Assembly (NCBI RefSeq): GCF_000826655.1 | Contig: NZ_JXJO01000004.1 | Span: 186,001 to 250,000, forward strand | Origin: Psychroserpens damuponensis | GTDB taxonomy: Bacteria > Bacteroidota > Bacteroidia > Flavobacteriales > Flavobacteriaceae | Direction: 5' to 3' | DNA: 64,000 nt | Shown here: positions 1 through 64,000 of the stretch, piece by piece | Layout of the letters: each line of letters starts with the position of its first letter | How positions within the stretch are numbered: the stretch's first letter is position 1 | Made by a program: the position numbers and the translations under genes | Notes under the pieces: model-generated | What the model was told of the DNA's origin: nothing | The model's database searches: none | What the model saw: only the letters and a program-made list of their open reading frames with translations

Positions 1-760
1 ATAACACAAAATTACTACCTTCAAATCCTTCAACATAAGATATAAGAGCATCTTTGTCTTTACCGTCTCCTAAAATTACTAGATAAATATTCTTTTTCCA
101 CAATTTAGATTCAAAAAAAGCATCGATGAGAAATCTAAAATCTTTTATTGAATCTACAATTCTTCCATAGGATAAAATATATGTTTTTCCATTTAAAGGA
201 TTTTCATAAATTTCGTCAGATTCTATCCATTTAGGGTCATAAGCATTATAAATTGTTGTTGAATTCTCTATGCCGCTTGCTTTTAATATATCATGCTCAA
301 TATAATTTGACACTGCTATATTGCTATAGTTATTTTTATGAATTTTAATAAATTTATTTAGTTTATCATTTTTATACAATACTTGATTTGAGCTATGAAG
401 AACATAAATTGTTTTTAAATTTTTATATACAAATTTCTTATAGAACAATTCTCTGTAGTAATTATTCTTAGGCCTATGATCTATGATAAAATCAAACTTG
501 TGAATTTTAAGATATTCTCTAAACTTTTTGAAGCGTTTTAATCTGCTAAAAATCGTATCGTCATTACTATCTTTGGAGATTCCTAAATTATATAAAGTTG
601 CTGAGTAGGAATAAAAAATCTGATTGGTCAAAATCACAAGATGCACATCATACCCAATTTTAGCCAACATACGTGTTAGCATGGAAACTGATCGCTCTGC
701 ACCACCTTTTGATAATGAGATTGCTACAATACAAATTTTTTTTTTATTAGTTTTTAGCAT
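1..760 (-). CDS. Glycosyltransferase family 4-like protein (3' end beyond window)
   Basis: The reading frame starts at an ATG at 760 and stays open to the window edge, giving at least 253 residues. It begins KKICIVAISLSKGGAERSV, the usual start of a GT4 (GT-B fold) enzyme: a first beta strand followed by a GGAER loop. Residues around 195-215 (SYGRIVDSIKDFRFLIDAF) match the start of the C-terminal nucleotide-sugar-binding half. It probably transfers a sugar to a lipid-linked glycan in the cytoplasm, given the polysaccharide genes beside it. The acceptor and sugar cannot be told. A -7 box lies 19 bp upstream, divergent from the next gene. Confidence 0.85.
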   Translation of the reverse strand, partial: MLKTNKKKICIVAISLSKGGAERSVSMLTRMLAKIGYDVHLVILTNQIFYSYSATLYNLGISKDSNDDTIFSRLKRFKKFREYLKIHKFDFIIDHRPKNNYYRELFYKKFVYKNLKTIYVLHSSNQVLYKNDKLNKFIKIHKNNYSNIAVSNYIEHDILKASGIENSTTIYNAYDPKWIESDEIYENPLNGKTYILSYGRIVDSIKDFRFLIDAFFESKLWKKNIYLVILGDGKDKDALISYVEGFEGSNFVL

Positions 761-767
761 TAAAAGC

Positions 768-775
768 TATCTTTG
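768..775 (+). promoter_or_regulatory. -7 promoter box (TATCTTTG) for the glycosyltransferase at 796
   Basis: TATCTTTG matches the Bacteroidota -7 consensus TAnnTTTG and lies 20 bp before the ATG at 796. Any -33 element would fall inside the divergent gene. The intergenic space is only 35 bp. Confidence 0.5.
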
Positions 776-778
776 AAA

Positions 779-786
779 CAAATGTA
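779..786 (-). promoter_or_regulatory. -7 promoter box (TACATTTG) for the divergent glycosyltransferase
   Basis: Read on the minus strand this is TACATTTG, a match to TAnnTTTG, ending 18 bp before the ATG at 760. It is 3 bp from the plus-strand box at 768-775, so the two promoters overlap back to back. Confidence 0.5.
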
Positions 787-795
787 CTAATATAA

Positions 796-1950
796 ATGAA
801 GATTCTTTTAATTGGCGAATATAGCAGGTTACACAATTCTCTAAAAGAGGGTCTATTAAAACTAGGACATGAAGTTACAATAATTGGTGATGGTGATGGT
901 TTTAAAAATTACCCTGTTGATATTTTATTAAAAAACAGGTACGTTAAAAGACCACTAAATATTTTAAGAAAAATTCTTTATCGCCTTTTTAAAATAGATT
1001 TAAAATCTATATCAAAAGAGAAACAATTTAATGCTTATAAAAATCAACTAAAAGGTTTTGATATAGTACAACTCATCAATGAACGCCCTTTTAAAACTGT
1101 TCCCAAAACTGAAAAAAAACTCTTAAATTATATTTTTGAGAATAATAAAAATGTGTTTTTACTGTCTTGTGGTTGTGATTTCCCAAGTGTAGATTATGCT
1201 ATGAAAAAGAAATTTAGATATTCTATTTTAACACCTTTTTTTGAAGGTAAAGTCACAAGGAAAGAATTTGACCCAATACTATTATACTTAGAGAATAACC
1301 ACAGAAAAACACATGATTACTTGTACAAAAATATTAAAGGTGTCATCTCTTCTGATATTGATTATCACATACCCTTATTGGGAAATTCTAAATATTTAGG
1401 ATTGATTCCTAACCCTATAAACATTAACAGAGTAAGCTTCAAAGCAAACAATCCTCAAGAGAAAATCATTATTTTTCATGGAATCAATAAAGCTAATTAT
1501 TATAAAAAAGGAAATGATTTTTTTGAACAAGCTTTAGACATAATTAATATTAAATACAAAGACAAAGTTGAAATAATTTCTACCACAGATATCCCTTACA
1601 ACAATTATATAGACATTTATAATAAAGCACATATCCTTTTAGATATGGTCTATGCATACGATCAAGGATACAATGCTTTAGAAGCTATGGCAAAAGGGAA
1701 AGTTGTATTTACTGGTGCAGAACAAGAGTGGTTGGATTATTATGGATTAGAGAAAAACACAGTTGCTATTAATGCCGAACCTAATGTAGACAGTATTATT
1801 AAAAATTTAGAATGGTTAATTAATAATCCTGAACAGATTACTATTATTTCAAAAAATGCCAGACAATTTATAGAAGAAAAGCATAATTATATTAATATTG
1901 CTCAAGATTATATAACCCTTTGGTTAAAAACAACACAAATATTTAAATAG
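796..1950 (+). CDS. Glycosyltransferase (GT-B/GT4-like)
   Basis: This is a 384-residue cytoplasmic protein with no signal peptide. It starts MKILLIGEYSRLHNSLKEGL and has a late donor-site segment, YDQGYNALEAMAKGKVVFTG, in which the conserved glutamate of the GT4 EAMA motif is visible. It is therefore probably a retaining GT-B glycosyltransferase of the polysaccharide locus. The N-terminal half is weakly conserved, so acceptor and sugar are unknown. The acyltransferase gene follows after 5 bp, suggesting co-transcription from the box at 768. Confidence 0.75.
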   Translation: MKILLIGEYSRLHNSLKEGLLKLGHEVTIIGDGDGFKNYPVDILLKNRYVKRPLNILRKILYRLFKIDLKSISKEKQFNAYKNQLKGFDIVQLINERPFKTVPKTEKKLLNYIFENNKNVFLLSCGCDFPSVDYAMKKKFRYSILTPFFEGKVTRKEFDPILLYLENNHRKTHDYLYKNIKGVISSDIDYHIPLLGNSKYLGLIPNPININRVSFKANNPQEKIIIFHGINKANYYKKGNDFFEQALDIINIKYKDKVEIISTTDIPYNNYIDIYNKAHILLDMVYAYDQGYNALEAMAKGKVVFTGAEQEWLDYYGLEKNTVAINAEPNVDSIIKNLEWLINNPEQITIISKNARQFIEEKHNYINIAQDYITLWLKTTQIFK

Positions 1951-1955
1951 TTTAT

Positions 1956-2432
1956 ATGATTTCAGATAAAGCAACTATTGGAAAAAATGTACAAATAGGC
2001 TCCTATTGTGTTATTGAAGATGATGTTGTAATTGGAGACAATACAGTGATTAAAAACTTTGTAGAATTGAGAAAAGGCACTATTATTGGAGAGAATTGCC
2101 TGATTGACTCAAGAGTTAGTTCATCTGGCGATTGTATTATTGGAAACCATGTTATAATACGATACGATAGTATTTTGGCTAGAGGATTAAAAATTGGAGA
2201 TAATAGTTATGTATGTCCGAGAGTAATGACAAACAACCTAAATACTAATAAAGAACAAATTGGTGGAGCACATATTGGTAAAAATGTGTTTATAGGCACA
2301 AATTGTGTTATACATCATGGTATTTCTATTGGAGATAATTGTATTTTAGGTGCATTATCTTATATCAATAAAAACATAGAAAGTGGAGAAGTTTGGTATG
2401 GTAATCCTGCAAAATTTCAAAGAAAAGTCTAA
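1956..2432 (+). CDS. Hexapeptide-repeat (LbH) acyltransferase
   Basis: The 158 residues are almost entirely left-handed beta-helix repeats (IGKNVQIGSYCVIEDDVVIG, IGDNCILGALSY), ending in GEVWYGNPAKF, the classical C-terminus of WbbJ-type sugar O- or N-acetyltransferases. A histidine at VIHHG could be the catalytic base. It probably acetylates a sugar or nucleotide sugar of the locus. It is translated just after the glycosyltransferase. Its last 4 bp overlap the stop region of the convergent acyltransferase gene. Confidence 0.85.
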   Translation: MISDKATIGKNVQIGSYCVIEDDVVIGDNTVIKNFVELRKGTIIGENCLIDSRVSSSGDCIIGNHVIIRYDSILARGLKIGDNSYVCPRVMTNNLNTNKEQIGGAHIGKNVFIGTNCVIHHGISIGDNCILGALSYINKNIESGEVWYGNPAKFQRKV

Positions 2433-3187
2433 AGTTTTACACGCTTGTAACGTAAAAGATCTTCTTTTTCAGATTCCCAATCTCTAACAAAGTCTCTTTT
2501 TATAAGTTTAGCAGGTAAACCTCCAATTAATATTTTAGAACCTAATTTAGTATAATCTTTATTACATAAACTATTGGATGCAATCACACAATTATCTGGT
2601 GTTTTAGTATTAGACATTATAGACACGCGGTTAGAAACCGCATTATAATCTCCTAATTCTATTGGTGCAGATATTGGATGCCTTTCTCCTGTTTTACTGT
2701 TAATCATTGTATGTGAATTTGTGTCAATGACTTGTGATTCGTACCCGATTCCTGTCCAATTTCCAATGATAATTCGGTTTGTGCACAACAACTTAACATC
2801 AGAACCAAGACATCCCATAAAACCAAACTCACAATAGGCCTCTTTCTTTACATATAAAAAAACATCTTTTCCAAAATGGGCATGTCCTTTAAAAACTAAA
2901 GTACCATCAAGAAATAGCTCTCCAATTCCTTTCGAAACAGACATTTGCTCAAATTTTTGACCAAAACCAATCATAGCTCGTTTTATTGGTGCTTTAATTT
3001 CAACAGTACCTCTCAAACTTGAGAATTTCACTTTTCCGTAGAAATAAAAAGGTAATATTTTAGCCTGTTTAAAAGGGAGCATTTTAAAATTAAAATACAG
3101 GGTTTTATACCAATTCACTTTAAAAAAAAATTTTATTCTTTTCTTAATTCCTAAATGACTTGACGTGTTTTTTTTATGATTACTCAT
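2429..3187 (-). CDS. Acyltransferase, hexapeptide/LbH family
   Basis: This 252-residue protein has left-handed beta-helix turns (ELGDYNAVSNRVSIMSNTKT, KILIGGLPAKLIKR) in its C-terminal two thirds and an aromatic- and basic-rich N-terminus. The motif GIGYESQVIDTNSHTM matches the active-site loop of maltose/galactoside acetyltransferase-like enzymes (D-x-x-x-H). It probably O-acetylates a glycan. It overlaps the start of the gene's upstream neighbour by 8 bp, consistent with translational coupling in the minus-strand polysaccharide operon (8084 to 2429). Confidence 0.8.
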   Translation of the reverse strand: MSNHKKNTSSHLGIKKRIKFFFKVNWYKTLYFNFKMLPFKQAKILPFYFYGKVKFSSLRGTVEIKAPIKRAMIGFGQKFEQMSVSKGIGELFLDGTLVFKGHAHFGKDVFLYVKKEAYCEFGFMGCLGSDVKLLCTNRIIIGNWTGIGYESQVIDTNSHTMINSKTGERHPISAPIELGDYNAVSNRVSIMSNTKTPDNCVIASNSLCNKDYTKLGSKILIGGLPAKLIKRDFVRDWESEKEDLLRYKRVKL

Positions 3188-4667
3188 TATCTTTTTTAAA
3201 AATACGATTTATCAATAATTTAAAATCTACTCTTTTATCCAATTGACGATATGAATATATAAATGTAATAATCATCAATATAGAACAAATTACATATTTA
3301 TAAATATAATGATCAATATAAGTCGCCAGAAAAGTAGCTATAGACAAACCAAATAGCATAAGAAAAATAGTTACTAAATCTTTATCCAAACTTAATTTAT
3401 AGTGCTTAGTTGTTATGATTTTAATTCCGAAGAAATGAATTATATAATATATTAAGAAACTAATACCTAAACCCTCTAAACCATAAAAATGATAACCTAG
3501 AATATTAAAAGCGAGCATTAAAGTGCTAAAAAAAACACCTGTTTTTATAAACAATTTAGAATCGCCTTTTGCCAAGATCACATAACCCATAGAAAATGAT
3601 AATGTCTTAAACAAAACACCTAAAATTGCCCATGAGACAAACGTTGTAATTATTAAAAATGCTGGAGTATATAACACCCTAACTAGTAATGGTAAAAAAG
3701 ACAAAAAGCCAACAACCATAGGACCAATAATTAATATCCCAACAATAGATTGATTGGTTACTATTGTATTGACCTCTTCCAAATTATCAATAACACCCGA
3801 AAGTTTAGGAAAATAATCTGTTCGCATGGCATTAAAAACCATCCCAACATAAGAGTTGATAATCATAAAACCTGCAACAAAATAACCCACTTCATCAACA
3901 CCTCCTGCATGGCTTAAATATAATTGAAAAATGTAAGCAGCAACTAATGTGATAGAACCTCTTAAACTCAACATGAGTCCTAGTTTAAGCATGCCTTTTG
4001 CTTTATTATATGCTTCGCTATTAGACAACTTAGGTGTATTAAACTTTACTTGTTTTGAATATAACCAACTTACAACCATTGCAACAAAAGAAGACACTAT
4101 TATAACTGGGACAATAGCATCTAATCTAAAAAAATAATATAAAGGCAAACTTATAAGGAGTCCAAAAAGATTTCCTAATAGATTAGCTTTTGCTAATAAT
4201 TTAAGTTTTCTAAATCCTTGAAGAATTGCTAATTGCCCTTCAGAAAGCTGATTAAAAAGTAACGATATAGAAATCCAAACAAAGGCTAAAGTGTACTCAT
4301 AACCATCAAAAGCGAGATAGCTTAATAGTGGTGAAAGTATTAGAGTTATAATAACGCCAAATAAACCAGTAAACCATACAACGCGCTTAATTGTTGCCAA
4401 AATCACATTGGTTTCTTGTGCATCACCTCTACTTTCGGTTTGCGCAATTTCTCTTACAGCTGTAGTGCTTAATCCTAGTTTAGTAAACTCACCAACTACT
4501 TTTAAAGTAGACATTAAAAGTCCCAAAATCCCCATACCAGTTGGACCAATCCAAATGGCAATAACTTTTGATCTAATGACCGAAATTATAATATTAAAAA
4601 CCTGCACTGCTCCAAATAAAGAAGTGGATTTAAAGATACTTGTATAATCGTTATTTTGTTTTGACAT
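3180..4667 (-). CDS. Wzx-type oligosaccharide flippase / polysaccharide biosynthesis membrane protein
   Basis: I place the start at the ATG at 4667 (MSKQNNDYTSIF), giving 495 residues. The longer frame to 4766 would run through the end of the upstream gene. About 12-14 hydrophobic segments and the N-terminal pattern FGAVQVFNIIISVIRSKVIAIWIG are typical of the MOP-superfamily (PST/Wzx) flippases that translocate undecaprenyl-linked glycans across the inner membrane. It lies 16 bp after a second flippase gene of the same superfamily. Confidence 0.85.
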   Translation of the reverse strand: MSKQNNDYTSIFKSTSLFGAVQVFNIIISVIRSKVIAIWIGPTGMGILGLLMSTLKVVGEFTKLGLSTTAVREIAQTESRGDAQETNVILATIKRVVWFTGLFGVIITLILSPLLSYLAFDGYEYTLAFVWISISLLFNQLSEGQLAILQGFRKLKLLAKANLLGNLFGLLISLPLYYFFRLDAIVPVIIVSSFVAMVVSWLYSKQVKFNTPKLSNSEAYNKAKGMLKLGLMLSLRGSITLVAAYIFQLYLSHAGGVDEVGYFVAGFMIINSYVGMVFNAMRTDYFPKLSGVIDNLEEVNTIVTNQSIVGILIIGPMVVGFLSFLPLLVRVLYTPAFLIITTFVSWAILGVLFKTLSFSMGYVILAKGDSKLFIKTGVFFSTLMLAFNILGYHFYGLEGLGISFLIYYIIHFFGIKIITTKHYKLSLDKDLVTIFLMLFGLSIATFLATYIDHYIYKYVICSILMIITFIYSYRQLDKRVDFKLLINRIFKKDNE

Positions 4668-4683
4668 TAAACGAGATATCTTG

Positions 4684-5991
4684 TTATGACTCTTGAGACG
4701 CATCTGGGATGATCCCAAATAGCGATGTACCAAAAATAAGTAACACAATGCCATAATGCATAACATAACTTAAAAAATGTCCCATCACTGCACCTTCAAC
4801 ACCAAACTCATCAATTAGATAGATGCTAGAAAAATAAAGCATGACAACTAAAAAGACTTCTATGATAATAAAATGAGTAAACATTTTTTTAGCTAAAAAT
4901 TGGTAGGAAATAACCAATGTTAACACCTTTACAAAATCACCTAAAAGCTGCCACAAAAATAAGTTTTCAACGGGTTTAAATGCTTCGGAAAAGATAAGTG
5001 GCACCACAAAAGACTTTAAAAAATAAAGCGCAATTAAACCTATACCAAAAATGGGCATTACAGATTTATAAAAGCTAAAAATCTCTTTTTTAAATTCGGT
5101 TTTACTATGAACCTTACTAAACTTTGGTACAATATACAAAGTGATTATTGACGTAATAAACATTAAGTAATAACTAGAAATTCTATTCATGGCTTCCCAA
5201 TAACCAGCTTCTTGAATTCCAATTTCAGAAATAATATAATTACGAATACATATAGAAACCATAGGTAAAGCAATCGCAGTTACTAATGCCATTACTGCAT
5301 AAGGTCCAAATGATTTTAAAATATCAAAACTTATATGATCTGTCTTGATAAGATGAATTAAATTTCTTCTATTTACAATACCAACCAAAGTGATTAAAAA
5401 TATTAACGAAGGCGCTACAACTGCAGCAATTAAAGCACCATCAATATGATTATTATAGATTAAAAGTAAGGTTACTAACAACCCTAAAATTTGACCAATT
5501 ATATTAACAATGAGCAACATTCTATAGTTAGAAAAACCATTCATTATTGAAAAACTCATCATATTTAACGCATAAAATGGCAAGGCAAAAGCCAAAATTT
5601 TAATGACATAAGCAAAATCATAAAAAGACGTAAATAAAAAATCATTTATGGATTGCGCATTATAATAACAAAAAAAGGAGGCCAATATCGTAGAAAAGAA
5701 ACACAGATAATAGGCTGTAGATAAGGTTTTACTTAAATTAACGCTATCGTCTCTAAATTTAGCAATCGTCTTTACAACACCATTATAAAACCCAAGAATT
5801 GATATGGATTGAATAGCACTTAAAAAATTTCTAATATTACCAATGAGTGCCATGCCTTCAACACCAATAAAAATTGCAATCGCCTTAGAGGTTAAAATAC
5901 CTGCAATTATTTTAGTAATTATAGTTGCTGAATTAAGGTGTGCAACTTTATATAATACATTAGAATTAATGTACTTAATTAAGTTTTTCAA
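4684..5991 (-). CDS. Wzx-type flippase, second copy in tandem
   Basis: This 435-residue polytopic membrane protein has about 12 hydrophobic segments and an N-terminus (ITKIIAGILTSKAIAIFIGVEGMALIG) like other MOP-superfamily flippases. The start is a TTG at 5991 immediately after the TAA of the aminotransferase, so the two genes abut with no gap and are probably coupled. It is related to, but clearly diverged from, the flippase at 3180-4667. Two flippases may serve two different glycans, or one may be an Fdt/Wzx-like partner for the amino-sugar made by the neighbouring enzymes. Confidence 0.85.
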   Translation of the reverse strand: MKNLIKYINSNVLYKVAHLNSATIITKIIAGILTSKAIAIFIGVEGMALIGNIRNFLSAIQSISILGFYNGVVKTIAKFRDDSVNLSKTLSTAYYLCFFSTILASFFCYYNAQSINDFLFTSFYDFAYVIKILAFALPFYALNMMSFSIMNGFSNYRMLLIVNIIGQILGLLVTLLLIYNNHIDGALIAAVVAPSLIFLITLVGIVNRRNLIHLIKTDHISFDILKSFGPYAVMALVTAIALPMVSICIRNYIISEIGIQEAGYWEAMNRISSYYLMFITSIITLYIVPKFSKVHSKTEFKKEIFSFYKSVMPIFGIGLIALYFLKSFVVPLIFSEAFKPVENLFLWQLLGDFVKVLTLVISYQFLAKKMFTHFIIIEVFLVVMLYFSSIYLIDEFGVEGAVMGHFLSYVMHYGIVLLIFGTSLFGIIPDASQES

Positions 5992-7095
5992 TTAATAATC
6001 GTTTAGGGCATTGATAATTGTTTTAATCTCGACACTTGTTAATATTGGGCTTAATGGTATACTCACTACAGTGTCATGAATTTCTTCTGTAATAGGCAAA
6101 TATAAGTTTTTATAAGCTAATAGTGCTTTTTGATGATGAGGCGCAATAGGATAATGAATGAGATACCCAATGCCGTTTTGTTCTAAATAGTTTGTAAAAT
6201 GAGATCTATCTTCTACTCTAATCACAAATACATGAAAAACATGATTTTTAGTACCATCATAAAATGGCAGCTTTATTTTTGGGTTATCTATCTCATTTAG
6301 ATACTGCATAGCAATCTCACGACGCCTTTCGTTATCTTGATCTAAATCTTTAAGTTTTACATTTAAAAATGTGGCTTGCAGCTCATCTAACCTACTGTTA
6401 ACGCCAATTTTTTCATTGACATATTTTTTAGAACTTCCATAATTATGCAATAATTTTATACAAGCTGCTAATTCATCATCATTTGTGGTTACTGCTCCTG
6501 CATCACCTAAAGTGCCTAGATTTTTTGTTGGATAAAAACTAAATCCGGCTGCATGTGAAAGGTTTCCTGCTTTTTTTTCTTCGGAAATAGATACAGCTCC
6601 ATGAGCTTGAGCTGCATCTTCAATGACTAAAAGATTATGGTCACTCGCTATCTTATTAATTTCAAGCATAGGAGCTAATTGTCCATATAAATGAACGACT
6701 AATATGGCTTTAACAGACGGTTTTATGTGCTTTTCAATTTCCGAAGGTGAGATATTAAAAGTCTCATGATCTGGCTCAATAAAAACGGGTTTAAGTCCAG
6801 AATTAAGAATGGACAACATCGTAGCAATGTAAGTATTTGCTGGTACCATGACTTCATCTCCTAGATTTAATTTACCTAGTTCTATGTAGCCTTTAAAAAT
6901 TAAAGTTAACGCATCTAAACCATTGGCAACACCAATACAATGTTTTACACCACAGTAGTTTGCAAAATCATGTTCAAATTGTTTTACCTCAGTGCCTTTT
7001 ATATAATATCCCGATTTTAAAAACGCATTAAACCGTAATGAAAATGCGGCTTCGTATTTTGAATTGATTGTATTTAAGTCTAAAAATTTTATCAT
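5992..7095 (-). CDS. DegT/DnrJ/EryC1 (AHBA-like) sugar aminotransferase
   Basis: This 367-residue PLP-dependent enzyme has the family landmarks [32 protein letters not shown], the Asp in [11 protein letters not shown], the PLP-lysine segment [17 protein letters not shown] and [14 protein letters not shown]. It makes an amino-sugar by transferring an amino group from glutamate to a nucleotide keto-sugar, as FdtB/QdtB and WecE do. The exact substrate is not determined. Its ATG overlaps the end of the FemAB-like gene by 4 bp, so the amino-sugar product may be acylated by that neighbour. Confidence 0.9.
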
Positions 7096-8084
7096 ATCAT
7101 GACGTCTTTTAATAAACTATAATTTTTAGTATTAATTGTAAAAAAATCATGAGTTATTGGCTTTGCACCAAAACTCTCTTTCCAATTTAACAATCCTTTA
7201 TTTATATGTTGCCCTTGATTTTCATTAGAAATACCAAAACTAAAATAGCGTTTAACACTAAAGGTCTCGTTAATTAAAACGTCAAAAATAGCGTCAAGTC
7301 CGCCAAGTTCATTTTTAGAGCTCACAGTAGAAATATATTGAGCATGCGCTACTTGAGGCGATTCAAAAATGGTAACTCCTGCAATAATATCATTATTATG
7401 ATAGGCGTTAAATTGTCTTATATTCTTCGGAAATTTTAATTTCAACGCTTTTATTTCTTCTAAAGTATGTGTTGGTAACGTTTGGTACTTTTGCTTTAGG
7501 TTTGGAATAAGAATCTGATTAAAAAACGCCTCAAAACCGTCTAATTCGCAAACGCTTACTTTATTGGTTTTGCTTCGTTTTAAATTCCGTTTTCGGTTAG
7601 ATGATGCTTCTAATTTATTAGTATAATCAATTACCATTGACACATCTCTTCTGTGCAATTGCGCTTGTGTTTTAAAAAGTAAATAATCTATTTCATCACT
7701 TGGCAGTTGATGATATATTTTAGGCAATAATTTAATTTTACATGTGTGAATATCAAGATGATCTAAATACTTTAAAACCGAATAAAACACCTTAATAACT
7801 GTTTCAAACTTCACTTTTTTAGATAACACCAAACCACCATAACTCAAACCTTGATGAGAATTAAGTATATTCTCGTGTATGCTAGCAGGTAAAACAGCTT
7901 GTAAATGATCGCCTTTATAGATCATTAATGAGAAATCTTCAAAACGATTTTGATGATATTCCATAAAATCGCGATGAAATAAAAACGTCGCATTTTTAGA
8001 ATTTGAAACAAAGGTATTCCAAACTAAGCGTTGACTTTGATTGTATTTTATAACTTTAAATTCATCCAATTTTGATCGTGTCAT
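7092..8084 (-). CDS. FemAB-like/GNAT-fold acyltransferase
   Basis: This 330-residue soluble protein opens with [20 protein letters not shown] and [20 protein letters not shown], features of the FemAB-like GNAT family in exopolysaccharide loci. A basic patch ([14 protein letters not shown]) precedes the second GNAT-like half ([25 protein letters not shown]). It starts the minus-strand run and overlaps the DegT aminotransferase by 4 bp. I infer that it N-acylates the amino-sugar made by that enzyme. No substrate can be read from the sequence. Confidence 0.7.
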
Positions 8085-8150
8085 TTAAACTTTGAAAAGG
8101 ACAAAATACAATATTTTTAAATCTTAGAATCTGTTTTGATTCAATTCTTT

Positions 8151-8158
8151 TATATTTG
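8151..8158 (+). promoter_or_regulatory. Candidate -7 box (TATATTTG) for the 8179 gene
   Basis: TATATTTG matches TAnnTTTG and lies 20 bp before the TTG start at 8179. No good -33 TTTG is seen at the usual distance. Confidence 0.4.
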
Positions 8159-8178
8159 AAAAACAATATAACTAGCTC

Positions 8179-9486
8179 TTGAAATTAAAAACCTTTTTTA
8201 ATGAAAATACCGTTTTAAGGGTTGTATATCTATTGGTATTCCTATTTGTTATTTTTAATGATGCCATTTATTCTCCAGACACCAGAAGTTATATACATGC
8301 ATTACCTTATCGTCATCCAGGATATGTGCTCTTTTTAAAAACATTTAAAGTCCTATTTTCTAGCGTTTTTGACCTCAGTGTTCTTGTATTTCAAGCTGGT
8401 TTTGGGTTACTTGCCGTTCACTTCTTTTTTAAAACAACAGCTAAGATTTTTAATTTAAATACCCTAAGCAAAGTCATTGTTGTGGCTTTGTTGTTATTTC
8501 CTTTTTTTAATCCGCTCTTTGTAGCAAACAATATTTGCCCTGAAGGTTTTAGCTATCCTTTATATCTCTTTTTTATTGGTAGTAGCTTACGTTTTATACA
8601 ACATGACAATTATAAAATACTTTGGGCAGCTCTTGTTTTATATGTGCTTTTATCACTCACAAGAGGTCAATTTATTATTACGCCTTTAATATTTGGTGTT
8701 GCATATATTTTAAAAAACAAGAAGCATTTTTTTAAAAAACCTATCCTCATAAAATCTCTGTTACTAATTTTTATTCCAGCAGTTGTGGTTGTAGCAGATT
8801 CTAGCTATCATAAATTAAAAGATGGCATATTTGGTTCAACGCCATTTGGTTTTGTAGCAGCTTCTGGCTCAGCATTTTTTGTTTCAGAACAAACTGATAG
8901 CCACTTAATAAGCAATAAAGATGACAAGGCTATTTTTAACCTATGCTATAACAAACTCTCAAACGAGAATTTATTGCTTTCATCTCAAAGTAATCTAGAA
9001 TCATATTCGGCATATTATGATTTTTTTCATAATCATGTGCCTCCAATTTGTAATAGAACGGTTCATAATTTAGGGAAAGCCTATTATTATGATAAATTAA
9101 TTAAAACTAATACGATTGAATCTGCAGATGCTCAAGCATTCTATAATATTGAAAAAACGTGTAAAAACATCACATTAATCCTTATTGAAAATAATTTTAG
9201 CAAATGGATTAAACTCTATTTTGCAAACATCTCTCATGGATTCTTTTCTCCTATCCTTCTTATTTTAGTCATAATTAGTTTGCTTTTTAGCAGCATTAAA
9301 CTACTCTATAATCACAAAAATTATTTGCTTTTATTTATCTGTTCGGCATTAACGTTATCTAATGCTGCGCTCATCGCTTTTGCAAGTCATTCAATAATGA
9401 GATATCTTTTTTATAATTATGTACTTATATTTTTAATCTTTGTCATCATTATTTCTAAACTAATCAAAAATGGAATCAAACATTGA
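8179..9486 (+). CDS. Polytopic membrane protein, possible GT-C-fold glycosyltransferase
   Basis: This 435-residue protein has about 10 hydrophobic segments. An early periplasmic loop (DAIYSPDTRSYIHALPYRHPGY) carries an acidic pair position like that of GT-C lipid-sugar-dependent transferases, and a large extracytoplasmic region spans roughly residues 215-330. The start is TTG at 8179, because an in-frame stop lies just upstream. The next gene, a GT2 of the kind that makes polyprenyl-phosphate sugars, overlaps it by 17 bp. That supports a GT-C enzyme using the lipid-linked sugar, but no family-defining motif is certain. Confidence 0.55.
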   Translation: MKLKTFFNENTVLRVVYLLVFLFVIFNDAIYSPDTRSYIHALPYRHPGYVLFLKTFKVLFSSVFDLSVLVFQAGFGLLAVHFFFKTTAKIFNLNTLSKVIVVALLLFPFFNPLFVANNICPEGFSYPLYLFFIGSSLRFIQHDNYKILWAALVLYVLLSLTRGQFIITPLIFGVAYILKNKKHFFKKPILIKSLLLIFIPAVVVVADSSYHKLKDGIFGSTPFGFVAASGSAFFVSEQTDSHLISNKDDKAIFNLCYNKLSNENLLLSSQSNLESYSAYYDFFHNHVPPICNRTVHNLGKAYYYDKLIKTNTIESADAQAFYNIEKTCKNITLILIENNFSKWIKLYFANISHGFFSPILLILVIISLLFSSIKLLYNHKNYLLLFICSALTLSNAALIAFASHSIMRYLFYNYVLIFLIFVIIISKLIKNGIKH

Positions 9487-10621
9487 GCTTTCTGTTGTCA
9501 TGCCTTGCTTAAACGAAGAGGAAACTCTAGCGATTTGCATTACTAAAGCTCAAGGTTTCTTGAGTTCAAATAACATTTCCGGAGAAATTATTATAGCAGA
9601 TAATGGCAGTACCGACAGCTCAATTGCTATTGCAAACTCACTTAATGCCACTGTTATACATGTTAAAGAGAAAGGCTACGGAAATGCGCTCAAAGGTGGT
9701 ATTACGGCTGCTCAAGGAAAATACATCATCATGGCAGATGCAGATGACAGCTACGATTTTGAACAATTAATGCCTTTTTTAGAAAAACTTAGAGAAGGGT
9801 TTGACCTCGTGATGGGCAACCGTTTTAAAGGTGGCATTAAAAAAGGTGCTATGCCTTTTTTACATAGATATTTAGGAAATCCTGTATTATCATTTATTGG
9901 ACGATTATTTTTTAAAATTAAAATTGGAGATTTTCATTGCGGACTCAGAGGATTCTCAAAAGAAGCCTTTAAAACCATGAAATTAAAAACGACAGGAATG
10001 GAGTTTGCTTCTGAAATGATCGTTAAATCAAAACTTAATAATCTATCCATTACCGAAGTTCCTACCGTTTTACATAAAGACGGACGAACTCGACCTCCAC
10101 ATTTAAATACCTGGCCAGACGGTTGGAGACATCTCAGATTTTTAACGCTCTATAGTCCAAAATGGTTGTTTCTTTATCCTAGTTTACTACTTATGATTCT
10201 TGGTGTTATAACTTCAATAGCTTTGATTATCAAACCCCTTTCATTTGGCAATATTACGTTAGATGTGCATACCTTATTGTACACAGCGAGTATGATTTTA
10301 ATAGGTTTTCAGTTTTTTGTGTTCTACGCATTAACCAAAGTATTTGCTGTAGAGAACGAATTATTACCCAAGAGTAATCGCTATCAAAATTTATTTAAAT
10401 ATATATCGTTAGAAAAAGGATTAGTGTTTGGCTTTCTCTTTGTTTTGATCGGTATTATTTTAAGCGTTAAAGGCGTCTCAGATTGGAATATGGCTAACTT
10501 CGGAAAGTTGAACCCTTCACATACATTGCGTATTATTATACCTGCAATCTTCACTATGCTTTTAGGAATTCAAGTGATTTTGTTTAGTCTCTTTTTTAGT
10601 ATTTTAGGGTTGAAAAAGTAG
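9470..10621 (+). CDS. Family 2 glycosyltransferase with C-terminal membrane domain (DPM1/GtrB-like)
   Basis: Residues 1-230 form a GT2 (GT-A) domain: LSVVMPCLNEEETLAICI, the DxD-type MADADDSYDF, and FHCGLRGFSKEAFKTM. The C-terminal part has four hydrophobic segments anchoring it in the inner membrane. The family transfers hexose from UDP- or GDP-sugar to polyprenyl phosphate. Its ATG lies inside the last 17 bp of the upstream membrane gene in another frame, so the pair is probably co-translated. It likely supplies a lipid-linked sugar to that neighbour. Confidence 0.88.
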   Translation: MESNIELSVVMPCLNEEETLAICITKAQGFLSSNNISGEIIIADNGSTDSSIAIANSLNATVIHVKEKGYGNALKGGITAAQGKYIIMADADDSYDFEQLMPFLEKLREGFDLVMGNRFKGGIKKGAMPFLHRYLGNPVLSFIGRLFFKIKIGDFHCGLRGFSKEAFKTMKLKTTGMEFASEMIVKSKLNNLSITEVPTVLHKDGRTRPPHLNTWPDGWRHLRFLTLYSPKWLFLYPSLLLMILGVITSIALIIKPLSFGNITLDVHTLLYTASMILIGFQFFVFYALTKVFAVENELLPKSNRYQNLFKYISLEKGLVFGFLFVLIGIILSVKGVSDWNMANFGKLNPSHTLRIIIPAIFTMLLGIQVILFSLFFSILGLKK

Positions 10622-10649
10622 TACCCTTTAACATTTCAGAAATTAAGAG

Positions 10650-11204
10650 CTACGAACGCTTTTCAAAAACAAATAGGTTGTTAAGTCCTAGTTGAAACTT
10701 TTTGTGCTTGATTAAGGTAAATTCCTGTTCGGCAAACAATGTAAATACCTCCTTAACTTTAAAGCCGTAATGCTCATCAACAGACATGCCATCAACAAGC
10801 CTTAGTTTAGTTAGCACAACAAGAATGTGATCTACAAGAGATGAAGGAACTGTAATAATGATACGACCTGACGGATTTAATACTTTCAAAAAATTATTAT
10901 TTAATTGTCTTTGCTGTGCTCTTGGTATGTGCTCTAAAACGGCTAACATTACAATACTATCAAATGTCTCATTAGTTGGTACAGCATCTGGAAACATACC
11001 AGGTAATAATTGGTGTGCACCATTTTTTTGAGATTCCTGCAATAAAGGATCTATACCAATACTTGGTTGGATAGGTTTATGGGCTAATGCTTTAAATAAG
11101 TAACCGTCAAAACAACCTACATCTAGGACCTTATCATTTGGTCTCACATATTTTGTGGCAACACTTGTTCGCCATTGTCTTAAAACCTTATCTAGAAATT
11201 TCAC
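10650..11204 (-). CDS. Class I SAM-dependent methyltransferase
   Basis: This 184-residue protein has motif I VLDVGCFDGYLFKAL, followed by SIGIDPL and the motif IV segment FDSIVMLAVLEHIPRA, as in Methyltransf_11/UbiE-like enzymes that bind S-adenosylmethionine. The substrate cannot be inferred. It is convergent with the GT2 gene, 28 bp away. It may belong to the polysaccharide locus, for example as an O-methyltransferase, but this is only positional. Confidence 0.85.
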   Translation of the reverse strand: MKFLDKVLRQWRTSVATKYVRPNDKVLDVGCFDGYLFKALAHKPIQPSIGIDPLLQESQKNGAHQLLPGMFPDAVPTNETFDSIVMLAVLEHIPRAQQRQLNNNFLKVLNPSGRIIITVPSSLVDHILVVLTKLRLVDGMSVDEHYGFKVKEVFTLFAEQEFTLIKHKKFQLGLNNLFVFEKRS

Positions 11205-11283
11205 GTCGTTACGTTTTCAACATTAAATAATGTGACAATTTATACATATTAATCTAAAGTAGCAGCACATTTTATCAAACAAA

Positions 11284-11310
11284 AAAAGGAACCCAAAAAT
11301 GGATTCCTTT
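11284..11310 (-). terminator. Rho-independent terminator of typA
   Basis: On the minus strand AAAGGAATCC pairs with GGGTTCCTTT (one wobble) around a short loop and is followed by a run of T. It begins 24 bp after the typA stop. Confidence 0.8.
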
Positions 11311-11333
11311 AATTTATATATTTTAAAATATGC

Positions 11334-13133
11334 TTACATATTTTTATTACGCTTACGATCTACTTCTTTCAAGTAAATTTTACGTAATCTTAGGTGGTTT
11401 GGAGTAACTTCTACATATTCATCTTTTTGAATATATTCTAAAGCCTCTTCTAATGAAAACTTAATTGCAGGTACAATTTTAGCTTTATCATCTGCACCAG
11501 AACTACGAACATTACTTAACTTTTTAGTTTTTGTAACGTTAACAGCCATATCATCTCCACGAGAGTTCTCTCCAATAACTTGACCTTCATAAATATCTTC
11601 ACCTGGATCAACAAAAAACTTACCTCTATCTTGTAGTTTATCAATTGAGTAAGGAATTGCTTGACCTTTCTCCATAGATACTAAAGATCCATTTTGACGT
11701 TCTGGAATACCACCTTTTAACGGTTGGTACTCTTTAAAACGGTGTGCCATAATTGCTTCACCAGCAGTTGCTGTTAACAATTGGTTACGTAAACCAATAA
11801 TACCTCTAGAAGGCACAATAAATTCACAAACCATACGATCACCTTTAGCAACCATACTTAGCATTTCACCTTTACGCATTGTAACCATTTCAATGGCTTT
11901 ACCAGAAACAGTTTCAGGTAAATCGATTGTCATTTCTTCAACTGGCTCACATTTAACACCATCAATTTCTTTAATGATTACTTGAGGTTGTCCAATTTGT
12001 AATTCATAACCTTCACGACGCATGGTTTCAATTAAAACAGATAAGTGTAATACACCACGTCCAAAAACCATAAACTTATCTGCACTATCCGTTTCTTCAA
12101 CTCTAAGTGCTAAGTTTTTTTCTAGTTCTTTAGTTAAACGATCTTTAATATGACGAGACGTTACAAACTTACCATCTTGCCCAAAGAAAGGCGAATCGTT
12201 AATGGTAAATAACATACTCATTGTAGGCTCATCAATTGCAATTGTTTTTAAACCTTCAGGGTTTTCCCAATCGGCAACTGTATCACCAATTTCAAATCCT
12301 TCTAATCCAACAATAGCACAAATATCTCCAGTTTGAACACTATCAACTTTTATACGACCAAGACCTTCAAATACATGAAGTTCTTTAATTTTTGATTTTA
12401 CAATACTTTTATCTCGCTTTACTAAAGAAATATTTTGTCCTGTTTTTAACTCTCCACGAGTTAAACGTCCAATTGCAATACGTCCTGTAAATGAAGAGAA
12501 ATCTAATGATGTAATCAACATTTGGGTATTTCCTTCAGGGATTTTTGGTGCAGGAATATGCTCGATAACCATATCTAAAAGTGGCTCGATATTTTCAGTT
12601 TCCTTTTGCCAATCTTCACTCATCCAGTTGTTCTTTGCAGAACCATAAACTGTAGGGAAATCTAATTGCCACTCCTCTGCTCCAAGCTCGAACATTAAGT
12701 CAAACACTTTTTCGTGAACTTCATCAGGTGTACAGTTTTCTTTATCAACTTTATTGACAACTACACAAGGTTTCAATCCTAAATCAATAGCTTTTTGTAA
12801 TACAAAACGTGTTTGAGGCATAGGACCTTCAAACGCATCAACTAATAATAAAACACCATCTGCCATATTTAATACACGCTCTACTTCACCTCCAAAATCG
12901 GCGTGACCAGGTGTATCAATGATATTAATTTTTGTGTCTTTATAAATTACAGATACATTTTTTGATGTAATTGTAATTCCTCTTTCACGTTCAAGATCAT
13001 TATTATCGAGAATTAAATCACCAGTATTTTGGTTCTCTCTAAAAAGTTGACAGTGATACATGATTTTATCAACCAAGGTTGTTTTACCGTGATCAACGTG
13101 TGCAATAATTGCAATGTTTTTAATATTAGCCAT
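11334..13133 (-). CDS. typA: TypA/BipA translational GTPase
   Basis: This 599-residue protein has a G domain with AHVDHGKTTLVDKIMYHC (P-loop), RGITITSKN (switch I), DTPGHADFGGEVERVL (G3) and VVNKVDKENC (G4, NKxD). EF-G-like domains and the BipA-specific C-terminal domain follow (GIIGLRNQLLTATAGEAIM). Length and order match BipA/TypA, a ribosome-associated GTPase that aids 50S assembly and stress adaptation. It is transcribed alone, with a -7 box just upstream and a hairpin terminator after the stop. Confidence 0.97.
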   Translation of the reverse strand: MANIKNIAIIAHVDHGKTTLVDKIMYHCQLFRENQNTGDLILDNNDLERERGITITSKNVSVIYKDTKINIIDTPGHADFGGEVERVLNMADGVLLLVDAFEGPMPQTRFVLQKAIDLGLKPCVVVNKVDKENCTPDEVHEKVFDLMFELGAEEWQLDFPTVYGSAKNNWMSEDWQKETENIEPLLDMVIEHIPAPKIPEGNTQMLITSLDFSSFTGRIAIGRLTRGELKTGQNISLVKRDKSIVKSKIKELHVFEGLGRIKVDSVQTGDICAIVGLEGFEIGDTVADWENPEGLKTIAIDEPTMSMLFTINDSPFFGQDGKFVTSRHIKDRLTKELEKNLALRVEETDSADKFMVFGRGVLHLSVLIETMRREGYELQIGQPQVIIKEIDGVKCEPVEEMTIDLPETVSGKAIEMVTMRKGEMLSMVAKGDRMVCEFIVPSRGIIGLRNQLLTATAGEAIMAHRFKEYQPLKGGIPERQNGSLVSMEKGQAIPYSIDKLQDRGKFFVDPGEDIYEGQVIGENSRGDDMAVNVTKTKKLSNVRSSGADDKAKIVPAIKFSLEEALEYIQKDEYVEVTPNHLRLRKIYLKEVDRKRNKNM

Positions 13134-13157
13134 AATAGATGCCTTGTTTTAAGCGTG

Positions 13158-13165
13158 CAAAGGTA
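13158..13165 (-). promoter_or_regulatory. -7 promoter box (TACCTTTG) of typA
   Basis: On the minus strand TACCTTTGCA fits the TAnnTTTG box and ends 24 bp before the typA ATG. A -33 TTTG is not evident. The rest of the 325-bp gap (13134-13458) is AT-rich and holds no gene that I can support. Confidence 0.6.
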
Positions 13166-13458
13166 CGTTAATTTCCGTATAATATCTTATACTTATATAA
13201 TTATTAAAATTGTGATTTTTAGAAGTTCTTGAGAAATCCCTCAAACGCACCATTATTAGGCTAATTAATTGAAAACTAATTGTTTTAAAGACGAATTTTG
13301 AAATGTTAAAATTTCCGAAGCATTAGTTAATAAAATGTTATACTACACAATTAATGTAATTTGTGGCACTATCTTTCGTTCTAATAATTGATTAATAGTA
13401 AATAGCCTCCTAAAAACCAATCCATTTTTAGGCGATTTACATCTGAAACCCACAACAG

Positions 13459-13818
13459 ATGGAAACAATAAATAAATACTCAAAATTCATACCTTACCTC
13501 TACTTTTTAGCGGTAATTGCTTATTGGTTTACAGACGTTAACCAAAGTAATGGTATCACAGCTTACCCTATTCTTTTATTTGGAATTCCTTTTATTTGGC
13601 AAATTATAAAGCCCAACAAAAGACTCAACTTTACATTAGGGATAACCTTTGTATGCCTTTCATCTTATATGATTGTTGCTTACCTATCTGATATTTTTAA
13701 TATCGTAAATGTATCAAACTCTGCTAAACAGTTTATGGTATATGGTGGCATTTTTGTAATTGCCAATTTTGTAATGGCATTATGGATGATTAGAAATAGT
13801 CTTAAGAGCAGCTTTTAA
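13459..13818 (+). CDS. Small integral membrane protein, function unknown
   Basis: The 119 residues contain four hydrophobic segments and little else (FIPYLYFLAVIAYWF, ITAYPILLFGIPFIW, a third around YMIVAYLSDIF, and FVIANFVMALWMI). Topology and size resemble small flavobacterial inner-membrane proteins of unknown function. It ends 49 bp before kdsA, which has its own -7 box, so co-transcription is possible but not required. I do not recognise a family. Confidence 0.65.
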   Translation: METINKYSKFIPYLYFLAVIAYWFTDVNQSNGITAYPILLFGIPFIWQIIKPNKRLNFTLGITFVCLSSYMIVAYLSDIFNIVNVSNSAKQFMVYGGIFVIANFVMALWMIRNSLKSSF

Positions 13819-13832
13819 TGCATGATGATTTG

Positions 13833-13840
13833 TATCTTTG
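13833..13840 (+). promoter_or_regulatory. -7 promoter box (TATCTTTG) of kdsA
   Basis: TATCTTTGC matches TAnnTTTG and sits 27 bp before the kdsA ATG at 13868, in the short gap after the previous gene. The -33 region is only T-rich. Confidence 0.5.
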
Positions 13841-13867
13841 CTGCTGAAATTTGAAAACTCGTAGCTC

Positions 13868-14686
13868 ATGCAATTATCATATGTACCTAAACTAAAGCAT
13901 ACCAATTCTAACAACTTCTTCTTACTTTGTGGACCTTGTGCCATTGAAAGTGAAGATATGGCTTTGCGTATTGCAGAGAAAGTAGTTACGATTACTAATA
14001 AGCTAGACATCCCTTATATATTTAAAGGTAGTTTTAAAAAAGCGAACCGAAGTAGAATTGATAGTTTTACTGGTATTGGCGATGAAAAAGCGCTTAAAAT
14101 TTTACAAAAAGTTTCGCAAACATTTGATGTACCAACGGTTACTGATATACATGAAGTTTCTGATGCTGAAAAAGCTGCCGAATATGTTGATGTACTTCAA
14201 ATTCCTGCATTTTTAGTGCGTCAAACTGACCTTGTGGTTGCAGCTGCAAAAACAGGAAAAGTGGTCAATCTCAAAAAAGGACAGTTTATGAGTCCGGAGG
14301 CCATGAAACATGCAGTTCAAAAAGTAAAAGATTCTGGTAGTGAAAAAGCTTGGATTACAGATCGTGGCACCATGTTTGGCTACCAAGATATGATTGTAGA
14401 TTTTAGAGGTATTCCTACAATGAGAGCTTATGCACCTACGGTTTTAGATGTTACCCATTCTTTACAACAGCCTAACCAGAGTGTTGGTGTTACAGGTGGA
14501 CGACCAGATATGATTGAAACCATTGCGAGAGCAGGAATTGTAAATAATGTTGATGGTCTATTTATTGAAACTCATTTTGATCCTGCTAACGCAAAAAGTG
14601 ATGGTGCCAATATGCTGCATCTGGATAACCTAGAGCCATTATTAACGAATTTGGTGGCTATAAGAAAAACTGTAAATGCGCTTTAA
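13868..14686 (+). CDS. kdsA: 3-deoxy-8-phosphooctulonate synthase (KDO-8-P synthase)
   Basis: This 272-residue TIM-barrel enzyme condenses arabinose-5-phosphate with phosphoenolpyruvate in KDO/lipopolysaccharide synthesis. The signature runs are FLLCGPCAIESEDMALRI, YIFKGSFKKANRSRIDSF, GIGDEKALKIL, VVNLKKGQFMSPEAM and VTGGRPDMIETIARAG. A cysteine (about residue 24, in CGPCAIES) occupies the metal-ligand position of the metal-dependent subclass, where metal-independent enzymes such as E. coli KdsA have asparagine. I therefore predict a metal-dependent enzyme. It acts in the cytoplasm. Confidence 0.95.
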   Translation: MQLSYVPKLKHTNSNNFFLLCGPCAIESEDMALRIAEKVVTITNKLDIPYIFKGSFKKANRSRIDSFTGIGDEKALKILQKVSQTFDVPTVTDIHEVSDAEKAAEYVDVLQIPAFLVRQTDLVVAAAKTGKVVNLKKGQFMSPEAMKHAVQKVKDSGSEKAWITDRGTMFGYQDMIVDFRGIPTMRAYAPTVLDVTHSLQQPNQSVGVTGGRPDMIETIARAGIVNNVDGLFIETHFDPANAKSDGANMLHLDNLEPLLTNLVAIRKTVNAL

Positions 14687-14743
14687 ATATTAAACAGGCC
14701 TCTTCTTGAGACTCCATTAAATTGTCATAACCTAAATTACGTA

Positions 14744-15613
14744 ATGAAAATTATATCCGCTAAGCTAGTTTTTCTACTTATAACGTGTTTATCAATAACT
14801 ACAATATACGCTCAAGATGCGCAACATATAGATGTAACAAGATACACAGCTTCTAACAAAGGAAAGTTTACCGTAAGTTGGGGAGGAAACAGAGAGTCTT
14901 TTTCTAAATCTGATATTAGATTTCAAGGTGATAATTATGATTTTACAATCAAGGATGCTTCTGCAGTAGATAAACCTAAAGGCTGGCATCTAGATTATGT
15001 TAATCCAACTAGAATGACAATTCCTCAAACTAACTTTAAACTTGGTTACTATATATCAGATCATTATGTGGTGTCTTTAAATGTAGACCATATGAAATAT
15101 GTGATGGTAAGAAATCAAAATAAAGTGGTTGATGGTTATATAAATTTACCAGACACTGAAGCAGGCAGTGAGTATAATGGTAATTATGACAATGAAACGA
15201 CATTTGTATCTGAAGATTTTCTAAAATTTGAACATACCAACGGATTAAACTATGTGTATATAGAGTTTTCTAGGGTTGATGACATATCTAAACTTTTTGG
15301 AGTAAACAATACAGATATTTTTCAATTAAACGTCACCGAAGGTATTGGTGGTGGTATTTTATACCCAAAATCAAATACGACACTTTTAAAAAAGGACAAG
15401 TATGACGAATTTCATCTTTCGGGTTTTGGAACCTCATTAAATGTTGGACTTAACTTTACATTTTTTAAACACTTCTATATCCAAACAGATTTGAGAGGTG
15501 GCTTCATTAACATGAGTGATATTAGAACAACTAGTAACACCAACGAAAAAGCATCACAACACTTTTTCTTTTTACAACGTGTGATTTCATTTGGAGGAAT
15601 TTTTAGACTATAA
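14744..15613 (+). CDS. Secreted or outer-membrane hypothetical protein
   Basis: This 289-residue protein has a signal peptide (KLVFLLITCLSITTIYA, cleavage near YAQDA). The rest alternates polar and aromatic strands, with HYVVSLNVDHMKYVM and a terminal aromatic strand (FLQRVISFGGIFRL) suggestive of an outer-membrane beta barrel. I do not recognise a named family. The GNAT gene follows 3 bp after its stop, which may reflect co-transcription. Confidence 0.7.
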   Translation: MKIISAKLVFLLITCLSITTIYAQDAQHIDVTRYTASNKGKFTVSWGGNRESFSKSDIRFQGDNYDFTIKDASAVDKPKGWHLDYVNPTRMTIPQTNFKLGYYISDHYVVSLNVDHMKYVMVRNQNKVVDGYINLPDTEAGSEYNGNYDNETTFVSEDFLKFEHTNGLNYVYIEFSRVDDISKLFGVNNTDIFQLNVTEGIGGGILYPKSNTTLLKKDKYDEFHLSGFGTSLNVGLNFTFFKHFYIQTDLRGGFINMSDIRTTSNTNEKASQHFFFLQRVISFGGIFRL

Positions 15614-15616
15614 ATT

Positions 15617-16090
15617 ATGATAAAAGATATAAATATTAGAGAAGCAACTTTAGATGATATTCCTGAAATCACTTCCATTTTTAGAGATACGGTAAGAAGT
15701 GTTAACAAAGCAGATTACTCCGAAAAGCAAATAGAAATTTGGTCCTCTGGTGCAGATGATATTGACGTTTGGGAAGACCGTATCAACAACCTCTACTTTA
15801 TCGTTGCTGAAATTGGAAACCATATTGTAGGTTTTGCTTACATCGTCAAAGGCTGTAACCTAGAAGGCTTATATGTTCATAGAGATTATCAAAGACGAAC
15901 CATTGGCTCTAAATTACTGCGTATTGCAGAATCTCATATCATGGCAGATGGTTATGAAATTATAAATGCAGACTCTAGTATAACATCGGTTGATTTTTTT
16001 GATTCTCATTACTTTGAACAAATTAAAAAGCAAAAAAAATCATATAAAGGCAAAGGTTTTGCGTATTCTATTTTCTCTAAAGAATTGTAG
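15617..16090 (+). CDS. GNAT family N-acetyltransferase
   Basis: The 157 residues have the GNAT fold order: IREATLDDIPEITSIFRDTV at the start, YFIVAEIGNHIVGFAYI in the central strands, and the acetyl-CoA-binding motif A, LEGLYVHRDYQRRTIGSKLL (a Q/R-x-x-G-x-G/A pattern with IGSKLL). The late segment VDFFDSHYFEQI resembles YafP-type GNATs. The acyl acceptor is unknown. It directly follows the secreted protein gene with a 3-bp gap. Confidence 0.85.
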   Translation: MIKDINIREATLDDIPEITSIFRDTVRSVNKADYSEKQIEIWSSGADDIDVWEDRINNLYFIVAEIGNHIVGFAYIVKGCNLEGLYVHRDYQRRTIGSKLLRIAESHIMADGYEIINADSSITSVDFFDSHYFEQIKKQKKSYKGKGFAYSIFSKEL

Positions 16091-16193
16091 TATAGTGTTT
16101 CTTTCTTCGGAAATATGACAACTACACTTTAGTTTCTTTTATAGATTACCATTATACAGTTGAGATCTAAATGGTGCTTCTAAAAACTGAAAA

Positions 16194-16553
16194 CTATTTC
16201 AAAAACGATTTGTTTTTATACTTCTCAACTTCTTTTAGAATCTTAATAAATAAATCGTCATCTATAGCTTCTAAGGTTCTGTAGCGCATAGATTTGACTA
16301 CTTTCCTGTTTTCTGAAACCATATGCTCTGTATATTTAGTTAAATGAGCCGAATGCCAAAACCCAACATCGACATAATCTTTACTATGGTTTAGATAGCA
16401 AATTGGTCGCTTTTCTATATAATAACAAGGTAGTTTCCACTTATATTCTAAATGAGATTCGGGTAGCGTATGCTCAATAAGAAGTTGTAAATGCAGTAAT
16501 ATCGACCTGTACGGCTCGTTTTGTCTTAGGATGTATGCTTCTGCTGGTTTCAT
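16194..16553 (-). CDS. DUF1801 family protein (YdhG-like)
   Basis: The start is set at the ATG at 16553 (MKPAEAYILRQNEPYRSIL), giving 119 residues. The 11 codons upstream are dispensable and lie downstream of a good -7 box. The protein carries the DUF1801 pattern: LPESHLEYKWKLPCYYIEKRPICYLNHSKDYVDVGFWHSA and a basic C-terminal KSMRYRTLEAIDDD. The family is a small cytoplasmic fold of unknown biochemical role. It is divergent from the membrane gene at 16646. Confidence 0.85.
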   Translation of the reverse strand: MKPAEAYILRQNEPYRSILLHLQLLIEHTLPESHLEYKWKLPCYYIEKRPICYLNHSKDYVDVGFWHSAHLTKYTEHMVSENRKVVKSMRYRTLEAIDDDLFIKILKEVEKYKNKSFLK

Positions 16554-16574
16554 AAAGTTCAAATAGAGTACTTT

Positions 16575-16582
16575 CAAAATTA
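16575..16582 (-). promoter_or_regulatory. Candidate -7 box (TAATTTTG) for the DUF1801 gene
   Basis: On the minus strand TAATTTTG matches TAnnTTTG and ends 21 bp before the ATG at 16553, supporting that start over a longer one. Confidence 0.45.
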
Positions 16583-16619
16583 ACAAAAATTTATTTCGTA
16601 TAATTCAATTATTTTTACT

Positions 16620-16638
16620 TACTTTGTATTTCAAAGTA
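16620..16638. promoter_or_regulatory. 19-bp inverted repeat, likely operator (copy 1)
   Basis: TACTTTG and CAAAGTA flank a 5-bp spacer (TATTT), ending 7 bp before the ATG at 16646. The exact reverse complement occurs at 17661-17679 before the DUF4173 gene. The left arm resembles a -7 box, so a bound protein would block transcription. The winged-helix regulator at 17346 is the obvious candidate ligand. Confidence 0.7.
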
Positions 16639-16645
16639 CTTTACA

Positions 16646-17278
16646 ATGGAATCAAAAAACTATTTACAGGATATAAGTGACATCAAATCCATGATGCATA
16701 AATCATCACGATTTTTATCTATTAGCGGTTTGTCTGGTATACTCGCAGGTATTTACGCTCTCATAGGTGCGTATTTAGGGTATCGTATTATTTATGCCAA
16801 TAACATCATTACAGTGGATGGCTATCGCAGTTTAATTTTAACGCAAGATCATTTAATCCAAATCTTTATAATTGCATCATCGGTTGTTTTATTAGCGATG
16901 ATTACCGGAATTATTTTAAGTTTTTATAAAGCAAAAAAACAAAATGAGAGTCTTTGGGATTCCACTTCAAAACGTTTATTGATTAATTTTTGCATTCCTT
17001 TAGTAACTGGCGGATTATTTATACTCATATTAATGACTAAAGGTGGTTATCCTTACGTTGCTCCGCTTACTATGATATTTTATGGTTTAGCTTTAATAAA
17101 CGCAAGTAAATACACATTAGGCTATGTAAGGTCATTAGGACTAACAATGATCATTACTGGGTTAATAGCAACCTATTTTTTAGGCTACGGCCTAGTATTT
17201 TGGGCATTTGGTTTTGGCATTTGTCATATATTCTATGGCACAATCATGCATTTTAAATATGATAGAGTTTATAAATAA
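16646..17278 (+). CDS. Six-segment membrane protein, function unknown
   Basis: This 210-residue protein has a short cytoplasmic N-terminus (YLQDISDIKSMMHKSSRFL) followed by about six hydrophobic segments, including GLSGILAGIYALIGAYLGY and YGLVFWAFGFGICHIFYGT. The same gene order, with an HTH_34 regulator behind a small membrane protein, is familiar from other Bacteroidota. No function is established. The 19-bp inverted repeat sits directly before its start, so it is probably controlled by the regulator at 17346. Confidence 0.7.
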   Translation: MESKNYLQDISDIKSMMHKSSRFLSISGLSGILAGIYALIGAYLGYRIIYANNIITVDGYRSLILTQDHLIQIFIIASSVVLLAMITGIILSFYKAKKQNESLWDSTSKRLLINFCIPLVTGGLFILILMTKGGYPYVAPLTMIFYGLALINASKYTLGYVRSLGLTMIITGLIATYFLGYGLVFWAFGFGICHIFYGTIMHFKYDRVYK

Positions 17279-17345
17279 CGTCAATATTTTATTAAGTTGA
17301 GCTAACTTTACAAAATACTAAACATCGATTACTGAATACTGAAAC

Positions 17346-17642
17346 TTGAGCATCATAAACAACATAAATAAAGCATTTGACCATCGCATAAGACTAGGCA
17401 TTATGTCTATACTTATGGTTAACGAATATGCAGATTTTAAAATGCTAAAAGAACTCTTAGGCGCTACAGATGGTAACCTTGCCAGTCACACCAAAGCACT
17501 TGAAAAAGAAGCATACATCACTGTTGAAAAACAGTTTATTGGTAGAAAACCGAACACACGTTATGCGGCATCAAAACTGGGAAAATTAGAATTTAAAAAA
17601 CATATTGAAGCACTAGAAAAATTAATATATAAAGGACCATAA
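17346..17642 (+). CDS. Winged-helix transcriptional regulator (HTH_34/ArsR-MarR-like)
   Basis: The 98 residues form one winged helix: FDHRIRLGIMSILMVNEYADF (helix 1), MLKELLGATDGNLASHTKALEKEAYI (helix-turn-helix) and FIGRKPNTRYAASKLGKLEF (wing, then helix). This is the single-domain HTH_34 pattern of small ArsR/MarR-like regulators in Bacteroidota. There is no ligand domain. The start is a TTG at 17346, since the next in-frame ATG would cut into helix 1. Identical inverted repeats before genes on both sides suggest it regulates this whole block. Confidence 0.85.
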   Translation: MSIINNINKAFDHRIRLGIMSILMVNEYADFKMLKELLGATDGNLASHTKALEKEAYITVEKQFIGRKPNTRYAASKLGKLEFKKHIEALEKLIYKGP

Positions 17643-17660
17643 ACATTTTTTTTATCTATT

Positions 17661-17679
17661 TACTTTGAAATACAAAGTA
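17661..17679. promoter_or_regulatory. 19-bp inverted repeat, likely operator (copy 2)
   Basis: TACTTTGAAATACAAAGTA is the exact reverse complement of the element at 16620-16638. It lies 19 bp after the regulator's stop and 25 bp before the DUF4173 start. Confidence 0.7.
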
Positions 17680-17704
17680 CTTTATAAAACTAAAACACAT
17701 TTTT

Positions 17705-19108
17705 ATGAAACACATCGCAATTATTATCGCCTCGTTACTTTTTAGCATCTTATTTTACAACAAGAGTATTGGTTTAAATTTATCCATGTTCTCATTGATT
17801 ACAATTGTAATTCTTGTCATTTATAATTCAGAAAAATTTAAAAGCAAAACACTATTGCTACACGCTTTTGCCTATGCCTTAAGTGCTATTTTTGTTTTTG
17901 TAAATCATTCTAGTTTAGCTATTATCGCTAATTGTGCTGCATTCTTCACATTAGTTGGTACTGTGTCACAAAGTTCAACTTCCATTTATGTACAGTGGTT
18001 TAACGGCATTTACACCACTGTTGCAGGTTTTTTTCATAGAAATTTTGAAACTAATGAAGCGGCTCAAAAAGTAGACTGGAAAAAAGATGTTGACTATGCG
18101 CATTGGGCTAAACTTATAGGTATCCCCTTAATATTTAGTATCGTTTTTATTTTATTATACAAAAATGGAAACCCAATTTTTAATGATTTAATTTCAAAAA
18201 TAAACTTTGATTTCATCAATATTCAATGGGTTTTATTTACGGTTTTAGGCTACTTTTTATTCAGTAATATTTTAAACCCTGTGGTTGTAGAACCAGCTAC
18301 TTCAAAAGATTTACAAACCACAAACGAGCTGCAGCAAACGGCTACCTTTTCCGTAGAAAAATTAAAAAAAGAAAAGCAATTAGGAACCACACTACTTGCA
18401 CTTTTAAATGTGTTATTAGCGTTTTATATCGTTACAGACCTCATGTCACTCTCCTCAATTGAAACTTCAAAAGCATCAGAATTATCAAATCATGTACATA
18501 GCGGAATCAACACACTTATTGCCTCTATCATCATCGCAATTGGTATAATTCTCTACTTTTTTAGAGGAAATCTTAATTTTTATGCCGAAAATAGAATCCT
18601 TAAAAACATTGCTTTTTCATGGATCTGCCTTAACGTTATTCTCATTGTTTTAATAGCCATTAAAAATCACATATATATCACCTCATTTGGTCTCACTTAT
18701 AAACGCATTGGTGTTCATATTTATATTGTTCTTACGCTAATTGGCCTTATCACGACATTCTTAAAAGTATTAAAGATTAAAAACCTAGCCTTTTTATTCC
18801 GTAGAAATACACAAATAGCGTTTGTTGTGTTACTCCTGTGCAGTACTATAAATTGGGATGCCATTATCACAACATATAATCTTAAAAATGCTGATGATTA
18901 TGACATTGATTACCTCATCAATTTATCAAACAGAAATGCAATTATACTTTATGAATTACGAGATGACATTGAAATTTCTCAACACAACAAAAACAGAATT
19001 GAAACAAAATATCAAAATCACATCCTGAATTTATCACAGCAAAAATGGCAAGAATTAAGTTATGAAACCGTAACTAATGCTCATGTAAATAATCCAAAAA
19101 CACACTAA
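17705..19108 (+). CDS. DUF4173 family membrane protein
   Basis: This 467-residue protein has roughly 11 hydrophobic segments, with a soluble loop containing RNFETNEAAQKVDWKKDVDYAHWAKLIGIP and a polar C-terminal tail (DADDYDIDYLINLSNRNAI). It matches the DUF4173 membrane family of Bacteroidota and Firmicutes in length and in the C-terminal Asn-rich NRNAI segment. The function is unknown. The inverted repeat at 17661 precedes it. Its TAA overlaps the next ATG by one base, so the downstream genes are translationally linked. Confidence 0.75.
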   Translation: MKHIAIIIASLLFSILFYNKSIGLNLSMFSLITIVILVIYNSEKFKSKTLLLHAFAYALSAIFVFVNHSSLAIIANCAAFFTLVGTVSQSSTSIYVQWFNGIYTTVAGFFHRNFETNEAAQKVDWKKDVDYAHWAKLIGIPLIFSIVFILLYKNGNPIFNDLISKINFDFINIQWVLFTVLGYFLFSNILNPVVVEPATSKDLQTTNELQQTATFSVEKLKKEKQLGTTLLALLNVLLAFYIVTDLMSLSSIETSKASELSNHVHSGINTLIASIIIAIGIILYFFRGNLNFYAENRILKNIAFSWICLNVILIVLIAIKNHIYITSFGLTYKRIGVHIYIVLTLIGLITTFLKVLKIKNLAFLFRRNTQIAFVVLLLCSTINWDAIITTYNLKNADDYDIDYLINLSNRNAIILYELRDDIEISQHNKNRIETKYQNHILNLSQQKWQELSYETVTNAHVNNPKTH

Positions 19109-19497
19109 TGAACGTTCCTGAAAACCTTGCAAAGTCTAGTTTATTGGCTTTAGTGATTTTTTGGACGATTATTAGTAGTGTCCATTTTGACCAAAACGTA
19201 CTGCTTTATGTTATGCTGTCTTTCATTCCGGTATGTATAAGTGTCACCATCGTAATTCTAGGAACTATTTGTCCGTTTTACTGGTCTGCCAAGGGAAATG
19301 ATGTTACAAACAAACAGGTGTTCAAGTTATGTTTTCCTTACTACACATGTATTGCGTTTGGCTTGTGTAGTTATGGGATTGTTGTTTCAAACTATGACCT
19401 TCATTTTTCAGCATTTTGCCTATCAGCATTTATCACCACAAACCAATCATGGCTTTGGTTTGCAAAAGAAAAAACACGTATAGATGACCGTATTTAG
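19108..19497 (+). CDS. Small four-segment membrane protein, function unknown
   Basis: The 129 residues have four hydrophobic stretches (SLLALVIFWTIISSVHF, LLYVMLSFIPVCISVTIVI, FPYYTCIAFGLCSYGIVV, and a final one). It has several cysteines and no known domain. ATG at 19108 shares a base with the DUF4173 stop. The COQ4-like gene starts inside its last 14 bp, so all three appear to be made together. Confidence 0.6.
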   Translation: MNVPENLAKSSLLALVIFWTIISSVHFDQNVLLYVMLSFIPVCISVTIVILGTICPFYWSAKGNDVTNKQVFKLCFPYYTCIAFGLCSYGIVVSNYDLHFSAFCLSAFITTNQSWLWFAKEKTRIDDRI

Positions 19498-19984
19498 AGC
19501 ACATAGAAAAAAATTAATAGTTTGGCTTTTTGAGCATTCTCAAAACCTGTATACACAACTGTTTAAAACTCATAAATCTTGGGGAATTTCACGAGAGGAA
19601 CTCCTCACATATCCTAGCCAATCCTTTGGCAAACATTTAGGTGATTTTCTAAATAAGCATGGTTTTGAACTCATACCAAAAGTTGAGCGTCACGATGCCT
19701 ATCACACCTTAACCGGTTATGGTGTTACTGTAGAGGATGAGATAGCACTACAATGCTTATGTTTTGGCAACGGAAAACGCAGTTTGTATCTCTACGGTTC
19801 GATGATTTTAGGCATCATTATTCTGCCAGATTATTACAAATACTACAACCGTTCTTATACTCTTGGTAAACGAGCTAACCCCTTTCACCATTTTGATTAC
19901 AAGCAACTATTACACATAAATATTAACGATTTTAGAGTTCTAATATTTCCGAAGAAACACAACAACACCTTAATTTTAAATTAA
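19484..19984 (+). CDS. COQ4-like metal-binding protein in a menaquinone-type bacterium
   Basis: The 166-residue soluble protein contains the complete COQ4 metal motif HDxxH-x11-E: H70-D71-A-Y-H74 and E86 in the run HDAYHTLTGYGVTVEDEIA, with the LTGYG core typical of COQ4/Coq4-like proteins. COQ4 family members act in ubiquinone synthesis. Flavobacteria use menaquinone, so the substrate here is probably something else. Its gene overlaps the upstream membrane gene by 14 bp. Zinc or iron binding and the role are inferences. Confidence 0.7.
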   Translation: MTVFRAHRKKLIVWLFEHSQNLYTQLFKTHKSWGISREELLTYPSQSFGKHLGDFLNKHGFELIPKVERHDAYHTLTGYGVTVEDEIALQCLCFGNGKRSLYLYGSMILGIIILPDYYKYYNRSYTLGKRANPFHHFDYKQLLHININDFRVLIFPKKHNNTLILN

Positions 19985-19985
19985 C

Positions 19986-20270
19986 ATGGATAGATTAAAA
20001 ATAACCTGCATAATTGCAACCATATTTTTTAGCATTGGCACCATGCTTTTACTGCTTCAGCTTTATTTTAAAAACATGATGGAGATTACAGTCTTAGGAT
20101 ACTATTATGTGTATTTTTCTGTTATTATTAATATAATAGTTTTGGGAGCATTATTTGTTATTTTACTATTTAGAAATGACAAAATTAAAACCTTAAAAGC
20201 CATTGGCGTACTTTTAATAAATATCCCAATTGCACTACTATATTTTCAAATTATCATGAAGATTATCTAA
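19986..20270 (+). CDS. Small three-segment membrane protein, function unknown
   Basis: The 94 residues consist of three hydrophobic segments (LKITCIIATIFFSIGTMLLL, YYVYFSVIINIIVLGALF, and VLLINIPIALLYFQIIM) joined by short loops. It follows the COQ4-like gene by 1 bp and is 9 bp before the SanA-like gene. I recognise no family. Confidence 0.55.
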   Translation: MDRLKITCIIATIFFSIGTMLLLLQLYFKNMMEITVLGYYYVYFSVIINIIVLGALFVILLFRNDKIKTLKAIGVLLINIPIALLYFQIIMKII

Positions 20271-20279
20271 ACACCAACC

Positions 20280-20909
20280 ATGAAAAAACTTAAAATTGTA
20301 TTTCTCCTTGCCATCTTTATGCTACTTGGCTTAATGCTCACTAACCTTATGATAAGTTCTCAGGCAGAAGACTTCATTTATGACACTGTTGACAATGTCC
20401 CAAAAAATAAAGTAGGTCTCCTTTTAGGGACTTCAAAATTTCTTACCAACGGAAATATCAACTTGTATTACAAATATCGTATTGATGCAACCGTAGAACT
20501 TTATAAAGCCCAAAAAATAGATTTTGTATTGATAAGTGGTGACAACGGAAGCAAAAGTTATGACGAACCCACCACTTTTAAAGACGATCTTATAGCACAA
20601 GGGATTCCCGAAGCTCGCATTTTTTTAGACTATGCAGGTTTTAGAACATTAGACTCTGTGGTTAGAGCTAAAAAAATATTTGGTCAAAATTCTATAACAA
20701 TCATATCGCAACAATTTCATAACGAACGTGCCATTTATTTAGCAAAGCACCATGATATTAAAGCTGTAGCCTATAATGCAAAAAATGTATCTGGACGTTA
20801 CGGATTAAGAGTTCAACTTCGTGAATATCTCGCTAGAGCTAAAGCTTCAATAGACATATTATTTAATGTAGAGCCTAAATTTTTAGGTGATAAAATAGAC
20901 ATCAAATGA
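20280..20909 (+). CDS. SanA/YdcF-like DUF218 envelope protein
   Basis: This 209-residue protein has an N-terminal anchor (KIVFLLAIFMLLGLMLTNLM) and a DUF218 domain: VGLLLGTSKFLTNGNINLYYKYRIDATVEL, FVLISGDNGSKSYDEPTTFK, AGFRTLDSVVRAKKIFGQ and ITIISQQFHNERAIYLAKHH. This is the SanA pattern. In enterobacteria SanA affects outer-membrane barrier function and vancomycin sensitivity at high temperature. The domain would face the periplasm. The next gene overlaps by 4 bp (ATGA). Confidence 0.85.
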   Translation: MKKLKIVFLLAIFMLLGLMLTNLMISSQAEDFIYDTVDNVPKNKVGLLLGTSKFLTNGNINLYYKYRIDATVELYKAQKIDFVLISGDNGSKSYDEPTTFKDDLIAQGIPEARIFLDYAGFRTLDSVVRAKKIFGQNSITIISQQFHNERAIYLAKHHDIKAVAYNAKNVSGRYGLRVQLREYLARAKASIDILFNVEPKFLGDKIDIK

Positions 20910-21292
20910 CCTTCAAATTTAACAAACCCTTTTTTGCCTCTAGCATGCTGTTATTATCTACAGAAATTTGCATAGCAGCATTTTTAACCACAGGTTTTAT
21001 TAGACACACCTTTGGTGATTATTTGTCGGTCATTTTATTGTATTGTGCCATTAGAAGTTTTATTAAAGCCAAACCTTTATATATAGCTTTAGCTGTTTTA
21101 GTCTTTTCTTTTGGTATAGAATTTCTACAACTCTGCAACCTATTAGACTATTTAAACCTTAGAGACCATAACCTAGCAGTCATTATTTTAGGAAGCACGT
21201 TTAGCGTTGGCGATTTAATAGCCTATAGCTTAGGTATTATTACCATTTTTTTAATTGACATTAATTTAGATCATTGGAGTTCAATCAATTAA
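20906..21292 (+). CDS. DUF2809 family membrane protein
   Basis: The 128 residues have four hydrophobic segments. The motif TTGFIRHTFGDYLSVILLYCAIRSF and FGIEFLQLCNLLDYLNLRDH match the DUF2809 family, which has conserved RDxxGD-like polar residues within the membrane. The role is unknown. It overlaps the SanA-like gene by 4 bp, and a REP-like element lies after its stop. Confidence 0.7.
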   Translation: MTFKFNKPFFASSMLLLSTEICIAAFLTTGFIRHTFGDYLSVILLYCAIRSFIKAKPLYIALAVLVFSFGIEFLQLCNLLDYLNLRDHNLAVIILGSTFSVGDLIAYSLGIITIFLIDINLDHWSSIN

Positions 21293-21298
21293 AATCAT

Positions 21299-21322
21299 CT
21301 GTCATTTCGAGCGTAGTCGAAA
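21299..21322. repeat. REP-like hairpin fragment (GTCATTTCGAGCGTAGTCGAAA type)
   Basis: TTTCGA and TCGAAA pair around GCGTAG, preceded by TGTCA. This is the widespread flavobacterial element fragment. It explains why the reading frame upstream of the DUF1361 ATG at 21349 encodes a spurious leader. Confidence 0.55.
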
Positions 21323-21348
21323 CGTATAATTTTCAAAACAAAAATCAC

Positions 21349-22005
21349 ATGAACAACATAAAATACATCATAATCAATAAATTCAAAATCATCTCTTTAT
21401 TATCAATTTCAATGGTATTGAGCATTGTATTATTGATGATTAGAATGAAATTAAACCAATCGTACTATTTGTTATTTCTAGTCTGGAATTTATTTCTAGC
21501 CATCATCCCATTTGCAATAACTACGGGATTAATGAGTACTAAAAAACCCAATAAATTACTGCTGTTTTTTTTCTTCGGAATTTGGCTACTCTTCCTACCA
21601 AACGCACCATATCTCGTCACCGACTTATTGCATTTAACACGTACCAACCAGACTTATTTATGGCTAGACATTTTAGTAATTATGTCCTTTGCTTTTAACG
21701 GTTTGATATTATTTTATTTATCATTATCAGACATGGAAAAACTACTCAAATCGCATCTCAAACCTAAATTGCTCACACCATTAATGCTTTCTATTTTTGG
21801 ACTCACAGCATTTGGTATTTATTTAGGTCGTTTTCTACGTCATAACTCCTGGGAAATCATAAACAATCCATTAACTATTTTTACAGATAGTTTTAATATC
21901 ATTTTCCAACCCAATATTGAAGCTTGGATATTTACAACCACTTTTGCCAGTTTTTTAGCCATTTCGTATTGGATGCTAAAGGCTTTTTCTAATTCTAAAA
22001 TGTAA
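21349..22005 (+). CDS. DUF1361 family membrane protein
   Basis: I choose the ATG at 21349 (MNNIKYIIINKF; 218 residues). The extra 25 codons of the longer frame run through the repeat at 21299. About six hydrophobic segments and the motif LLFLPNAPYLVTDLLHL (PNAPY-TD) are diagnostic of DUF1361. The function is unknown. It is the last gene of the run that begins at 17705. Confidence 0.8.
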   Translation: MNNIKYIIINKFKIISLLSISMVLSIVLLMIRMKLNQSYYLLFLVWNLFLAIIPFAITTGLMSTKKPNKLLLFFFFGIWLLFLPNAPYLVTDLLHLTRTNQTYLWLDILVIMSFAFNGLILFYLSLSDMEKLLKSHLKPKLLTPLMLSIFGLTAFGIYLGRFLRHNSWEIINNPLTIFTDSFNIIFQPNIEAWIFTTTFASFLAISYWMLKAFSNSKM

Positions 22006-22340
22006 CGCAAAATATTTAAATTATCATAATTGGGAGTCGTTACACCTAAGTAAATTAAATAGTACTGCTTTTAGAAAGCTATTTTTTAATAGTTAATTAT
22101 TAGTTCGAAAAACAATGACCCAATCTATAAAACTGTATTATAAAAGCATTGAAAATAGCAACGCAAATCGAGAATTATACAAGAAAGATGACCCATTACT
22201 TCTATTTAGATTTAGGTGTGCCTAGCGCTAAACTTGCTGAGTATTCTCTTGTTTAAGAAATAGTTAGATTTATTTTAAGTTTTATTTAACATTTAGGCAA
22301 AAATGTATATATTTACCTACAATCATAAAAATCAATAACA
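22006..22340. other. Intergenic region without a supported gene
   Basis: This is 335 bp of AT-rich sequence. It contains short overlapping frames, among them a 36-codon one at 22115-22225 and a 22-codon one just after it in another frame, that could be decayed coding remnants. Neither has a convincing start region. Confidence 0.4.
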
Positions 22341-22841
22341 ATGAAAAAATTTATTTACTCAATTTTATTTTTAGCCGTATCGTTAACAACACTACAATCT
22401 TGTGATAGTGATGACGATAGTAGTGATCCAGGAAACGACTTTTCTAACGAAGTTTCTATAGCAGGAACTGTTACAAACTTAAGCCCTTCTGCTTCTTTAT
22501 TCTCTTATGGTGAAAATGGAGATGGAAGTTTTGATTGGGATGTAACGCTGTCATCAACAACAGCAAATGGTTTAAATATTTATTTTGACTTAAACACAAA
22601 CTCAGTAGATGGTCTTGTTGCCGGTACGTACACATACTCTAATTCAAGAGCAGAATTTACATATGTTGATCTTGAAGTTTATACAAATGATGACACTTCA
22701 GATTATAACGTACAAGAAGGTACCGTAGTTATTGCAATTAGTGGAGAAAACACATCAATGACCTTTAATCTTGTCGCAACAGATGGAACTCCTATTGTTG
22801 GACAATGGACTGGACAATTTGATTCTTTTGATGAAGACTAA
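22341..22841 (+). CDS. Lipoprotein, function unknown
   Basis: This 166-residue protein has a lipoprotein signal (FIYSILFLAVSLTTLQSC; lipobox LQSC with the cysteine at 21) and an Asp/Ser-rich linker, SDDDSSDPGND. The remaining residues look like an all-beta domain (VSIAGTVTNLSPSASLFSYG ... VVIAISGENTSMTFNL). It would be anchored in the outer membrane, facing either the periplasm or the surface. No family was recognised. A strong terminator follows. Confidence 0.7.
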   Translation: MKKFIYSILFLAVSLTTLQSCDSDDDSSDPGNDFSNEVSIAGTVTNLSPSASLFSYGENGDGSFDWDVTLSSTTANGLNIYFDLNTNSVDGLVAGTYTYSNSRAEFTYVDLEVYTNDDTSDYNVQEGTVVIAISGENTSMTFNLVATDGTPIVGQWTGQFDSFDED

Positions 22842-22862
22842 GATATTTCCATTTAAACATAT

Positions 22863-22891
22863 AAAGGCTTCCTGTTTAGGAAGCCTTTTTT
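22863..22891 (+). terminator. Rho-independent terminator
   Basis: AAAGGCTTCC and GGAAGCCTTT pair around TGTTTA, followed by a T run. It lies 20 bp after the lipoprotein stop. Confidence 0.85.
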
Positions 22892-22954
22892 ATGTGTTCT
22901 TTTTTTCTTCGGAAATGTGCCAAACTTAAATTTTGTCAACCTAAGACCATCTAT

Positions 22955-23749
22955 TTAAGACGCTCTATTTTTATCCTGGATTTTTCTAACAATTTTTGTG
23001 GTTCTATTACGTGTTAACATTCTTGGTAACACAGAAAGAAATTTATTAAAATTACCAGGTATAGCCACTACTCTACCGTTATGCATAGCTTTATAACCAT
23101 AAGCGGCAACATCTTTTGCACTAGCCATATTAAACCCAATTTTATTGTCATTGACACCTTCTGAAACAACGCCTTGAAATGCCGTTTTTGTTGGACCAGG
23201 ACACAATACAGTTACACTCACACCTGTGCCTTTTAACTCATTAGAAATTGCTTGAGAAAACGATAACATATACGCCTTTGATGCATAATATAATGCCATC
23301 ATAGGTCCTGGTTGAAAAGCCGCTAAAGAAGATAAATTCAATATTTTACCCGATTGCCGTTTCACCATCTCTGGAAGAATGAGCTTTATTAAATGTGTGG
23401 TGGTTAAAATATGTAAGTGTAACATTTGTAATTCTCGATCCCAATCTGTATCGTAAAATGTACCAAATAAACCAAAACCAGCATTATTTACGATAACATC
23501 TATTTTAGACGCATCAATCTCATCATATATTTCTTGCGCTATATTTATAACACTTAAATCTTTTACTAATACTGAAATATTGGTTTGATGTGTATTTAAA
23601 ATATGAGATTTAGCGTCTTGTAATTTTTTAGATTCAATATCAATTAAAATAAGATCATACTCATCTTTTGCTAATAATAAGGCTAACTCAAGCCCTAAAC
23701 CAGAGGCAGCTCCTGTAACTAAAGCTGTTTTAATATTATTTTTCTCCAT
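22955..23749 (-). CDS. Short-chain dehydrogenase/reductase (SDR)
   Basis: This 264-residue NAD(P)-dependent oxidoreductase has the Rossmann glycine motif VTGAASGLGLELAL, DVIVNNAGFG (NNAG), and the catalytic triad in LSSLAAFQPGPMMALYYASKAYML (Ser ... YxxxK). It is a classical SDR of the DltE/YqjQ-like type. The substrate is unknown. A 47-bp sequence just upstream is a diverged copy of the 3' end of the dehydrogenase gene at 25006, and in that copy the stop codon overlaps this gene's start. Confidence 0.9.
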   Translation of the reverse strand: MEKNNIKTALVTGAASGLGLELALLLAKDEYDLILIDIESKKLQDAKSHILNTHQTNISVLVKDLSVINIAQEIYDEIDASKIDVIVNNAGFGLFGTFYDTDWDRELQMLHLHILTTTHLIKLILPEMVKRQSGKILNLSSLAAFQPGPMMALYYASKAYMLSFSQAISNELKGTGVSVTVLCPGPTKTAFQGVVSEGVNDNKIGFNMASAKDVAAYGYKAMHNGRVVAIPGNFNKFLSVLPRMLTRNRTTKIVRKIQDKNRAS

Positions 23750-23790
23750 CTACATAATCCTGAAGGTATTTAAAACGATCAGTTAATTTT
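23736..23790 (-). repeat. Duplicated 3' tail of the dehydrogenase gene (relic)
   Basis: This segment encodes KLTDRFKYLQDYVDGEK and a stop, almost the same as the true C-terminus KLTDRFSYLQHYVDGK at 25006-25060. By eye, 41 of 47 aligned bases match. The tail's stop lies 12 bp inside the SDR gene. It reads as the remnant of an ancestral dehydrogenase-SDR gene pair. Confidence 0.8.
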
Positions 23791-23791
23791 T

Positions 23792-24958
23792 CTATAATTT
23801 TAATTTGGGTAAAAACTTATTCCAATCGGTAACTTCAAACTTATCAATAATTCTATTATCTTTTCCTATAACATAGGACATTCTTGAGCAGAAAACTCCT
23901 CTGTAAGCATCATAGATTGATTTATTTTGTTCTTTCATTACATCTATATGCACCCCTTTACTATTCTTCTTAATAGCGGAATCTAATCGAATAACATCTA
24001 CTTTATTGTTATAAAATTCTTTAATCTCAAAATAAGCTTCTGTTGATTTCACATCACCTCCACAACCGCAAGAATTCACGATAATTAATGGCTTTTTTAT
24101 ATAATCTGAACTTTTAACCATATCGTTTGACATAGAAATTGCTTCAAATTCTGGAGCTAACATTCCTATTTGTGTGCCTATTTTGCTTTCAAAATCATAT
24201 TCTCTTATCAATGTCAAATAATCACCATTATTTGAAATACTATGAAAGCGATAATAATTCCCATTGAGTTTTATAAATTCGCCCATTTTTATAGAATTCC
24301 TCTTTAGCAACGAATCAACTTTTAATTCATTTCTAGATAAAATGATAATTTCTGTGCTGATTCTATATGTGAAAAATGCTGAATTTGCATAATCAATAAT
24401 TCCAATTTCAAATTTTTGGTTTTCCAATTCTACTTCTGCCAAAAGATATTCTCTTTTCCCAAATAATAATCTTCCAAAAGCATAACCAAAACCTATATAT
24501 GTAGAATCTCTAACTAATTTTTCGCCATTTGAAATATTATAATTGATTTGAACTAAATTTTCAGAAGATTTCCATTTGAATTCTTTAATAGGACGGATAA
24601 TATCATCGTTAAAATCTTTATTATTATTTTGATCTATTACAAAAACTTCTTTCCCATTTAAAACACCTTTTATGATATAAAAGAAATTCGTTTCTTTTTC
24701 TTTGTAATCAGGAATAATTTTTGAAAATGACAAACTATCTATATTTTTGGGAGGTATAAACAAATTACTAGCTTGATTAAATTTCTCAAAATTAGGAGAA
24801 CCTGATCCTAACTCAAAAACACCTACTCCTTTTTGTTTTTTAGTTTTTAAAACAAGTGTATCATTGGATGAAGGAATAGAAACACTTTTCTGATTTAAAT
24901 CTTGAGCTTGAACTTGAGACGTTAGTACAAGAATTAAAATAGCAAGAATATACTTCAT
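23792..24958 (-). CDS. Secreted TlpA/AhpC-TSA-like thioredoxin-fold protein
   Basis: The start is the ATG at 24958, which opens a signal peptide (MKYILAILILVLTSQVQAQ), giving 388 residues. Residues from about 280 on resemble a redoxin domain: IGMLAPEFEAISMSNDMVKS, then IIVNSCGCGGDVKSTEAYFE in place of the CxxC site. The N-terminal 250 residues are a beta-rich domain of unknown function. It probably acts in the periplasm or outer membrane. It lies between the dehydrogenase gene and the relic of that gene's end, so it may be a later insertion. Confidence 0.65.
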   Translation of the reverse strand: MKYILAILILVLTSQVQAQDLNQKSVSIPSSNDTLVLKTKKQKGVGVFELGSGSPNFEKFNQASNLFIPPKNIDSLSFSKIIPDYKEKETNFFYIIKGVLNGKEVFVIDQNNNKDFNDDIIRPIKEFKWKSSENLVQINYNISNGEKLVRDSTYIGFGYAFGRLLFGKREYLLAEVELENQKFEIGIIDYANSAFFTYRISTEIIILSRNELKVDSLLKRNSIKMGEFIKLNGNYYRFHSISNNGDYLTLIREYDFESKIGTQIGMLAPEFEAISMSNDMVKSSDYIKKPLIIVNSCGCGGDVKSTEAYFEIKEFYNNKVDVIRLDSAIKKNSKGVHIDVMKEQNKSIYDAYRGVFCSRMSYVIGKDNRIIDKFEVTDWNKFLPKLKL

Positions 24959-25005
24959 TTTTTTATTTTTGAGTCTATTATCTATCAAACTACAACACTA
25001 ATTAC

Positions 25006-26211
25006 TTATTTCCCATCTACATAATGCTGAAGGTAACTAAATCGATCAGTTAATTTGCCATTTGCAGTGGTGATTTTAGCACGTTTTAAAATACCACGAG
25101 CATCATCATTAAAGAATGCTGGAATCACATGTTCTAAAAACATTTCTCCAAAACCTTCACTTGCATCTTTAGGTAATTCACAAGGTAAATTATCTACTGC
25201 CATCATGGTTATAGCTCCTTGAGCGTCAAAGGCAACTTCTTTTTCTGTTAGTGGATCGTAGCCATAAAAAGGATTAGCAATTGTTGATGGCCTAATTGTA
25301 GATGCTACAGGACCATCAATATCACAGGAGACATCTGCAACAAGATTAATTCTAAAATCTGGATGCTTTGCGTCTTCTCTTGTAAATAAATAAGGCGCAT
25401 TATTACCATAAAAATGACCAGCAATAAAATAATCGGTTTCTTTGGCATAAGCCATAAAGTTACTTTCGTAACCTGTTGGATCTTTATAGAATTCCCATTT
25501 ATCACCTACTTTACCGTCTTTTCTTTTGGCATATTCCATAACATCTGCCATAACGTAAACAGGCTCTGTAAATTGGGATGTTAAGTATAAGGCATCACTA
25601 ACCTCTTTAATATTTAAATGGTCTAAAATTTCTTTTGCTCCAAGTGCCACTTTGCCTGTACCTGTAAGCAATATTTTAATATTAGGTAATGTGATTTTAT
25701 CGAGTTCGGCTTTGACTTCGTTGAGATCGGTAAGGGTTTCAACTTTTGGTAACTTAAACAAACCATCACGTAAACCTAAGGCTCTAAAACCATTATATGC
25801 TCCTACCAAACCAGCGTAACGACCAAAACCTATAAGTCTTGCGCCACTTTGTTTGACGATGGTTTCATGGTCATACATTTCTATATTTTTATTAAGCATG
25901 TCTACTAACAACTTTCTATTGTAAGGTTGTTTTTTTATAGTATGCGAGAAATAAAAGTATTTTTTATTAGGAAGAAGTGCCTCTAAAGGAACTTCTTTAA
26001 CGCCAATCATAACATCACTGTCTGACACATCATCTGTCACTGTAAATCCGGCTTTTCGATAAGCTTCATCTGAAAACACGCGAATATCTGAAGACTCTAC
26101 AACAAATTGTGCGTCAGGAAATTGTAATTGTGCTTCTGCGAGTTTTTCTGGTGAGAACACCACACGTCTGTCTGGTGGATTTTTACGTTCTTTTATGATG
26201 GCGAATTTCAT
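25006..26211 (-). CDS. Saccharopine/alanine dehydrogenase-like NAD-dependent enzyme
   Basis: This 401-residue protein opens KFAIIKERKNPPDRRVVFSP, the AlaDh/PNT N-terminal pattern (K-E-x-x-x-x-E/D-x-R). It continues with YDHETIVKQSGARLIGFGRYAGLVGAYNG and a nucleotide-binding stretch (IKILLTGTGKVALGAKEIL). The order matches the lysine-2-oxoglutarate reductase/saccharopine dehydrogenase-like family annotated in Bacteroidota. The true substrate is not proven. The 3' end of this gene is partly duplicated at 23736. Confidence 0.8.
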   Translation of the reverse strand: MKFAIIKERKNPPDRRVVFSPEKLAEAQLQFPDAQFVVESSDIRVFSDEAYRKAGFTVTDDVSDSDVMIGVKEVPLEALLPNKKYFYFSHTIKKQPYNRKLLVDMLNKNIEMYDHETIVKQSGARLIGFGRYAGLVGAYNGFRALGLRDGLFKLPKVETLTDLNEVKAELDKITLPNIKILLTGTGKVALGAKEILDHLNIKEVSDALYLTSQFTEPVYVMADVMEYAKRKDGKVGDKWEFYKDPTGYESNFMAYAKETDYFIAGHFYGNNAPYLFTREDAKHPDFRINLVADVSCDIDGPVASTIRPSTIANPFYGYDPLTEKEVAFDAQGAITMMAVDNLPCELPKDASEGFGEMFLEHVIPAFFNDDARGILKRAKITTANGKLTDRFSYLQHYVDGK

Positions 26212-26227
26212 GTGCGTTGATTTTTCA

Positions 26228-26258
26228 CGAAAATAAGCTGATTTTGTGATTTTAGCAA
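26228..26258 (-). promoter_or_regulatory. Candidate promoter of the dehydrogenase gene
   Basis: On the minus strand TTGC at 26258-26255 and TATTTTCG at 26235-26228 are 19 bp apart. This is a good spacing, with a one-base departure from TAnnTTTG. The box ends 16 bp before the ATG. Confidence 0.35.
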
Positions 26259-26280
26259 GTGTAATACGTATTTGAATTGT

Positions 26281-26493
26281 TTAATCTATGGGCTCTACTT
26301 CGCTTTCTAATTTTAAAACATGGTTTCCATCGTCTTGTTGTATGTATAAGGCTTTATTATCTTGTTCACCATTGCGTGTGATTTGATTGCCTTTGATTGT
26401 TTTTTGTGTTTTTTTTGTGTAGGTTTCTTGTACTTTACCTGTGGCTGTACCGTTTCCCCATGACCATTTTACTTGTGTTCCTGTTTTTATCAT
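26281..26493 (-). CDS. DUF2945 (hypervirulence-associated Tudor-like) protein
   Basis: The 70 residues contain the DUF2945 pattern: GTQVKWSWGNGTATGKVQET, a charged middle with KTIKGNQITRNGEQDNKAL, and DDGNHVLKLESEV. It is a small SH3/Tudor-like fold found in many bacteria, of unknown role. The gene is monocistronic, about 310 bp before ssrA on the other strand. Confidence 0.85.
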   Translation of the reverse strand: MIKTGTQVKWSWGNGTATGKVQETYTKKTQKTIKGNQITRNGEQDNKALYIQQDDGNHVLKLESEVEPID

Positions 26494-26636
26494 TGTTGTG
26501 TAGTTTCTTAAAATTAAGAATTGAAACTGACATTTTTTCTTAACGGAATGATAAAATAGCTTTGGTATAGCTTTTGCGTTACTATTTTTAGTAATTTCGC
26601 ACTCCTTTTACTGTTTTTACAGTACATTGGGTAAGT

Positions 26637-26713
26637 GCGTTAAGGATGGAACGGTTTGTTTGAGCTCCTCGCAGAGAGCGAGTAGTGAGAGCCTGACCTG
26701 AAAGGTAACGCCA
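26637..26713 (+). repeat. REP-like element, family A (copy upstream of ssrA)
   Basis: It begins GCGTTAAGGAT and ends GGTAACGCCA, so its ends are inverted repeats, and it holds an internal hairpin (CTCGC...GCGAG). The same ends, in the opposite orientation, bound the element at 54391-54474 in the trp operon. It fills a large part of the 310-bp gap 26494-26804. Confidence 0.65.
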
Positions 26714-26768
26714 AAATAAAAATTACTAGAGATGTATTGAAGTAGTCTTAAATGAAATTTGAGATTAA

Positions 26769-26792
26769 TTTGATGTTGCGAATTTGAATTTG
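26769..26792 (+). promoter_or_regulatory. Candidate promoter of ssrA
   Basis: TTTG occurs at 26758-26761 and 26769-26772, and TGAATTTG (one base from TAnnTTTG) at 26785-26792. A transcript would start about 5 bp before the mature 5' end at 26805. Neither -33 spacing is ideal. Confidence 0.3.
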
Positions 26793-26804
26793 CTATCTCA
26801 TTAA

Positions 26805-27200
26805 GGGGTCGACTGGTTTTGACAGCGAGACTCATTAAACGGTAAGCACGTCGTGTAATGACATTGAAACACGTAAAAGGCTAGGTCAACTTTTTAATCG
26901 GCGAGAATAACTACGCTTTAGCTGCCTAATCTGAATTATAGTAAGATTAAGCTCATTTCTACTAGGTAGAAAGGCTAAATGTCTCCAGAAAGCCTTGGTT
27001 AATGGCGTTCTTATTTGAGGCATCGAAAATATTAACTTAGATCGTGTGGCGCTTTGACGCACTTTCGAGATTAAGAAGATAAGTTATAAGTGGGTTGTTT
27101 TTTGCCAGCTTATAATCGAAAACCTAATGAAAAACTAAACGTGTAGAAGGCTCTTTAATAGCTTGTTTGGACGAGAGTTCGATTCTCTCCGACTCCACCA
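26805..27200 (+). ncRNA. ssrA: tmRNA (SsrA)
   Basis: The 5' end GGGGTCG (26805-26811) pairs with CGACTCC (27190-27196) to form the acceptor stem, followed by encoded ACCA. The T-arm-like GAGTTCGATTCTC lies just before the 3' end. The 5' segment GACTGGTTTTGACAGCGAG is typical of Bacteroidota tmRNA. The tag frame at 26900-26929 encodes GENNYALAA and then TAA, so stalled proteins would receive (A)GENNYALAA for proteolysis. tmRNA with SmpB rescues stalled ribosomes. Confidence 0.97.
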
Positions 27201-27202
27201 TC

Positions 27203-27233
27203 AACCCTGTAAACACCTACTTTACAGGGTTTT
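27203..27233 (+). terminator. Terminator after ssrA
   Basis: AACCCTGTAAA pairs with TTTACAGGGTT around a 7-bp loop, followed by TTTG. It starts 2 bp after the tmRNA CCA. Confidence 0.8.
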
Positions 27234-27427
27234 GCTTTTAAAAAAAACCGTTTAGATGCTACTTTTAGCAGCAAAAACCTTAGTAATATTTTAAGGGAAC
27301 GCATGGTTTTCTTTTCAAACAACAACCATTTTTACTAAAAAATCACTACATTAGAAGTACTTACTTAATTTGGATATTGACTAGAGCTATATCTTGTTGT
27401 TTCTGCCAATTTTAAAAAAATATAATA

Positions 27428-28162
27428 ATGAACAAATCAGATTTCAGTAGTTTAAAAGTGATTTATATCAATTGTACTCTTAAAAAATCACCACAAGAGA
27501 GCCACACCGAAACATTAATGGACGTTTCTAAAGCCATTATGATGAAGGAAAAAGTCAAAATCGATGAGATTAGATTAATCGACCATCAAGTAGCAAGTGG
27601 TGTTTATCCTGATATGACAGAATACGGATGGGATATTGATGAATGGCCAAAATTAACAAAACGAGTTTTGGATGCTGATATCCTAATAATTGGCACACCA
27701 ATTTGGCTTGGCGAAAAATCTTCTGAAGCTCAAAAATTAATTGAACGACTTTATGCTTTAAGTAGTTTAACTAATGACAAAGGTCAATATATTTTTTATG
27801 GTAAAGTTGGTGGCTGCATAGTTACTGGTAACGAAGATGGCATAAAACATTGTGCGATGGGAATATTGTACTCACTTCAACATGTAGGCTATTCAATACC
27901 ACCACAAGCAGATTGTGGATGGATTGGAAAAGTTGGTCCAGGACCAAGTTATGGAGATAAAGAATGGAAAGGAGAACAATTAGATAAGCCAGTTGGTTTA
28001 GATAGTAATTTTACCAATAGGAATACCACTTTTATGACTTATAATTTGCTGCATTTAGCAATGATGCTCAAACAAAATAGCGGCTACCCTAATTATGGCA
28101 ACTCTCGAGAAGAATGGGATAATGGCGAACGATGGGAATTTGAAAATCCCGAATACAGATAA
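27428..28162 (+). CDS. Flavodoxin-fold NAD(P)H-dependent oxidoreductase
   Basis: This 244-residue protein starts SLKVIYINCTLKKSPQESHTETLM and has ADILIIGTPIWLGEKSSEAQKLIERL (the FMN-phosphate and flavin-edge loops of NADPH-dependent FMN reductases). It then has GKVGGCIVTGNEDGIKHCAMG. The family reduces quinones, azo compounds or flavin in the cytoplasm. The substrate is unknown. It stands alone at the edge of the accessory region. Confidence 0.85.
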   Translation: MNKSDFSSLKVIYINCTLKKSPQESHTETLMDVSKAIMMKEKVKIDEIRLIDHQVASGVYPDMTEYGWDIDEWPKLTKRVLDADILIIGTPIWLGEKSSEAQKLIERLYALSSLTNDKGQYIFYGKVGGCIVTGNEDGIKHCAMGILYSLQHVGYSIPPQADCGWIGKVGPGPSYGDKEWKGEQLDKPVGLDSNFTNRNTTFMTYNLLHLAMMLKQNSGYPNYGNSREEWDNGERWEFENPEYR

Positions 28163-28474
28163 TAAAACGCATACTGTTTAACTTAGTTAAACTATATTTT
28201 ATACCATATGACCTTCTGGTTTATTATTAGAAGCACTTGTTTCAATCGTTTATTGCATACTGCTATTAGTGTTTATTACCACACTCAACCTTTGCCCCAC
28301 ATTTGACGACATAAAGTCACATCTCATTTATTGATACCTCGAGTTTATTTACGATTATTTCTTCGGAATTTATACTTGCTATTTATTTGCTAACTTTAAA
28401 GCTTAATTTCATAACAAAACCACCCACAAACACGTTAGTTTTTATTATAAAAATATCACATTTTTAAAATAGTA
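28163..28474. other. Intergenic region with a partial cassette-type repeat
   Basis: No gene is visible. The part around 28364-28421 (GCTATTTATTTGCTAACTTTA and the AT-rich tail after it) aligns loosely with the element at 32519-32625. A TTCGGAA octamer lies at 28361. Confidence 0.45.
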
Positions 28475-28492
28475 ATGCTACATTTGAACAGA

Positions 28493-28870
28493 ATGAATGA
28501 AAAGCTAGAAATAAAAAAACACTACTCAATCCTAACTGTATTTGGACTAGTATTGTTGCTTTTATTATCGCCTTGTAAGGTTAGAAACTTTATAAAAGCT
28601 GAACTAGAGATACCTCAAACAAATGTATTAAACAAGAATCAAACCACAATTTCGACAACAAGTTGTGTGGCTTTTGATGCTACCCAAATTAACCATTCTT
28701 CGGCAACATCAAGCACAAAAGCACTTGTCACTTTTGCTAATGACGAGTTATTTACTTTTCATGTTCCATTTCAGTTAAAAAATAAAAACACTTTTCGATC
28801 CAGTACATCTAAACTGGTTCTTTCTATACCTCTTTACATTTTATATCAAAATATTCAGGTGTATTCGTAA
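28493..28870 (+). CDS. Secreted or membrane-anchored hypothetical protein
   Basis: The 125 residues start MNEKLEIKKHYSILTVFG. An alternative ATG lies at 28475. A single hydrophobic segment (LTVFGLVLLLLLSPCKV) suggests a signal or anchor. The remainder is Ser/Thr/Asn-rich with no recognisable domain. It precedes the DoxD/DoxA-like gene by 73 bp, on the same strand. TACATTTG at 28479 could be a -7 box or simply codons of the longer frame. Confidence 0.5.
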   Translation: MNEKLEIKKHYSILTVFGLVLLLLLSPCKVRNFIKAELEIPQTNVLNKNQTTISTTSCVAFDATQINHSSATSSTKALVTFANDELFTFHVPFQLKNKNTFRSSTSKLVLSIPLYILYQNIQVYS

Positions 28871-28943
28871 TTGATTTTTTTCCTAAGAAAAACTTAAAGC
28901 AGTCAGGCGACTGTATTTTATCAATTACAAATAATACAATACA

Positions 28944-29960
28944 ATGAAAAATATGAGCATAAAAAATGATGCTGGGCTTTTAGCTCTAGCATTAAGATTA
29001 GTAGTAGGTTGGACTTACTTTTCCGCATTTTGGAGAAGAACTGCATTAGCCAATAAACTAGACCCAGAAGTAACGGGTTATATTGGCGAGAAGTTTAATG
29101 CTTTTTTACCCAATGCCTTAGGGATAAAACCGATTATACAATACTTAGTAGAACATCCAGATGCACTTTGGATTAATATGGTGATTTTCACAATTATTGA
29201 AGGCATAGTAGGCTTGTTTATTATGTTCGGTTTATTTACTCGAATAATGAGTATTGGTGTTTTTGGGTTAGCAATGGGAATTCTTTTAGGTTCTGGTTGG
29301 ATTGGAACAACTTGTCTAGACGAATGGCAAATAGGAGTGTTAGGAATCGCTACAGGTTTTGTTTTATTTTTAACAGGCAGTGGAAAATACTCTGTAGACA
29401 ATTATTTGATGAAAAATAATTTTGCAATAACCAAAGAGAAATGGTTTGCTTGCTTGGGTTCAGGCATATTGCCTATTAAAGAATCTATTTTCCCAAAAGT
29501 TGTTTTAATAGGTTCTCTATTTATTTTGGGAATAACCTTAATGACGAATCAAGTATTTCACGGAGGACTTTGGGGAACACTTCACAACAAATCTGTAAAG
29601 CCAAAACTTGAAATTACTAATGGTGAAATTCAAAACAATACTCTCAATTTTAATGTATTTAGAACCGAAGGCGTTGATGTTTATGGCTCTTGGGTTATTA
29701 GTATTGAATTAAGTGACACTAAAAACAATACAATTATTGAGTATACTCAAGATGATTTAGCAAACTTGAATAAAGAGAATATATCAAACTATTATGTTGC
29801 TAAAATAAAGCCTGGTAAATATAGTTTAATTGTTCCTTTAGGAGCAAAAGCAAAGCTAAACTTAGACAATGAAGTCTTATCTACTCTACCCAAAGGAGTA
29901 TATACGCTTAAAATAACAGACATAAGTGGTGCTTATTGGGAACATAAGATTGAAAAATAA
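28944..29960 (+). CDS. DoxX-family protein, DoxD/DoxA fusion (thiosulfate:quinone oxidoreductase-like)
   Basis: The 338 residues have an N-terminal DoxX/DoxD membrane domain of four segments (about 10-145: LRLVVGWTYFSAFWRRTA, WINMVIFTIIEGIVGLFIMF, GVLGIATGFVLFLTGSGKYS). A further membrane segment near 185-200 precedes a DoxA-like C-terminal beta domain (GGLWGTLHNKSVKPKLEI...GVYTLKITDISG). In Acidianus, DoxD and DoxA are separate subunits of thiosulfate:quinone oxidoreductase. Fusions are common in Bacteroidota, but their substrate is unproven. Confidence 0.8.
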   Translation: MKNMSIKNDAGLLALALRLVVGWTYFSAFWRRTALANKLDPEVTGYIGEKFNAFLPNALGIKPIIQYLVEHPDALWINMVIFTIIEGIVGLFIMFGLFTRIMSIGVFGLAMGILLGSGWIGTTCLDEWQIGVLGIATGFVLFLTGSGKYSVDNYLMKNNFAITKEKWFACLGSGILPIKESIFPKVVLIGSLFILGITLMTNQVFHGGLWGTLHNKSVKPKLEITNGEIQNNTLNFNVFRTEGVDVYGSWVISIELSDTKNNTIIEYTQDDLANLNKENISNYYVAKIKPGKYSLIVPLGAKAKLNLDNEVLSTLPKGVYTLKITDISGAYWEHKIEK

Positions 29961-29979
29961 CAAATTCTACCAATGTATA

Positions 29980-30023
29980 AACGCAATAGCGGTTTGGGTG
30001 CAAACTCATACCGTTATTGTGTT
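29980..30023. repeat. Imperfect hairpin after the DoxD/DoxA gene
   Basis: AACGCAATAGCGG pairs with CCGTTATTGTGTT (11 of 13) around an inner TTTG...CAAA. It begins 20 bp after the stop, at the start of the long non-coding stretch. It resembles cassette-end elements more than a terminator, since no T run follows. Confidence 0.45.
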
Positions 30024-30107
30024 TAATTTAGTATAATACTATGTAAAAAGTCAGTGCGTTCAATCCGTTATTGCTCTTATACTTAATCTTTGTACTACAT
30101 TTCCTAA

Positions 30108-30625
30108 ATGAACATCTACCCAACATCAAAACTTGAGTGTTTAAAATTGAAGAATAAGTTTCAAAATGACCTTGAACATATTCAAGCTATAACGGGTTTA
30201 AGTTTAAATATTTCGGATTTAAATTTTGAAATTCAATCTATACATTTGAAAAGTTTTCAAAAATAAGAAAACCACATTATCATTTAGAGATAGCACTTGA
30301 CGTTTCACAAATAGTTAAAGTTGATCAAATTCTAAAAGAAATTGTTACTGAATTTGGTTATTTCTCAATCCCAGACATTAATCATAACATATTGATTCCT
30401 ACAACCTAACTTACTCGTATTAAAACTCTTAGTCACATAGATTTATTCGAAGTTTTTACAATAAATTATATTTCTAAGGACCTGACAGAGCCATTAATGA
30501 TTTATTCGAAAATCAGCAATATTAATGCGGATAATAGAACTAAAACGCAAATTGAGGAATTTAGCATCAATGTTTACGGAATGAATCTAATTAAGAAAGT
30601 AATTAAATTAAGAAACGTTGGGTAA
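30108..30625 (+). pseudogene. Decayed gene of unknown family (frameshift plus in-frame stop)
   Basis: An ATG at 30108 opens MNIYPTSKLECLKLKNKF and runs to a stop at 30266. A second frame, open from before 30245, continues with KIRKPHYHLEIALDVSQIVK to a TAA at 30407. The same frame then continues past that stop to 30625 (LFEVFTINYISKDLTEPL ... LRNVG). One frameshift near 30245-30265 and one nonsense codon thus split a protein of about 170 residues. The final TAA is also the first three bases of a repeat. I recognise no family. Confidence 0.65.
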
Positions 30626-30730
30626 CAATGCTAATATTTTATTGCTAGGTTCTAGCCTGATTACAAAAGTCCTTACTGATTTTCTATTAAGTTTTTATTT
30701 ATAAATTAGTTGCTTAATCACGTAACTACG
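30623..30730 (+). repeat. Cassette-type intergenic repeat, copy A
   Basis: It starts TAACAATG at the stop of the decayed gene, contains a GCTAG-GTT-CTAGC hairpin and the run TTTCTATTAAGTTTTTATTT, and ends ACGTAACTACG. The element at 32519-32625 has the same start and layout. Confidence 0.55.
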
Positions 30731-30769
30731 TCTAAACAATCACGCTAGGTGCGATTTAAAAAAAACTAA

Positions 30770-32470
30770 TTACTTTGTAATAAACCTTGTGAAAAATTCT
30801 TTTTGAGAAGTTAAAATTTTAATGAAATAATGCCCAGATTCTAAATTTGAGACATCAATTTTTATATGTTCATTTTCAAACGCAACCGTTTTTACTTCTT
30901 GCCCTAAGATATTATATATAATAACTGATTCTACATCAACTTGTTTTTTCATTTTAAGATTTAAAAAATCATAAGTTGGATTTGGATATTGATCAAAATA
31001 ATCCGAAAACTCAAAACTGGAAACATTTAACAAACAACATTGAAATGTATGATCAAAATTATAAACATTATCAACTGGTGTTGTTTCAGTCAAATTAGAA
31101 CTAATAGTTCCAGTAAAGTTTAAAACGTCACCATTATTAATTGGCGGAACGTTAAAATTTAATATAAAATCAATTGACCTGGTTTCAAAAGGCTTAAGAT
31201 CGATGAATTGCCAAATTAACTCATTAATATTTTGCTCTGATACCATTGGATTAGCAGAATTAAAATCGATTAAGTTATCGTCAAAATCAAAACTTACTAA
31301 TCCTGACTGTGTCATAGTTCCTTGGTTACTATAATTAATTCTAAAAGTAACAGTATCATCATAATTTGACTCAATTGTTACAATAGAAATTTTTAAATCG
31401 GGATATGATCCTGCTGGAGTCATACAAAAATCTTGAATATAAGGACTACTGACGTCAGGAAATGAAACGGAAGTGCTTGTAGGCGAAACATTAAAATAAG
31501 TCGCATTAGGGACAATTGGAGTTATAGAATAATTTCCAGCTTGGATATTGAATTGATAATCTCCATCGGCATTTGAATACATATCGCCCGAATTTGCACC
31601 ATCAAATACTGTTAAATTCAAGTCTTTATAATTCATGTCTATAGTAGAGCAACCATTATTGTTTTCGTCATATTTAACATTTCCAGATAAAGTATAAATA
31701 ACTTCACCTTGATTGAACGAACATAATGAGTTCACATAACAGTTAGTGTAACCATATTGTGTTATTAGATCCTTAATACCAATAAGTTGAGATCCATCAG
31801 CACATACATATTCAAGGTTGATATTGTCAGAAAAATTAATAAATTCAACATTATCATTTTTAATATTTAGTGTTGTTAGGTTATTTGAAGAGCATTGAAC
31901 TTGTACTAGGTTTGGTGAATCACTAACATCTAAGTTTGTTAATAAGTTATTTTCACAATATAGATGTACAAGTTCAAGGTTGTCACTGAGTATTAAAGAA
32001 GACAATTGATTATTATTACTACTAATAACTGAAATATTTGTCAATCCAGAAAAATCTAGTGAACTTAATTGATTGTTGTAACACTGTATTGATTCTAGAC
32101 TCGCTAAATCAGAAACATCAAGGTTAATCAAAGCGTTATCATTAATTTTTAAAAACTTTAGGTTAACTAAAGATGACAAATCTACTTCTACTAAGTTATT
32201 ATTATGAACATATAAATAATCGACATTTATAAAAAACTCAATTCCCGTCAAGTCAGAAATATTAGCATTCCCCAACTCTAGAGAATACGTCCAATCTAAT
32301 GCTTCCGAAACTTCAATTTCATTATCATTGTTAGCATCAAGAAAAGCTATTCCTCCAAAACTCTGTTCAAGCAGTTTCGATTTTAAATTAGCATCAGGAA
32401 AATTTATAACTTGAGCATACGAATATATACCTAAAAAACAGCACAAAATGTTGAACATTTTTTTTTTCAT
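30770..32470 (-). CDS. Secreted leucine-rich-repeat protein with type IX sorting domain
   Basis: I place the start at the ATG at 32470 (signal peptide KKKMFNILCCFLGIYSYAQ), giving 566 residues. The order is short LRR-like repeats (VDLSSLVNLKFLKINDNALI, LDFSGLTNISVISSNNNQLS) to about 260, a SdrD/CNA-B-like beta segment (GNVKYDENNNGCSTID), a second beta domain, and a C-terminal Por secretion tail (YPNPTYDFLNLK ... GHYFIKILTSQKEFFTRFI). The type IX system exports such proteins to the cell surface. The ligand is unknown. Confidence 0.85.
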   Translation of the reverse strand: MKKKMFNILCCFLGIYSYAQVINFPDANLKSKLLEQSFGGIAFLDANNDNEIEVSEALDWTYSLELGNANISDLTGIEFFINVDYLYVHNNNLVEVDLSSLVNLKFLKINDNALINLDVSDLASLESIQCYNNQLSSLDFSGLTNISVISSNNNQLSSLILSDNLELVHLYCENNLLTNLDVSDSPNLVQVQCSSNNLTTLNIKNDNVEFINFSDNINLEYVCADGSQLIGIKDLITQYGYTNCYVNSLCSFNQGEVIYTLSGNVKYDENNNGCSTIDMNYKDLNLTVFDGANSGDMYSNADGDYQFNIQAGNYSITPIVPNATYFNVSPTSTSVSFPDVSSPYIQDFCMTPAGSYPDLKISIVTIESNYDDTVTFRINYSNQGTMTQSGLVSFDFDDNLIDFNSANPMVSEQNINELIWQFIDLKPFETRSIDFILNFNVPPINNGDVLNFTGTISSNLTETTPVDNVYNFDHTFQCCLLNVSSFEFSDYFDQYPNPTYDFLNLKMKKQVDVESVIIYNILGQEVKTVAFENEHIKIDVSNLESGHYFIKILTSQKEFFTRFITK

Positions 32471-32518
32471 AACAGTAGTTTCGAAATATTTAAATAAATA
32501 TAATAAAAAAATTACATC

Positions 32519-32625
32519 TAACAATGTGCAGAATTAATTAATTGGTTATCTAGCACTTGCAAAAGTACTCGCCCACTTTCTATTCGGTTTTTATTTCCTA
32601 ACTTTAGTATTTAAACAACGTAACC
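32519..32625 (+). repeat. Cassette-type intergenic repeat, copy B
   Basis: It starts TAACAATG and contains TTTCTATTCGGTTTTTATTT, CTAACTTTAGTA and AACAACGTAACC. The layout matches copy A at 30623. It lies just upstream of the small membrane gene at 32674. Confidence 0.55.
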
Positions 32626-32673
32626 AAAAACAAACGCTTTGGCAATAAAGCTGAGAGCCATAATCTAAATTCT

Positions 32674-33099
32674 ATGAAATACAACAAAGTTATAGGAGTA
32701 ATATTTTCACTGTTTTCGATAGTGTATTCAACTAATTTTATTGTCAACTCAAAGCTAACTTACAACATCGAAAGTTATTTTGATTTTGAATATTTAATGA
32801 GTTTCTCTCCTGTGGTAATTTCATTAATTCTTTTAATTGCTGGAATTCTACTCTTTATAAATCCTGCCAAAGCAAATCTAGCATTAGCATTATTTGGTCA
32901 TGCGGTCGTTGAAGAAATCCTTTTCAGCTGGTTAGGAATATCAAATAGTCAATATGATTTTTATCTAACAATAGTATTTCTAATATTTGGATTAACAGCT
33001 ATATATATTGCATACACTGATACTTTTAGCTCTGAAAAATTATCAATAAAAGAAGCCATTATTAGTTTTATTATTGGGACCCTATTTGCTATTTATTAA
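32674..33099 (+). CDS. Small integral membrane protein, function unknown
   Basis: The 141 residues have four hydrophobic segments: VIGVIFSLFSIVYSTNFIV, VVISLILLIAGILLFI, a mid-length ALALFGHAVVEEILFSWLG and YLTIVFLIFGLTAIYIAYT. The family is unknown. It is bracketed by repeat B on the 5' side and repeat D starting at its stop codon, like a mobile cassette. Confidence 0.6.
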   Translation: MKYNKVIGVIFSLFSIVYSTNFIVNSKLTYNIESYFDFEYLMSFSPVVISLILLIAGILLFINPAKANLALALFGHAVVEEILFSWLGISNSQYDFYLTIVFLIFGLTAIYIAYTDTFSSEKLSIKEAIISFIIGTLFAIY

Positions 33100-33219
33100 A
33101 CAAAGCCAAATGCCAACATCATGTAATTTTCATAGTTACTTTCAAACTTAGTTCCAAATATGGCTACGCTATATTCCATATGGTCTAATTTTTATGAATT
33201 AGGTGCTTAAAAACGTAAC
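33097..33219 (+). repeat. Cassette-type intergenic repeat, copy D (degenerate)
   Basis: It begins at the TAA of the preceding gene (TAAACAAAGCC) and ends GGTGCTTAAAAACGTAACTT, resembling the TTGCTTAATCACGTAAC end of copy A. An ATATGG...CCATAT hairpin lies within. The rest of 33100-33526 holds no gene but contains two inverted TTCCGAAG octamers (33360, 33422). Confidence 0.45.
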
Positions 33220-33526
33220 TTACCTCAAGTCTCTCGTTAAAAAAAATAAATTGGGAGTAATTTAATTACTAGTTAAAACATGCTGCAACTCACTATTCAC
33301 AAAGTTAATTGGTCGCTATGTGCATATTTATAAAGCTTCCTAATTACATATAAGTTCTATTTCCGAAGAAAACTTTATACCAAAAAACACAACGAACTTA
33401 GGTGTTGAAGCGTTAAATATTCTTCGGAAATATCCTGCAACAAGTTTGAAAAAATGAATTATAGATCCTATCTATACAACAAATTACGGCTGTGTTTTGG
33501 TCTTCATAATAACATGAAATGCTTTA

Positions 33527-34405
33527 TTAAAAAACTAAAGGATTTGTATCATACTTTTTTAATACCGAAAGTAAATCTACCAACGGAAGTTTTATAGAAT
33601 ATGAACCTGTATAAGAAGGGCACATGACGCAATCATCAAAATAAAACTCTATATATGTGTCATTAAGCACGAAGTTATTTTTACTTTCAAAAAAATCTTC
33701 TGGTGATAGTTCCCAGCAATCATAATACAAATCGCCTTTACTTATTTTTTCATTAATACTTTTATTGATTAAAATCACTAAATCATCTTCAGAGCCTTGA
33801 TTAAAAAAATTTTCATAAGTCATAAAATCACCGCTATTGAAATCAAAATTAAATGCATCAAACGAATAACTTGGATGCATCGCTCCAGAGTAGAAATTCT
33901 CTTTATAAAATAGCACGCTTAAAAGTTGATCATTTACATTGTATATTTTGTAATCAATAAATCGTTCTTCTCTAAATTTTGATGCTTCAATACTGTCGCA
34001 TAATGATTTATTTTCTAGTATATCTAACTCTGTTTGAGTCACATTAACGTAATAATTATTGATAAACGTATTAAAATTTTGGTAGATTGGATTAACAGAT
34101 TCATTAAGTAAAGGATATCTAAAATTAATGGTATAATCATTTTTCTCTACGAGATATTTCTTGTCAAAAATTAAAGCTTTAAGAGCTTCTCTTTCATCTA
34201 CTTTTTCTTTAAGTTTTTGTTGTTTTGATGCAATGGTTATACTCTTGTCTAAATCTTGATCATGAGCATCTACAATTTGCACTGTATCTTTTGAGATAGG
34301 CAAATTGTCTTCAAGGTTTTCAATGCTTTGACTACTATCTTGACGCTTCTCATTTTTACAGTTTACTAATAAAAGCATTATTAATACTAAGCTTAAATAT
34401 TTCAT
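33527..34405 (-). CDS. Lipoprotein with RsiV-like DUF3298 domain
   Basis: This 292-residue protein has a lipoprotein signal (LSLVLIMLLLVNC, cysteine near residue 16) and a charged linker to about 85. The C-terminal domain includes NFRYPLLNESVNPIYQNFNT and ENFYSGAMHPSYSFDAFNFD, the DUF3298/RsiV pattern. In Bacillus, RsiV binds lysozyme and controls SigV, but no sigma factor is beside this gene, so the role is unknown. A PNP-oxidase-like gene lies 17 bp upstream in the same direction. Confidence 0.8.
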   Translation of the reverse strand: MKYLSLVLIMLLLVNCKNEKRQDSSQSIENLEDNLPISKDTVQIVDAHDQDLDKSITIASKQQKLKEKVDEREALKALIFDKKYLVEKNDYTINFRYPLLNESVNPIYQNFNTFINNYYVNVTQTELDILENKSLCDSIEASKFREERFIDYKIYNVNDQLLSVLFYKENFYSGAMHPSYSFDAFNFDFNSGDFMTYENFFNQGSEDDLVILINKSINEKISKGDLYYDCWELSPEDFFESKNNFVLNDTYIEFYFDDCVMCPSYTGSYSIKLPLVDLLSVLKKYDTNPLVF

Positions 34406-34422
34406 ATGTACTATTTTTAAAT

Positions 34423-34878
34423 TTAATTACGTCTCATTTTACCTGTGATTTCTTCAATTTTAATTTGAAACACAATTGGTAAATCATCCTTATAGATTTT
34501 ACTAGAAAATTCACTAATAAAGTCGAGTTTACGATGTTCTTTTTTAATAATTAAATCTTTTACACCTAATGAAAATATATGGAGTTGGGCTTTTGCATCG
34601 CTGCCAAAAAGTTCTAAAAATGTGCCATGAGCTAGAACAGATTCCCATGAATTCACAGAATCTGTCTCTGAAACTGCCAATGCAACATTATTGTTTTTTC
34701 GCATGGCATTAATTTTATGGCCTTCGGCAGAGTAACCTATAATCACATTATTAGCTTTATCAAAAAAATAGGTAATAGGAGCTACAAACGGTCTATCTCG
34801 GTAGATATATGATAAATTACCAATATAGTTTGATTCTAAAAGATTAGTACTTTCGTTTTGATTAAGTGTTCTGATCAT
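34423..34878 (-). CDS. Pyridoxamine 5'-phosphate oxidase-like FMN-binding protein
   Basis: The 151 residues have the split-barrel flavin pattern of the NimA/PNPOx-like family: ESNYIGNLSYIYRDRPFVAPITYFF, SAEGHKINAMRKNNNVALAV (FMN phosphate region) and ESVLAHGTFLEL. Members bind FMN and reduce various substrates or act in stress. The substrate is unknown. It is followed by the lipoprotein gene. Confidence 0.85.
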   Translation of the reverse strand: MIRTLNQNESTNLLESNYIGNLSYIYRDRPFVAPITYFFDKANNVIIGYSAEGHKINAMRKNNNVALAVSETDSVNSWESVLAHGTFLELFGSDAKAQLHIFSLGVKDLIIKKEHRKLDFISEFSSKIYKDDLPIVFQIKIEEITGKMRRN

Positions 34879-35019
34879 TTATTTTAGCTTTAACTGTTTA
34901 GGCTAAGATAATTAGAATACGGTTTAAAAACTATGATATTCATCAGTTTCTAACAATTTAAATCATCAAAACTATAACCATTTTTACAACCTAAATTCTA
35001 TTGTTTATAATCCTTAACT

Positions 35020-35027
35020 TACTTTTG
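35020..35027 (+). promoter_or_regulatory. -7 box (TACTTTTG) of the 35036 gene
   Basis: TACTTTTG matches TAnnTTTG. TTG at 35001-35003 is 16 bp upstream, and the ATG is 8 bp downstream, so the transcript may start at or within a few bases of the ATG. Confidence 0.5.
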
Positions 35028-35035
35028 CAAACCAT

Positions 35036-36034
35036 ATGGACTCACTAACACAAATTGTTTTAGGAGCTGCTGTAGGAGAAGCAGTTTTAGGAAAAAAAAT
35101 TGGCAATAAAGCTATGCTTTATGGTGCAATTGCAGGAACCATTCCTGATTTTGATGTATTTGCTTCGTATTTTACAGATACCGTTTCGGCACTTTCAATA
35201 CATAGAGGGTTTACACATTCTATACTATTCTCTGTTCTCTTTGCGCCTATTTTTGGTTGGTTGGTTTCTCGTTACGACACCTTTAAAAACTTTAGAAGTT
35301 GGTCGTGGTTATTCTTTTGGGCATTTATAACACATCCTATTTTAGACGCACACACAACTTGGGGAACACAATTATTTTGGCCTTTTGATATTAGACTGGC
35401 GTTTAAAACCATTTTTGTAATTGATCCGTTGTATACATTACCTTTTTTAGTGTTTTTAATTTTAGCCATGCGACAAAAACGTGCAACTAAGAAGCGTAGA
35501 ATATACAATAACATTGGGTTGCTAATGAGTTCTTCATATTTACTACTCACCTTTCTTTTTAAAAGCATTGCTTTTTATCAGTTTGAAAAAGCACTAGAAA
35601 ATCAGAAGATTAATTATCTCCAAATAGACACTAGACCTTCTCCTTTAAACACGATACTGTGGAGTGCTAATATAGAAACAGAAGATGCATATTTATTAGG
35701 AAATTATTCGTTTTTAGACAGCAAACCTATTGCATTTGAATCTTATCCTAAAAATCACAATTTACTAGGAAATTTAGTCGAAAACGAAAAAGTACAACGT
35801 ATGATTACCATTTCTGAAGGTTGGTATACTATCACAAAAAAAGAAGATGTACTTTATTTTAATGATTTACGTTTCGGGTTATTAAGCTTAAAACCAAAGG
35901 CTGATAATTTTGTGTTTCAGTATAAAATAGAAGTGGATGCTTCTAAAAATGTTTCGTTTATAGAAATGCCAAAAAACAATAGAGATGGCAAACAATTAAT
36001 CAAAGAATTATGGACGCGTTTAAAAGGAAATTAA
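35036..36034 (+). CDS. Membrane-bound metal-dependent hydrolase, YdjM/LexA-repressed-type (DUF457)
   Basis: This 332-residue protein opens MDSLTQIVLGAAVGEAVLG and has SIHRGFTHSILFSVLFAPIF (H-R-G-x-T-H, a zinc-ligand motif), HPILDAHTTWGTQLFWPF and four or more hydrophobic segments. It belongs to the inner-membrane YdjM/DUF457 hydrolase family. The substrate is unknown. It is convergent with the cydAB operon. Confidence 0.88.
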   Translation: MDSLTQIVLGAAVGEAVLGKKIGNKAMLYGAIAGTIPDFDVFASYFTDTVSALSIHRGFTHSILFSVLFAPIFGWLVSRYDTFKNFRSWSWLFFWAFITHPILDAHTTWGTQLFWPFDIRLAFKTIFVIDPLYTLPFLVFLILAMRQKRATKKRRIYNNIGLLMSSSYLLLTFLFKSIAFYQFEKALENQKINYLQIDTRPSPLNTILWSANIETEDAYLLGNYSFLDSKPIAFESYPKNHNLLGNLVENEKVQRMITISEGWYTITKKEDVLYFNDLRFGLLSLKPKADNFVFQYKIEVDASKNVSFIEMPKNNRDGKQLIKELWTRLKGN

Positions 36035-36039
36035 CAATT

Positions 36040-36336
36040 TTATGTATTCATTTTAGCAGCTAAAAATTTTATAAAAAGAAGTCCTAAAATTCCTCCCAAA
36101 GCCGAAACCAAAACATTTATAATAAACAAACCGCTATGCAACGTTCCGTTTTGCATGATAGACCAAGGGTCAAAACCCAATCTACCAAAAAATTTAATAA
36201 AAAATATACTTCCAAAAACACCAATTAGTGTATTTCCTGTAAAACCAAAATCGTATGTTTTATAGAAATAAGCAAAAACATTTGCTGCAATCAATCCTAT
36301 AAAAATACTTATTAAAGAAATTAGGGTTCCTGTCAT
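36040..36336 (-). CDS. Small GlsB/YeaQ-like membrane protein
   Basis: The 98 residues have three hydrophobic segments (LISLISIFIGLIAANVFAYF, LIGVFGSIFFIKFF, FIINVLVSALGGILGLLFI), with the GNTLIGVFGS glycine pattern of the GlsB/YeaQ topology. It is 15 bp after cydB on the same strand and so may be co-transcribed. No role is known. Confidence 0.6.
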   Translation of the reverse strand: MTGTLISLISIFIGLIAANVFAYFYKTYDFGFTGNTLIGVFGSIFFIKFFGRLGFDPWSIMQNGTLHSGLFIINVLVSALGGILGLLFIKFLAAKMNT

Positions 36337-36351
36337 GAAATAATTAATTCT

Positions 36352-37428
36352 CTAATGCTCACCATAACCGACATCATCCATTTTACCGTTAAAAACTTTA
36401 TACTGAATAAACATATAAATAGCCACTAAAACGGCTGCAATAGCAAACCAGTAAACACCAACAGATAAACCATATGCATCTGCTGCAACGTTATACAAGG
36501 TGAGGTCTGGGTTGATGTCATTTGTTGAAGGCAGTACCTTCGGAAAAATAGATGCTACAGTAGATGCTAATCCGCCTCCCAAAAATAGAGAAGAAAACAA
36601 AAAACCTTTGCCATGTTTTTTAAAGGTTTTCACTTTAAACAATCCAAATAATCCTATAAATGTAAGAATTGGAAAAATAAACAACCAAGGATATTTTATA
36701 AAATTATGAAAAGGTTTAGGCTCAATGATATGCCACACTAAAAGCGAAACAACCACTAAAGCTAAGAGTACAAAATTGAGGTTAAAAACTACTTTTTTAA
36801 GCTTTTCATTAATATCTGCATTGGTTTTAAAAATAATCCAATTAGCTCCATGTATGGCAAGCGCTACTACGCCAATGATACCTAATAGTAAGGTAAACCA
36901 ATCTATGATCCCTAATTGTTCTGCTTGCGGACTAAAACTTGGGTTCCAAAGTGGTAGGAAGAAATAATGTGCTTCATGTGTTGATACACCGTCAACTACA
37001 CCTCCTAAATTAACACCACGAACTACGTTACCAAGTGCCACACCAAAAAAGAGCGCTAAGAGTAAACTAGAAATTCCGAAGGCTTTATCCCAAATACTTT
37101 CCCACATTTTGTTATGGATTTGTCCGCGCAATTCTAAACCAATCGCTCTAAAAATAAGCAACCAAAGAATCATAATTAATGGCAAATAAAAACCACTAAA
37201 AGACGAAGCATATAAGGTTGGAAATGCAAAAAACAACACACCACCTGAGGCTATTAGCCATACCTCATTAGCGTCCCAAAACGGACCAATAGCATTGGTG
37301 ATTGCTTTTTTATCTTTTTCTTTTTTCGCAAAGAATAAATGAATAATTCCTGCTCCAAAATCATAACCATCTAAAATTACATAAACAGCTAACATTGTCA
37401 TTAAAACGATATACCAAAATAATTCCAT
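36352..37428 (-). CDS. cydB: Cytochrome bd ubiquinol/menaquinol oxidase subunit II
   Basis: This 358-residue polytopic protein has the CydB pattern LWYIVL-like start (ELFWYIVLMTMLAVYVILDGYDFGAGIIHLFF). The GPFWDANEVWLIASGGVLFFAFP motif is diagnostic of subunit II, and about eight hydrophobic segments follow. With CydA it reduces O2 to water at the inner membrane and helps in low oxygen. It starts 2 bp after cydA. Menaquinone is presumably the electron donor. Confidence 0.95.
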   Translation of the reverse strand: MELFWYIVLMTMLAVYVILDGYDFGAGIIHLFFAKKEKDKKAITNAIGPFWDANEVWLIASGGVLFFAFPTLYASSFSGFYLPLIMILWLLIFRAIGLELRGQIHNKMWESIWDKAFGISSLLLALFFGVALGNVVRGVNLGGVVDGVSTHEAHYFFLPLWNPSFSPQAEQLGIIDWFTLLLGIIGVVALAIHGANWIIFKTNADINEKLKKVVFNLNFVLLALVVVSLLVWHIIEPKPFHNFIKYPWLFIFPILTFIGLFGLFKVKTFKKHGKGFLFSSLFLGGGLASTVASIFPKVLPSTNDINPDLTLYNVAADAYGLSVGVYWFAIAAVLVAIYMFIQYKVFNGKMDDVGYGEH

Positions 37429-37430
37429 AA

Positions 37431-38762
37431 TTAGTGTTGATTAAGTTCTGGACCTTTATTAATAATTTTTCCTGCTAACATTAAAAATAGTAATCCTAAC
37501 AATAAGTATAAACCAATAAAACCTAGTAATGTAAACAAGGTATTACCAGAAGAAACTGTTGGTGAAGCACCATCTGCAGTACGTAATAAATTGTAAACCA
37601 ACCAAGGTTGCCTTCCTAATTCTGCAGTATACCAACCGGTTGTATTTGCGATGTATGGAAACGGTAACATAAACATAAGCGACCATAAAATCCATTTTGT
37701 TTTATATAGTTTTTTACGGAATAACTGTACCGTTGCCAATAGCATTAAGCCAATAAAAATAGTCCCCAAACCAACCATGATATGATACGAATAATACAAT
37801 CCTGGCACATTAGTAGGGTGCACACTTTCATCAAATTCATTTAGTCCTTTAATTTGCGCATCCCAATCTTGATAGGTTAAAAAACTTAATATGTTTGGAA
37901 CCGCTATTTTGTTATCTAACTTTTTTTCTAGCATATTAGGTTGCCCAATTAAAACAATTTCAGATCCACCATCTTCGGTTTCAAAAATCCCTTCCATAGC
38001 TGCAAAAGTTGCTGGTTGATATTTTACTACATTTTTAGCCACTAAATCACCTGTAGGAAAAGCCACTAATAAGCTAGAAATTAATCCGAAGACAACACCA
38101 GTTTTTACAAAGAGTTTACCAAATTCATTGTGTTTATTGTTCAATAAGTAAAATGCACCAATGGCAGCAACAACAAAAGAAGATGTAACTAAAGAAGCTG
38201 CTTGATTGTGTAAATAAGAAGGCAATAGCCAAGGGTTTGAAAATAAAGCACCAAAGTTATTTAATACAAATTTTCCGTTTTCTAAAATCTCATAACCTAC
38301 AGGATATTGCATCCAAGAATGTGTTGCTATAATTAAATAACCACTAGCCCAAGAGCCCAAAAAGACGAGAAAACCAGTAAGAAAATGCAGTTTATGTCCC
38401 AATAGCTTTTCACCAAAGAGAAAGAGGCCTAAAAAGGAAGATTCTAAAAAGAAGGAAAACATACCTTCCATGGCTAGCGTTTGGCCAATAATACCACCTG
38501 TAAGTTCAGAAAATTTTGCCCAATTGGTACCAAATTGAAATTCCATTGGAATACCAGTTACTACTCCCATGGCAAAATTAAGCGCAAAAATTTTCATCCA
38601 GAATTTCGCAGCATCGTTATATTTTTCCAATTTAGAATATAAAAATTTGCCTTTAAAATAGACTATCAATAACGATAATCCCATGGTTAATTGCGGAAAT
38701 AAATAGTGAAATGTAATAGTAAATGCAAACTGCATTCTATCATAAAAGAGCATGTCTTCCAT
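37431..38762 (-). CDS. cydA: Cytochrome bd oxidase subunit I
   Basis: The 443 residues have the heme ligand His19 in FTITFHYLFPQLTMGLSLL, the conserved FALNFAMGVVTGIPMEFQFGTNW and AMEGMFSFFLESSFLGLFLF, and the late GWYTAELGRQPWLVYNLLRT. The quinol-binding loop region is short (Q-loop reduced), as in many Bacteroidota and Firmicutes. Together with cydB it forms a high-affinity terminal oxidase. Confidence 0.96.
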   Translation of the reverse strand: MEDMLFYDRMQFAFTITFHYLFPQLTMGLSLLIVYFKGKFLYSKLEKYNDAAKFWMKIFALNFAMGVVTGIPMEFQFGTNWAKFSELTGGIIGQTLAMEGMFSFFLESSFLGLFLFGEKLLGHKLHFLTGFLVFLGSWASGYLIIATHSWMQYPVGYEILENGKFVLNNFGALFSNPWLLPSYLHNQAASLVTSSFVVAAIGAFYLLNNKHNEFGKLFVKTGVVFGLISSLLVAFPTGDLVAKNVVKYQPATFAAMEGIFETEDGGSEIVLIGQPNMLEKKLDNKIAVPNILSFLTYQDWDAQIKGLNEFDESVHPTNVPGLYYSYHIMVGLGTIFIGLMLLATVQLFRKKLYKTKWILWSLMFMLPFPYIANTTGWYTAELGRQPWLVYNLLRTADGASPTVSSGNTLFTLLGFIGLYLLLGLLFLMLAGKIINKGPELNQH

Positions 38763-38824
38763 ATCCTGAATTTTAGACTATAAAAATACGACACAATCGT
38801 TAATTTTCGTCTAATATTCAACAT

Positions 38825-38851
38825 AAAAAAGAGCCTAAATAAGACTCTTTT
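38825..38851 (-). terminator. Terminator of the penicillin-binding protein gene
   Basis: On the minus strand AAAAGAGTC pairs with GGCTCTTTT around TTATTTA, followed by more T. It is 122 bp after the PBP stop at 38973 and 63 bp before cydA. Because it faces the minus strand it should end PBP transcripts before cydA. Confidence 0.7.
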
Positions 38852-38972
38852 ATATTCATGAAATTACTTATTTTAAAATGGTACCCAAAAACTTATTTTT
38901 AACTAATTTTTTCAATTAAACAAATCAACTTTAATGGTTTAAACTGCAAACAAACACCATTAACCCGCTCAA

Positions 38973-41294
38973 CTATTCATTATCATCCTTTTTCTCCTTC
39001 TTCTTTAAAAACCCAAACAACCCTTTCTTTTTCTTTTTGTCTTTTTCTTCGGAAGCAGTATCAAATTCTCGCTCTTTTTGGTCTTTTTTGAAAAGACGTT
39101 TTAGGAAACCGTCACGCTTTTCGGTCTCACAAGCTAGCGCATTTTTTATAGCTTCGGAAGGCGGTTCAAACCGAGCTTTTGTAATTGAGTTAAACTCTGG
39201 GTCTCTATTCATTTGCTGTAAAAACAAAGCTACAATTGGTAATGCCGAATTTGCACCTTGACCAATACCTGTATTACTAAATCCAATACGATGATCGTCA
39301 TTTCCAACCCAAGATAGCATCACTAACTTTGGACTAATCCCTAAAAACCAACCGTCTTTATTGTTTTGCGTGGTTCCTGTTTTTCCGGCTAAATCGTTTT
39401 TAAGTCCGTATTTAGAACGCATTCTCACTGCAGTTCCAGAATTAATGGTTGATTTCATCATTTCTACCATGAGTTGTTGTGTATCGTTAGAAAACACTTC
39501 AGGAGAAGCCTCAATTACTTCGCGTTCATAGATTATAGTCCCAAATTTATCTTCAATTTTTGTAATATAAAAAGGTTGAGACACACGACCTTCATTAGCA
39601 AAACTTGTATAAGCTCTAATAAGTTCAAGCATTGATATTTCCGCAGTACCTAAAGCTAAAGATGGTACTTCTGGCAAATCTGCAGTAATTCCCATTTTTT
39701 TAGCTTGATCAATTACAGTATGAATTCCCACATCTTCGAGTACTTTAACTGCAATGGTATTGATAGATTCACTCAACGCTTTTTCTATTGAATAGTTGAG
39801 ATGTCTATCTGTTTCTTGTTTTCCGCCATTTGTAGGAGTCCAATTTTTTTGATTAGTATAGGTCACTTCTTTTACCGAATAATACGAACATGGTTCCACG
39901 CCATTCTCTAAAGCCGTTGCATACACAATAGGTTTAAATGTAGAACCTACTTGACGTTTGGCTACTGATACATGATCAAATTTAAAATGTTCAAAATCAA
40001 TACCACCAACATAGGCTTTAATAGCACCTGTTTGAGGTTCTACAGCAACAAAACCTGTATTTAAAAACTTTATAGCATGCTTTAAACTGTCTAGAATTGA
40101 ACCTTCTAAAACATCAGTTTCATCCCAAGAAAACCCTGTATACTTAGTTTTAACATTCAAACTATCTAAAATAGCTTCATCTGATAGTTTTTGTTTTTTA
40201 AGCTTTTTATAAAGTGGTAAATTTTTTATTTCCTTTTCAATTAATGCGTTGTTTTTTAACCAAGGTGCATTTTTGCCATAGGCATTTTCAAATTGTTTCT
40301 GTAACGTTTTCATATGTTGCTGCATAGCATGTTCTGCATAGCGTTGCATATTAATATCTAAGGTGGTATGAATTTTCAATCCGTCTTTATATAAATCAAA
40401 CTCAGTATCATTTGTAGTATTTAAACTATCAAGTAATGTTTTAACCTCTAACCTGATTTTTTCTCTAAAATAGGGAGCAACGCCATCTGTATGATTAAAT
40501 TTTTGGTATTTGGTTTCAAGTGGCTCTGCATTGGTTTTCTTTTTTAAAGTGTCATCTATATACTGAGCTTTAACCATTTGCTGTAAAACAACATCACGAC
40601 GTAATTGGCTTCGCTCTGGAAACAATCTTGGGTTATAACCATGAGGTGCTTTTAAAGTTCCAACTAAAGTTGCCGATTCTGAAAGATTCAACTCGCTTGT
40701 TTTTTTACTAAAAAAACGTTGTGATGCGCTTTCTATTCCGAAGACATTTTCACTAAATGGCACTGTATTTAAGTATAAAGCAATGATATCTTGTTTTGAA
40801 TACATACTCTCAAAACGTCTCGCTAAAAGCATTTCCTTAACTTTATTAACTGGCATGGTAAACCAACCATGACGTTCTCTACCGTATATGTTTTTTGCCA
40901 ATTGCTGGCTAATTGTACTTCCTCCACCAGACGACGTATCTTGCATTAAAATAGATTTAAAGAATACGCGTAATAAACTCATATAGTCTACACCTCCATG
41001 TTCATAGAAACGAGAATCTTCGGTAGCAACAAGCGCGTCTACCAAATGTTTTGGCAATTCATTGTACGACACAACTTGTCTATCAAAAATGAAATATTTT
41101 CCAAGAAGTTCACTATCAACATCTAATAACAACGACGCTTCGGCTTGTTTAATATCTTTTAAATCTGCTTTAGTTGGGAGTTTACCCCAAAGTCCAATAT
41201 AAACCGAAAACCAGAATAGCACTAACAATAGGAGTCCTGCTAAAGCGGCTTTCATTAGTCGTTTAAGCCACTTCGACTTGAAAGTAAATGTCAT
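38973..41294 (-). CDS. Class A penicillin-binding protein (PBP1A-like)
   Basis: This 773-residue protein has an N-terminal anchor (AALAGLLLLVLFWFSVYIGL), a GT51 transglycosylase domain (EDSRFYEHGGVDYMSL, SGGGSTISQQLAKNI, AEISMLEL-type spacing) and a transpeptidase domain with SxxK in KRQVGSTFKPIVYA and KTGT in DLAGKTGTTQNNKDGW. The C-terminus is a Lys-rich tail (KKKKKGLFGFLKKKEKKDD). It polymerises and crosslinks peptidoglycan from the periplasmic side. Its transcript is probably monocistronic. Confidence 0.93.
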   Translation of the reverse strand: MTFTFKSKWLKRLMKAALAGLLLLVLFWFSVYIGLWGKLPTKADLKDIKQAEASLLLDVDSELLGKYFIFDRQVVSYNELPKHLVDALVATEDSRFYEHGGVDYMSLLRVFFKSILMQDTSSGGGSTISQQLAKNIYGRERHGWFTMPVNKVKEMLLARRFESMYSKQDIIALYLNTVPFSENVFGIESASQRFFSKKTSELNLSESATLVGTLKAPHGYNPRLFPERSQLRRDVVLQQMVKAQYIDDTLKKKTNAEPLETKYQKFNHTDGVAPYFREKIRLEVKTLLDSLNTTNDTEFDLYKDGLKIHTTLDINMQRYAEHAMQQHMKTLQKQFENAYGKNAPWLKNNALIEKEIKNLPLYKKLKKQKLSDEAILDSLNVKTKYTGFSWDETDVLEGSILDSLKHAIKFLNTGFVAVEPQTGAIKAYVGGIDFEHFKFDHVSVAKRQVGSTFKPIVYATALENGVEPCSYYSVKEVTYTNQKNWTPTNGGKQETDRHLNYSIEKALSESINTIAVKVLEDVGIHTVIDQAKKMGITADLPEVPSLALGTAEISMLELIRAYTSFANEGRVSQPFYITKIEDKFGTIIYEREVIEASPEVFSNDTQQLMVEMMKSTINSGTAVRMRSKYGLKNDLAGKTGTTQNNKDGWFLGISPKLVMLSWVGNDDHRIGFSNTGIGQGANSALPIVALFLQQMNRDPEFNSITKARFEPPSEAIKNALACETEKRDGFLKRLFKKDQKEREFDTASEEKDKKKKKGLFGFLKKKEKKDDNE

Positions 41295-41511
41295 AAATAA
41301 AATATAATAGTTGGTTGTGATTAATATACGTACAAACTCATAAAACAGACGTTAAATTAAGAAATTAATAGTCTATGTATGGTATTTATCATGTAACTTT
41401 ATAATGCAAGATTTTACAAAGAATTGAATTTTGCTTAGAAAATTTAAACTGTAAGAAATTCGTTTAGTTTTCGACTTATACAATCAATAAAAACAGAAAG
41501 AACCATACAGT

Positions 41512-41982
41512 ATGTTAACTTGGAAAGATATTATAAAGTACTCCGTAAATGGAAACCCAACTCCAAACCGTAGAGTTGAAAAAACCGAAGCAGAATGGCG
41601 TCAACAATTAACACTAGAGCAATATAGAATCACACGTCAAAAAGGCACTGAACGTCCACATAGTGGAGCACTTTGTAGTATTTATGACGAAGGACAATAT
41701 AACTGCATATGCTGTGACACACCTTTGTTTGATTCTACTATAAAATTTGAATCTGGATCTGGTTGGCCTAGCTTTACACAACCTATCACACCTAATGCCA
41801 TTAAATATCATAAAGATTCGTCTTTTGGTATGGTTCGCGTTGAAGTTATGTGTAACACTTGTGATGGACATTTAGGCCATGTATTTCCTGATGGACCAGC
41901 ACCAAGCGGATTACGTTATTGTATAAATTCAGAATCTATGCAATTAGATTCTAAAATAGAGGAGCATAATAATGACAAGTAA
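41512..41982 (+). CDS. msrB: Peptide methionine-(R)-S-oxide reductase
   Basis: The 156 residues have the zinc CxxC pairs (CICCDT and CNTCDGHLGHVFPDG), the FESGSGWPSFTQPI run and the catalytic cysteine in GLRYCINSESM. It reduces methionine-R-sulfoxide in proteins. There is no clear signal peptide, so it is likely cytoplasmic. Its last 11 bp overlap the msrA start, so the two are translated together. Confidence 0.95.
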   Translation: MLTWKDIIKYSVNGNPTPNRRVEKTEAEWRQQLTLEQYRITRQKGTERPHSGALCSIYDEGQYNCICCDTPLFDSTIKFESGSGWPSFTQPITPNAIKYHKDSSFGMVRVEVMCNTCDGHLGHVFPDGPAPSGLRYCINSESMQLDSKIEEHNNDK

Positions 41983-42514
41983 AAAAATAGAACAATTAAC
42001 CGTAGGATGTGGTTGTTTTTGGTGTATTGAAACCATATACAATGAAATTAAAGGCGTAGAAAAAGTCGTCTCTGGCTATAGTGGCGGAACTGTTCCAGGC
42101 AAACCAACGTATAGAGAGATTTGCTCTGGACTAACTGGTCATGCCGAAGTGGTTCAAGTCACCTATGACGCTAATATCATTTCATTTGAAGATTTGCTAG
42201 TCATTTTTATGACAAGCCATGACCCAACAACATTAAATCGTCAAGGAGCTGATATAGGAACACAGTATCGCTCGGTGATATTTTATCATAATGATGCCCA
42301 AAAGAATATTGCAGAAGCTGTTGTAAAAAAAGTTTCGCCTTACTTTGAAAATCCTATTGTGACAGAAATTAGTAAATTAGGAGAGTTTTTTGAAGCCGAA
42401 GCAGAACATCAAGATTTTTACAATAGTAATCAAAGACAAGATTATTGCACCATTGTAATTGACCCTAAACTAGCAAAACTTAGAGCAATGCATGCAGATA
42501 AATTGAAAAACTAA
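41972..42514 (+). CDS. msrA: Peptide methionine-(S)-S-oxide reductase
   Basis: The 180 residues carry the MsrA signature GCGCFWCIETIYNEIKGV (catalytic Cys in GCFWC), VVSGYSGGTVPGKPTYREIC, HAEVVQVTYD and DIGTQYRSVIF. It reduces methionine-S-sulfoxide and so complements MsrB. The two genes overlap and share the downstream terminator. Confidence 0.96.
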   Translation: MTSKKIEQLTVGCGCFWCIETIYNEIKGVEKVVSGYSGGTVPGKPTYREICSGLTGHAEVVQVTYDANIISFEDLLVIFMTSHDPTTLNRQGADIGTQYRSVIFYHNDAQKNIAEAVVKKVSPYFENPIVTEISKLGEFFEAEAEHQDFYNSNQRQDYCTIVIDPKLAKLRAMHADKLKN

Positions 42515-42536
42515 AAAGTATAGTTTTCTTTATATT

Positions 42537-42572
42537 AAAAATGGCAATCTAAAATTAGATTGCCATTTTTTT
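42537..42572. terminator. Bidirectional terminator between msrA and the DsbD-like gene
   Basis: AAAAATGGCAATCTAA pairs with TTAGATTGCCATTTTT. It works on either strand and lies between two convergent genes. Confidence 0.9.
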
Positions 42573-42595
42573 ATACATTCAATAGTAAAAAAGAA

Positions 42596-44983
42596 TTACT
42601 CAAACTTACCAATACCATCCTCTAGCCATTCAAAATACACATCAGCATCTGGAGTGTAGGCTACAGGTGTATTTAGATTGTTTTCATCATGATCCATCAA
42701 CACATAATAAGGTTGCGTGTTGGTTTTGTATTTTATGGTTTGAAGCTCACTCCATTTTTGTCCAATATATTTGAGTTTTTTTCCTGGTTTGAGTTGTGAA
42801 TCTACAATTTCATCATCGTCTAATTTTCGCTTATCATCAACATATAATGAAATTAAAACCACATCATTTTTAAGTTTCTCTAATACTTTAGGTTCTACCC
42901 AAACGTTTTGTTCCATTTTACGACAATTTACGCAAGCCCAACCTGTAAAATCTATCATCACTGGTTTTCCTACAGTTTTAGCGTAAGCCAAACCTTTATC
43001 ATAATCGTTAAATGCTAAGATATCATGAGGCGCTAATAAATGTCCACCATCTGGCAAATCACCATGATCTGACAAACTTGTACTTGCTCCACCTCGAGAA
43101 TTACCAACTCCATAAGGTGACTCACTATAATCTAAAGGTGGTGGAAAGGCACTAATTAAATTTAATGGTGCTCCCCAAAGTCCTGGTATCATATACACTG
43201 TAAAGGACAATGTCAATAATCCTAAAAGTAATCGTCCTACGGAAATGTGCTTCAACGGAGAATCGTGTGGTAGTTGGATTTTTCCGAAGAGATACAACGT
43301 CAAGGCTCCAAAAATAGCAATCCAAATACCAATAAACACTTCTCTTTCTAAGATGTGCCATTGCGAAACCAAATCTGCATTAGATAAGAATTTAAATGCT
43401 AGAGCCAATTCTAAAAATCCTAAAACGACTTTTACTGTATTGAGCCAACCACCAGATTTTGGCAGTGAATTTAACCAACCTGGAAAAGCTGCAAACAAAG
43501 CAAATGGTAATGCTATTGCTAATGAAAATCCTAACATCCCAACAATTGGGCCTACTTGACTTCCTCCAGCCGCTGCTTCAACGAGTAAGGTTCCAACAAT
43601 TGGTCCTGTACAAGAAAATGACACAATTGCCAAAGCCAATGCCATGAAGAAAATACCAATAAGTCCGCCTCTATCGGCTTGAGAATCTACTTTATTTGCC
43701 CAAGAATTAGGCAACATAATTTCAAATGCTCCCAAGAATGAAATTGCAAATATCATTAATAAGGCAAAGAATATAAGGTTAAACCAAACATTGGTAGATA
43801 GTGCATTTAAAGCGTCTGCTCCAAAAATTAAACTCACAACTACACCTAATAACACATAGATTACAATAATTGATAAACCGTAAATAATGGCATTTCTAAT
43901 GCCTGCTGCTTTTGATTTACTTTGCTTGGTAAAAAAGCTTACTGTCATAGGAATCATTGGAAATACACAAGGTGTTAACAATGCTGCAAAACCTGAGAAA
44001 AAAGCTATAATAAAAATAGACCATAAACTCTTACTGTCGCCTTCATTTTGAGTAGAACCAGCTTGCATACCTTGCTTTGCTGCAACACTTTTAGTTACAT
44101 CAAAGTCTAAATCTATATAACTAGGCGTTAAACATTTTTCGTCGTCACAAGCCATAAAGCCAACTTCAGCTTTTATGTTTTTTATGTCTTTGTTTGAGAG
44201 TTTTATGTGCTGTCTAAACTCTGCGGTATGTTCAAAATATTTGACTTCCATCTCAAAGACTTTGTCTTGAACAGTAACGCCTTTATCTTCAATAGTTTTT
44301 CCAACAAGTTCTACACCTTCATCTAAAGTGTAGTCAAAAGTAGTTGGTATTGGTCCTCCATCAGGAACTGTTTGGGAATATAAATGCCAATGCTCATCAA
44401 TGGTTGCTGTTGACACTAAAACATACTCTGTATCTGAAATTTTTTCTACGGAAGCTTTCCATTTTACAGGTTCTAAAATTCCAGAAGTAGCATTTGAATT
44501 TGCATTAAAAGAAACTGCAGAATCTTCTGAAGGTTGTAGTGTAAATTTTAAATCTACATAATCTGGAGGTAAACACTTCTCATCGTCACAAGCCATGTAC
44601 TCGACTTCACCTTCAACAATAGATAATTCTTGATTTAAAACCTTAATACGTTGTCTAAATTCAGCTTTATCACCAAAATACTTAATACGCATTTGAAAAA
44701 TTGGATCGTCAACGGTATGACCTTCTTCTTCCTTGGTACTTCCTACCAATTCATAATCTCCATGTGCTTTATAAAGAAAGGTTGTTGGAATAGGACCATC
44801 ATCTGGTACGGTTTGAGAATATAAGTGCCAACCACTATCAATTGTAGCTGTAGAAATTAAATCATATTCGGTATCTGAAATTTTTTCAATAGATGTTTCC
44901 CATGTAACAGGTTCTAATACTTGAGCGTTTGTAGAAATAGAAAAAACAAGTAAACCACAAAGTGCGATAATTAAATTTTTCAT
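42596..44983 (-). CDS. DsbD-like thiol:disulfide interchange protein with duplicated N-terminal domain
   Basis: This 795-residue protein has a signal peptide ([19 protein letters not shown]), then two homologous DsbD-alpha-type domains of about 130 residues (about 22-152 and 168-297), each ending in ACDDEKC-type redox cysteines ([22 protein letters not shown]). A DsbD membrane domain follows ([27 protein letters not shown]), then a C-terminal thioredoxin domain with CVNC ([12 protein letters not shown]). It should move electrons from the cytosol across the inner membrane. The tandem N-terminal domain is unusual. Typical DsbD has one. Confidence 0.9.
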
Positions 44984-45090
44984 TTAGAATAATTAGGTTA
45001 GAAGATGCTAATTTATGAAAAACTAAAGGATTTTACGGTAGTATTTAACGTCATTCTAACACGGCTCATAGACTTAACATATAGACCTAA

Positions 45091-45117
45091 AAAAACCGAA
45101 CATATTGTTCGGTTTTT
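45091..45117 (-). terminator. Terminator of the rhodanese gene pair
   Basis: AAAAACCGAACA pairs with TGTTCGGTTTTT around TAT, followed by T on the minus strand. It begins 27 bp after the stop of the 45144 gene. Confidence 0.85.
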
Positions 45118-45143
45118 ATTAGTTTTAATTGTTTGCTTAAATA

Positions 45144-45542
45144 CTATTCAATCGTTTTAATTTCATTACCATCAAATTGCCATTTTGCAATTCCGCCTTC
45201 TAAATCATAAACTTTTTTAAAGCCAGCCTCTTTAAGTTTTTTAGAACATTTTCCACTTCGTCCACCAGACTTACAATATACCATGATAGGTTTTGTTTTG
45301 TCTAGCTTAGTCAATTCCTCATCAAATGTAGGCGACATATAATCTATATTTTGTGAATGTTCTATATAACCAGTTTCATATTCTTCTGCTGTTCTTACAT
45401 CTACCAATTGTATATCTTCTAGTTCTAACAGTTCTTGCATTTCTTCAGTAGAAACCATGATAACTTCATTTTCTGTTTTTTCTTCGCAACTCCATGCAAA
45501 CGCAAAAAGCACAAAGCAATAAATTATTAATTTATTTTTCAT
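45144..45542 (-). CDS. Lipoprotein rhodanese (single domain)
   Basis: The 132 residues have a lipoprotein signal (IIYCFVLFAFAWSC, lipobox AWSC) and a rhodanese domain with VDVRTAEEYETGYIEHSQNI and the active-site loop YCKSGGRSGKC. The cysteine of the loop (CKSGGRS) is the sulfur-carrying residue. It probably acts in the periplasm or outer membrane, in sulfur transfer or thiol repair. It is 12 bp after a second rhodanese gene. Confidence 0.88.
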   Translation of the reverse strand: MKNKLIIYCFVLFAFAWSCEEKTENEVIMVSTEEMQELLELEDIQLVDVRTAEEYETGYIEHSQNIDYMSPTFDEELTKLDKTKPIMVYCKSGGRSGKCSKKLKEAGFKKVYDLEGGIAKWQFDGNEIKTIE

Positions 45543-45554
45543 TTTAATTGATTT

Positions 45555-45869
45555 TTAAATTGAAGCTACTTCACCTGTCCATTCCATGAAGCCTCCAATA
45601 AGATTATAAGTATTTTTAAACCCTAACTGATTCATAACATTACACGCTTGAGCACTGCGTCCTCCAGATCTACAATACACATAATACGTTTTAGATTTAT
45701 CAAGTTCTTCAAGCTCATAAATAAATCCTTGACCTTTATAAATATCAATAGCAATTGCATTTGGTATGATACCTTCTGCTACTTCTTCTGGTGTTCTCAC
45801 ATCTAAAACAACTGCATTATCATCTGCATTTAATTTAGAAGTCCATTCGTTTTGTGTTAAATCTGCCAT
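45555..45869 (-). CDS. Cytoplasmic rhodanese (single domain)
   Basis: The 104 residues have LDVRTPEEVAEGIIPNAIAI and the active loop YCRSGGRSAQACNVM. No signal peptide is present, unlike the lipoprotein paralogue that follows it by 12 bp. The two may act on the two sides of the membrane. The exact sulfur donor is unknown. Confidence 0.88.
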   Translation of the reverse strand: MADLTQNEWTSKLNADDNAVVLDVRTPEEVAEGIIPNAIAIDIYKGQGFIYELEELDKSKTYYVYCRSGGRSAQACNVMNQLGFKNTYNLIGGFMEWTGEVASI

Positions 45870-45940
45870 AGTTTTTTATACATCAATAATCATGCAAATT
45901 TAACGTTTCGTTAGGATATTTTTACATAAAGACGAAAAAA

Positions 45941-45965
45941 AATCCGAAGTGTTACACTCCGGATT
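45941..45965 (-). terminator. Terminator after the 45990 gene
   Basis: On the minus strand AATCCGGAGTG pairs with CACTTCGGATT (one wobble) around TAA, then eight T. It begins 24 bp after the stop. Confidence 0.85.
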
Positions 45966-45989
45966 GTTAAAATTAATATTTATAATCGG

Positions 45990-46598
45990 TTATACCTTAA
46001 TAGAACAACCAATAGCTCTGGTTTTTGTTTCTGGCACTTCTTTACCGTCTAGCAAAGCATTTACAGCATCTTCAACATAAGTTTTGTTAACGGCATTTGC
46101 ATCTTGATAATTATCATCAATAGCACCAATGTATTTTACTTGCGGTCCTTTTTTAGTATTTTCTAAAACATAAACATGTGGTGTTTTTGTTGCACCATAT
46201 TGCGGATAGATTTTTTGCCCCTTATCCATTAAATAAGGAAACGTAAATCCTTTCGCTTTAGCTCTAGCTTGCATAGACTCCATATTATCACCTGGTTTCA
46301 CATCGGTATTGTTAGGCATAATTGCAATTACAGGATAGCCTTTATCTGCAAATTTCTTATTCAAAGCCTCTACTCTATCTTCATAAGCTACGGCATAAGG
46401 ACATGTGTTACATGTAAAAATGACAATAAATCCTTTGGCATCTTTATAATCTGCCATGGAGACCATTTTACCATCTATATTTTCTAATTTAAAATCTGTT
46501 GCAATATCTCCAACATCATAACCAGGACTAACAGTTGTAAATGCAAAAGTAGAGATAACCACAACTAAAGCTAAAAACGCTTTTAATGTATTTTTCAT
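45990..46598 (-). CDS. Secreted redoxin (thioredoxin-like, AhpC/TSA)
   Basis: The start is the ATG at 46598 (MKNTLKAFLALVVVISTFAF). A TTG 6 bp upstream is unlikely. The 202 residues have a signal peptide followed by a redoxin fold: VGDIATDFKLENIDGKMVSM, and VIFTCNTCPYAVAYEDRVEAL with a CxxC (CNTC) active site, then TKTPHVYVLENTKKGPQVKY with the cis-proline. It should act in the periplasm as a thiol reductase or peroxidase. It follows the TlpA-like gene by 9 bp. Confidence 0.88.
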   Translation of the reverse strand: MKNTLKAFLALVVVISTFAFTTVSPGYDVGDIATDFKLENIDGKMVSMADYKDAKGFIVIFTCNTCPYAVAYEDRVEALNKKFADKGYPVIAIMPNNTDVKPGDNMESMQARAKAKGFTFPYLMDKGQKIYPQYGATKTPHVYVLENTKKGPQVKYIGAIDDNYQDANAVNKTYVEDAVNALLDGKEVPETKTRAIGCSIKV

Positions 46599-46607
46599 AA
46601 TCAATGT

Positions 46608-47132
46608 TTATTTTAAAAATTGTTTTACTTCAGTTTCTAAAGCTTTATAATCAAAAGAGCGCTCGTAAAATTTACTCTTATCTTTATTATATATTACGGT
46701 TGCTGGTATGGCACCACTCCAATCTTTATTCACCTTAGGAATCCAAGTATTAGAATCTACATCGTCTAAAACCACAACTTCACTTTGTAATCCTTTTTTA
46801 GCTAAAAATGGGACTAGTTTTGATTCTATTTGCTTCGGAAAGTCTAAACTCACCAAAATAACCTCAACATTTTTATTAGAGTAATTAGCGTTTAACGCCT
46901 CAAAATATGGTAATTCTTTTACACAAGGCGCACACCATGTTGCCCAAAAATTTATAACGTATGTTTTATTATCATCTTTAGTTTTTAAGTAGGCTTCCAA
47001 TTCATTATAATTATAAACCTTTAAAGGTCTTTTAACAGATTCTATTGTAGTGTCTTCTGAAATTTTAACTGTTGACATCCCATTTCCGTAGAAAAAAAAT
47101 GTAGTAGCTAAGATTATAAATAAATACTTCAT
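46608..47132 (-). CDS. TlpA-like thioredoxin, secreted
   Basis: The 174 residues have an N-terminal signal or anchor (YLFIILATTFFFYG) and a thioredoxin domain with FWATWCAPCVKELPYFEAL (CxxC is CAPC) and VNKDWSGAIPATVIYNK (cis-proline). The role would be periplasmic disulfide reduction, for example for cytochrome maturation or for partners of the DsbD-like protein. It starts the minus-strand pair with the redoxin gene and is divergent from the MarR gene. Confidence 0.9.
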   Translation of the reverse strand: MKYLFIILATTFFFYGNGMSTVKISEDTTIESVKRPLKVYNYNELEAYLKTKDDNKTYVINFWATWCAPCVKELPYFEALNANYSNKNVEVILVSLDFPKQIESKLVPFLAKKGLQSEVVVLDDVDSNTWIPKVNKDWSGAIPATVIYNKDKSKFYERSFDYKALETEVKQFLK

Positions 47133-47208
47133 ACTATAAAGTTAAAAATCAAAAAACGCATCCCATTAAATTTAACAAAACATTAATTTACTCTATCGAT
47201 ATTAACGC

Positions 47209-47216
47209 TACATTTG
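47209..47216 (+). promoter_or_regulatory. -7 box (TACATTTG) of the MarR gene
   Basis: TACATTTG matches TAnnTTTG and is immediately followed by the palindrome at 47218. The transcript would begin about 12 bp before the ATG. Confidence 0.55.
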
Positions 47217-47217
47217 T

Positions 47218-47236
47218 ATATACAATAATTGTATAT
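47218..47236. promoter_or_regulatory. Palindrome over the MarR start codon, likely operator
   Basis: ATATACAATAATTGTATAT has perfect 9-bp arms around one base. It covers the expected transcription start and the first two bases of the ATG at 47235. MarR proteins bind palindromes of this size and often repress their own gene. Confidence 0.65.
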
Positions 47237-47687
47237 GAAAGAATTAAATTTAAAATTAAAAACAACTGCCAATTTACCCTTATCTAGGCAAACTGTTATC
47301 AATTTATTTTTGACCAATACAGTTGTAAAAACTGAAATGCTAAGTGTATTAAAACCTCATGACTTATCAATTGAGCAATTTAATGTTTTACGAATTTTGA
47401 GAGGTCAAAAAGGCAATCCTTTAAACCTGCAAGACATCCAAGAACGTATGGTTAATAAAATGAGTAATACAACTCGTCTCATAGACAAACTAATTTTAAA
47501 GGACTTTGTAAAGCGTACTGAGTGTAAAAATAATAGACGTAAAATTGAAATTTACATTACAGCAACAGGTCTAAACAAATTACTAGAATTGGATACAATT
47601 GTTAATGAAACTGAAGAGAAAGTAACTTCAAAATTGACAATTAAAGAATTAGAAGAATTAAATAGATTATTACATAAAATTCAATAA
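47235..47687 (+). CDS. MarR-family transcriptional regulator
   Basis: The start is the ATG at 47235; a TTG 6 bp upstream is less likely. The 150 residues have a winged-helix core, LSIEQFNVLRILRGQKGNPL, the recognition region ERMVNKMSNTTRLIDKLILKDFVKR, and the wing ECKNNRRKIEIYITATGLNKL. It would be a dimer that binds the palindrome over its own start. The YceI gene follows 27 bp after its stop, so it may regulate that too. Confidence 0.9.
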   Translation: MKELNLKLKTTANLPLSRQTVINLFLTNTVVKTEMLSVLKPHDLSIEQFNVLRILRGQKGNPLNLQDIQERMVNKMSNTTRLIDKLILKDFVKRTECKNNRRKIEIYITATGLNKLLELDTIVNETEEKVTSKLTIKELEELNRLLHKIQ

Positions 47688-47714
47688 AACAAAAACAAAT
47701 TTAAACACAAATCA

Positions 47715-48287
47715 ATGAAAAAGAATATCTTAAAATCAGCTTTTATCGTAGTATTAGCATTATCATTTGCATCATTTACAACTATTTTTAAAAAAGAAAT
47801 TAAAGTAAAAGAGTCTACGATAACCTGGAAAGGTCATAAAGTAACAGGTTCACACCAAGGAACAATTAATTTAAGTCAAGGCGTTTTACTTTTTGAAAAT
47901 GATTACTTAAGTGGTGGTAATTTTACTATAGACATGGCTTCAATCTCAGTAACAGATTTAGAAGCTGGCAAAGGAAAAGAGAAACTAGAAGGTCACTTAA
48001 AATCAGACGATTTTTTTGGTACAAGTAAATACGGTACAGCTACCTTAACTATTACAGATGTAAATGGAACAGGTGGAAATTATACAGTTACTGGAGATTT
48101 AATGATAAAAGGTAAAACAAACCCTGTTACTTTTAATATGATGATTAATAATAACTCAGCAACGGCAAATATAAAAGTAGATAGAACTAAATACGATATT
48201 AAATATGGTTCTGCTAGCTTTTTTGATGGGCTAAAAGACAAAGCTATTTATGATGAGTTTGATTTAAATGTAGCATTAAAATTCTAA
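47715..48287 (+). CDS. YceI-family periplasmic lipid/isoprenoid-binding protein
   Basis: The 190 residues have a signal peptide (KSAFIVVLALSFASFT) and the YceI lipocalin-like domain: ESTITWKGHKVTGSHQGTINL, IDMASISVTDL, HLKSDDFFGTSKYGTATLTI and TGDLMIKGKTNPVTFNMMI. Members bind long polyisoprenoids in the periplasm. It follows the MarR regulator and may be part of the same transcript. Confidence 0.92.
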   Translation: MKKNILKSAFIVVLALSFASFTTIFKKEIKVKESTITWKGHKVTGSHQGTINLSQGVLLFENDYLSGGNFTIDMASISVTDLEAGKGKEKLEGHLKSDDFFGTSKYGTATLTITDVNGTGGNYTVTGDLMIKGKTNPVTFNMMINNNSATANIKVDRTKYDIKYGSASFFDGLKDKAIYDEFDLNVALKF

Positions 48288-48368
48288 GACACACTTAAAA
48301 TCAATAGCTTACAATAAGTTAAAGGTTTCTATAATAATAGGAATCTTTTTCTTTTTTACTCAAATATA

Positions 48369-48399
48369 TTTGAAAACTAAAAATTGATACTTATATTTG
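48369..48399 (+). promoter_or_regulatory. trp operon promoter (TTTG-N19-TATATTTG)
   Basis: TTTG at 48369-48372 and TATATTTG at 48392-48399 are separated by 19 bp, the consensus spacing for Bacteroidota sigma-ABfr promoters. The transcript would begin about 10 bp before the leader peptide ATG. Confidence 0.7.
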
Positions 48400-48414
48400 A
48401 AAATTATTACAAAC

Positions 48415-48477
48415 ATGAACACAAATTTAAATCATACTTGGTGGTGGAATTCTAGAAACGAAAACGTCGTGAACTAA
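48415..48477 (+). CDS. trpL: trp leader peptide (three consecutive Trp codons)
   Basis: ATG at 48415 opens a 20-residue frame ending TAA at 48475-48477. It contains His-Thr-Trp-Trp-Trp-Asn at codons 7-12 (TGG at 48439-48447). A ribosome pausing here when tryptophan is scarce would leave the sequence after about 48460 free to form an alternative structure with the terminator. The location (after a strong promoter, before the terminator and trpE) makes the assignment secure. The sequence itself is not conserved enough to judge otherwise. Confidence 0.9.
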   Translation: MNTNLNHTWWWNSRNENVVN

Positions 48478-48528
48478 CCCTATAGGTATATTTAAAATAA
48501 CATATCAAAAAGGCTTGTCTATCACGAC
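48466..48528 (+). promoter_or_regulatory. Candidate trp antiterminator pairing
   Basis: GTCGTGA (48466-48472, inside the leader gene end) is exactly complementary to TCACGAC (48522-48528), which covers the terminator loop and the first bases of its descending arm. The two structures are therefore mutually exclusive. A ribosome at the leader stop would cover 48466-48472 and free the terminator; one stalled at the Trp codons would not. Confidence 0.6.
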
Positions 48529-48539
48529 AAGCCTTTTTT
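48507..48539 (+). terminator. trp attenuator terminator
   Basis: AAAAAGGCTTGTC pairs with GACAAGCCTTTTT (48526-48538) around TATCAC, with a T run. It lies 46 bp before trpE, where a terminator makes sense only as an attenuator. Confidence 0.9.
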
Positions 48540-48584
48540 CATTTTTAAACAGTACTACAATTGTACTGAAACAAATTAGCATAC

Positions 48585-49985
48585 ATGAAAACATTTAGTT
48601 TATATACACATTACAAAAAAATATTAGCAGACACCATTACACCTGTGAGTATTTACTTAAAAATAAGAGATAAATTCTCAAATAGTATACTATTAGAGAG
48701 TAGTGATTATCATGCCAACGATAATAGTTTTTCTTATATATGTTTTAATCCTATCGCGTCAATTAAAGTGGCTAATGATGTTATAGAACAGCATTATCCT
48801 GATGGAAGCTCAAAAACTAACAACGCTTTAAATATTTCGGTTACTGAAGAAATCCACAAGTTTACTAAGCGATTTAAAGTCAATTCTGATGAAGAGTTTA
48901 AGTTCATTAATAACGGTATTTTTGGTTATACAGCTTATGATGCTGTTAAATATTTTGAAGATATTGAGATTAGCAAAAAACCAGATTCATTAGAAATTCC
49001 TGATATTTACTATGCGGTTTATCAAAATATCATTGCCATAAATCACTTTAAAAACGAAGCCTATGTTTTTGCACATTGTTTTGAAGCCGAAAACAATATT
49101 GATGAAGTTTTACAACTTATAGGTTCAAAGAATTTTGCGTCTTATAATTTCAAAACAGACTCCAATATCACATCAAATCTTACAGATGATGAATATAAAG
49201 CACAAGTAGATTTAGCAAAAACACATTGCGCAAGAGGCGATGTGTTTCAATTGGTACTTTCAAAAAAATTCTCTCAAGCCTTTAAAGGTGATGAATTTAA
49301 CGTATATCGAGCATTGCGAAGTATAAATCCATCACCTTACCTTTTTTATTTTGACTACGGAAATTTTAAAATTTTTGGTAGCTCGCCAGAGGCACAACTT
49401 GTCGTTAATAATCAACAAGCAGAAATTCATCCTATTGCAGGTACGTTTAAAAGAACAGGAAACGATGAAGAAGATCAAAAATTAGCAAAAGAATTAGCTG
49501 AAGATATCAAAGAAAATTCAGAACATGTTATGTTAGTTGATTTAGCTAGAAACGACCTAAGTCGTCATGGAAGTGAAGTTAAAGTAGAAACATATAGAGA
49601 AGCGCAGTTTTTCTCTCACGTTATACATTTAGTGAGCAAAGTAACCGGTAAAGTGCATGACAACACAGCAACCATGCAAGTTGTTGCAGACACTTTTCCG
49701 GCAGGAACTTTAAGTGGAGCACCAAAACATAAAGCAATGCAATTGATTGAAAAATATGAAAAAACTAGCAGAGCTTTTTATGGAGGCGCCATTGGTTTCA
49801 TGGATTTTAACGGCAATTATAATCACGCCATTATGATACGAACTTTTATGAGTAAAAACCATCATTTACATTGGCAAGCAGGCGCAGGACTGGTATCAAA
49901 GTCTGTACCCGAAAATGAATTACAAGAAGTCTATAATAAATTAGGAGCGTTAACAAAAGCAATTGAAATGGCTGAAGAAATATGA
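48585..49985 (+). CDS. trpE: Anthranilate synthase component I
   Basis: The 466 residues have the N-terminal Trp-site segment NSILLESSDYHANDNSFSY (an LLESS-like feedback motif) and the chorismate domain: HPIAGTFKRTGND, VMLVDLARNDLSRHGSE, FPAGTLSGAPKHKAMQLIE and RAFYGGAIGFMDFNGN. It makes anthranilate from chorismate with ammonia from TrpG. Feedback by tryptophan is expected from the LLESS motif. TrpG overlaps by 4 bp. Confidence 0.96.
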   Translation: MKTFSLYTHYKKILADTITPVSIYLKIRDKFSNSILLESSDYHANDNSFSYICFNPIASIKVANDVIEQHYPDGSSKTNNALNISVTEEIHKFTKRFKVNSDEEFKFINNGIFGYTAYDAVKYFEDIEISKKPDSLEIPDIYYAVYQNIIAINHFKNEAYVFAHCFEAENNIDEVLQLIGSKNFASYNFKTDSNITSNLTDDEYKAQVDLAKTHCARGDVFQLVLSKKFSQAFKGDEFNVYRALRSINPSPYLFYFDYGNFKIFGSSPEAQLVVNNQQAEIHPIAGTFKRTGNDEEDQKLAKELAEDIKENSEHVMLVDLARNDLSRHGSEVKVETYREAQFFSHVIHLVSKVTGKVHDNTATMQVVADTFPAGTLSGAPKHKAMQLIEKYEKTSRAFYGGAIGFMDFNGNYNHAIMIRTFMSKNHHLHWQAGAGLVSKSVPENELQEVYNKLGALTKAIEMAEEI

Positions 49986-50545
49986 AAGTATTAGTAATAG
50001 ATAACTACGACAGTTTTACATACAACTTGGTGCACTATTTAGAAGACCTAAACTGTGACGTAATAGTAAAACGAAACGACAAGCTTACGCTTGAAGAGGT
50101 TGACAATTTTCAAAAAATTGTTTTATCTCCAGGACCTGGAATACCTGATGAAGCAGGATTATTAAAAACCATCATAAAAACTTATGCACCTACCAAAAGT
50201 ATTTTAGGTGTCTGTCTTGGTCAACAAGCCATTGGCGAAGTTTTTGGAGGCTCGCTTATAAATTTGAACGATGTTTATCATGGTGTAGCAACTCACGTAA
50301 AAATTACAGTTGATGATGAAGTGCTATTCAAAAACATGGATAAATCTATAGAAGTAGGTAGATACCACTCTTGGGTTGTAAACCCTAATTTACCAGATGA
50401 ACTAGAAGTTACATCGGTTGATAGTAACGGACAAATAATGTCATTACGTCATAAAATTTACGATGTTAAAGGCGTACAATACCATCCAGAAAGCGTGCTA
50501 ACTCCACATGGAAAACAAATTTTAGAGAACTGGGTGAATAGTTAG
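49982..50545 (+). CDS. trpG: Anthranilate synthase component II (glutamine amidotransferase)
   Basis: The 187 residues form a class I amidotransferase: VIDNYDSFTYNLVHYLED, SPGPGIPDEAG, the catalytic cysteine in ILGVCLGQQAIGEVFGG, and the His-Glu pair in VQYHPESVLTPHG. It supplies ammonia to TrpE. The gene could also serve folate synthesis (PabA), but in this operon the trp role is clear. Start overlaps the trpE end by 4 bp. Confidence 0.95.
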   Translation: MKVLVIDNYDSFTYNLVHYLEDLNCDVIVKRNDKLTLEEVDNFQKIVLSPGPGIPDEAGLLKTIIKTYAPTKSILGVCLGQQAIGEVFGGSLINLNDVYHGVATHVKITVDDEVLFKNMDKSIEVGRYHSWVVNPNLPDELEVTSVDSNGQIMSLRHKIYDVKGVQYHPESVLTPHGKQILENWVNS

Positions 50546-50552
50546 CACTGTC

Positions 50553-50621
50553 ATTACGTAATTGACGCGGAATCCTTTCTAAATTGAAGATGAATTAAAA
50601 CGATTCCCACTGTCGTGGGAA
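50553..50621 (+). repeat. REP-like element between trpG and trpD
   Basis: It starts CTGTCATTACG, contains GGAATC...GATTCC, and ends with TTCCCAC-TGTC-GTGGGAA (50604-50621). The GTCATTACG/GGAATC layout is the usual flavobacterial repeat architecture. It is non-coding. Confidence 0.5.
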
Positions 50622-50627
50622 AAACAT

Positions 50628-51620
50628 ATGAAAAACATACTAAATAGATTAATAAACCACGAAAGCATTTCTAGTACAGAAGCTAAAAATGTGTTGGTTA
50701 AAATTTCCGAAGGAAAATACAATCAAAGTCAAATCGCTTCTTTTCTCACAATTTATATGATGAGAAGTATCACTCTAGAAGAGTTACAAGGGTTTAGAGA
50801 TGCCCTATTAGAATTGTGTATTCCTGTAGACTTATCAGAGTTTAATGCCATCGATTTATGTGGTACTGGTGGTGATGGTAAAGACACATTTAATATCTCA
50901 ACCATTGCGTCTTTTATTACTGCAGGTGCAGGAGTTAAAGTTGCCAAACATGGCAATTATGGTGTATCATCTGCTTCGGGATCGTCAAACGTTATGGAAG
51001 CTTTAGGGATTCATTTTTCTAATAAATCAGATTTTTTAAAATACTCCATAGACCAAGCTGGCATATGTGTTTTGCATGCTCCTTTATTTCATCCAGCTAT
51101 GAAAAATGTAGCTCCAATTCGTAAGGATCTAGGCGTAAAAACATTTTTTAACATGTTGGGACCAATGGTAAATCCATCGTTCCCAAAAAATCAAATGGTT
51201 GGTGTGTTTAATCTAGAATTACAACGTATTTACGGATATCTTTACCAAAACACAGATAAAAATTATAGCATCGTACATGCACTCGATGGTTATGATGAAA
51301 TTTCCCTTACCGGAAATGCGAAGATTATATCAAATACATCTGAAAGCATGTTAAGCCCATCAGATTTAGGATTAAAGCCAATAGAACAATCTGAAATATT
51401 TGGTGGTTCCTCTGTAAAAGCGGCTGCCAAAATTTTTAAGAATATTATCAATTGCAAAGGAACAGAAGCTCAAAACAATGTGGTTTGTGCCAATGCAGGT
51501 TTAGCTATTGCAACCGTTAAAGGGATTTCACTTCAAGAAGGCTTTTATTTAGCACAAGACAGTTTAGGCAGTGGTAGAGCAAAAGCTAGTCTCGATAGAC
51601 TAGTTGAATTGAGTAGATAA
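50628..51620 (+). CDS. trpD: Anthranilate phosphoribosyltransferase
   Basis: The 330 residues have IDLCGTGGDGKDTFNISTIASF (pyrophosphate-binding), VAKHGNYGVSSASGSSNVMEALG and HPAMKNVAPIRKDLGVKTFFNMLGP. These are all hallmarks of TrpD, which transfers phosphoribose to anthranilate. The gap to trpG is 82 bp, filled by a repeat. Confidence 0.96.
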   Translation: MKNILNRLINHESISSTEAKNVLVKISEGKYNQSQIASFLTIYMMRSITLEELQGFRDALLELCIPVDLSEFNAIDLCGTGGDGKDTFNISTIASFITAGAGVKVAKHGNYGVSSASGSSNVMEALGIHFSNKSDFLKYSIDQAGICVLHAPLFHPAMKNVAPIRKDLGVKTFFNMLGPMVNPSFPKNQMVGVFNLELQRIYGYLYQNTDKNYSIVHALDGYDEISLTGNAKIISNTSESMLSPSDLGLKPIEQSEIFGGSSVKAAAKIFKNIINCKGTEAQNNVVCANAGLAIATVKGISLQEGFYLAQDSLGSGRAKASLDRLVELSR

Positions 51621-51743
51621 CCTGATGCTAAACCAATTTATTCATGACTATCTATTTCTAAATTAAGATGTTTATGAATTTTCGATTTTAGCTTGACAAC
51701 CAATAAAAACCTGTTACACAATCAGGTCAACGAAAACCACAAG

Positions 51744-52529
51744 ATGGATATATTACAAAAAATAGTAAACGACAAACGCATAGAAGTTAACCTTCGTAAG
51801 CAACTCATTCCTATAAAACAACTAGAGCAATCTATCCTATTTGAAAGAGATACGTTTTCGTTATCCGAAAAACTAAAAGTAAGCACTACAGGAATCATTG
51901 CAGAACACAAAAGACGATCGCCTTCAAAACAAGTTATTAATCATGATTTAAATGTTTTTGATGTTGCCAAAGGTTATGAAAGTGCAGGTGTTTGTGGAAT
52001 GTCTGTATTGACAGATGGTAAATATTTTGGAGGTAGTCTAGACGATTTACTCACAGCAAGAGCAAGTTGTAATTTACCTCTATTAAGAAAAGAGTTTATT
52101 ATTGACGAGTATCAAATTATAGAAGCCAAAGCATATGGAGCCGATGTCATTTTACTCATTGCAGCAATTTTAACAAAAGCTGAAATTAAACAGTTTTCTG
52201 AACTCGCTAAAACACTACATTTAGATGTTTTACTAGAAGTGCACAATGAAAAAGAACTGCATAAATCTTTAATGCCAAGTCTAGATATGTTAGGCGTTAA
52301 TAATAGAAATTTAAAAACATTTACAGTTAGTCTAGAAATCAGCAAGCAATTAAGTGAATTGATTCCAAACGATTTTGTAAAAGTATCTGAAAGCGGTATA
52401 AGTAATATTAACGCTATAAAAACTTTACAACCTTATGGCTACAAAGGGTTTTTAATAGGAGAGAATTTTATGAAAACTGATAATGCAGGAGACAGTGCTA
52501 AACAATTTATTAAAGACTTACAATCATGA
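51744..52529 (+). CDS. trpC: Indole-3-glycerol phosphate synthase
   Basis: I place the start at the ATG at 51744 (MDILQKIVNDKRIEVNLRK), because the extra 17 codons of the longer frame lie in non-coding-like sequence. The 261-residue TIM barrel has TTGIIAEHKRRSPSKQVINHD (the AEHKRRSPS catalytic lysine segment), VCGMSVLTDGKYFGGSLDDL, LPLLRKEFIIDEYQI and GVNNRNLKTFTV. It closes the indole ring. trpF overlaps by 4 bp. Confidence 0.95.
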   Translation: MDILQKIVNDKRIEVNLRKQLIPIKQLEQSILFERDTFSLSEKLKVSTTGIIAEHKRRSPSKQVINHDLNVFDVAKGYESAGVCGMSVLTDGKYFGGSLDDLLTARASCNLPLLRKEFIIDEYQIIEAKAYGADVILLIAAILTKAEIKQFSELAKTLHLDVLLEVHNEKELHKSLMPSLDMLGVNNRNLKTFTVSLEISKQLSELIPNDFVKVSESGISNINAIKTLQPYGYKGFLIGENFMKTDNAGDSAKQFIKDLQS

Positions 52530-53161
52530 AAATAAAAGTCTGCGGAATGAAAAATGAAAGCAACATCTTAGATGTTTCACAATTACATCCAGATTTTATG
52601 GGTTTCATTTTTTACAAAAAATCACCACGTTATTTTAATGGTACCATTCCTAAGTTATCAAAAGACATTCAAAAAATTGGTGTTTTTGTAAATGAAACCT
52701 ATGATTATATCAAAGGAATCGTCAACAAACATAACTTACAAGGCGTACAATTACATGGTAATGAATCTCCAGAATTATGTAAACAACTACAAGACCTAAA
52801 TTGTATAGTTATAAAAGTATTTTCTATTAAAGACACTTTTGACTTTAAAAGCTTAGAACCTTATGAGAATGTTTGCGATTACTATTTGTTTGATACCAAA
52901 GGAAAGCAACCTGGAGGAAATGGCTATACGTTTGATTGGAGTGTTTTAAAAAATTACACCTCTATAAAACCCTATTTTTTAAGTGGCGGAATTGGGCTAA
53001 ATGAAACACATCAAATCGCTACATTTTTAAAAAGACCCGAAGCTATATTTTGCCATGCAATAGATGTAAATAGCAAATTTGAAAACAACCAAGGGTTAAA
53101 AATTGTAGATAAATTAGAAACGTTTAAAAATGTAATTCAGAGCAACGTAAAAAATCTTTAA
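52526..53161 (+). CDS. trpF: Phosphoribosylanthranilate isomerase
   Basis: The 211-residue TIM barrel has IKVCGMKNESNILDV (KVCGM), FMGFIFYKKSPRY, VGVFVNETYDYIKGIV-type strand, LQGVQLHGNESPELCKQL and YLFDTKGKQPGGNGYTFDW. It carries out the Amadori rearrangement in tryptophan synthesis. The start overlaps trpC by 4 bp, indicating coupled translation. Confidence 0.94.
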   Translation: MKIKVCGMKNESNILDVSQLHPDFMGFIFYKKSPRYFNGTIPKLSKDIQKIGVFVNETYDYIKGIVNKHNLQGVQLHGNESPELCKQLQDLNCIVIKVFSIKDTFDFKSLEPYENVCDYYLFDTKGKQPGGNGYTFDWSVLKNYTSIKPYFLSGGIGLNETHQIATFLKRPEAIFCHAIDVNSKFENNQGLKIVDKLETFKNVIQSNVKNL

Positions 53162-53203
53162 TAGAGATGCAAGTTTAGCGCTGCATGACAAAAACATATA
53201 ATA

Positions 53204-54385
53204 ATGACATACAACATCAACGACGAAGGCTATTATGGAGAATTTGGAGGTGCATACATCCCAGAAATGCTCTATCCAAACGTAGAAGAGTTACGACAAA
53301 ACTACCTCAAAATAATGGCAGAACCTTCTTTCAAAGAAGAATTTGACCAATTATTAAAAGATTATGTTGGTCGCCCTTCTCCACTCTATTTTGCCAAGCG
53401 ATTAAGCGAAAAGTATACTACAAAAATCTATCTCAAACGTGAAGATTTAAATCATACTGGCGCACATAAAGTGAACAATACTATCGGCCAAATTTTAATG
53501 GCAAAACGCTTAGGCAAAACAAGAATTATTGCCGAAACTGGAGCAGGACAACATGGTGTAGCAACGGCAACTGTTTGTGCTTTAATGGGCATTAAATGCA
53601 TTGTTTATATGGGAGAAATTGATATTACTCGCCAGGCACCAAACGTAGCTCGCATGAAAATGTTAGGAGCCGAAGTAAGACCAGCACTATCTGGAAGTCG
53701 CACGCTTAAAGATGCCACCAATGAAGCCATTCGCGACTGGATAAACAATCCTGTAGACACACATTATATTATTGGTAGCGTAGTTGGTCCTCATCCTTAT
53801 CCAGATATGGTGGCGCGTTTTCAGGCTATAGTTTCCAAAGAAATTCAATGGCAACTAAAAGATAAAGAAGGGACTACAAAACCAAATTACGTCATTGCTT
53901 GCGTTGGTGGAGGCAGTAATGCTGCTGGTGCTTATTACCATTATTTAGACGATACAGATGTTAAACTCATTGCGGTTGAAGCTGCAGGTAAAGGCATTCA
54001 TTCTGGTGAAAGCGCTGCGACGTCTGTTTTAGGTCGCGAAGGTATTATTCATGGTAGTAAAACCTTACTAATGCAAACTAACGACGGGCAAATTACCGAG
54101 CCTTACTCCATTTCGGCAGGTTTAGATTATCCTGGTGTTGGGCCAATGCATGCACATTTGTACAAATCTGGTCGTGCTGAATTTATCTCGATTACAGATG
54201 ATCAAGCCATGACTGCTGGTTTAGAATTAAGTCAGTTAGAAGGTATCATTCCTGCCATTGAAAGCTCTCACGCCTTTGCTGTTTTTGAACAGAAAACATT
54301 TAAACCAGATGATATTGTCGTGATTAATTTATCAGGTCGAGGTGATAAAGATTTACAAAATTATATTGAACATTTCAAATTGTAG
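53204..54385 (+). CDS. trpB: Tryptophan synthase beta chain
   Basis: The 393 residues carry the PLP lysine in LNHTGAHKVNNTIGQILMAK, ETGAGQHGVATATVCALMG, VGGGSNAAGAYYHYL (phosphate-binding GGGSN) and SAGLDYPGVGPMHAHL. Length matches TrpB1. It joins indole and serine to make tryptophan as an alpha2-beta2 complex with TrpA. The gap to trpF (42 bp) holds a small inverted repeat (ATGCA...TGCAT). Confidence 0.97.
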   Translation: MTYNINDEGYYGEFGGAYIPEMLYPNVEELRQNYLKIMAEPSFKEEFDQLLKDYVGRPSPLYFAKRLSEKYTTKIYLKREDLNHTGAHKVNNTIGQILMAKRLGKTRIIAETGAGQHGVATATVCALMGIKCIVYMGEIDITRQAPNVARMKMLGAEVRPALSGSRTLKDATNEAIRDWINNPVDTHYIIGSVVGPHPYPDMVARFQAIVSKEIQWQLKDKEGTTKPNYVIACVGGGSNAAGAYYHYLDDTDVKLIAVEAAGKGIHSGESAATSVLGREGIIHGSKTLLMQTNDGQITEPYSISAGLDYPGVGPMHAHLYKSGRAEFISITDDQAMTAGLELSQLEGIIPAIESSHAFAVFEQKTFKPDDIVVINLSGRGDKDLQNYIEHFKL

Positions 54386-54390
54386 AATTA

Positions 54391-54474
54391 TGGCGTTACC
54401 ACAAGGGTCAGGCTTTCGGCTATATCTTTTTTGCTTTTAATGGCAAAAAAGGATGCCGCCTCAATCCTTAACGC
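54391..54474 (-). repeat. REP-like element, family A, between trpB and trpA
   Basis: On the minus strand it begins GCGTTAAGGAT and ends GGTAACGCCA, the same ends as the element at 26637-26713. It holds a TTTTTTGC...GCAAAAAA hairpin at 54427-54450. Confidence 0.65.
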
Positions 54475-54491
54475 AAAACCGAACTAAATTT

Positions 54492-54571
54492 CGTCATGCT
54501 GAACTTGCTTCAGCATCTCACAAGAAATAAAAACAATAATAATGTGACCCTCAAATAAATTCAGGGTGACG
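54492..54571. repeat. REP-like element, family B, between trpB and trpA
   Basis: It opens CGTCATGCTGAA and closes TTCAGGGTGACG, inverted ends. ATGCTGAA-CTTGC-TTCAGCAT is a perfect hairpin at 54496-54516. The sequence is the flavobacterial CTGAACTTGTTTCAGCAT-type interspersed repeat. It creates the false longer start of trpA. Confidence 0.7.
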
Positions 54572-54583
54572 ACTCAAGTAAAC

Positions 54584-55348
54584 ATGAACAGAATAAATCA
54601 AAAACTAAAAGAAGACAAAAAACTTCTATCTATTTACTTTTCCGCAGGATATCCAAACCTCAACGATACAGTATCTATCATTGAAAACTTAGAAAAAAGT
54701 GATATTGACATGATAGAAATAGGATTACCGTTTAGTGATCCATTAGCAGATGGACCAACTATACAAGCAAGTTCTACACAAGCTTTAAAAAATGGAATGA
54801 CCACTGATATTCTTTTTAGTCAATTAAAAGACATTCGAAAAACGGTTTCTATACCATTAATAATTATGGGCTATTTTAACCCTATACTGCAATATGGTGT
54901 CGAGGCATTCTGTAAAAAATGCCAAGAGATTGGTATCGACGGACTCATAATACCTGATTTACCTGTAGATGTTTATAATGAGCAGTATAAATCCATTTTT
55001 CAGAAATATGGCTTAATAAATGTGTTTTTAATTACACCTCAAACATCTATGGAGCGTATTAGGTTTATTGATTCTATTTCCGAAGGATTTATATATATGG
55101 TAAGTAGCGCTAGTGTGACAGGAGGTCGCTCTGGTTTTGGAGATGAGCAAACGTCATACTTTAAACGCATTGCTGATATGAATCTTAAAAACCCGCAAAT
55201 CGTAGGTTTTGGTATTTCTACCAATGAAACATTTAAGCAAGCAACGCAATATGCAAAAGGCGCTATTATTGGAAGTGCATTTATTAAACATTTAGACAAA
55301 AACCGTTTATCTAAAATTTCAGAATTTACAACTTCAATATTGAATTAA
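54584..55348 (+). CDS. trpA: Tryptophan synthase alpha chain
   Basis: I choose ATG at 54584 (MNRINQKLKEDKKLLSIYF; 254 residues). The GTG at 54566 lies in the repeat. The barrel has SIYFSAGYPNLNDTVS, MIEIGLPFSDPLADGPTIQA (the FSDPLADGP active site), IDGLIIPDLPVDVYNE and SSASVTGGRSGFGDEQ. It releases indole from indole-glycerol phosphate. The operon probably ends here; DUF805 genes follow with their own -7 boxes. Confidence 0.95.
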   Translation: MNRINQKLKEDKKLLSIYFSAGYPNLNDTVSIIENLEKSDIDMIEIGLPFSDPLADGPTIQASSTQALKNGMTTDILFSQLKDIRKTVSIPLIIMGYFNPILQYGVEAFCKKCQEIGIDGLIIPDLPVDVYNEQYKSIFQKYGLINVFLITPQTSMERIRFIDSISEGFIYMVSSASVTGGRSGFGDEQTSYFKRIADMNLKNPQIVGFGISTNETFKQATQYAKGAIIGSAFIKHLDKNRLSKISEFTTSILN

Positions 55349-55352
55349 ATTC

Positions 55353-55360
55353 TATATTTG
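55353..55360 (+). promoter_or_regulatory. Candidate -7 box (TATATTTG) of the DUF805 gene
   Basis: TATATTTG matches TAnnTTTG and lies 27 bp before the ATG at 55388, so this gene need not depend on the trp promoter. Confidence 0.4.
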
Positions 55361-55387
55361 GAAATAACTAACCAATAAATTAAGAAT

Positions 55388-55774
55388 ATGAAATGGTATT
55401 TAAAAGTCGTAAGAGATAATTACGCAAACTTTAATGGAAGAGCAAGACGTAAGGAGTACTGGATGTTTGTTCTGTTTAATATGATTTTCGCTTATGGTGG
55501 AATGATAATTTTAGGATTATTAGCTGCTGCTTTAGAAAGTCCGTTTATTTTGTTAATCGTTTATATCTATCTTTTTGCTGTTATGATTCCTTCAATTGCA
55601 GTTGCAGTGAGAAGAATGCATGATGTTGGAAAAAGTGGATGGTATATATTAATTCCTATTTACAGTCTTATTCTTGTTTTAACTGAAGGTGATAAAGGAA
55701 CTAACCAATATGGTCCTGATCCAAAATCGGCAGATAATGAAGAAATTAACACAATAGGTACTAAAGAAATTTAA
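55388..55774 (+). CDS. DUF805 membrane protein (first of two)
   Basis: The 128 residues begin MKWYLKVVRDNYANFNGRARRKEYWMFVLFNMI, the DUF805 signature (F-x-G-R-A-R-R-x-E-Y-W), and have three hydrophobic segments ending with the VAVRRMHDVGKSGWY pattern. The function is unknown. The gene at 55888 is a close paralogue, so this is a tandem duplication. A terminator lies between them. Confidence 0.9.
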   Translation: MKWYLKVVRDNYANFNGRARRKEYWMFVLFNMIFAYGGMIILGLLAAALESPFILLIVYIYLFAVMIPSIAVAVRRMHDVGKSGWYILIPIYSLILVLTEGDKGTNQYGPDPKSADNEEINTIGTKEI

Positions 55775-55798
55775 TAATTTCTCTGTATTATAAATAAG

Positions 55799-55828
55799 AA
55801 CCTACTTCAAAAGAGTAGGTTTTTTTTA
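55799..55828 (+). terminator. Terminator after the first DUF805 gene
   Basis: AACCTACT pairs with AGTAGGTT around TCAAAAG, followed by a T run. Confidence 0.85.
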
Positions 55829-55855
55829 TTCAAAAAAATGAACTACTATTAAATA

Positions 55856-55863
55856 TATGTTTG
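55856..55863 (+). promoter_or_regulatory. Candidate -7 box (TATGTTTG) of the second DUF805 gene
   Basis: TATGTTTG matches TAnnTTTG, 24 bp before the ATG at 55888. Confidence 0.4.
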
Positions 55864-55887
55864 ATATTTATAATCTAAAATTTATAT

Positions 55888-56295
55888 ATGTATTGGTATT
55901 TACAAGTGATTAGATATAATTATGCCAATTTCTCAGGACGTGCAAGACGTAAAGAGTACTGGATGTTTGTTTTAATTCAGCTTATCATAGTTATATTAGT
56001 AATAATGTATCAATCTTTTGTTGACGATTTATTTGATACACCAATTGTAGGCACACTCTTGGGTATTTATATTTTGGCAACATTAATTCCGTGGCTAGCT
56101 CTCAATGTTAGACGAATGCATGATATTGGCAAAAGTGGTGGTTACGTATTTATTAATTTAATTCCGGTCATTGGTCGCATTTGGTATATAATTCTTGTAG
56201 CTACCGAAGGAGAATTTGGTGCTAATAATTATGGGCCAGATCCAAAATTAGATTATTCTGATGATATCGATGACATAGGTAGGATAGACGAATAA
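55888..56295 (+). CDS. DUF805 membrane protein (second of two)
   Basis: The 135 residues start MYWYLQVIRYNYANFSGRARRKEYWMFVLIQ and share most of the GRARRKEYWMFVL and NVRRMHDIGKSGGY positions with the previous gene. It has its own -7 box and terminator before it, so the copies are independently transcribed. Whether they differ in function is not visible. Confidence 0.9.
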   Translation: MYWYLQVIRYNYANFSGRARRKEYWMFVLIQLIIVILVIMYQSFVDDLFDTPIVGTLLGIYILATLIPWLALNVRRMHDIGKSGGYVFINLIPVIGRIWYIILVATEGEFGANNYGPDPKLDYSDDIDDIGRIDE

Positions 56296-56470
56296 CAATG
56301 CCCTTGACTACTACCAATTCCTATTAATTTTTATAAAAGCCTTAAAATCCACACGTTAAACTTTAGGTTTTAACAAAACTTAACAACATAAACTCAAGTT
56401 TTAAGAGAATTTAAACAGCCCTTTTCAGTCTTATGTATTATATTAAGAATGAATCAAAAAAAAGAAAGAC

Positions 56471-56617
56471 ATGGGAATTATTAAAGACAATAAAAAATTT
56501 AAAAGAACAACAACGCAATCTACTCCAACCAATCCTGAAGGCGTAGCTAAGAAAACAAATACTAAAGATTTTAAAATCGATAGTACAACCATAAAAGAGC
56601 AGCAAAATAAGAGTTAA
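56471..56617 (+). CDS. Small hydrophilic protein (48 residues), function unknown
   Basis: The frame from ATG 56471 to TAA 56617 encodes a 48-residue, Lys/Thr/Asn-rich protein (MGIIKDNKKFKRTTTQSTPT...IKEQQNKS). It is preceded by a purine-rich AAAGAAAGAC and followed by a perfect terminator at 56640. No cysteine, membrane segment or known domain is present. It is small enough to be missed, but the terminator and clean frame suggest it is real. No function can be given. Confidence 0.55.
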   Translation: MGIIKDNKKFKRTTTQSTPTNPEGVAKKTNTKDFKIDSTTIKEQQNKS

Positions 56618-56639
56618 TCTTTTTTGCCCTCAACACAGT

Positions 56640-56673
56640 AAAAGCCTAAATTATTAATTAATTTAGGCTTTTA
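56640..56673 (+). terminator. Terminator after the small 56471 gene
   Basis: AAAAGCCTAAATTA pairs with TAATTTAGGCTTTT around TTAA, followed by TTATT. It is 7 bp before the trmL start, so trmL must have its own promoter or read through. Confidence 0.75.
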
Positions 56674-56680
56674 TTATTTT

Positions 56681-57133
56681 ATGGCATTAAACATCGTTTT
56701 ATTTGAACCCGAAATTCCAAACAATACGGGTAATATTGGTAGGCTAGCTCTAGCATCTGGCTCTAAATTGCACTTAGTAAAACCCTTCGGTTTTGAAATA
56801 AGTGATAGTCGGCTAAAACGTGCTGGATTAGATTATTGGCAGCATTTAGATGTTATGATCTATGAATCTATTGAGGCCTTTTTCAGTATAAACACAAATA
56901 AACATTTCGCTTTTTTTTCTAGTCACGGGACGCAATCACATTGGGATATTCCATTTAAAGACGACATGTTTTTAATCTTCGGAAAAGAATCGGCTGGTTT
57001 ACCAAAATCTATAGTTGAAAATCAAACAGAACAGCTCTACAAAATCCCTTTATATAGCAAACATATTAGAAGTTTGAACTTAGCAAATGCTGTTAGCATT
57101 GTCATATATGAAGGATTGAGACAATTACAATAA
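56681..57133 (+). CDS. trmL: tRNA (cytidine(34)-2'-O)-methyltransferase TrmL-like (SPOUT)
   Basis: The 150 residues have NIVLFEPEIPNNTGNIGRLALASG and the SPOUT knot region FLIFGKESAGLPKSIVEN and IRSLNLANAVSIVIYEGLRQ (SLNLANAVSI). The C-terminal SAM knot is that of SpoU-type enzymes. The family adds a 2'-O-methyl to the wobble base of tRNA-Leu. Length fits TrmL. Confidence 0.92.
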   Translation: MALNIVLFEPEIPNNTGNIGRLALASGSKLHLVKPFGFEISDSRLKRAGLDYWQHLDVMIYESIEAFFSINTNKHFAFFSSHGTQSHWDIPFKDDMFLIFGKESAGLPKSIVENQTEQLYKIPLYSKHIRSLNLANAVSIVIYEGLRQLQ

Positions 57134-57134
57134 G

Positions 57135-57359
57135 TTAACGTTTATTTTTGAGCATATTTAAATACATATGTTCAACCTTGGTTCTCGCCCAAGGTGTGCG
57201 TCTTAAAAACTTTAAACTAGATTTCACTGAAGGATTATCGTTAAAACATCTAATATTTATGATGGTTCCCATATATTCCCAACCATAATGAGCTTCTAAA
57301 TCGGTAACAATTTGCTCTAATTTAATGCCATGTAGCGGATTATTTTTTTGAGTTTCCAT
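57135..57359 (-). CDS. VF530-like DUF2132 DNA-binding protein
   Basis: The 74 residues match the VF530/DUF2132 family: NNPLHGIKLEQIVTDLEAHYGWEYMG and CFNDNPSVKSSLKFLRRTPWAR. The fold was reported as a small DNA-binding helical protein in Vibrio fischeri, but its function is unknown. It is convergent with trmL and follows the small gene at 57360. Confidence 0.85.
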   Translation of the reverse strand: METQKNNPLHGIKLEQIVTDLEAHYGWEYMGTIINIRCFNDNPSVKSSLKFLRRTPWARTKVEHMYLNMLKNKR

Positions 57360-57575
57360 TTACAGTGATTCAACCATTTTCTTAATCTTTACCGCCTTTT
57401 CAAAATGATCAAGCTTATGCGTTTCAATCCACCATGTTGCCGCTTCCATCAATAGCTCTGGAGTTTCATTTTTATTTTTAAAAAACGCATAGAAAGACAA
57501 ACCGACGTTATCTCCTTTTTGTGCAATCTTTTGATCACAAACAGCTATTATTTTTTGTTTTAAAACTGGAGTCAT
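57360..57575 (-). CDS. Small hypothetical protein (tentatively DUF6500)
   Basis: The 71 residues are soluble and mostly helical: KQKIIAVCDQKIAQKGDNVG, FYAFFKNKNETPELLMEAAT and HKLDHFEKAVKIKKMV. It may belong to DUF6500, but I am not certain. It lies between the DUF2132 gene (no gap) and rhlE (2-bp gap), suggesting an rhlE operon. Confidence 0.65.
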   Translation of the reverse strand: MTPVLKQKIIAVCDQKIAQKGDNVGLSFYAFFKNKNETPELLMEAATWWIETHKLDHFEKAVKIKKMVESL

Positions 57576-57577
57576 TA

Positions 57578-58894
57578 CTAGTTACGTCTATCGTTTCGTC
57601 GTCTAGAATTACCGCTTTTATTTCGGTTGGAGCCACTTCTATTACCTCCTGAGTTTCCTCCTGAGTTTCCACTAGAATTTCTAGAATTAGAATTTCGGCT
57701 TCTATTGCCTCCACCTCTTTGTCTACCTTGGCCTTGTTTAATTGGCTCTGTAGATGCATTTGGATCTGGTTCAAAACCTTCAACAATTTCTACTTCTATT
57801 TTCTCACCAATAAGTTTTTCTATACTACGCAAATAGCTAGTTTCATCTGCACTAACCAACGACATCGCTTTACCATTAGCTCCTGCTCTACCAGTTCTAC
57901 CAATACGATGAACATAATCTTCAGAAATATTAGGCAATTCAAAGTTTACAACGTGTGGCAATAACGGTATATCCAATCCACGTGCCGCAATATCTGTAGC
58001 CACCATGACTCTTACTTTTCCGCTTTTAAAACCAGCCAATGCCTTTGTTCGCGCACCTTGACTTTTATTACCATGAATAGCTGCAGCTGTAATTCCTGAT
58101 GAAATAAGCTTCTTAGTTAATTTATTAGCACCATGTTTTGTTCTGGTAAAAACAAGGGCTTGTTTCCAGTTTCCTTCGGAAATGAGCTTAACCAACAACC
58201 CAGTCTTTTTTCCTTTAGCCACACGAAACACCTTTTGAGAAATAGCCTCGACTGTTGAATTATCTGGAGTTGCTTCTACTTGTACAGGATTATTTAAAAT
58301 GCCGTTAGCTAATTTTCTAATATCTTTAGAGAATGTGGCAGAAAACATCAAATTTTGACGTTTCTCTGGCATCACTTTCATGACTTTTTCGATATCTCTA
58401 AGAAAACCCATATCTAACATGCGATCTGCTTCATCTAAAATAAATACTTCAACGCGTTTAAGAGAAAGTAAATTTTGACTGTGTAAATCTAATAATCGTC
58501 CAGGTGTTGCAACCAAAACATCTACGCCACGACGAATGGCAGCTGCTTGTGGCTTTTGATTTACACCTCCAAAAATTACGGTACTTCTAATATCTAAAAA
58601 CTCGCTGTACTCCAAAACACTTTGATGTACTTGCGCTGCAAGTTCTCGTGTTGGTGTTAAAATTAAAGCACGAATTGGTCTAAATTTTGCTTTAGGGTTT
58701 TCAGATAAATAATGTAATAATGGCAACGTAAAACCTGCTGTTTTACCAGTTCCTGTTTGAGCCGAAGCCAATACATCGCGTCCTTCTAAAACTGGAGGAA
58801 TTGCTTTTTCTTGAATTGGACTTGGTGTAGTGTATCCTTTTTTACTAATAGCTTTTAGTAAAGGCTCAGATAAGCCTAAAGATTGAAATGACAT
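57578..58894 (-). CDS. rhlE: DEAD-box RNA helicase, RhlE type
   Basis: The 438 residues have all DEAD motifs: [14 protein letters not shown] (Q motif), [13 protein letters not shown] (I), PTRELA (Ia), TPGR (Ib), DEAD (II), SAT (III), ARGLDIP (V) and HRIGRTGR (VI). The C-terminus is Gly/Arg/Asn-rich ([20 protein letters not shown]), typical of RNA-binding tails of RhlE/CsdA-like helicases. It probably unwinds structured RNA in the cold or during ribosome work. Confidence 0.93.
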
Positions 58895-58962
58895 ATATGT
58901 ATTTTGGTCAAATTAGTGTTTAAATGACCTTCTGTGTAATAAGCGTCATTTTCTGTTGTGCG

Positions 58963-58970
58963 CAAATGTA
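58963..58970 (-). promoter_or_regulatory. -7 box (TACATTTG) of rhlE
   Basis: On the minus strand TACATTTGC matches TAnnTTTG and lies about 70 bp before the ATG. The untranslated leader of about 60 bases may matter for a cold-shock type gene. Confidence 0.45.
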
Positions 58971-59149
58971 AGGCTATTTTAGGCGAAAGCAGTATTTAGG
59001 TTGATATTCTCGAAAAAACAACAGAACTTTATCTCATAGCAAGCAGTGATTATTTCAAATAACAATAATTTAGCATATTAACCTTGATTAAAACGCGATA
59101 CACTGTAACGACTCCAAAAATATATGCTCTTTAAAAGAAAACCAATACC

Positions 59150-60802
59150 ATGAATAGAATAGCATTGATTTTTACAGTATCCTCATTTTACCTTCTAGCA
59201 ACTCAAGTGAACTCTCAAAATATAGAAGCTGATATTGACAAACTTTACCAAGTAGATCCTAACCAACCTGGATGTTCTATTGCAGTATATGAAGGCGATG
59301 AAATAATTGTTGAAAAACAGTATGGAAGTTCTAATCTAGATTATAATATTCCTGTGACAAGTAACACCGTTTTTGATATTGGTTCTATTGGCAAGCAGTT
59401 TACAGCTGCTGCCGTTTTATTATTGGAACATCAAGGAAAATTATCTATTAAAGATCCAGCTTATAAATACATTGAAAACCTTCCAAAGTATAAAAAAGGA
59501 AATCCAACTATTGAGCATTTGCTCAACCAAACAAGTGGTATTAAAGAAGTTGACCCTTATCTAGAAGTTTGTGATATTGATTGGAGAGATTATATAAGAC
59601 CTTCAATGATGACTCATATAATCACAAACATTAATGAACTTAATTTTACACCAGGAGACTACTTTTACTACACAAATACAAACTATATTTTATTAGCTGC
59701 TATTATTGAGAAAGCCTCAGGAATGGCATATGAAGACTACGTACAAAAACACATTTTTGAGCCACTTAAAATGAATCACACCATTGTAAACACAGATGGT
59801 TATAGAACGATTGCTAATCGAGCAATTGGTTATACTGAGAGCGACAATCAGTTTTATAAAACACATCAATACGGCTTATTGTATATAGGTGATGGACAAA
59901 TAGTAACGCACCCAAACGATATGTTTAAATGGCATCAAAATTTTAAAAACTCAACTATAGGAACTCCAGAAATTTGGAAAAAAATGTGCACAAAAGCGAC
60001 ATTAAATAACGGAACAGTTATAAATTTTGGTTTAGGAGTAGAATTTGAAACACATAATGGTTACGAAGCATTAGGGTTTGATGGTATGATTATGAGCGGT
60101 TTTGTTTCAAAATACCTTTATTTTCCAGAATTAGACCTTGGTTTTTTCACAACGCAAAACACTTTTGATTGGGATTTTAAAGATCGGTTTTATAAACTCA
60201 TTGACGTATTTATACCTAAAAGAACACTAGTAGAACAACACTCGGCCACTAATAAGGCCATTAATCTCTCAACCCAACAATTACAACGATATGAAGGCTC
60301 ATATATCTATTATTATAATGATGATGACCTCAAAACAAATACTATAAAAACAGAGGATCAAAAATTACAAGTGTTAACATTAGATGGCGATATAATTACA
60401 GAGCTCATACCAATAGGTGATCATAGGTTTTTGTTTGGAGAGGATGATACATCAATAGTAACGTTTAGTTTTATTGACGGTCAAAAACAATTTACATACG
60501 ATGATTTAGATCATGAAAAGCCAATGCTTTTTAAAACGTTTGAACCTTACGAACATTCTGAAAAGGAATTTAAAGAATTTGAAGGACACTATTACAACAA
60601 AGCTTTTCAAATTAGCAAAACACTTAAAATAGATGATGGAACGCTTTATTTCTATTATAGACATGGTGCTTGGAAAAAAGAAGTAAGCTCTGTATCTAAA
60701 GATGTACTTGAAATATCAATAAGTCCGATTGAATTTATTAGAAATCATAACAATGAAATAGAAGGGTTTCATATTATGGGATTATTATTTGAAAAACTAT
60801 GA
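59150..60802 (+). CDS. Secreted serine hydrolase, class C beta-lactamase-like
   Basis: The 550 residues have a signal peptide (IALIFTVSSFYLLATQVNSQ) and a beta-lactamase/transpeptidase-like fold: DIGSIGKQFTAAAVLLLEH with S79-x-x-K82, and YYTNTNYILLAAIIEKASG with the Y-x-N (Y175-T-N177). The C-terminal ~170 residues (TQQLQRYEGSYIYYYN...) are a beta domain often found in flavobacterial esterase-like members. It may be a peptidase, esterase or D-aminopeptidase rather than a drug-hydrolysing enzyme. Confidence 0.85.
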   Translation: MNRIALIFTVSSFYLLATQVNSQNIEADIDKLYQVDPNQPGCSIAVYEGDEIIVEKQYGSSNLDYNIPVTSNTVFDIGSIGKQFTAAAVLLLEHQGKLSIKDPAYKYIENLPKYKKGNPTIEHLLNQTSGIKEVDPYLEVCDIDWRDYIRPSMMTHIITNINELNFTPGDYFYYTNTNYILLAAIIEKASGMAYEDYVQKHIFEPLKMNHTIVNTDGYRTIANRAIGYTESDNQFYKTHQYGLLYIGDGQIVTHPNDMFKWHQNFKNSTIGTPEIWKKMCTKATLNNGTVINFGLGVEFETHNGYEALGFDGMIMSGFVSKYLYFPELDLGFFTTQNTFDWDFKDRFYKLIDVFIPKRTLVEQHSATNKAINLSTQQLQRYEGSYIYYYNDDDLKTNTIKTEDQKLQVLTLDGDIITELIPIGDHRFLFGEDDTSIVTFSFIDGQKQFTYDDLDHEKPMLFKTFEPYEHSEKEFKEFEGHYYNKAFQISKTLKIDDGTLYFYYRHGAWKKEVSSVSKDVLEISISPIEFIRNHNNEIEGFHIMGLLFEKL

Positions 60803-61022
60803 TTACGACCTCATGTTAACGTTCGCTTGCAACGAGTGCTCAGTCTAAATATAAATCTTGTTATAGTAAAACTTATATTCTTTAATAGCTAAAAACTCTA
60901 AACAACTAAAATTTCCGAAGAAAAAAATAGAAGTCCTTTTGTAATGATAAAACCAAATTTTAGACAACTGTTAAACAGAACACAAATTTGTTCTACGGCA
61001 CGATAAAAAAATCTAATTAGCG

Positions 61023-61030
61023 TATCTTCG
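61023..61030 (+). promoter_or_regulatory. Candidate -7 box (TATCTTCG) of the PLP enzyme gene
   Basis: TATCTTCG departs by one base from TAnnTTTG and is 11 bp before the ATG at 61042. Confidence 0.35.
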
Positions 61031-61041
61031 CAACTCAATTT

Positions 61042-62883
61042 ATGGAAGACAAACACATGCTTAATTATATAGAAGACGTATTAAATAATATGCCAACAGA
61101 TTGGTTGCGATTAACAACGCATCGACTAGATATTTACAATGAAAAATTGGCGAAAACTGAATTTCTAAATAAGTTTGAAGACTTATATAAACACAATAAT
61201 TCGGCATCAACTGCTCTTAATGAATTACCAACGGCTTATGATTATATTCGATTAGGTCATCCTTTATCTTGTGTTTTAGAATGGACTATTGGTAATTTAT
61301 ATGATTTAAATGCTGAACATGTGATTAGTTTTGATTCTCAAACGGTTCCTGTTTTGGCGATTTTACGTCACAATCTTTTAATCAATAAAAACACACAAAT
61401 TGTATATACTGGTAACTTACCAGAATGTTTTGATGCAGAAGTTTTACAACGTGTTTATGGCTATAAATTTGAGTTAAAAGCGGTAGACCATATAGACGCA
61501 ATTACGCATTTTGATGGTAGTACTGTTTTTATTTCAGAGCAAAATGAAATGGGAAGTATTGCCCTAAATTCGCATGTTGACTTTTACGTAAATCTATACG
61601 CACATTTAGGAAGTGTGTTGGTTGTTAATGGTGTGAAAAATGCAAGTTACATTTCAGAAATACAACATGTACGACGACGCGAAACTATTGCTATGTCTCC
61701 TGCAAATACGCTTAACGCTTTAAAAGCTCTCGTGGCACAATTGCCAATTGAACCTAAGCGTATTGATAGCAATAATAAACCACGTGTTTTAGATTTAATA
61801 GCAAACATTACAAATACCACTTTAAAACCCTTAGTGGCTTCTAGCGGATTATCAATACAATATGCCATAATGATGGGATTAGTCAATGATGCCTTAGAAA
61901 ATCATGAAGGAAAAGCTATAAAATTTATTGTACCTCCAAATTGTTATGGTGGTACAAATGACCAAGCAAGACGTGTTGCGGCTTGTATTGATAATGTAGA
62001 GGTAGTTGATTTACCTGTAGATGGTGATAATGATATGGTGAAAAGTATCCATACGGTTTTAGACAATATTGCTAAGCAAGATGCTGTGCCTTATATCATT
62101 GCAGAAATCCCTACAAACCCTAGAGTTGAAGTTCCTGATCTTATCAAATTAAAAGAAGCGTTGAGTAAAAAGCGTAAAACTGCTACTGGTGAGATGGCTA
62201 TAGATCCCGTTTTTATTTTAGACCAAACTTTTTGTCCTAATGTGCACTTTTTAGGTAAAGGTGATATATTATCAACTGTGAGAACAATTTCTTATGCTAG
62301 TGGATCTAAGTTTCCTAGTGGTGGAAAATGTATTGCTGGTTATTGCGTCGGAAATGAGCAAACCTCAACACTTATGCAACACATTGAAGCTCATTTAGAA
62401 CTTTGTGATAATGAAGCTACAGACCAACAATATGAAGTCTTGGCAGAGCAAATGCCTTCTATGAATGAAAGAATTGAAGCTGCCTATAAAAATACGCGTC
62501 AGTTCGTTAATTTTATTCATGAAGCATTACCGGAAGCAAAAATTAATTTTGTTTCAGATGCATTAGCAAAAGACGGATTTACACCATCAGTATTTTCATT
62601 AGGGCTTCCTACTAAAGGAGATTCAGACGAAGAGAAAGAAGCCTATAAAAGAGCTTTAAATTTAAAACTCATCAATTTGATGATAACTAAAATTCCCGAT
62701 GAAAGTAAATTTTGTGTGAGCTACGGACAATTAAAAGGTTGCTATTGGACAATACCAGCTACATCAACACAAGGCACCACTAAAGAAGGCGATAAAGATT
62801 ATATTGTACGTGCATCGTTGTCACCAAATTTAGATCTTGCATTACATAAAAAAGTCTTTTTAGAATTTGTTGAAAGTATTTAA
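61042..62883 (+). CDS. Large Cys/Met-metabolism PLP enzyme (cystathionine gamma-synthase-like) with N-terminal extension
   Basis: Residues about 245-613 form a Cys_Met_Meta_PP domain: CYGGTNDQARRVAACI, EIPTNPRVEVPDLIKL (for the usual ETPSNP) and the PLP lysine in ISYASGSKFPSGGKCIAGY. Residues 1-240 are an extra half with AYDYIRLGHPLSCVLEWTIG, itself like the start of the same fold (YxRxxNPT...LE), so the protein may be a fused or internally duplicated enzyme. Typical members have 380-400 residues. The reaction is unknown. Confidence 0.8.
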   Translation: MEDKHMLNYIEDVLNNMPTDWLRLTTHRLDIYNEKLAKTEFLNKFEDLYKHNNSASTALNELPTAYDYIRLGHPLSCVLEWTIGNLYDLNAEHVISFDSQTVPVLAILRHNLLINKNTQIVYTGNLPECFDAEVLQRVYGYKFELKAVDHIDAITHFDGSTVFISEQNEMGSIALNSHVDFYVNLYAHLGSVLVVNGVKNASYISEIQHVRRRETIAMSPANTLNALKALVAQLPIEPKRIDSNNKPRVLDLIANITNTTLKPLVASSGLSIQYAIMMGLVNDALENHEGKAIKFIVPPNCYGGTNDQARRVAACIDNVEVVDLPVDGDNDMVKSIHTVLDNIAKQDAVPYIIAEIPTNPRVEVPDLIKLKEALSKKRKTATGEMAIDPVFILDQTFCPNVHFLGKGDILSTVRTISYASGSKFPSGGKCIAGYCVGNEQTSTLMQHIEAHLELCDNEATDQQYEVLAEQMPSMNERIEAAYKNTRQFVNFIHEALPEAKINFVSDALAKDGFTPSVFSLGLPTKGDSDEEKEAYKRALNLKLINLMITKIPDESKFCVSYGQLKGCYWTIPATSTQGTTKEGDKDYIVRASLSPNLDLALHKKVFLEFVESI

Positions 62884-62950
62884 TATGCTATAAAATTGTT
62901 AAGCAGTTTTAAGTTAAAAAACTAAAGTCGTGTTAAAAGTTTTCTCATTT

Positions 62951-62966
62951 CTAACCGATTGGTTAG
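62951..62966. promoter_or_regulatory. 16-bp palindrome upstream of the TetR gene, likely operator
   Basis: CTAACC and GGTTAG flank GATT. The -7 box TAGTTTTG (62964-62971) overlaps its right arm. A related palindrome (CTAAACG...CGTTTAG) precedes the next gene at 63597, which supports regulator binding. Confidence 0.65.
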
Positions 62967-62971
62967 TTTTG
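62964..62971 (+). promoter_or_regulatory. -7 box (TAGTTTTG) of the TetR gene
   Basis: TAGTTTTG matches TAnnTTTG and overlaps the palindrome. The ATG at 63013 is 42 bp downstream. Confidence 0.5.
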
Positions 62972-63012
62972 TATGGTAATTAAAATTGTTTTCGTTTTCA
63001 CAGAAAATAAAC

Positions 63013-63576
63013 ATGGCACGAAAAAAAGGATATAACGAAACCGAAGTCTTAGAAAAAGCAATGCACCTCTTTTGGGGAAATGGCTATGAAGCGACATCTA
63101 TGCAAATGCTTGAAAAAGAAATGGGCATAAATAAGTTCTCGATTTATTCTAGTTTTGGTAATAAACACAGTTTATTTCTAGAAAGCTTAAAACATTACAA
63201 GTTAAATGTAAGTAATACTTTAGAAACATTAAAAAGTGGCACCAATGGTGTTAGCGATATTAAACAGTTTTTCTATGATTCTATCAATTCTAATTTTAAA
63301 CAAGGACATCAAAAAGGATGCTTAGTCACTAATACGTATAATGAATTTTCAAAAAGTGAAGACCATTTAATTAAAGAGCAAATGAGTATTTTTATGGATA
63401 ATTTAAAGCATATATTCATTGAAAAATTAAAAATGGATACCTCTAAAAATGACAGCACTATACTTAAACAAGCTAATTATTTGCTACTCGCAAAACATGG
63501 TTTGGCAGCTGCATCTAGAGTAAACACCAAAGAAGAAATTGAAGATTATATTGAGATGACGTTTAATAACATTTAA
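63013..63576 (+). CDS. TetR-family transcriptional regulator
   Basis: I choose ATG at 63013 (MARKKGYNETEVLEKAMHLF; 187 residues). The longer frame begins with a TTG and would be unusual. The N-terminal HTH is MHLFWGNGYEATSMQMLEKEMGINKFSIYSSFGNKHSLFLE, typical of TetR proteins. The C-terminal ligand domain is diverged. Palindromes lie before its own gene and before the AhpD-like gene, so it is likely an autorepressor that also controls that enzyme. Confidence 0.88.
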   Translation: MARKKGYNETEVLEKAMHLFWGNGYEATSMQMLEKEMGINKFSIYSSFGNKHSLFLESLKHYKLNVSNTLETLKSGTNGVSDIKQFFYDSINSNFKQGHQKGCLVTNTYNEFSKSEDHLIKEQMSIFMDNLKHIFIEKLKMDTSKNDSTILKQANYLLLAKHGLAAASRVNTKEEIEDYIEMTFNNI

Positions 63577-63596
63577 ACATTTTTTTTACAAAATAA

Positions 63597-63612
63597 CTAA
63601 ACGAACGTTTAG
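63597..63612. promoter_or_regulatory. 16-bp palindrome before the AhpD-like gene, likely operator
   Basis: CTAAACG-AA-CGTTTAG, with the same CTAA...TTAG ends and length as the palindrome at 62951. It is 37 bp before the ATG at 63650. Confidence 0.6.
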
Positions 63613-63649
63613 ATAAAATTAACATTTATAACACATTAAAAATAAAATT

Positions 63650-64000
63650 ATGACAACATTAAAAGTTCACAACCTTGACACTGCACCAGAAGATAGTAAA
63701 TCATTTTTAGAAAATTCTCAAAAAGCTTATGGAATGATTCCTGGTTTACATGGTGTATTAGCTGCTTCTCCACAAATTTTAGAGGCCTACCAAACACTAC
63801 ACAAATTATTTACAGAAACCTCATTTAACGAAGAAGAGTTAACTGTTGTATGGCAAACTATTAACGTAGAACATGAATGTCATTACTGCGTTCCTGCACA
63901 TACTGGCATTGCAAAAATGATGAAAGTTGATGATGCTATCACCGAAGCATTACGTAACGAAACACCTTTAGACGATTCAAAATTAGAAGCTTTACGTACA
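63650..64000 (+). CDS. AhpD-like carboxymuconolactone decarboxylase family protein (3' end beyond window)
   Basis: The first 117 residues are open to the window edge. The segment VVWQTINVEHECHYCVPAHTGIA contains the CxxC motif (CHYC) followed by H, typical of AhpD/CMD-family peroxidase-like proteins. AhpD-like proteins reduce peroxides with a disulfide pair. The downstream half cannot be judged. The upstream palindrome and TetR gene suggest regulated expression. Confidence 0.8.
   Translation, partial: MTTLKVHNLDTAPEDSKSFLENSQKAYGMIPGLHGVLAASPQILEAYQTLHKLFTETSFNEEELTVVWQTINVEHECHYCVPAHTGIAKMMKVDDAITEALRNETPLDDSKLEALRT

Follow-up and report, generated by a model that had tools for sequence, protein, structure and literature searches.

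In Escherichia coli, the trpL leader combines a Trp-rich leader peptide, a terminator, an alternative helix that is freed when the ribosome stalls, and a protector helix that forms without translation.

In Bacteroidota, the Bacteroid-trp RNA family was reported in 2010 by Weinberg et al. (PMC2864571), whose Table 1 marks the motif as cis-regulatory ("y") and, under switch, as "n". A Bacteroid-trp RNA before the trp operon of F. psychrophilum has been compared with the E. coli leader (PMC6414381), and strong clues of leader-peptide attenuation have been described before amino-acid biosynthesis operons of the same species (PMC9723704). Supplements aside, the literature searched holds neither an experimental test of Bacteroid-trp attenuation nor an account of the switch pairing. 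The leader described here is not a new system, because it belongs to this family (Rfam RF01692) and attenuation was already suggested in PMC9723704; the element and its probable logic are known, and it is not new in kind. It shares with the F. psychrophilum leaders (PMC6414381, PMC9723704) a suggested attenuation and a Bacteroid-trp RNA before a trp operon, here a probably flavobacterial one, but carries a putative antiterminator pairing that was not seen described for those leaders.

Results

A cmscan search of the window (the whole 64,000-nucleotide stretch of DNA analysed) recovered RF01692, "Bacteroidete tryptophan peptide leader RNA", scoring 65.8 bits (cut-off 49) and complete over model positions 1–131, as the single match in the genome; no T-box or other Rfam cis-regulator exceeded its gathering score within 48300–48620, where RF01692 alone passes. 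The leader resembles the family in scoring above this threshold, in lying before trp genes, and in its P1 helix, Trp codons, and terminator 5′ arm, but the match ends at 48519, and the Rfam model contains neither the terminator 3′ arm nor the antiterminator pairing. Downstream, trpE starts with an ATG at 48585 and is followed by six further trp genes (Table 1). Matches to trpG_papA, trpD, TrpC, trpB, and trpA lie above their NCBIfam cut-offs, and those to TrpE (best TIGR00564, 431 bits vs 517.7) and TrpF (best 139.9 vs 215) lie below. Elsewhere in the window, a Flavo-1 RNA (RF01705, 50.2 bits, cut-off 42) sits in the trpB–trpA gap at 54402–54489 on the minus strand, antisense to the trp operon; two adjacent ORFs with similar N-terminal halves (128 and 135 aa, presumably DUF805 proteins) directly follow trpA at 55388–56295; and a tmRNA (RF00023, 140 bits) is found at 26805–27200.

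Table 1 Features of the trp leader and operon, in positions of the window
Feature	Position	Strand	Basis
Primary promoter, Bacteroidota type, TTTG-N19-TATATTTG	48369–48399	+	Direct reading; motif counts in relatives
Upstream TTTG box	48369–48372	+	Direct reading
TATATTTG box, 19 nt past TTTG	48392–48399	+	Direct reading
Leader peptide ORF, 20 codons, MNTNLNHTWWWNSRNENVVN, stop included	48415–48477	+	Direct reading; kept in relatives
Leader ORF details: ATG; codons; TAA	48415–48417; to 48474; 48475–48477	+	Direct reading
Protector helix P1: 48426–48447 (pre-Trp and Trp codons) with 48476–48497 (post-stop)	48426–48497	+	Rfam consensus structure; fold
Three Trp codons (TGG ×3), proposed sensing site	48439–48447	+	Direct reading; WWW or WW in relatives
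Putative antiterminator strand GTCGTGA (codons 18–19 plus one base of codon 20)	48466–48472	+	Covariation; masked folds
Possible inner antiterminator: TAA.CCT with terminator 5′ arm AGG.TTG, small hairpin between	48475–48519	+	MFE of 48466–48528
Intrinsic terminator, 13 bp, 6-nt loop, T-run (arms 48507–48519 and 48526–48538)	48507–48538	+	Direct reading; fold
Proposed target of the strand, TCACGAC (loop and top of terminator 3′ arm)	48522–48528	+	Covariation; masked folds
trpE, trpG, trpD, trpC, trpF, trpB, trpA	48585–55348	+	NCBIfam

An earlier note on this DNA had pointed to a consensus promoter with N19 spacing, a 20-codon leader peptide with three consecutive Trp codons, a strong terminator before trpE, and a 7-bp complement of the terminator loop and arm within the last leader codons, all of which are borne out at the positions in Table 1.

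RF01692 matches 208 of 299 genomes of the window's family at E 0.001 (184 over the cut-off), 42 of 395 genomes across a phylum sample (38 over the cut-off), and 35/59, 25/81, and 16/80 genomes of three other families (f12, f11, and f2, respectively); these samples overlap, and searches of more than 40 genomes used stricter filters that lose weak matches. Among 14 named control genomes, Bacteroides ihuae alone matches. The promoter type and the Rfam families suggest that the window comes from a flavobacterium. For comparison, 180 leaders were taken, comprising 57 loci from the genome, family, and phylum searches, 60 fetched by place, and 63 from f12, f11, and f2. L151 was removed throughout (wrong ORF picked), leaving 179 rows that represent 177 places, since L113/L153 and L114/L173 are identical places. 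L001 is the leader of the window, and leader ORF counts are drawn from L001–L117.

Of these 117 leaders, 113 start with ATG and the other four have GTG or TTG in its place; the 113 ATG-started leaders encode WWW (111) or WW (2). Rfam-positive leaders were, by construction, picked by a model that itself contains the Trp codons, and regions upstream of trpE in Rfam-negative genomes were therefore examined. TrpE was searched for in 80 of 91 such genomes, leaving 11 aside, and matched at E 1e-60 in 62 of the 80; 49 upstream regions were examined, with 14 of 63 trpE matches left out, including L189 at a contig edge. A leader ORF with WW or WWW is present in 47 of the 49 regions, compared with 5 of 1960 shuffled stretches. 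The two exceptions are L207, where an ORF at the leader place keeps one Trp codon, and L221, in whose trpE upstream region no leader was seen. Judged by its ORF, the leader precedes trpE almost without exception in the sample examined, and the conservation of Trp codons in relatives, a check proposed in the earlier note, holds in both sets. As a side observation, the 200 bases upstream of trpE in L207 contain strand and terminator, with Trp-Ser-Ser replacing Trp-Trp-Trp, and L207 is possibly a leader losing its sensor.

Transcription is expected to start near 48404, so that some 11 nt of 5′ UTR would precede the leader ORF in the window, where the start codon lies 15 nt past the TAnnTTTG-type box. 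This box occurs within 60 nt upstream in 174 of 179 leader rows (4.8% of shuffled 60-nt stretches) and within 90 nt in 176; both boxes with a spacer of 17–23 nt are found in 115 of 179, the spacer being 19 nt in 76. Of the 179 rows, 29 (28 of the 177 places; shuffles 0.07%) have the start codon exactly 5 nt past TAnnTTTG; 19 of these are in f1 and 10 in f2, with L006, L077 (GTG), and L166 as examples. In F. psychrophilum the box occupies positions −12 to −5 (PMC9723704), so these 29 rows look leaderless or bear one extra base; the same paper puts leaderless mRNAs at 5.5%. The window leader has no Shine-Dalgarno sequence, and similar letters appear within the last 20 nt in 7 of 179 rows.

The region 48400–48560 folds better than 200 of 200 shuffles (z −4.24). 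Its terminator has −17.6 kcal/mol, and a genome-wide search for the exact terminator pattern returned this hairpin alone, read on both strands. P1 forms in folds without a ribosome. Cognate P1 strands beat non-cognate strands of the same family in 7582/11772 comparisons in f1, 315/506 in f12, 367/462 in f11, and 44/72 in f2; the P1 region of the window alone reaches a fold z of only −0.7.

The exact complement of GTCGTGA comprises four bases of the loop and the three uppermost bases of the terminator 3′ arm. Taken alone this match is borderline: when the 53-nt post-Trp stretch was shuffled 2000 times, 104 shuffles reached 7 Watson-Crick pairs with the hairpin; by score, in a 22-nt stretch, it is reached by 2 of 100 shuffles. 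Only with the relatives counted is the 7-bp match, as judged by sequence comparison, well beyond chance. Across the 179 rows, the longest complement between post-Trp stretch and terminator hairpin is 7 nt in 95, 8 nt in 44, 6 nt in 21, 9 nt in 12, 10 nt in 6, and 4 nt in 1. The best run falls at the usual place in 165 rows and wholly within the 5′ arm in nine.

For base-pair counts, 168 of the 179 rows were anchored by motif, yielding 72 distinct strand/target pairs of eight base pairs each; omitting the 11 motif-less rows (L114, L115, L117, L150, L154, L168, L171, L173, L174, L176, L179) favours the switch reading, as they include rows that do not fit. In the proposed helix, 517 of 576 cells are paired; controls with the partner shifted by 1 to 3 give 114–294. 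Pairs 1–4 are fixed in part by the anchor motifs, which hardly touch pairs 5–8; the latter by themselves are paired in 247 of 288 cells. Two-sided changes are seen at five of the eight pairs (pairs 1, 5, 6, 7, and 8 in 1, 3, 20, 4, and 12 rows, where rows are sequences rather than independent events and were counted without a tree), so that the search for compensatory changes suggested in the earlier note gave a positive answer. Examples of strand/target compensation are GTTGGTTC/GAACCGAC and GTTGATTC/GAATCGAC in f2, and strand GTCGTAAG with target CTTACGAC in f11 and f12. Pairs fail among the 72 distinct rows at pair 1 (18), pair 6 (1), pair 7 (9), and pair 8 (31). RNAalifold on segment-to-target alignments was uninformative: for f1 and for the pooled alignment it gave five strand pairs, and otherwise it returned the upper end of the terminator.

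Cognate strands outperform terminators of other families in 5532/6386 comparisons for f1, 1898/2250 for f2, 2819/3266 for f12, 2231/3266 for f11, and 159/164 for f3, with L150 left out because its terminator was miscalled. In 124 of the 165 distinct leaders, no more than 5 of 100 shuffles reach the cognate score. A terminator was called in 44 leaders of the Rfam-negative set; in 19 of them no more than 10 of the 200 shuffles match the strand, where 2.2 such leaders would be expected, and the other 25 miss this 5% threshold. Within this set, L224, L225, and L228 carry strand/target pairs with quite different letters; L191, L195, L199, L200, L211, L215, L218, and L220 have their best run away from the usual place or target, and L223 and L229 have a complement of only 5 nt.

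Of 113 leaders, 109 have the strand core 18–22 nt past the last Trp codon (the 9-nt distance called for L005 is a pattern artefact, its strand lying at +17), while the stop codon falls 6, 9, 12, 15, 21, 24, 27, or 39 nt past the Trp codons, and thus before, inside, or after the strand. Since the strand's distance is fixed while the stop wanders, selection seems to act on the strand-to-Trp distance. Given the size of the ribosome footprint, it seems to hold the strand where a Trp-stalled ribosome would leave it bare and a ribosome at the stop codon would cover it.

In the MFE structures of all 161 distinct segment-to-target regions, bases between strand and terminator engage the terminator 5′ arm; these regions were defined so as to exclude the lower 3′ arm. 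Shuffle comparison gives the inner antiterminator part only a modest advantage (family means of z from −0.91 to −1.39) and, in the window, none (z −0.09). Duplexes with a leader's own 5′ arm average −8.99 against −6.98 for shuffles in f12 and −8.19 against −7.46 in f11; in f1, which includes the window, the value is −4.05 against −3.74 for shuffles and −4.41 with the arms of other families, and in f2 it is worse than shuffled. As the main antiterminator, a duplex of the post-segment with the 5′ arm is thus unsupported by shuffle comparison in f1 or f2. A strand of 8–10 nt against the 5′ arm is present in L114, L168, L171, L173, and L174 (f2) and in L115 (f3); L125, L142, and L179 complete the nine rows with a 5′-arm best run (L114/L173 being one place). 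These f2 and f3 leaders pair as in E. coli, in what is seemingly the same orthologous leader. A separate leader in the window's own genome (L242, contig C24), upstream of hisG (169318–169860, minus strand), has a His leader ORF MNFISLHHHFHVIAQAR, a 12-bp terminator between this ORF and hisG, and, past the His codons, TCAAGCG, able to pair with CGTTTGA in the terminator 5′ arm; it looks like the 5′-arm type.

The dependence of the pairing on ribosome position was modelled in four states, with a 30-nt ribosome mask of our own choosing and folds beginning at 48406, two bases past the box-predicted start. With RNA exposed to 48526–48531, the best antiterminator pair stands at a probability of 0.91–1.00 when the ribosome is on Trp codon 1 or 3 and at 0.00 when it is at the stop; without a ribosome, from 48526 to 48531, the values are 0.00, 0.04, 0.54, 0.49, 0.18, and 0.01. 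The terminator outcompetes the antiterminator in each of the four states, both at full length and with RNA exposed only to 48534; complete, it has −17.6 kcal/mol, against −9.1 kcal/mol for the 7-bp antiterminator duplex. Under the ribosome masks, a form of the folding also proposed in the earlier note, the Trp-stalled state favours the antiterminator only on an incomplete hairpin. Because the complete terminator prevails in every modelled state, the models imply that the switch must be kinetic, with timing deciding the outcome. The helix would act only while the loop and upper 3′ arm have emerged and the lower 3′ arm has not, approximately when polymerase is at the T-run.

Discussion

The trp operon in the window is very probably controlled by ribosome-mediated transcription attenuation. 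The parts, Trp codons, covarying pairing, and fixed distance come from sequence comparison and the state dependence from computation; from these we infer ribosome stalling, ribosome–polymerase coupling, and a response to tryptophan. In the proposed mechanism, RNA polymerase would begin transcription some 11 nt upstream of the leader ORF. If Trp-tRNA is plentiful, the ribosome would reach the stop codon and cover GTCGTGA, allowing the terminator to form. When Trp-tRNA is short, it would stall on the three TGG codons, break P1, and bare GTCGTGA, which could then pair with the terminator loop and upper 3′ arm as they leave the polymerase; bases past the stop codon perhaps also take the terminator 5′ arm. 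The hairpin would remain incomplete while polymerase is at the T-run, and trpEGDCFBA would be transcribed. Without a ribosome, P1 would form and termination be favoured. Tight ribosome–polymerase coupling in Bacteroidota is assumed throughout. The attenuation logic put forward in the earlier note, in which a finishing ribosome covers the strand and a Trp-stalled one exposes it, gains support from covariation, fixed spacing, and masked folds.

The same note supposed that the leader works as in E. coli, and this stands for the logic and not for the details. Like trpL, the leader has an ORF for a Trp-rich peptide, a terminator, a helix that a stalled ribosome would free, and a protector helix. 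Unlike trpL, its strand would grip the loop and 3′ arm, whereas the E. coli antiterminator takes the 5′ arm; it has no Shine-Dalgarno sequence and a short or no 5′ UTR; and its P1 encloses the switch strand rather than containing it.

That the classic E. coli geometry nevertheless governs here, with pairing between post-stop sequence and 5′ arm decisive and that between GTCGTGA and the loop secondary, seems unlikely. It would accommodate the engaged 5′ arm in all 161 MFE structures, the six rows with a long 5′-arm strand among the nine with a 5′-arm best run, and the own-arm duplexes that beat shuffles in f12 and f11; the pairing that covaries, however, is the loop pairing, and own-arm duplexes are hardly above shuffles and not above other families' arms in f1, and worse than shuffles in f2.

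Two further readings would dispense with the ribosome or with the switch. A leader that senses a ligand, riboswitch-like or protein-bound, with translation of the ORF irrelevant, would fit a structured and conserved RNA whose Rfam model is an RNA structure, but we consider it very improbable: ORF, frame, and Trp run are kept, tandem Trp codons precede trp genes, and the "n" under switch in Table 1 of PMC2864571 points the same way. A riboswitch without translation was rejected on the grounds that the ORF is retained with alternative start codons, GTG or TTG replacing ATG in place at 4 of 117 loci, and with a stop codon that moves. It is scarcely credible, finally, that the terminator is a constitutive damper to which ORF and strand are bystanders; such a damper would agree with the full terminator being the most stable structure in all four modelled states, and is opposed by the compensatory changes in strand and loop, their fixed spacing to the Trp codons, and the presence of the leader upstream of trpE in 47 of the 49 Rfam-negative regions.

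We regard it as evenly balanced whether the trp attenuators of Bacteroidota constitute a separate design, in which a peptide lacking a Shine-Dalgarno sequence is encoded on an (almost) leaderless RNA and a stalled ribosome frees a strand for timed capture of the loop, followed by invasion of the 3′ arm, rather than for an equilibrium 2:3 swap; some lineages would then have moved to the 5′ arm, one seemingly orthologous leader using both geometries.

Together, these analyses provide comparative evidence for E. coli-style logic upstream of trpE, both in the family of the window and in further families matching RF01692, within a phylum reported to be mostly without Shine-Dalgarno sequences (PMC9723704). 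They supply the half of the switch that is missing from the Rfam model, and add a covarying switch helix, a loop-and-3′-arm geometry, a strand-to-Trp distance that stays fixed while the stop wanders, predicted near-leaderless starts, and a few relatives that use the 5′ arm. The kinetic reading, if true, implies close coupling of ribosome and polymerase in Bacteroidota.
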